IMG/VR virus record: IMGVR_UViG_3300010883_000635
Location: 1 to 20,917 of that record
Source: a virus
Reading direction: 5' to 3' (one strand)
Length of the DNA stretch: 20,917 nt
Shown: one piece after another, positions 1 to 20,917 of the stretch
Position numbering within the stretch: the first letter of the stretch is position 1
Layout of the letters: each line of letters opens with the position of its first letter
Position numbers and translations under genes: made by a program
Notes under the pieces: generated by a model
Told to the model about the DNA's origin: nothing
Seen by the model: only the letters and a program-made list of their open reading frames with translations
Database searches by the model: none

Positions 1-345
1 CATAAAGCCACCTACTACTGTTACACCTATTACACGCGCAGTCCAATCTTTAGAGAACATACCTCTTGCACCTTGTATGTCTGCTGTTTTAAGAGCAAAC
101 AAATCTACATCCAGCTCTTTCATTTTAACATCGAAGTCTGCATCTATCTTTTTAAGTTCTGCTAATTGTTCAGGTGTAGCTGCCTGTATTGCTTTCTCTA
201 TTTTCTTAGGATCGTTATCAACTCCAAGTGCTTCAGCAACCATCTTAGCTGCCATCCCACCCATAGGGCCACCTAATGCTGTACCGATTGTCGGGGCTAC
301 TGCACCTAGTATTCCTTTAACGCCTTTAAGTAAGTTTAAATTCAT
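1..345 (-). CDS. Holin-like protein, 3TM GTA-holin type (3' end cut by window)
   Basis: The first 115 residues are in the window and the frame is open at the left edge, so the C-terminus is missing. I read this frame directly from the minus strand, starting at the ATG at 345-343. The start MNLNLLKGVKGILGAV, a Gly/Ala-rich helix containing GTALGGPMGGMAAKM, a central charged stretch ATPEQLAELKKIDADF, and then KTADIQGARGMFSKDW followed by a new hydrophobic stretch match the layout of the phage and gene-transfer-agent holin family with three membrane segments. Such proteins sit in the inner membrane and form the lesion that times lysis. The transmembrane pair expected at the C-terminus is only just beginning at the edge. 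The gene overlaps the end of the upstream 97-aa gene by 20 nt. The family call comes from the motif pattern; a tail or membrane protein of another family is possible. Confidence 0.68.
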   Translation of the reverse strand, partial: MNLNLLKGVKGILGAVAPTIGTALGGPMGGMAAKMVAEALGVDNDPKKIEKAIQAATPEQLAELKKIDADFDVKMKELDVDLFALKTADIQGARGMFSKDWTARVIGVTVVGGFM

Positions 346-619
346 GTCCACTCTCTCTTTCTTTTAGTTCATCGGGGGTAAATCTTATATCGCTTCCTAG
401 TATTTTATCTACAGATTGCATAGCTACTTCTAAAGGCATCTCTGGCATCCCTTTTAAATATGCTTCTAGGATTTCTTCATAGACTCTACGAAACTGATCG
501 CGCTTTATCCATGCTAAGTCCTGCTTAGTTCTCATCTTACAATCAATACGATACCCCCTATCTAAATCATCTTCGTGGTAGAAGATTAACATATCGTCAT
601 TATAGTAATCGTTACTCAT
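326..619 (-). CDS. Hypothetical acidic phage protein, 97 aa
   Basis: I do not recognise this protein. It starts MSNDYYNDDMLIFYHEDD, is rich in acidic and aromatic residues at the N-terminus, and then has a predicted helical middle around residues 30-75 (KRDQFRRVYEEILEAYLKG). The end is charged, with no membrane segment, signal peptide or cysteine pair. It sits between the small basic Cys-containing gene and the holin-like gene, with 1 nt separating its ATG from the stop codon upstream and a 20-nt overlap downstream. This packing in the late operon, plus the normal composition of the frame, argues that it is real. The Shine-Dalgarno match is weak (AGAAAG before the ATG), so it may depend on coupling to the gene before it. 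A small virion or lysis-linked role is possible but not shown by the sequence. Confidence 0.72.
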   Translation of the reverse strand: MSNDYYNDDMLIFYHEDDLDRGYRIDCKMRTKQDLAWIKRDQFRRVYEEILEAYLKGMPEMPLEVAMQSVDKILGSDIRFTPDELKERESGHEFKLT

Positions 620-620
620 T

Positions 621-881
621 TTACTTTCTAGACTTAGCTCCTGAACACTTCCAACGTTTGCGTGACAAGTTGTTTGGAGTGTTGGGATTGTTTTGTTTTT
701 TCTTAGAAAGTCTTTTCTTTATTCCTAAACTTCTTGCGCAGTAGCTATCACCTTTACTTGTTCCAGGTTTTACTCTAGCTCCACCGCCCTTTGCTTTACC
801 TGCTTGACCGTAGCTAACCTTTTTACCACTAGCTGTAATCTTTACTTTTGCTTTGCCTTTTCTTGGTTTCCGTGTTGCCAT
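621..881 (-). CDS. Small basic protein with KPGT-GD-YCARS motif
   Basis: This is an 86-aa, very Lys/Arg-rich protein with few acidic residues. The N-terminus is MATRKPRKGKAKVKIT, the centre reads GGARVKPGTSKGDSYCARS, and the C-terminus is WKCSGAKSRK. The Gly-Thr/Gly-Asp-x-Tyr-Cys-x-Arg-Ser core resembles a short motif seen in small uncharacterised phage and other virus proteins, but I cannot assign an established function. The two cysteines, in YCARS and WKCSG, could pair or bind metal. High positive charge fits nucleic-acid binding or neutralisation inside the particle; this is inference. Its ATG overlaps the stop of the 46-aa gene by 1 nt (TAATG), which suggests translational coupling. Together with the 46-aa gene it forms a pair of tiny basic proteins just downstream of the giant virion gene. 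Confidence 0.78.
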   Translation of the reverse strand: MATRKPRKGKAKVKITASGKKVSYGQAGKAKGGGARVKPGTSKGDSYCARSLGIKKRLSKKKQNNPNTPNNLSRKRWKCSGAKSRK

Positions 882-1021
882 TATTTAAAACCTTTCTTCA
901 TGTTAGCGTAAGATTTTTTACTTATAGTTGATTTGCTTTTAGGTCTGCTAATTCCTTTCTTTTTTCTAGCATTAATATTAGCGTATAGTCCTTTATTAGC
1001 TTGAGTCCTTTTTGTTTTCAT
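881..1021 (-). CDS. Tiny basic phage protein, 46 aa, LYANI-type motif
   Basis: This short gene was read directly from the minus strand: ATG at 1021-1019, stop TAA at 883-881. The product begins MKTKRTQANKGLYANINARK and ends SYANMKKGFK; nearly a third of residues are Lys or Arg. The 'GLYANI-A-(K/R)-(K/R)-K' start is a pattern I associate with small basic proteins found next to structural genes in many tailed phages, often written LYANIHAKRKRI. Their function is not established. A Shine-Dalgarno-like AGGAAA lies 4 nt before the ATG, the gene fills an otherwise empty 140-nt gap, and its stop forms a TAATG overlap with the 86-aa gene. The second 'YAN' near the C-terminus (SYANMKK) echoes the first. 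It is most likely real, with unknown role. Confidence 0.75.
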   Translation of the reverse strand: MKTKRTQANKGLYANINARKKKGISRPKSKSTISKKSYANMKKGFK

Positions 1022-1038
1022 ATTGTTTCCTATATGTT

Positions 1039-4000
1039 TTAGTTGGGATCATAAGGCAACCTAATTAAATCATTACCTGCAGTATTAAAAATATGTCCTT
1101 TGTATTTAACAATATTTACATCCTGACTAGGATCAGCCGTTGCTTTTGGAGATCTAAAACCGGTAGCTCCTAGTAAATATTTAACGTTATCTTCTGTTAT
1201 TCCTTGTTGCACTAATGTTTTTTTCAATCTATCAGGAGATAAAGCTAAGTCATACGCTGAGGAAGCCTCTTGTAATTGCTCATTAGATAATTCTTTGTAT
1301 AACTCTCCTGATCCATGCGGTTGATATTGACCTTCCCCTCTTATAAAACCTATTACACTGTTTTCAGTTGCGTTAAACTGTGTGTGTCTTTTGTGTTTTC
1401 CTTTAACCAATCCCATTCTATTAAAAAACGAATTAATAACTAAAGCCATTCCTTCTGTTCCTTCGCCTTTTGCTTCTGCATAAGCTAATCGTATTATGTA
1501 TTCTTTATCTGAAATTTTTCTATCGTTAAAAGTAACTCCGTTAGTTTCGTTAATAGGAACATATGGGATGTGTGTAGAAGAATCAAAAAGTTTAGGAGGT
1601 TGTTCTCCTTCTTGTAAGAAAGGATCCATTCCTCTAACTTTACGATAGTGTTTCCAATCTCTTGCTCTTTCCAGAGTATCTACGCCTATGGGAGTCTCTT
1701 GAAATAAATAAGCTTTACCTTCATAGTCATTAGAAACTATATTATCAATATGTTTTTGCTCTAAAAAAGGAGTTACAGAAGGATATCTTTCTTCATCTCC
1801 GCCTCCTATGTAAAGTTCTGTATGTATTTTACCTGTTATTTGGTTTGTTAAACGCCCCCAATAACCTGTTTGAGATTTTTTTGAACCATCATCTCTAAAA
1901 TTACTAGGGTCATTAAGAGGTGGTTTATCAAGAGTTTGACTTGGATAAAGTGTTTGTTCTTGGTCTGCTTTTAAAGGAGGAGGTTGTTTTTTATCTTCAA
2001 TTTGAGTAGTAGAATAACCGCCACCTTCTATCCCAACGCCTCTATAATTAATATTAGGATCAGGCACAGGAGCTTTAGTTTCTTCTTTAACTTCTGGTTG
2101 CTCTATAGGTTTAGCATTAAACTCGTCAGCTTTTTTTGTAACCCATCTTTTAAACCGGCTGCCTTCTGGTTTAGTAGGGGCTTTTATTATTGTTCTTTGA
2201 ACATTTGTATTTATATCAAATACTTGTTCTCCTCCAGCAGCGTTTCTTTTTCTTAATCCAGAAACTAATTTATTATTTTCTTTTCTGTTTAAAATCTGCA
2301 TGGGTAAAAATTGATTTTCTCTAAGAAGCGTATAGCCTTCTTTAGTTTTAATAGCATCATATCCTAATTTAAGTATTTCATTCCTAACTAAAAAACTTTT
2401 ACTTCTTTTTATTCTTTGTATTATATCTTTAGTTTTATTAGGATCATCTCTAAGCACATCTTCTCTAAGTGTAATTTGATAATCTGTTTCTTTAATAATT
2501 TCTTTAGCAATTACTGTGTCTGTGTATATTATTTTATCTTTGTTTTTATTTATACTTTGTTGAACAGCTTCTATTGTAGGGGATTTAATATCTAATTCTA
2601 AAAGTTTATGAAATTTAATTTTACCTGCTATGTTACCTTTACCTTTAGCTTTATATACAGGTACACCAATAGTATCTGACTTACGATAAGCATCATATTT
2701 ATCTTTAACTGTAAAGCCTTTTAAGTTTATATAGAATGTATCTTTAATATCAAGATCTGGTAAATCTTCTTTTTTATATAAAGAAATAGCAGAAGAACTT
2801 TCATAAGTATACTCATCTTCATCTCTTATTAAAAACTGATAAATTTCATTTTGTTGTGTTGATGCAGTTACTTTACCGCCTTCAGCAAAACCTTGTAAAC
2901 TTCCACCTTTTACTCTATTGTAATTAAATTCTTTACCAAAACTTTTAGCAAACTTTCTAAGTTCTCTTCTTGTGTCTCTATCTAAAGCTCCCCATCCTGG
3001 CATGTTTTGCAGAAGAACTTCAGGCAGACCCTGCCTATAAATTATCATATCTACTATGTCAGCAACAATAGGCCCAGCAGGTGCTTTAAGTAAAGCCGCT
3101 ACGCCTTGATTATTTGCGCTCCCTTCTATATACCGATATATATATTCATAAGGCCCATATCCACCCCATCTTCTTACAGCATCTCCTATAATTTCTTCAT
3201 TACTTTCTGCGTCAAAAACACTTCTACCTTCGCTTCTTATAGCATTAGTTATAGCTGCAGCTCCTGTCATCATGGTAGTAACCGCCATTATTTTAGGAAT
3301 ATTTCCTGTTGGATCTCTAATTATATTCCTTGCCATTCCTTTTATAACTGTATTATTAAATGCTGTAGGGTATCCTGCAAACTGTACAAAGATTTGAGCG
3401 CCATAACTGTTCATCCATAAAGGTTTGCTTCCTTCAGCAGCAGACGGATTAAGAATTATTTCTCTAGAAAACATAGCAGTAGAAGGACTTATTGTTTTAT
3501 CAAAAAACTCACTTTCTCTAAAACCATGTTCATCAAAGTCTCCGTTAGAATCTTTATAGGCTTTGTATTCCCTTACGGCTGAGCTTGAATCTATTCCTAT
3601 TTCATGTAATTGATTTAATCTTCTTTGTCTTGCTTTAGCATCTAATGTTACACCATAAAAATTAGTACCTTCGTCTAACTCACCTAATATTCTAATTACT
3701 TTCTGTTGTCCAAATCTATAAGCGCCCATTTGTACTGCTTGTGTCCACGGAGTTAAAAGATTTATATTAAAAAAAGCATTAGAGATTTTCTTAGCTACAT
3801 TAGAGTCTAATCCTTCACCATACATGCCTTCAATTTTATCCATAATAGCATTTTCAGTAGCTACTCCTGCATGATAAGCGTCATAAAAATCTTCATCATC
3901 TAGTTCTTTAAACAACTTAGTTTTTTTACCTGTTAAGTTTTGCATCCTATCAAAAACTTTAATAAGATTTTTCTTAATTTGTTTACCTCCTGCTCTAGCA

Positions 4001-6714
4001 AACTCTGTAGCAAAAGCGTTTGCGTCAGGAACATCAGCTCTAGATAAAGCAATTAAAGGCTCTGTTATACTTGATAATGTAGCGAAAGGTAAATGAGCTA
4101 GTTGTTGAGATACTTTAATAACATCTCCTGCGCCTCTTATAAACTGTTGTGCTATCCGAGGCCCTGGAGTTTTATTTACTTGTACTCCTGAAGTAACTTT
4201 ATATAATTTAGTAAGACTATCGACAAGATTAGACTCATCAAATTTTACACCTGCTTCATTTAGCTCATCTATAATAGGTATAATATAATTATCGCCAAAC
4301 TCTCGTTCACTTCTTCCAAAGTATTGCGCTCGTTCAATAGTTTTACCCATAGATAAAGCATAATCCATACTTACTTTTTGTATATCTGAGTCTATAAACC
4401 CTGCTTCAATTAATCGTGCATCAGGTAAATCATCAAAAGCCCTTTCTTGTAAAAAACTTGTACCGCCTAGTGATCCTTCATCTGCATTTCTTAAATGCCT
4501 ATACTTAGGAGAATTTTTATTAAGCATGTTTTGTACAATTACTTTAGCTTTAAATTTTCTAGCTGTTAAATCAAACTCGTCTGCTATAGTTGAATCAAAT
4601 TTTAATAATTCTTTTTTAGTTTTAATACCTTGAAGTTTATATTTTTTCTTTATAGACTCTAAAGCCATATCTTCAAAGCCGTTATACTTTTCAAGAAAAG
4701 GTTTGTTAGTTGTGGGATCAAGAACGCCACCAAAGACTTTTTGATCTATTGTGTCTTCTGTTACTTTAATAAATTTCTTAGCCTTGTTATCTACACGCGA
4801 CATGCTTTCAGGAATTACTTTTCCATCTGCATCAAAATCTAAAACATATCGAGTAACTCCGTCAGATAAATTTAATTCTTCAATTCCTTCATCTGTCATT
4901 CGTTCTAAACGCATATCTGTATGTCTAGAAGCTACTAGCATACCTTCTAGCTCTTCAGTATTTTCTTCAACAGCTCTAATTTTCCAGTGTCTAGGAAAAT
5001 ATTTAGCTACTTTTTCAGTAACATTATCGAATAAATTAAAAGTAGTTCCGTCTTGTAGCCCGCCTATTTTTGTAAGATCAAAACCGTCACCATAAATTTT
5101 AGCAAACGTATCTTCTATTCCTTTAGCTGCTTTAAGAACGTTGTCAGGTATTGCTCTAGTAACACCAGTATCCTCTCCGTCTACAGGTCTAAGGATTTCC
5201 CCTGTAATTGAATAAACATCATTTTCGCCTTTTCTTCCACGTTTTACTAAGTTAACATAATCACTTAACTCAAAGTTTTTCCTAGTTAATAAATATAAAA
5301 TATCCGAGTTATCTTGAGGATCTACTTTTCCAAATTTGCCTTCTAAATTCTTCATAGCTTTTTGCATACGTAAAGAATAATCAGCGCCTCTAGCGTTTGC
5401 TGCTCCACCAAAATTAACTTGGGCAACATCATCAAGTCCTTTATCAGTTACTCTACGCATAGCATCATGCCGTATGTTTAATAAAAACTGACGCATCATT
5501 TGAGACTCTTCGCCTAATGTTTTATAAGGAGTAGTAGCCTTACCTGTAATTTGTCCTAATACATTATCTACAAGTTTTAATTCTTTTCTCCATAGTTTAA
5601 CGTTTTCAGCTGTGGCATCTTTTACACGTTCTGCATCAATACCGCTTTCTTCTACATATTTATTTAAATTTCTTCTTGCCATAGCATTAGCTGCTTTTAC
5701 TAAACCATAAGCAGCCCCGCCTCCTAAAGCAGCTCCTCCAAAAGTCATGCCTACTGCTTGTGGTGCGCTAAAGTTTTCTCTTATCCCTGTTTGCATATCA
5801 CTAAGTTGATTAGATACTCCTATAACTCCTGCGTCATACGCTCCTTCAGTCATGCCTATACTAGCTGTTCTCATTAATTTATTCTTAGCGTAGTCTTGTG
5901 ATAATTTTTTAGCACTTTGTCTAAAGGCTTGTGTTGCTCCAAACTTAGCAGCTCCAGCTAATGCCACGCCTCCTAAGCCTCCTGTAGACGCAATAAAAGG
6001 AACAGCTAATAGATTAGGTAAATCAAATACAAGATCAATAGCTATGTCTTTAGTAGCTTGAAGAATATGTCCAGTTCCTCCTAGATCAGCGTTATCAAAT
6101 GTAGTTTTTAAATATTTATAATCATCTTTTGTTTGTTGATCCCAATTACCTGATCTTAAAGCTAAAGAAACAGCATCTCCTATACTATATTTAGCATCTC
6201 TTAAATTTTCATAAATATTTTCATTACTTCCTATAGATCTTAAAAAACGTTCAGCTACTTTTTGATAGTTTTGGTCTTCATCTAAATCATACAAGTCATA
6301 TTCTTTATCGCTGTAAGAATCAAGAGAGGTATCTAAGTTATTTTTAGTTGCTTGTGGAGTTAAATATTTTTGAATAACAGGATCATCATATATAGATTTA
6401 TTACGAAGCATGTCGCTTTGTAAATCCTCGCTCCATCGAGAGTCTTCTTCTTTTACTAAAGTATTTTTGTTTAGATACTTTTTAATAGTAGGATTATCGT
6501 ATATAGATTTTTCTTCTTCTTCTTCCACAGGTAAATCTACAGGCTCTGGTTCTGTAGTTTTTTGTTGGATAGGAATATTTAGATTTGCTAACTCTTGAGT
6601 TTGTTTAAGAACAGCGTTCTTTCTTTCTTTTTCAGACGTAGTACTTAAAAACAAATCTGGATGGTCTTGTTGAAATCTTACCCAATCACTCGTCGTAGGG
6701 TTATTAACGGCCAT
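1039..6714 (-). CDS. Giant virion/ejection protein with SleB-type wall hydrolase domain
   Basis: This 1891-aa protein is probably an internal or ejected virion protein that opens the cell wall during DNA entry. Residues 1-200 are acidic and unstructured, with two copies of KSIYD-P-I-KYL (about 69-82 and 106-119). Gly/Ala-rich hydrophobic stretches lie near 224-262, 318-345 and 1140-1160, suited to membrane insertion. FAEGGKV at 1275-1281 looks like a domain boundary. Residues about 1320-1480 may be an ADP-ribosyltransferase-like fold. A Pro-rich linker follows (about 1535-1610). Residues about 1735-1885 match the SleB/Hydrolase_2 family: RLAYAEAKGEGTEGMALVI, with E1747 as the likely catalytic Glu, NSFFNR, GEGQYQP, LLGATGF and YKGHIF, in the family order. 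The start follows AGGATTAAT, 1 nt after the upstream stop. Size and position recall the T7 gp16 role, but the hydrolase here is C-terminal and of another family. Naming the body an ejection protein is inference. Confidence 0.8.
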   Translation of the reverse strand: MAVNNPTTSDWVRFQQDHPDLFLSTTSEKERKNAVLKQTQELANLNIPIQQKTTEPEPVDLPVEEEEEKSIYDNPTIKKYLNKNTLVKEEDSRWSEDLQSDMLRNKSIYDDPVIQKYLTPQATKNNLDTSLDSYSDKEYDLYDLDEDQNYQKVAERFLRSIGSNENIYENLRDAKYSIGDAVSLALRSGNWDQQTKDDYKYLKTTFDNADLGGTGHILQATKDIAIDLVFDLPNLLAVPFIASTGGLGGVALAGAAKFGATQAFRQSAKKLSQDYAKNKLMRTASIGMTEGAYDAGVIGVSNQLSDMQTGIRENFSAPQAVGMTFGGAALGGGAAYGLVKAANAMARRNLNKYVEESGIDAERVKDATAENVKLWRKELKLVDNVLGQITGKATTPYKTLGEESQMMRQFLLNIRHDAMRRVTDKGLDDVAQVNFGGAANARGADYSLRMQKAMKNLEGKFGKVDPQDNSDILYLLTRKNFELSDYVNLVKRGRKGENDVYSITGEILRPVDGEDTGVTRAIPDNVLKAAKGIEDTFAKIYGDGFDLTKIGGLQDGTTFNLFDNVTEKVAKYFPRHWKIRAVEENTEELEGMLVASRHTDMRLERMTDEGIEELNLSDGVTRYVLDFDADGKVIPESMSRVDNKAKKFIKVTEDTIDQKVFGGVLDPTTNKPFLEKYNGFEDMALESIKKKYKLQGIKTKKELLKFDSTIADEFDLTARKFKAKVIVQNMLNKNSPKYRHLRNADEGSLGGTSFLQERAFDDLPDARLIEAGFIDSDIQKVSMDYALSMGKTIERAQYFGRSEREFGDNYIIPIIDELNEAGVKFDESNLVDSLTKLYKVTSGVQVNKTPGPRIAQQFIRGAGDVIKVSQQLAHLPFATLSSITEPLIALSRADVPDANAFATEFARAGGKQIKKNLIKVFDRMQNLTGKKTKLFKELDDEDFYDAYHAGVATENAIMDKIEGMYGEGLDSNVAKKISNAFFNINLLTPWTQAVQMGAYRFGQQKVIRILGELDEGTNFYGVTLDAKARQRRLNQLHEIGIDSSSAVREYKAYKDSNGDFDEHGFRESEFFDKTISPSTAMFSREIILNPSAAEGSKPLWMNSYGAQIFVQFAGYPTAFNNTVIKGMARNIIRDPTGNIPKIMAVTTMMTGAAAITNAIRSEGRSVFDAESNEEIIGDAVRRWGGYGPYEYIYRYIEGSANNQGVAALLKAPAGPIVADIVDMIIYRQGLPEVLLQNMPGWGALDRDTRRELRKFAKSFGKEFNYNRVKGGSLQGFAEGGKVTASTQQNEIYQFLIRDEDEYTYESSSAISLYKKEDLPDLDIKDTFYINLKGFTVKDKYDAYRKSDTIGVPVYKAKGKGNIAGKIKFHKLLELDIKSPTIEAVQQSINKNKDKIIYTDTVIAKEIIKETDYQITLREDVLRDDPNKTKDIIQRIKRSKSFLVRNEILKLGYDAIKTKEGYTLLRENQFLPMQILNRKENNKLVSGLRKRNAAGGEQVFDINTNVQRTIIKAPTKPEGSRFKRWVTKKADEFNAKPIEQPEVKEETKAPVPDPNINYRGVGIEGGGYSTTQIEDKKQPPPLKADQEQTLYPSQTLDKPPLNDPSNFRDDGSKKSQTGYWGRLTNQITGKIHTELYIGGGDEERYPSVTPFLEQKHIDNIVSNDYEGKAYLFQETPIGVDTLERARDWKHYRKVRGMDPFLQEGEQPPKLFDSSTHIPYVPINETNGVTFNDRKISDKEYIIRLAYAEAKGEGTEGMALVINSFFNRMGLVKGKHKRHTQFNATENSVIGFIRGEGQYQPHGSGELYKELSNEQLQEASSAYDLALSPDRLKKTLVQQGITEDNVKYLLGATGFRSPKATADPSQDVNIVKYKGHIFNTAGNDLIRLPYDPN

Positions 6715-6715
6715 A

Positions 6716-9106
6716 TTAATCCTTTTCTTCAGGTGCTAGTAAGCTCTTGTTATTACGTAACTGGTGCGGATATAATGAACTGTCTTGTATTTTTTCAAAC
6801 AACGGCCCATAAACAGACTCTAAAGCTTTCATAAAGTCTTCTTGATTTAAATTATTATTTAAAGCAAATGTTTTATAATCATCAACTACGTTTCTTTTAA
6901 AGGCTTGCCAATTAGGTTTTGTAATTTCATCATAAAACGTCATAAGTTTTGCTTGATCTTTAATATCTTTTCTGGCTTCTTCTGTACTATCATACATTTC
7001 TACAATTTTATCTTGAGTTTTTATCGCTGTTTCTTTAGCTAACTCAAGTAATTCTGTGCCGTATTTTGTAGCATCTACAACAGCAAAGGTAGTTAACGCA
7101 CCTGATGTAATAGCCTTGTTAGAGTTCGTAAAGAAAGAGCCTGTTGCTTTTTCTACGGATTTCATAAAGCCTTTAATAGCTGGCGGAGCCTCAGCAACTA
7201 ATTGTTTAGTTTTTAGTTTAACAATAGGAGCTACTTCATTATAAAGTTCTTTAAGGTCATCTTCGCTTTTCTTTATAGTTGCGTCAGTATATTCTAACCT
7301 AGTTGGATCAGGTAGTTTTGTTTCAGCGTAATCTAAAAAGTCTGTTTTTAAACCTTTTACTGTCGAATATAAATTTTTAAAAGCTTCTGTTACATTAAAA
7401 TCTACTTTGTCTGTAGATTTAAAATAATCGTCTACTGTTTTAAAATCTTCCATAGTTATAGAAGGCAAAGGGTTTTTATTATCTTTACTAATAACGTTAT
7501 CTAGTTCATCAGGAGACAAAGTGTTAGCGTAGCCTAAGTTGTTAGGTGTATCTTTCTTTTCGTTTATCAGCATAGTATCGGTATCAGTTGCATAACTGCT
7601 AGGATCCATAACTAAGTTACGTAAGTATTGTGTCTCCTCAGTTACCCCTTCTTTTTCAAGAGCGTCAACAAACTTCACAAAGTTATCTTGTTCATTTTTA
7701 TTTAAAAAGTTACCTTTACTAAGCTGTTTTGTTACGTTTGTAATTACTTGTACTGCTCGACCATCAAACTGTTCGCCATTACTTAACGCATTTTGAGTCT
7801 TGATTACAGCATTATCATGTCTAATTTTTTGCTCGTTTGATATACCACCGTCTAGATAACCAATACCGCCTTGTTTTAACATACCATAAGTTTGTTCACG
7901 CATTTCTTGCGGAGTGTATGGCAGAAATTGTATGCCTACACCTCGAGCTTTATTCACTACAGCACTATAAGATTGTTCATATTTACCAGTTCCACTATAA
8001 GATGTGTTTATACCTGTTAATCTTTTATCATTATAAACGCGATCTATAGCGTTTTGCATAAAATCTTTGAAAGTTTTAATACCCATACTAGAATCATCAG
8101 CAAAAGTTTTGTCATATACATATTTGTTTGCAGAAGCAATCATGCCAACTTGTGTCCAGAAAGCTTGTTTCGTAGTTTTTGACATTCTATTGTTCATGTC
8201 ATACGCCTGTAGCTCTCCTGATTTACCTGATTCATCATCTGACCAAGTTATTTTGAAAGCTGTGTCTCCCTTAAATCTAGGATCTTTCTCAACATTACCT
8301 TGTGCTAAGGTTGAAAATTCAGCAAATTTTCCTGTTACTTCAAGTGGCCCAGCTCCAGTATCTCCTTTTATTATAAACAAATTTGACATTCTGTTATTAT
8401 CTTTTGCTGCTTCGTATTTTCCTGTAGCTTCATCCCACTCATTAGATTTTCGATTCATTTCTTTTAAAAGAGAAGCCATAGAATCCGTTTGAGGAGTACT
8501 GTCTCCTTCTTTATATTTTTTACTTCCTGTAAATAAACCTCCTAAGTCTCTTATAACACCTGAGTTATTTACAATATTTTTAAATTGGTTCATTCTAGCT
8601 TTATTATAAGGTGCATATAGTGAGGTTCTTTTTTGTGCTGCTGTTTCATCAGCACTAAGCGCAAACTCATTTGATAAATCTAATAACCTACTACGAGTAA
8701 CAATATCGTCTTCTATATCTTCATTAACCTGTTTTAATAAGAATGCTCTTTGACCCTTATCAATACCTGCACCAGAAGCCATTTTATCATCCATAAATTT
8801 ATTACGTTCTATTCTTCTATACTCATCTTTCCATCCTGGGCCTAAGCCGTAGTTTTCTGTATGATCTTCTCTCCAAGCTATAGTTCGATTTATAAAACCA
8901 TATTGTTTAGCTACTTCAGGATCGTTACTTTGCCAAAACTCTAGTCCTCTTTTTTTTGCTTTTGCTTTAGAAGCAGCATCATAGGTTAATACAGCAGGCA
9001 CAATAATCGAAGAAGCTTTGCTTGTTTTTTTTGCGCGTTTAAGGTTCTTTGATGAGTCCGATACCATTTTTTGTACTTGAGGATCACTACTTATACTTAT
9101 AGCCAT
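6716..9106 (-). CDS. Large virion protein, probable internal/ejection protein, 796 aa
   Basis: I do not recognise a named domain. The protein begins MAISISSDPQVQKMVSDSS with a short basic helix (residues 17-30, NLKRAKKTSKAS) and then IIVPAVLTYDAASKAKAKK. A soluble, mostly helical, charged body of about 600 residues follows. Near 664-680 there is one moderately hydrophobic stretch (AITSGALTTFAVVDATKYG). The C-terminus is acidic and amphipathic. Its size, helical character and position directly before the giant hydrolase-bearing protein resemble the gp15/gp16 neighbours of T7-like phages, so a role in the internal core or in DNA ejection is likely. This rests on context, not on homology I can see. 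The ATG overlaps the stop of the 189-aa gene (TAATG), and only 1 nt separates its stop from the next start, so the proteins are probably made together. Confidence 0.75.
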   Translation of the reverse strand: MAISISSDPQVQKMVSDSSKNLKRAKKTSKASSIIVPAVLTYDAASKAKAKKRGLEFWQSNDPEVAKQYGFINRTIAWREDHTENYGLGPGWKDEYRRIERNKFMDDKMASGAGIDKGQRAFLLKQVNEDIEDDIVTRSRLLDLSNEFALSADETAAQKRTSLYAPYNKARMNQFKNIVNNSGVIRDLGGLFTGSKKYKEGDSTPQTDSMASLLKEMNRKSNEWDEATGKYEAAKDNNRMSNLFIIKGDTGAGPLEVTGKFAEFSTLAQGNVEKDPRFKGDTAFKITWSDDESGKSGELQAYDMNNRMSKTTKQAFWTQVGMIASANKYVYDKTFADDSSMGIKTFKDFMQNAIDRVYNDKRLTGINTSYSGTGKYEQSYSAVVNKARGVGIQFLPYTPQEMREQTYGMLKQGGIGYLDGGISNEQKIRHDNAVIKTQNALSNGEQFDGRAVQVITNVTKQLSKGNFLNKNEQDNFVKFVDALEKEGVTEETQYLRNLVMDPSSYATDTDTMLINEKKDTPNNLGYANTLSPDELDNVISKDNKNPLPSITMEDFKTVDDYFKSTDKVDFNVTEAFKNLYSTVKGLKTDFLDYAETKLPDPTRLEYTDATIKKSEDDLKELYNEVAPIVKLKTKQLVAEAPPAIKGFMKSVEKATGSFFTNSNKAITSGALTTFAVVDATKYGTELLELAKETAIKTQDKIVEMYDSTEEARKDIKDQAKLMTFYDEITKPNWQAFKRNVVDDYKTFALNNNLNQEDFMKALESVYGPLFEKIQDSSLYPHQLRNNKSLLAPEEKD

Positions 9107-9675
9107 TATTGTTCTACCTCTGGTTTGCTGAGTAAACTAGGAGTTTCTGAAGGGCTTTCAGGAATTTCTAAAGTTTCTACTCGTTGTTGTATTTCTCTAG
9201 GGATACCTGTTGTAGTTAAAGCAGGTATAATTTTTTCTTTAGCTGTTTCAATAACTTTTTGAACTTCAGTTAATTGTTCATCAGAATCCATAACTTCAGC
9301 CTCATCATCTAACACAGGCTCGTCAATTCCTCCGTGTGTAGCTAGAGCAATTAGCATATACATAACAGGCTCTAAAAGCATAACAGCTAAATCAGGATTC
9401 CATAGTCCAGAAGTAAATCCTTTATAAATAAGAATATCTGTAATATTACCTATAGGAACACCTTTGTGCATAAGATCCATAAGATCATGGTAAGTTTCAG
9501 GCTCTGTTAATTCTACAAAAATTGTATCTAAAGCAGGAGTTACAGCAGTAAACTTAGGAGCTTTCTCCCAATCATACGGTTCTTCAGGATTGTTTGTTAG
9601 AGACTGACCAGGAACAGGCCCACCTGTTGTTGCTAGATGTTCTAGTCCTTCTCTGCTATAAGTTGGTTCTGCCAT
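9106..9675 (-). CDS. Conserved-type virion-associated protein, 189 aa
   Basis: The N-terminus is flexible, with the motif GGPVPGQSLTNNPEEPYDWE (about 18-37). A compact region from about 40 to 115 contains AVTPALDTIFVELTEPETYH, a short loop KGVPIGNITD, and two hydrophobic helices including LAVMLLEPVMYMLIALATHG (97-116). The tail is acidic and Pro/Glu-rich, ending KPEVEQ. A 'P-G-x-S-L-T-(x)-P-(x)-P-W-E' start before a helical domain is a layout I have seen in uncharacterised structural proteins of marine phages; I know no function. The hydrophobic helices could lie in a membrane or in a protein core. The start follows GGAGATACTA, a good ribosome site. It is coupled to the 796-aa gene by a 1-nt overlap, so it probably belongs to the same particle module. 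Confidence 0.75.
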   Translation of the reverse strand: MAEPTYSREGLEHLATTGGPVPGQSLTNNPEEPYDWEKAPKFTAVTPALDTIFVELTEPETYHDLMDLMHKGVPIGNITDILIYKGFTSGLWNPDLAVMLLEPVMYMLIALATHGGIDEPVLDDEAEVMDSDEQLTEVQKVIETAKEKIIPALTTTGIPREIQQRVETLEIPESPSETPSLLSKPEVEQ

Positions 9676-9687
9676 TAGTATCTCCGT

Positions 9688-10767
9688 TTAATAATTATGT
9701 AAGCCCTGCTTAGTTTTCATGTAAGCAGTATTATCTATTTGTCCACCAAACATAAACTCTTTGTTTGCGCCTGGATAATGTGTAGCAAAGTTTTCCATAG
9801 CTTCTGGAGTAAACAAAGGAGCAACTTCCATTTCTTGAAGAAGACCATAAGAAGGGTTGTAAGCACCTCCATTAGCAGCGGTAGGTTCAGTTAACTTATC
9901 TAAACCTTCTTTAACTGTAGATGCGCTTAGTAAACTGTTTGATGCTTTTGCACCTGTTTCTGCTGCTATTGTTTCTTGAGTTATGCTTTGAGCAGTTGCG
10001 TCTTGAGCTAACTCCATAGGTGTTCTGCTTACAATTTTTGTTGGATCAGGTGCTATAGTAAAATTAGTACCTCTTTTTGCAGATATAGGATTGTAATTTA
10101 GTATTGAATCAGTACTCATAGAGGTATCCCCTATATTTGCCATAGATTTTCCTGTAAATTTAGAAGTATCTAAAGCATATAAAGAAGGATCTACTCCAGT
10201 AGGATTAGACGCTATAGCCATAGCTTGATCTCTAGCTGCATCAGCAGGAGTAGAAGCAAAAGTACTTGTATCAAAACCTCCAGTTTTTCCTGCAATTTTA
10301 TTAGTTATTGCGCTTAAACCGTTTGCAAGAAACTGAGAAGTAGATCCGCCTGCTGACATAGCTGTATTAGTTACGGCTGTATAAGCTGTCCTAGCTCCGT
10401 TAGCTATTGCTGTTGCTGTTCGAGCTACTATTCCTGAAGTACTTGCTGCTGTTGTTGCCGCTGCATTAGCAGCTATAGTTGCTTGCGTGGCTGCAGCAGT
10501 TGTACCAGCTACGGCTGTCGTGCCTGCTGTAGTAGCCCCTGCTGTGCCTGCTGCTGCTGATACGGCTGCGCCTGATTGAACCAATCCTGCTACAAAATAC
10601 GCTCCTGTAACTATAAGCGCCGCTGCTGCAATAATTTTAAAAGCTTTACTCTTAACTACTTTCTTTAATTTCTTTTTAACTTTTTTAGCAAAACGACTAA
10701 TTTCTTTTCTAACTTTTTTAGAAGAAGCCAATAAAGCTCCTATTGCTAAAAATGGTAATAATGCCAT
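9688..10767 (-). CDS. Ala/Thr-rich membrane-active protein, probable ejection protein
   Basis: This 359-aa protein opens with a hydrophobic segment (MALLPFLAIGALLASS), then a strongly basic helix with KKVRKEISRFAKKVKKKLKK (residues 17-36), then a transmembrane-quality segment KIIAAAALIVTGAYFVAGLV (44-63). Residues about 66-150 are Ala/Thr/Gly-rich with little charge. The C-terminal half is soluble, with a terminal Gly/Tyr/Asn-rich stretch containing HYPGANKEFMFGGQIDN. The hydrophobic-basic-hydrophobic start suits a protein that enters the host membrane. In T7-like phages the small membrane-inserting ejection protein (gp14) lies next to the larger internal proteins, and this gene occupies that position. 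This comparison is of layout, not of sequence. AGGAG at 10777-10781 gives a strong ribosome site 9 nt before the ATG. Confidence 0.72.
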   Translation of the reverse strand: MALLPFLAIGALLASSKKVRKEISRFAKKVKKKLKKVVKSKAFKIIAAAALIVTGAYFVAGLVQSGAAVSAAAGTAGATTAGTTAVAGTTAAATQATIAANAAATTAASTSGIVARTATAIANGARTAYTAVTNTAMSAGGSTSQFLANGLSAITNKIAGKTGGFDTSTFASTPADAARDQAMAIASNPTGVDPSLYALDTSKFTGKSMANIGDTSMSTDSILNYNPISAKRGTNFTIAPDPTKIVSRTPMELAQDATAQSITQETIAAETGAKASNSLLSASTVKEGLDKLTEPTAANGGAYNPSYGLLQEMEVAPLFTPEAMENFATHYPGANKEFMFGGQIDNTAYMKTKQGLHNY

Positions 10768-10776
10768 AACGTGTAA

Positions 10777-10781
10777 CTCCT
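10777..10781 (-). promoter_or_regulatory. Strong ribosome binding site AGGAG
   Basis: AGGAG on the minus strand lies 9 nt before the ATG of the 359-aa gene and is one of the best Shine-Dalgarno matches in the window. Most other genes have AGGA or GGAG cores (before 6714, 9675, 13823, 15794 and 15942). The two glycosyltransferase-like genes and the 97-aa gene have only A-rich weak sites. Confidence 0.7.
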
Positions 10782-10787
10782 ATTTAA

Positions 10788-13700
10788 TTATGCTTCTGTT
10801 TTTGGAATAACAAAAGATCCGAGTGCTGAAAATACTTTATCAAGATTAGAACTTTTTAAATTATCCCAATACTGTGCGCTAGTAGCTTCGTTACTTAATG
10901 ATTGTGCTATAAGATGTGTTTTACGATCTTCGTATTTTTCTGCTGCTTGAAACTCATAAGCTGCTCTATCTCTTAATTCTTGCCATAAAAATGCTTGAGC
11001 TGATTGTGACATACCAAACATATTCTGAGCGTTCTGCATAGAAATTTGATTAGCTGCTGCAGTATTAATTGTGTTTGCTTGTCTACGCCATGCTACGTTA
11101 GATTGTTCTACGGCTTGTGCGTTAGTAGCGTTCCATTTAGCTCTATCGTAAGCTGACTGCGCATTATACTGACTAACTTGTGTAGCTAATTGAGCATTAA
11201 GTTTTGCTTCATCAGATGTTAAACCTCTTATTTGAGCTTCTGTTGTAGCTTTTGTATTTGCATTAAACTGTGACATAGCATTTAACTGTTGTTTATTTGT
11301 TAGTTCTACCTGTTGTGCAAGGCTAGTCATAAATTGATTAGTTTGATTTTCACTTGTAGCATTAAATTGTTTAGATGCGTTTTCAGCCGCTTGATTACTT
11401 AACATAGCTTGTTGTGTTTGTTGTCCAGAAAGCATAGTAGCTTGTTGAGCATTACTAAGATTAGCCATATCCATGTTTAAAAAAGACTGAGCATTCTGTG
11501 CAGAAATTCTAGTTCTTTGATCTAATGTTGCCATATCTAAAGACGCTAAAGCTGTAGCGTTTTGTAGTATTGCTTGTTGTTCGTTATTTAAATTAGTAAG
11601 ACCTGCAGTTTGCATAAATTTACTGTTAGCAAGTTCTACTTGTTGTTCCGTAGTAAACTTAGTCATATCCATGTTAGCTGTCATAGTAGCGTTTTGCATA
11701 GCTTTTTGTTGATCTACATTAAGCTGAGCTAATCCCATTTGTTGAGCTAACTCAGAATTTTTTAAATTCATTTGCATACGTTTATTTAAATTAGCTAACT
11801 CAGTCTGTTGAGAAGCATTTAAATTTTCTGTAGAAGCTTGGTTCTGTGCGCTAAGATTAGCTAAACGCATTTGTTGATCTGTGCTAAGATTAGCTTTTTT
11901 CATATCGTTAGCAAAAGCTGCGTTCTGTGATAAGAAAGTTGCTGCTGTTTGATACTCAAGCATTTTTTCTTGTTGAGAAGCTGACATGTTTTCTCTAGCT
12001 GTTGCATCTTGTATTTGTAAATTAGCTAAATCTATTTGTGTTCCTGCAGCTAAATTTTGAGAGTTCATAGCTTGTTGGTTCTGTGCGTTTAATGTTGCAG
12101 CTTGTTGTTGGTTTTGTAAGTTAGCTAAACGTGTTTGTTGTTGTTGTTGTGCTGTAGTTATTACAGCGTCTTGATTAAACTGGCTTTGCATTACTGACAT
12201 TTGTTGTGCGTTCTGTGCTGTTTGACTAGCTGCTGTTTGTTGGTTAGCTACGTTAGTCATACGTCTGGTCATGTCTAATCTAGCTCCTTCTAAATTAGCT
12301 TGTTGTTCATTAGATAAATTTTGAGCTGCTCTAGTCTGTAAAGCTTGTGCGTTATTCTGAGCAATAGGAAAAGTCATTTGAATAATAGCATTAAACAAAG
12401 CATCTCTTCCTACAGACGAAACTTCCATACCGCGTTGAGCCATGTTTTGATTAGCTGCATCTACTGCAGGCTTAGCCCAAGCAGGAACTGTGCCGCTTTC
12501 TAAACCTCCTAATAATGTTTCCATCTGAGAACTAACTAAGGCTTCTGTTGGTAAGGCGGCTATTGCTGCTTGAACATCTACAGGTTGAGAATCTATTTTA
12601 GCTTCTACTGTTGTAGGATCAGCTACAATAGCTGCAGTAATACTTGGAGGTATGTCTGATATTTGAGCTACCATTAAAGCAGCAGACCCTGTTCTTGATG
12701 TACCTTGTACTGCGCTCCTCTGAGCAGCATCAAAGCCTATACTATTAATAATAGTAGTTTCAATAGAGGTTGCAGAAGAGCCTGTAATAGCTTCTCTTGT
12801 TTGTTGTTCAGCATCTGAAGTAGAGGAAAGCTGTCCGGCTACTCCTGAAACTTGAGGAACGTATGCTCCTGCAGAAATTATAGCATTAACATTAGTAGCT
12901 TTACTTGCTTCTATTATAGAATTAGAAACTTGCGCAGCTACTGCTGCACCTGATAGATTTCTAATTTCTTCTACTTGTGCTTGAGCTTCTGAAGATAAAG
13001 TTCCTGTAGCTGAGTTTACAGCAGAAGGAGTTACATTTGCTGCACGAACCATAGTAGAGGCTGTTATAGCGTCTTGTTCAGTTGCTGCTGTTGCACTAGC
13101 TGTAGGAGCTGTTGCTGTAGAAAAATCAGAATCTGCTGTAGAAGCCGAAGCTTCAAAATCCCCTACAGTCTCTTCGTTAATCGTTTGTATATCTGTATCA
13201 GGAGTAACAACTTCTGTAGCATCTGTGTCTAGTTTAGTGCCGAGATCTTCGCTAATACTTGGAATGTCAGGAACTATGGTTTCGCCTTTACGAGATAAAA
13301 GTGCTGTGTCTCTAGCGGCTGTTATTTTCTTTTCTGTTTCAGCAGTATAAATATTACGCTCGTTTTCTTTTTGAGTGTTTACCGTTCCAGTATCTTCATC
13401 TTTCTTTCTGTCTTGTCCTTTGTTTGCAACAAAACTACTACTACCGCCTCCACCATCAGGATTATTTCTACCGTCTGAGCCTCCGCTAATATCAGGTTCT
13501 TCACTAACAACTGTTGAAGGAGCAACATACGGGGAAGAAGCTACTGGGTTGTAAACTGGTGCGTTGTTAGCTGGTGGTATATTTGCTGGAACTCCTGTAT
13601 CAGCTTCTTCACTTCCAGCCCTGTATTCATTTTGTGGTATTGGAACAGGTACAGGTGTAGGAACAGGACGTTTAGTAGCAGGCAAAGTAACACGTTTAGG

Positions 13701-13823
13701 TGCTTTAACTTGAGCTTTTTTCCCTTTAGCTTGACCAGAGCTATTCTTTCCGCCTCTAGCTAACTCTACACGGCCACCTGTTCGATAGTCTAATCTTTTC
13801 TTTTTATGTCTTTTACGTGCCAT
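10788..13823 (-). CDS. Q/N/A-rich long-helix protein with 11-residue repeats
   Basis: This 1011-aa protein has three parts. Residues 1-240 are disordered: a basic start (MARKRHKKKRLDYRTGGRVE), a Pro-Val stretch near 52-62, a Gly/Ser patch near 113-130, then an acidic Ser/Thr region. Residues about 240-490 are Ala/Ser-rich and probably helical. From about 507 to 880 the protein is an uninterrupted run of 11-residue units with consensus QQ-x-x-L-A-N-L-N-x-x. This period is typical of hendecad coiled coils, so a very long helical rod is likely. The C-terminus, about 890-1011, is more charged and aromatic. It has no signal peptide or clear membrane segment. Similar 'coil containing' proteins occur in marine phages with no known function. 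It is encoded between the membrane-anchored 79-aa gene and the putative ejection proteins, so a virion rod, internal core or tail-length element is possible. The start follows AGGAATTAAT. Confidence 0.78.
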   Translation of the reverse strand: MARKRHKKKRLDYRTGGRVELARGGKNSSGQAKGKKAQVKAPKRVTLPATKRPVPTPVPVPIPQNEYRAGSEEADTGVPANIPPANNAPVYNPVASSPYVAPSTVVSEEPDISGGSDGRNNPDGGGGSSSFVANKGQDRKKDEDTGTVNTQKENERNIYTAETEKKITAARDTALLSRKGETIVPDIPSISEDLGTKLDTDATEVVTPDTDIQTINEETVGDFEASASTADSDFSTATAPTASATAATEQDAITASTMVRAANVTPSAVNSATGTLSSEAQAQVEEIRNLSGAAVAAQVSNSIIEASKATNVNAIISAGAYVPQVSGVAGQLSSTSDAEQQTREAITGSSATSIETTIINSIGFDAAQRSAVQGTSRTGSAALMVAQISDIPPSITAAIVADPTTVEAKIDSQPVDVQAAIAALPTEALVSSQMETLLGGLESGTVPAWAKPAVDAANQNMAQRGMEVSSVGRDALFNAIIQMTFPIAQNNAQALQTRAAQNLSNEQQANLEGARLDMTRRMTNVANQQTAASQTAQNAQQMSVMQSQFNQDAVITTAQQQQQTRLANLQNQQQAATLNAQNQQAMNSQNLAAGTQIDLANLQIQDATARENMSASQQEKMLEYQTAATFLSQNAAFANDMKKANLSTDQQMRLANLSAQNQASTENLNASQQTELANLNKRMQMNLKNSELAQQMGLAQLNVDQQKAMQNATMTANMDMTKFTTEQQVELANSKFMQTAGLTNLNNEQQAILQNATALASLDMATLDQRTRISAQNAQSFLNMDMANLSNAQQATMLSGQQTQQAMLSNQAAENASKQFNATSENQTNQFMTSLAQQVELTNKQQLNAMSQFNANTKATTEAQIRGLTSDEAKLNAQLATQVSQYNAQSAYDRAKWNATNAQAVEQSNVAWRRQANTINTAAANQISMQNAQNMFGMSQSAQAFLWQELRDRAAYEFQAAEKYEDRKTHLIAQSLSNEATSAQYWDNLKSSNLDKVFSALGSFVIPKTEA
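11184..12305 (-). repeat. Hendecad (11-residue/33-bp) repeat region
   Basis: Residues 507-880 of the 1011-aa protein divide into about 34 consecutive 11-residue units with no insertion or loss of phase. Examples are QQMRLANLSAQ (650), QQTELANLNKR (672), QQMGLAQLNVD (694), QQVELANSKFM (727), QQAILQNATAL (749) and QQVELTNKQQL (837). The QQ pairs always fall at multiples of 11. At DNA level the units have diverged, so the period shows best in protein. Confidence 0.85.
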
Positions 13824-13831
13824 ATTAATTC

Positions 13832-14071
13832 CTAATTAGTTTTAACTTCAAAAAGTTTATCAAGTTTTGTTTCTAGTTTATTAAGCATACGGATAACGCG
13901 ATCCATATTATTTTCTAGTTCTTCTTTAGTAACATAGCCTTTAGCTACTTCTTCTCTAGTTTTATTTAAAAGAACATCTATTCTCTTAACCTCTACAAAG
14001 TTCTGTCGAATACTGTAGACTACAGGAGCTATAATTAAAGTTACAAGTATGTTCCACGTTTCCATATCCAT
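13832..14071 (-). CDS. Small membrane-anchored coiled-coil protein, 79 aa
   Basis: An N-terminal hydrophobic segment (about 6-22, WNILVTLIIAPVVYSIR) is followed by a charged helix and a likely coiled coil at about 45-75 containing VIRMLNKLETKLDKL. Leu and Ile fall at heptad-like spacing. One membrane anchor plus a coiled coil would fit a small holin or pinholin, a spanin-like connector or a membrane tether; none is shown by a diagnostic motif. The more convincing holin is at the left edge, so a second lysis protein or a membrane anchor for the adjacent proteins are equal options. The ATG overlaps the stop of the 246-aa gene by 1 nt (TAATG). A second in-frame ATG two codons later (14065-14063) could be the true start. 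Confidence 0.72.
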   Translation of the reverse strand: MDMETWNILVTLIIAPVVYSIRQNFVEVKRIDVLLNKTREEVAKGYVTKEELENNMDRVIRMLNKLETKLDKLFEVKTN

Positions 14072-14811
14072 TATATTGTTCCTGTATTTAAGCGGTGCAT
14101 TTTTTCTCTAGTGTTTTTAATTTTAATATTTGTTTTGTTAGCTAAAAATTTAATTCTTTCTTTTTCTTTTTTAGGTATTCCTTTTAAATAAGGAAGTAAT
14201 TTATCAAAACAATAACCATAAGTTTCTAACATGTTTATAGTATCTGCTTCAATACAATCTATGTAATTAAAGACACTTGCTTGCTCTCCAAGAACTCCAT
14301 AGTTAAAAGCATCTATTGTTGCTGTTGCTTCTTCTTGTAATAAAATATCATTTTTGTGATGCATGTATCTAGGTATAAATAATTTTTTAACATCGTTTAA
14401 TATTCCAGTATCTGTTTCTGGAACATCTTTCCATCTTGCAGGATTAATAATAAAAATATTTAAATCAACAACTCCGTTTGTTAATGTATTATCTACATAA
14501 CGATAATGTTCTGATAATCTATTGTGATCTATAAAAACTGCTTCTCTGCTTACACATATATCAACAGCTTCTAATTGTTCTATAGAAGGTATGTCTCCTT
14601 CTTTTAATTCTAAAACTATACCGCTTTTAACTACTAAAGTTATTCCTTTAGTATTTAGTAATGCTGTACCTATCCTACTGTTTGTTTGTTCTTTTTTAGT
14701 TATTACTTTATAAGATACTTGTGGAGTATTTTTTTCTAAAGAGTTAACTGTAAGATTAGTTAAGTTATTACTTTCTAGTATTAAGACTTTTAGGTCTGTT
14801 AGGTTTAACAT
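14071..14811 (-). CDS. Putative GT-A-like glycosyltransferase, 246 aa
   Basis: The opening LKVLILESNNLTNLTVNSLE reads like the first beta-strand and helix of a nucleotide-sugar binding fold. Around residues 110-130, GVVDLNIFIINPARWKDV resembles the 'N-x-G-V-x-L-I-N-x-x-x-W' stretch of GT-A enzymes such as GT8. I do not see a clear DxD metal site; the acidic pair after LELKEGD or the VDICVS region are only weak candidates. The C-terminus is Lys-rich (GIPKKEKERIKFLANKTN). A role in sugar transfer is therefore tentative. The gene begins 44 nt inside the end of the neighbouring GT-B-like gene in another frame, has a weak ribosome site, and is coupled to the 79-aa gene after it. Pairing with the GT-B-like gene is the strongest contextual support. 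It could instead be a non-enzymatic relative. Confidence 0.45.
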   Translation of the reverse strand: MLNLTDLKVLILESNNLTNLTVNSLEKNTPQVSYKVITKKEQTNSRIGTALLNTKGITLVVKSGIVLELKEGDIPSIEQLEAVDICVSREAVFIDHNRLSEHYRYVDNTLTNGVVDLNIFIINPARWKDVPETDTGILNDVKKLFIPRYMHHKNDILLQEEATATIDAFNYGVLGEQASVFNYIDCIEADTINMLETYGYCFDKLLPYLKGIPKKEKERIKFLANKTNIKIKNTREKMHRLNTGTI

Positions 14812-15664
14812 GTTCTACTTTATTAAAATAATGAAAAAAGTTTTTTATATTTTCTTTGGGTTGTTCTGCTGCATGATAAATTAAGCCAGAGTTAGTTGCT
14901 GATAACAATCTTTTAAAATCATTTATTACTGGGTATCCTTGTTCAAATAAAACTTTATAGATATGTGTATAAGTTTTACAAGCTATCTTAGGTCTATCAA
15001 ATAAATTAACACGCTTACCTTGTGCTAAAGCTATCAATCCCATTTCAGAATTAGTAGTACATCCTACAACTTTTGCTCTATTTAAAATCTCATGTCCTGA
15101 TAGATTTTTATTTACTAAAGAATCTTTACCATACTTTGCTTTTAAAAAAGACATTGTAAAAGGAGATGTTAAAGGATGAGGTTTTAATTTAGCACCTTCT
15201 TCTTTTATAGCTTTTAAAAGTTTAACATCATCTGTAATTTCTTCTAAAATATTTGTACCTGCTAAAAAAACTACATAAGGATAATCTATATCTGTAGTTT
15301 GTAAATTATACTTATCTGCATTTTTATTAGCAATAGCGTCAAAGATTTTTTCTCCTTCCTGTGTAATTTCTCCTCTTACACATTCTCTTAAAAGCTTTAA
15401 AGAATATAAAGAAGAAGCAGGTTTAATATAAACAAACTTCGTCATAATGTCTGTATAGACATATCCTCTTATTTTCTTTTCGTTTTTAAAGTCATACCAA
15501 ATATCGTATTCTAAATTTGTTTCATGATTACCTTTCAGCGGTAACAAATGATGTATCTTATCTAGTTGTTTATTTACTGTTGCTCTTCTGATATTTCCTG
15601 ATTTAAAAAAATGGGCTATATCATTATTCAGTACATCATTAAATGCTAGTGTTTCAAGAGGCAT
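14768..15664 (-). CDS. Putative GT-B glycosyltransferase, capsule-polysaccharide type
   Basis: This 298-aa protein has the marks of the C-terminal nucleotide-sugar half of GT-B enzymes related to capsule polysaccharide export/synthesis proteins and sialyl- or Kdo-transferases. A strand-like YPYVVFLAGTNIL (128-140) is followed by KLKPHPL (159-165), the 'K-P-H-P' loop. Then come NLSGHEILNRAKVVGCTTNS (187-206) and EMGLIALAQGKRVNLF (207-222), corresponding to the 'N-S-x-x-G-x-E-A-L-x-x-G-K-x-V' signature. The protein is shorter than full capsule enzymes, and the N-terminal half (1-100) is not recognisable. It overlaps the following gene by 44 nt and the preceding microgene by 11 nt, and has a weak A-rich ribosome site. 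Possible targets are phage virion proteins or host surface glycans. Donor sugar and target cannot be read from the sequence. Confidence 0.58.
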   Translation of the reverse strand: MPLETLAFNDVLNNDIAHFFKSGNIRRATVNKQLDKIHHLLPLKGNHETNLEYDIWYDFKNEKKIRGYVYTDIMTKFVYIKPASSLYSLKLLRECVRGEITQEGEKIFDAIANKNADKYNLQTTDIDYPYVVFLAGTNILEEITDDVKLLKAIKEEGAKLKPHPLTSPFTMSFLKAKYGKDSLVNKNLSGHEILNRAKVVGCTTNSEMGLIALAQGKRVNLFDRPKIACKTYTHIYKVLFEQGYPVINDFKRLLSATNSGLIYHAAEQPKENIKNFFHYFNKVEHVKPNRPKSLNTRK

Positions 15665-15794
15665 TTTTTTCTAGAGCGTCTACTTTTTCTTCTATTGCTT
15701 CTAGACGTTTTGAAATAATATCCCAAAAACTTGCAAGTCTTCTGTTAAGTTTTTGTATTTCATCTGGATCTGTATGTGCTTCATTCTCTGCCAT
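15654..15794 (-). CDS. Coiled-coil microprotein A, 46 aa
   Basis: I read this short gene directly from the minus strand: ATG at 15794-15792, stop TGA at 15656-15654. The product starts MAENEAHTDPDEIQKLNRRL and ends EAIEEKVDALEKNAS. It is charged and probably one helix, with hydrophobic residues at 3-4 spacing (I-L-L-F-I-I-L-I-V-L) as in a short coiled coil. GGAGTTTAAA before the ATG is a good ribosome site. The gene exactly fills the space between its neighbours and overlaps the GT-B-like start by 11 nt, which argues that it is real. It shares the pattern 'x-N-R-R ... E-E-(K/R)-(V/M)-D-A-L-E-(K/R)-(N/K)' with the next upstream microprotein. Function is unknown; an assembly adaptor or a translational leader for the transferase gene is possible. 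Confidence 0.68.
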   Translation of the reverse strand: MAENEAHTDPDEIQKLNRRLASFWDIISKRLEAIEEKVDALEKNAS

Positions 15795-15795
15795 T

Positions 15796-15942
15796 TTAAA
15801 CTCCGTTATTATTACACTTACACATTTTCTTTCTTTCTAAAGCATCCATACGTTCTTCCATTTCTTTAAAATGCTCTAATAAAATTGCTAATGTTTCTTC
15901 TGTTCTTCTGTTTATTATTTTTATTTCTTCTTTTACTGTCAT
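15796..15942 (-). CDS. Coiled-coil microprotein B, 48 aa, with CKC tail
   Basis: I read this directly from the minus strand: ATG at 15942-15940, stop TAA at 15798-15796. The product begins MTVKEEIKIINRRTEETLAI, continues LLEHFKEMEERMDALERK and ends KMCKCNNNGV. It is a single predicted amphipathic helix of about 38 residues followed by a Cys-Lys-Cys tail, which could form disulfide bridges or bind metal. AGGATAAAGTAA precedes the start, and 5 nt separate it from the upstream stop. The 'NRR' and 'MEERMDALERK' segments align with the next gene's 'NRR' and 'IEEKVDALEK', so the pair is probably a tandem duplication that has diverged. It contains no known domain. Confidence 0.68.
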   Translation of the reverse strand: MTVKEEIKIINRRTEETLAILLEHFKEMEERMDALERKKMCKCNNNGV

Positions 15943-15947
15943 TTACT

Positions 15948-16880
15948 TTATCCTGTCCAAGAACTTCCATCCCAATACCTAGCACTATGCGCTCCTGCTG
16001 AAGCTACTTCAGTATCAAAAACTGATCCAGTATTTCCTGTAGCAGTTACTCTTACAAATATTGCTGTTGACGTATTATAAGTTGTAGTAGTATTTACTGA
16101 CGCATCTGTAGCTGTAGTTTTTGTTGTAGCAAAAGTTGTTGTAGTATTAAAAGTTGTTGTTGTATTAAAAGTTGTTGTAGTAGCATGTGACGTACCGAAA
16201 GTCGTAGTAGTATTATAACTTGTTGTAGTAGAGTGTGAAGTTCCAAAAGTTGTAGTTGTGTTTTTACTTGTAGCTGTAGATCTCGTTGTATTTCTACTTG
16301 TAGCAAAACTTGTGTTAAACGTAGTTGTTGTACTTCTACTTGTGTTGAAAGAAGTGCTTCTGCTTGTGGTTATCGTTACATTACCAACAGTATTTTCATC
16401 TGCTGTAAAATGAGTGGTGTTAAAACTGGTATTTCTGCTAGTGGCAAAAGTTGTAGTAGTGCTTTTGCTAGTGCCTCTTGTAGTATTAAAACTGGTACTA
16501 AAAGTAGTTGTAGTATTAAAAGATGTTGAAGTTGCTCTAGTAGTATTATAACTTGTTGTAGTAGCGTGTGAAGTTCCAGTAGCTCTAGTAGTATTATAAC
16601 TTGTTGTAGTGCTTCTAGTTGTTGAAGTAGCTCTAGTTGTGGCTGTAGCAAGTGTTGTATTATAAGTTGTAGTAGTGTTTGTAGTGCCGCCAGTTGATGT
16701 AGTTTTAGTAGTTGCTGTATCTTTAGTAGTCTGTCTAATAGCATTAAATACTGTAGTTAAAGAACCATCTGTTTCTAAAACAACAGCATAGTTTACAAAT
16801 CGTAAATTTCCGTTTGTTACTTTTACTAAAATTGGATCAGGTGTTTCAATCGAATCACCATCCCATACTCTAATACCCAT
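15948..16880 (-). CDS. Thr/Ser/Asn-repeat surface or fibre protein, 310 aa
   Basis: Residues 1-50 form a short folded-looking start (MGIRVWDGDSIETPDPILVK). Residues about 51-266 are almost wholly Thr, Ser and Asn, with regularly placed Phe/Tyr, Arg and His, in units such as NTTTTFGTSH and SYNTTRAT. The C-terminus is a small domain that ends SARYWDGSSWTG. The WDG at both ends, VWDGDS and YWDGSSW, resembles aromatic-Gly elements found in carbohydrate-binding or tail-fibre modules. Alternating Thr with spaced aromatics suits a beta-structured fibrous shaft. No signal peptide is seen, so a virion part is more likely than a secreted one. It directly follows the tail fibre gene with 15 nt between, including AAGGAA before the start. 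The dense Thr/Ser makes it a plausible acceptor for the transferase-like genes downstream; this is inference. Confidence 0.75.
   Translation of the reverse strand: MGIRVWDGDSIETPDPILVKVTNGNLRFVNYAVVLETDGSLTTVFNAIRQTTKDTATTKTTSTGGTTNTTTTYNTTLATATTRATSTTRSTTTSYNTTRATGTSHATTTSYNTTRATSTSFNTTTTFSTSFNTTRGTSKSTTTTFATSRNTSFNTTHFTADENTVGNVTITTSRSTSFNTSRSTTTTFNTSFATSRNTTRSTATSKNTTTTFGTSHSTTTSYNTTTTFGTSHATTTTFNTTTTFNTTTTFATTKTTATDASVNTTTTYNTSTAIFVRVTATGNTGSVFDTEVASAGAHSARYWDGSSWTG
16083..16730 (-). repeat. Thr-rich low-complexity repeat region
   Basis: Residues 51-266 of the 310-aa protein consist of short degenerate repeats, mainly (N/G/A)-T-(T/S)-(T/x)-T-F with local six-residue spacing, for example FNTTTT three times running near residues 238-255. 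The DNA is built from GTAGT/GTTGT-type words on the plus strand, which also keeps other frames open here. Confidence 0.8.
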
Positions 16881-16895
16881 TATCTATTCCTTGTA

Positions 16896-19800
16896 TTATA
16901 CAACGTACCAAACAAAACCAGTTTTCTTAGCTGACTGATCGCCTGAAGGTGCTGTAGTTACTATTGCAAAGTCTCTAGCGTCTACATCAGTTAAAGCTAC
17001 TTGAACCATAGTTCCGTTATCGTTTACAACAATTCTATCTGCATCTGCAAGAGTTGTAGAAGTAGCACTTGTATTGCCATCTATAATGTTTAACTCTGCT
17101 GCAGTACTTGTCACACCATCTAGGATATTTAACTCTGCGGCTGTAGAGGTAACTCCATCAAGAATGTTTAGTTCTGCGGCAGTTGATGTTACTCCGTCAA
17201 GAATATTTAATTCAGCAGCTGTAGAAGTTACTCCGTCTAATATGTTTAGCTCTGCAGTAGTTGATGTCACTCCGTCTAGTATGTTTAACTCTGCTCCAGT
17301 TGAAGTAACAGCAGTTGAGTTAAGAACTAATTTGCCGTCACCGATAGTAACTTTATCATTAAAAGCAGCTGAGCCTGCGTCTGAACCGTCAAGTGTAAGC
17401 ATGGTAATATCAGCAGTAGCATCTGTTCCTTTGAATATTATATCACTATCATTAGCAGCTGCATCTATTGTAATGTTTCCTGAGCTTGTTGTTATGTTTA
17501 TTGCAGCATCTCCTGCTGCTATATCATCTGCTGCACTTGATAGTCCTGCTTGAAAATATGTTTTAAAGGTAGCGGCACTTGTAACTTTCATAGTACCTGC
17601 ATCATTATGAAGAATACCATCACCATCTGCTACAGCAGTTGTTCCTACTGTTGCTCCACCATCAATAAGATTTAATTCACCTGCTGTGCTTGTCACACCG
17701 TCTAAGATGTTAAGTTCTGCGGCAGTTGATGTCACTCCATCTAGGATGTTCAGTTCTGCTGTTGTGCTTGTAACGCCGTCAAGTAAGTTAAGTTCAGTAA
17801 AGGTACTAGTTACACCATCTAAAATGTTAATTTCTGCAGCAGTTGAAGTAACCCCATCAAGTATATTTAATTCTGCTGCTGTACTTGTAACCCCATCAAG
17901 TATATTTAATTCTGCTGTGGTACTTGTAACCCCATCAAGTATATTTAATTCTGCTGCGGTACTTGTAACCCCATCAAGTATACTTAATTCTGCTGCTGTA
18001 CTTGTAACCCCATCAAGTATATTTAATTCTGCTGCGGTACTTGTAACCCCATCAAGTATATTTAATTCTGCTGCTGTGCTTGTTACACCGTCAAGTATAT
18101 TTAATTCTGCTGTAGTTGAGGTAACTCCATCCAGGATATTAATTTCTTCTGGTGTAGAACTAATCTGTGTAGTTGATGCAGCAGCTAGAACTGGAAGAGT
18201 ACCGGATACATTTGGTAATCCTATTGTTCTATCTCCTGTTGGATCAATTACAGTTAATGTAGTTTCATGGGCATCTGCTGTAGCTCCTTCAAATATAATT
18301 GCATTTGAAGCTTCCATAGTAACTGTATCTACTGTAGTAGTTGTTCCTGCTACAGTAAGGTTAGGTACTAGTAGTTGTCCTGTACTAGGATTATATCTTA
18401 ATGCTCCTGTATCGTCTAGTAAAGCATTAGATTCATCATGAAATATTACAGGAAAGTTAGTGTTAGCTGTGCTATCTGTGACTGTAGCTGTAGCAGATAA
18501 TGTTGCATTTGCTACTGTAGTTCCTGCAATAACACTTGCCAAAGCTGTACCGTTAACTGTAATTGCATCAGCTTCTAAAGTTCCGTCTATGTCTGCATCA
18601 CCTGATATGTCTAAGGTTGCAGCATCTAGTTCACCACTAATAGTAATATGTCTACCACCAGTAATATCAATATTTGCATCAGCTATAAGAGCTTTACTTG
18701 CTATAACAGTTCCGTTTGTTATTCCATCTATAAGATTAATGTCTGCTGCACTAGCTGTAACACCATCCAAAATGTTTAACTCTTCTGTAGTGCTAGTAAC
18801 GCCATCAAGTAAGTTAAGTTCAGTAAAGGTGCTAGTTACCCCGTCAAGAATATTTAATTCTGCTGCGGTACTTGTAACTCCGTCAAGAATGTTAAGTTCT
18901 GCTGCGGTGCTTGTAACGCCATCAAGAATGTTTAACTCTGCCGTGGTGCTTGTAACTCCATCAAGAAGATTAAGCTCTGTAAAAGTAGATGTAACTCCGT
19001 CTAAAATGTTAAGTTCTGATGCTGTGGAAGTAACACCATCTAATATATTTAGCTCTGCAGCAGTTGACGTAACTGTTGTTCCACCTATAGATAGTGCGTC
19101 TGTTTCAAGCGTACCATCAAAGTCTCCGTCTACAGCATCTATGTTACCTACAAATTCTGTAGCGGTTAATTTGCCTGAACTTGGGTTATAAGTAAATCCT
19201 GTATCAGTTTCTAATCCTTGAGTTCCTGTAGCCCCATCAACAAAAACTGGAAATATAGTTTCGTCTGTGCTGTTGTTTGCAGATAATGTAACTGTTGTTG
19301 CTAGTGCTGCTGTTCCAGAAGTATCTTGATTAAGAGTACCTATTACAAAGTCTAATGTATTATCACTATCCTCATAAGTTACAGTTATATTTGTTTCAGT
19401 ATTCGAGCTAACCATAGCTCCTACAGTATCACTAATTGTTTCTGCTAATGTAACACCACCTATTGTAATAGCATCAGCTTCAAGAGTACCATCAATATCT
19501 GCGTCACCACTAATGTCTAAACTTGTTGCGTCTACTTCTCCTGCTACTGTTAATACACCGCTTGATAGTGTCATTAAATCAGTGTCTGATGTATGTCCAA
19601 TAGTTGTTCCGTTAATTATAACATTATCGACTGTTAAAGTTGTTAACGTTCCTAATGAAGTTATATTAGATTGAGCAGCAGTAGTTACAGTAGCCGCTGT
19701 TCCAGTTACGTTCCCTGTAACGTTTCCTGCAACGTTCCCTGTAACGTTTCCTGTTAATGGCCCTGCAAAGGCATCAGAAGTTACTGTGCCATCAAAGTAA

Positions 19801-20156
19801 GCATCTTTAAATTCTAGAGAGTTTGTGCCTAAATCAATATCGTTATCTGTAACAGGAACAATAGCTCCGTCTTGTATGCGTATTTGTTCTACAGCCGCAC
19901 TCGATACTTCTACATATACTCCCCATCTATTGTTTGTACCATCAGCAACTATCTTATTTAAAAAGTCTATATCGCCTATAGTGTGTATGTTACCGCCTTG
20001 CCCCGCAGTACCATCATGTCTATGACCTGTAGAATCTGCGCTGCTTGAAGAGTAAGCAAAAGCGTTTAAGAGTTGGTTGTATTCATTATTAAAAAGAGCA
20101 GCGGTGATAGTATCGCCATCAGCTAATGAACTTTGTCTGGTATATGTCTGAGCCAT
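16896..20156 (-). CDS. Tail fibre protein with ELNILDGVTSTA repeat arrays, 1086 aa
   Basis: The probable tail fibre has a conserved-looking N-terminus: MAQTYTRQSSLADGDTITAA, then LFNNEYNQLLNAF and DSTGHRHDGTAGQGG (41-55), the 'H-x-H-D-G-T' element common near phage fibre starts. DIDLGTNSLEFKDAYFDGTV (106-125) and a GNVT repeat follow. The shaft has three arrays of a 13-residue unit, consensus T-(A/T/F)-A-E-L-N-I-L-D-G-V-T-S, with 9, 13 and 6 copies. Between them are beta-rich spacers that include two copies of LDISGDADIDGTLEADAI. The C-terminus ends KKTGFVWYVV. Such repeats are known from marine phage fibres and are thought to form a trimeric beta-rich shaft. The protein would bind the host surface. 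GGGAG precedes the ATG, and the gene starts 3 nt after the upstream stop. Confidence 0.9.
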   Translation of the reverse strand: MAQTYTRQSSLADGDTITAALFNNEYNQLLNAFAYSSSSADSTGHRHDGTAGQGGNIHTIGDIDFLNKIVADGTNNRWGVYVEVSSAAVEQIRIQDGAIVPVTDNDIDLGTNSLEFKDAYFDGTVTSDAFAGPLTGNVTGNVAGNVTGNVTGTAATVTTAAQSNITSLGTLTTLTVDNVIINGTTIGHTSDTDLMTLSSGVLTVAGEVDATSLDISGDADIDGTLEADAITIGGVTLAETISDTVGAMVSSNTETNITVTYEDSDNTLDFVIGTLNQDTSGTAALATTVTLSANNSTDETIFPVFVDGATGTQGLETDTGFTYNPSSGKLTATEFVGNIDAVDGDFDGTLETDALSIGGTTVTSTAAELNILDGVTSTASELNILDGVTSTFTELNLLDGVTSTTAELNILDGVTSTAAELNILDGVTSTAAELNILDGVTSTFTELNLLDGVTSTTEELNILDGVTASAADINLIDGITNGTVIASKALIADANIDITGGRHITISGELDAATLDISGDADIDGTLEADAITVNGTALASVIAGTTVANATLSATATVTDSTANTNFPVIFHDESNALLDDTGALRYNPSTGQLLVPNLTVAGTTTTVDTVTMEASNAIIFEGATADAHETTLTVIDPTGDRTIGLPNVSGTLPVLAAASTTQISSTPEEINILDGVTSTTAELNILDGVTSTAAELNILDGVTSTAAELNILDGVTSTAAELSILDGVTSTAAELNILDGVTSTTAELNILDGVTSTAAELNILDGVTSTAAEINILDGVTSTFTELNLLDGVTSTTAELNILDGVTSTAAELNILDGVTSTAGELNLIDGGATVGTTAVADGDGILHNDAGTMKVTSAATFKTYFQAGLSSAADDIAAGDAAINITTSSGNITIDAAANDSDIIFKGTDATADITMLTLDGSDAGSAAFNDKVTIGDGKLVLNSTAVTSTGAELNILDGVTSTTAELNILDGVTSTAAELNILDGVTSTAAELNILDGVTSTAAELNILDGVTSTAAELNIIDGNTSATSTTLADADRIVVNDNGTMVQVALTDVDARDFAIVTTAPSGDQSAKKTGFVWYVV
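17067..17300 (-). repeat. Fibre repeat array 3 (6 x 39 bp)
   Basis: Six units of 39 bp encode TGAELNILDGVTS through TAAELNIIDGNTS near the fibre C-terminus. Units are in frame and without spacers. Codon use differs between units, so they are older copies than those in the middle array. Confidence 0.9.
17649..18155 (-). repeat. Fibre repeat array 2 (13 x 39 bp)
   Basis: Thirteen 39-bp units run from TPEEINILDGVTS to TAGELNLIDGGAT. Six neighbouring units, 17844-18077, are almost identical at the DNA level, with one Asn-to-Ser change (ELSILDG). Confidence 0.9.
18714..19064 (-). repeat. Fibre repeat array 1 (9 x 39 bp)
   Basis: Nine 39-bp units run from TAAELNILDGVTS to SAADINLIDGITN. The TFTELNLLDGVTS variant appears twice, each time followed by a TT-x-EL unit. 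Confidence 0.9.
19701..19754 (-). repeat. GNVT tetrapeptide repeat in fibre N-terminal region
   Basis: The sequence TGNVTGNVAGNVTGNVTG (residues 135-152) is four to five copies of a four-residue, 12-bp unit. It lies where fibre proteins of this kind often have a 'G-N-(L/V)-T-G' linker between the attachment domain and the shaft. Confidence 0.85.
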
Positions 20157-20159
20157 TTT

Positions 20160-20917
20160 CTATTGTCTCCCTGATGGTCTGTAATTTATATATAGTCCGT
20201 TTATTGTGTAAGGAGCGTTTGTGTCCTCACTAAAAATTTTAAAGAAGTTACTGTGTCCGCTTCCTTGTATGCTTTGTCTTATTAATGGAGCTTCTGGCGC
20301 ACCAAATTTAGCTCCTCCGCTAAAAGTAGAAGATCCAAAAATAGCAGGATCATTTGTTTCTAATGAAACATCATTAGGTTGTATTTTATCTGTAGTGTCA
20401 AAATCAAACCTAACTCTTAATGTAGGATCTGTTGCTCCTTCTGGTCTTAAAGATACCTTAACGTGATCTATAGTTTTTAAAGTTCCAAAGTCTCCGTAAT
20501 CAAAGTCTGGTGACTGGTACTCTGCTAATATATTTGTTTCAGTTCCTGAAGGATTAAAAGCACTTCCTGTATCATGATTATAAACATAACCGCTTCTGTC
20601 TCCGTGATAAACTTTTTCTCTGCCTGCAAAGTTAAAACCAGAAGTTACAGCAGGAGCTTGTATACCTTTTACTTCTGTCCACTCAAATCCTCTAGCTGTA
20701 AGTGTACCTGTAATGCCTTTAGAGTTACCTGTAGATTCTGCACTACCGCTATAGTAAAGTCTATATTGAGACTTATCTCTAAGAACTACACTTGTAAATT
20801 CATAATCAACAATATTATCAAATATGTCATTTATAACAGGCTGTATCATTTTACTGACAGTGCCGAGTTCTACATCACCAATTCTCGCTGTACCTGCAAT
20901 AGTTCTAAAACCATCAG
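20160..20917 (-). CDS. Tail tube/nozzle-like protein, C-terminal part (5' end cut by window)
   Basis: The frame stays open to the right edge, so the ATG at 20849-20847 is probably internal: the codons before it read DGFRTIAGTARIGDVELGTV and continue without a stop. About 251 residues are visible. They are beta-rich, with GREKVYHGDRSGYVYNHDTG (a repeated-strand 'hairpin' style), YQSPDFDYGDFGTLKTIDHV and RVRFDFD. The end is SIQGSGHSNFFKIF followed by APYTINGLYINYRPSGRQ. This ending, 'Q-G-S-G ... (P)-(F/Y)-T-I-x-G-(L/F)-x-(I/L)-x-Y-x-x-x-G-R', is typical of large tail proteins in podo- and siphophages, including tail-tube/nozzle proteins encoded just before the fibre gene. The exact assignment (tail tubular protein B type or hub) needs the missing N-terminus. 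Confidence 0.6.
   Translation of the reverse strand, partial: DGFRTIAGTARIGDVELGTVSKMIQPVINDIFDNIVDYEFTSVVLRDKSQYRLYYSGSAESTGNSKGITGTLTARGFEWTEVKGIQAPAVTSGFNFAGREKVYHGDRSGYVYNHDTGSAFNPSGTETNILAEYQSPDFDYGDFGTLKTIDHVKVSLRPEGATDPTLRVRFDFDTTDKIQPNDVSLETNDPAIFGSSTFSGGAKFGAPEAPLIRQSIQGSGHSNFFKIFSEDTNAPYTINGLYINYRPSGRQ

Follow-up and report, generated by a model that had tools for sequence, protein, structure and literature searches.

A hendecad register kept by selection in a hypothetical protein of HMO-2011-type podoviruses, and its possible role as a tube-forming ejection protein

Introduction

Phages of the HMO-2011 type are among the most abundant in the sea. To our knowledge, only in a few model phages is it understood in detail how a short-tailed phage gets its DNA across the cell envelope. 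The stretch of viral DNA analysed here (the window; 20,917 nt, IMG/VR record IMGVR_UViG_3300010883_000635) encodes a 1011-aa protein in which 11-residue units, or hendecads, follow one another over hundreds of residues. Is the register of these hendecads real and maintained, what structure does it imply, and what could such a protein do for a phage with a short tail?

Annotation gives little guidance. A tblastn search with the protein recovered 27 phage records, each from a phage that is of the HMO-2011 type or related to it, with hosts belonging to Puniceispirillum, Pelagibacter, Roseobacter, Vibrio, Aeromonas, Pseudoalteromonas, Rhizobium and Sinorhizobium. No function is assigned in any of the 27, the annotation being hypothetical and, in one case, ‘huntingtin’. 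An alignment-based scan of IMG/VR added at least about 600 candidate relatives, of which the best 80 were used. Pfam and PHROG searches with the window protein gave no match, nor did sequence searches of the PDB with the single protein and with a profile, phmmer giving no hit to the phiX174 protein H; a text search of the literature found neither virion proteomics nor a structure for any family member. The parts of the gene are as follows.

10788..13823, minus strand: whole gene of the 1011-aa hendecad protein, an open reading frame
12504..13823, minus strand: residues 1-440, variable N-terminal part rich in Pro, Gly, Ser and Thr, differing among relatives
12354..12485, minus strand: residues 447-490, conserved N-terminal anchor P-x-WA ... 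RG(M/L)xxxS ... PxAQ (alignments A1 and A2)
10980..12380, minus strand: residues 482-948, unbroken 42.5-hendecad predicted helix (11-state HMM, sliding 33-mers, wheel, harmonics)
11184..12305, minus strand: residues 507-880, the stretch marked in the original prediction
11126..11366, minus strand: residues 820-899, ladder of aromatic residues that each occupy repeat position 6, F820-F831-F853-Y886-W897
11079..11114, minus strand: residues 904-915, conserved C-terminal anchor xSNxxWRR, its columns in A1 and A2 varying little or not at all; the register anchor
10791..10979, minus strand: residues 949-1011, C-terminal tail

An unbroken run of hendecads

The original prediction placed about 34 consecutive hendecads without a phase break at residues 507-880 and proposed autocorrelation, with peaks at 11 and 22, as a check. 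Over these residues peaks occur only at lags 11, 22, 33, 44, 55 and 66 (z of 4.5, 7.2, 6.1, 8.5, 5.7 and 5.2, respectively), the maximum lying at 44, and a leave-one-out PSSM assigns the same phase to all 34 hendecads. The true run is longer. A cyclic 11-state HMM decodes residues 482-948 as a single unbroken run of 42.5 repeats; it was trained on isolate relatives only, the window protein and metagenomic sequences close to it being left out, with starting values taken from the window stretch, and it decoded no run in 100 shuffled sequences. In sliding 33-mers the phase does not change between about residues 463 and 979, and scores are positive from 474 to 968.

The 467-residue run contains 18.6% Gln, 17.1% Ala, 12.6% Asn and one Pro. 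Amide content stays at 24-35% in relatives spanning 31-50% GC, and the amide richness is therefore not an effect of AT bias. A search for a tandem repeat at the DNA level under the gene found none, so the array does not stem from recent slippage.

Length changes occur in whole hendecads

Proteins of the family are 459-1813 aa long, with runs of 18-82 repeats in 97 complete relatives, unbroken in 94 of them. The length test used the distance between the upstream anchor RG(M/L)xxxS and the near-end anchor SNxxWR. Modulo 11, this distance belongs to one and the same class for each of the 88 relatives with confident anchors. The relatives are not independent of one another, but the 18 distinct distances (174-878 aa), every one of which is in this class, still need at least 17 changes of length. 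Moduli other than 11 bring at most 6 of the 18 into one class. Looser regex anchors place 73 of 75 relatives in one class, and a profile anchor inside the repeat places 97/97, a count possibly biased toward in-register matches; one false anchor match (L068, distance 14) was removed by its score and is absent from the strict test of 88. Upstream of the anchor there are 81 distinct lengths, which scatter across the mod-11 classes and are unconstrained. With the anchor distance fixed modulo 11 and the upstream lengths free, it follows that selection keeps the register exactly, and does so in a conserved family.

Many of the lengths are 110 residues apart (328, 438, 548, 658, 768 and 878), and long members show internal repetition at lags 110 and 55. 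Growth has therefore been by whole units, often ten hendecads together. The hendecad genes of relatives L072, L073, L074, L075 and L079 differ by such steps of 110 aa (ten hendecads) and carry the internal lags of 110 and 55. The 110-aa steps suggest a higher-order module.

A very long helix with two opposite seams

That the repeat forms a very long helix is well supported. An AlphaFold2 monomer model of residues 440-1011 is all helical, with no strands, although confidence is low (mean pLDDT 62); its helices of 140 and 111 residues are separated by low-confidence breaks at about 609-825. A short relative, L090, gives a single helix of 214 residues with pLDDT of about 75-87 over most of its length and again no strands, an outcome far from the globular domains or broken short helices that had been named as grounds for abandoning the idea. 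Foldseek found no match below E 3 for the low-confidence window model in the PDB; the model of the short relative matched one unnamed viral protein in BFVD (36% identity), probably itself a member of the hendecad family. At 1.5 A per residue, the helix would span 56 nm for residues 507-880 and 70 nm for 482-948 if it is one piece, and the longest distance between anchors in the family, 878 aa, would reach 132 nm if fully extended. The single helix of about 55 nm first proposed thus agrees with the long helices of the models, but its length holds only if the low-confidence breaks in mid-protein do not divide it. The suggested comparison with the length of a podovirus tail is not obviously meaningful, as repeat length varies 5-fold among relatives.

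The arrangement of residues around this helix was obtained by decoding 97 proteins (39,736 residues) onto an 11/3 helical wheel. One hydrophobic seam is formed by position 5 (L/M) and position 8 (A/L), the opposite one by position 3 (A/M/V/I) with positions 10 and 6. Between them lies an amide stripe, the Gln/Asn/Ser side, with Gln at 50% of position 2 and Q/S/N/T at position 9, both almost free of large hydrophobics; position 1 is Gln/Asn. Positions 4 and 11 are charged in 37-40% of cases. With the seams at 0 and 180 degrees, the amide dipole of the family points to 84 degrees and the charge dipole to 263 degrees. F, Y and W at position 6 are confined to the C-terminal part of the repeats. 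Asn occupies position 7 in 62% of repeats family-wide, forming a ladder whose role in the barrel proposed below is not obvious.

The harmonics of hydrophobicity describe the same layout. In the window protein the first harmonic is 0.03 (null 0.08) and the second 0.38 (null 0.09+-0.05; family 0.36), whereas the trimeric controls P22 gp26 and T7 gp17 have first harmonics of 0.4-0.6 in their coiled parts. The Kyte-Doolittle hydrophobic moment has no peak at 3.67, at first apparent evidence against helix packing but explained by the two-seam pattern. The P22 portal barrel, used as a control, showed no clear 11-period. The ‘L-A-N-L core’ that had been taken for the single core is thus one of two opposite seams. 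The unusual Gln/Asn/Ala in place of Leu/Ile at core positions is borne out as far as core-facing amides and alanine go. Because the seams are two and opposite (harmonics 0.03 and 0.38), many side-by-side helices are preferred to a simple dimer or trimer of helices coiled around an odd polar core. On the best reading, this is not an ordinary coiled coil, the two seams with an amide side and a charged side fitting the helix of a many-stranded barrel or a helix sheet.

Comparison with known ejection proteins

A structure of this kind is known. The pilot protein H of phiX174 forms a decameric, amide-lined DNA tube 170 A long; of the 23 side chains that face the lumen, 18 belong to Asn, Gln or Arg (PMC7354561). 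H and the family have in common Gln-rich 11-residue repeats of the form Q-x-x-[LI]-[AT]-x-[MI]-Q, with amides and charges on opposite faces and hydrophobics between. When the start of the H tube (33 residues, hendecads) is placed in the family frame, its amide and charge dipoles lie at 82 and 245 degrees, close to the 84 and 263 degrees of the family. Against the family profile the H hendecads score 14.5, which none of 500 shuffles reaches and which beats all but one of 813 unrelated frames; a composition-free profile likewise gives 0/500, but with it the H proteins of alpha3 and ID2 are marginal (54/500 and 24/500 shuffles). P values from local shuffles are not used here, as the segments in question had been picked by score. 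The two differ in that H has 3 hendecads followed by 11 heptads and the family 18-82 hendecads, and in that H belongs to an ssDNA microvirus with a solved tube, whereas the family belongs to dsDNA podoviruses, for which a tube is proposed. Profile comparison by hhalign (family A2 versus H A4) gave a probability of 0.3% and E 0.2, with no homology detected, and we therefore count the likeness as one of design, probably convergent.

Podovirus ejection proteins offer a second comparison, through gene order (next section) and through the Q/N/A-rich helices that they share with the family. T7 gp14 and P22 gp7 score above shuffles with the full profile, weakly so when composition is removed (16/500 and 27/500), and hhalign of the family with either gave a probability under 1%, a weak test with single-sequence templates. 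The gp14-like proteins are about 200 aa and change little in size, whereas the hendecad family ranges widely.

Gene neighbourhood

In nearly all relatives with enough sequence, the hendecad gene comes after the tail and tail-fibre genes and ahead of a cassette of constant order: hendecad gene, an optional gene of 220-490 aa, then genes of 150-260, 300-1040 and 800-2070 aa. In the window the cassette reads:

9688..10767, minus strand: next gene, 359 aa, with a basic N-terminus and a hydrophobic segment; missing or replaced in some relatives
9106..9675, minus strand: cassette gene of about 190 aa; 150-260 aa at the same place in most relatives
6716..9106, minus strand: cassette gene of 796 aa, placed like T7 gp15 / P22 gp20 by gene order and size only
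1039..6714, minus strand: cassette gene of 1891 aa, placed like T7 gp16 / P22 gp16 (PHROG matches)

The small genes that replace the 359-aa protein in some relatives seem unrelated. The 1891-aa protein matches PHROGs for endolysin (1e-44) and virion structural proteins, and its C-terminus (window 1039-1560, minus strand) has a likeness, below cut-off, to Hydrolase_2 (cell wall hydrolase). The cassette resembles the ejection operons gp14-gp15-gp16 of T7 and gp7-gp20-gp16 of P22 (PMC8954989) in its similar order and in a largest protein that comes last and is endolysin-related, but has one or two additional genes between the hendecad and gp15-like genes. Repeat length does not correlate with either large cassette protein alone; with the sum of the cassette proteins the correlation is weak (rho 0.31, p 0.025, uncorrected).

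The C-terminal tail is a Gly-rich hydrophobic segment in several relatives. An S74 chaperone domain was found in 3 of 10 relatives scanned by Pfam (CRP-235, CRP-738 and CRP-3), the window protein having none, and the hendecad protein of CRP-235 (L024) has an N-terminal LysM domain. PHROG 4287, annotated as a DNA ejection protein, matches the Gly-rich and S74 end of CRP-235 and CRP-738; S74 is therefore not exclusive to fibres. In these three Roseobacter phages (L024 3477-6011, L025 3597-6011 and L026 4185-6044), the S74 domain comes after a Gly-rich segment and ends the protein.

Several neighbours deserve mention in their own right. In relative L019, a clear Hydrolase_2 gene (6210-7151) directly follows the hendecad gene. 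In the Pelagibacter phage HTVC033P (L023 2202-4316), two 2OG-Fe(II) oxygenases and a putative ferrochelatase are encoded just upstream of it. Genes annotated as (toxin-activating lysine-)acyltransferases lie beside or near it at L015 6561-7010, L024 419-841 and L025 532-987, and on this annotation might modify a virion protein. The window also encodes, on the minus strand at 16896-20156, a 1086-aa protein with many 13-residue TSTAAELNILDGV repeats (DNA units of 39 bp, also 78 and 117 bp) and a Pfam Bactofilin match in its N-terminal part, likely a tail fibre, and at 15948-16880, minus strand, a 310-aa protein with no assigned function made mostly of short Thr/Ser/Asn-rich repeats (TSFNTTRSTTTTF...).

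Proposed role and alternatives

An ejection role for the hendecad protein is likely, supported by the order of the cassette, the endolysin and virion-structural matches of its largest protein and the LysM domain of CRP-235. The link to DNA ejection raised in the original prediction is plausible. With confidence just short of even, we propose more specifically that the protein is an ejection (pilot) protein of HMO-2011-type podoviruses and forms an amide-lined helical tube; we infer its presence in the virion, the barrel, the number of subunits and the passage of DNA. The repeat would form a single alpha-helix of great length, with a turn of exactly 3.67 residues. At infection, several copies would leave the head and align in parallel, side by side, positions 5 and 8 of one helix making lateral contact on one side and positions 3, 10 and 6 on the other. 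The helices would close into a barrel lined by the amide and hydroxyl side chains of positions 2 and 9 and charged on its exterior at positions 4 and 11. Such a tube would prolong the short tail across the envelope, the DNA sliding past the amides as proposed for the H tube, and the number of repeats would set its length. Only in-register insertions and deletions would survive, because any other shift would turn a seam into the lumen.

The mod-11 lengths (18/18), the bifaceted wheel, the H-like angles, the helical models and the position of the cassette count for the tube. Against it count the lack of detectable homology to H, gp14 or gp7 and of anything in the PDB by sequence or fold, a window model of low confidence with breaks, all models being of monomers, the S74 domain of three relatives and a repeat length uncorrelated with either large cassette protein. 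What weighs most is that the literature search turned up no virion data and that the longest members, at 878 aa (132 nm if fully extended), are longer than any periplasm is wide; a ruler or rod would suit these no less well than a tube across the periplasm.

That ruler would be a tape-measure-like internal protein. Its long helix, ejected as an extended rod or a loose bundle, would span the portal and tail channel or order internal proteins and would exit unfolded ahead of the DNA, forming no DNA tube. We think this unlikely, though it deserves serious attention. In several genera of siphophages, tape-measure proteins have 11-aa repeats that differ in number, 44-aa blocks that are gained or lost, and F/W markers (PMC3271669, PMC5099701). 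The family is likewise helical, with 11-aa units varying in blocks of whole hendecads (often 110 aa), and the strongest lag in the window protein is 44; the aromatic ladder at position 6, confined to the C-terminal part, may correspond to the F/W markers. However, the relatives are described as podoviruses, with no long-tail genes annotated in the relative stretches examined. In known tape measures, spacings of 11 residues alternate with others of 18; the family has no 18-residue units and a register almost never broken, and its Q/N-rich double seam, with separate amide and charge stripes, needs lateral partners on both sides.

The place of the gene, directly after the tail-fibre genes, also recalls a trimeric (or dimeric) hendecad coiled coil outside the particle, a fibre or tail needle of variable length as in fibres, and the gene of P22 gp26, likewise a long helical phage protein, is comparably placed between tail and ejection genes. 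S74 chaperone domains are mostly known from trimeric fibres. We nevertheless consider a fibre improbable. gp26 and T7 gp17 are built of heptads with one hydrophobic stripe, which the family lacks, and do not match the family profile (142/500 and 180/500 shuffles); S74 also occurs in PHROG 4287 matches; and the conserved end is the C-terminal part of the repeats, the N-terminal part varying most. Very improbable is a surface-binding amphipathic 11-mer helix of the apolipoprotein, synuclein or LEA type, acting on membranes or DNA with no ordered oligomers: the 11-residue period and the few large hydrophobics would suit it, but the hydrophobic dipole of a lipid-binding helix is absent and a strict register over up to 80 repeats better suits lateral packing. 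A compositional or low-complexity artefact, or a non-helical repeat such as a beta-solenoid, would be in keeping with a Q/N/A-rich sequence and is scarcely tenable, being already contradicted by the shuffles, the single class of all 18 lengths, the lack of a DNA tandem repeat and, for the solenoid, the lack of predicted strands in the window protein and L090.

Implications

Taken to its full extent, the tube proposal describes a tape measure of tail-less kind: abundant marine phages would build, after exit from the head, an amide-lined helical DNA tube of tens of nm whose length is set by the number of whole-unit repeats. We regard this wider claim as doubtful. If true, the tube of HMO-2011-type phages would be far simpler and longer, a single 11-residue unit repeated throughout; its design would be comparable to that of the phiX174 H tube, with no relation to it in sequence. 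The family would provide a natural series, from 18 to 82 hendecads in the same register, for the study of long barrels or coiled coils, and for a protein that nearly all isolate records call hypothetical, the proposal offers a prediction that can be tested.
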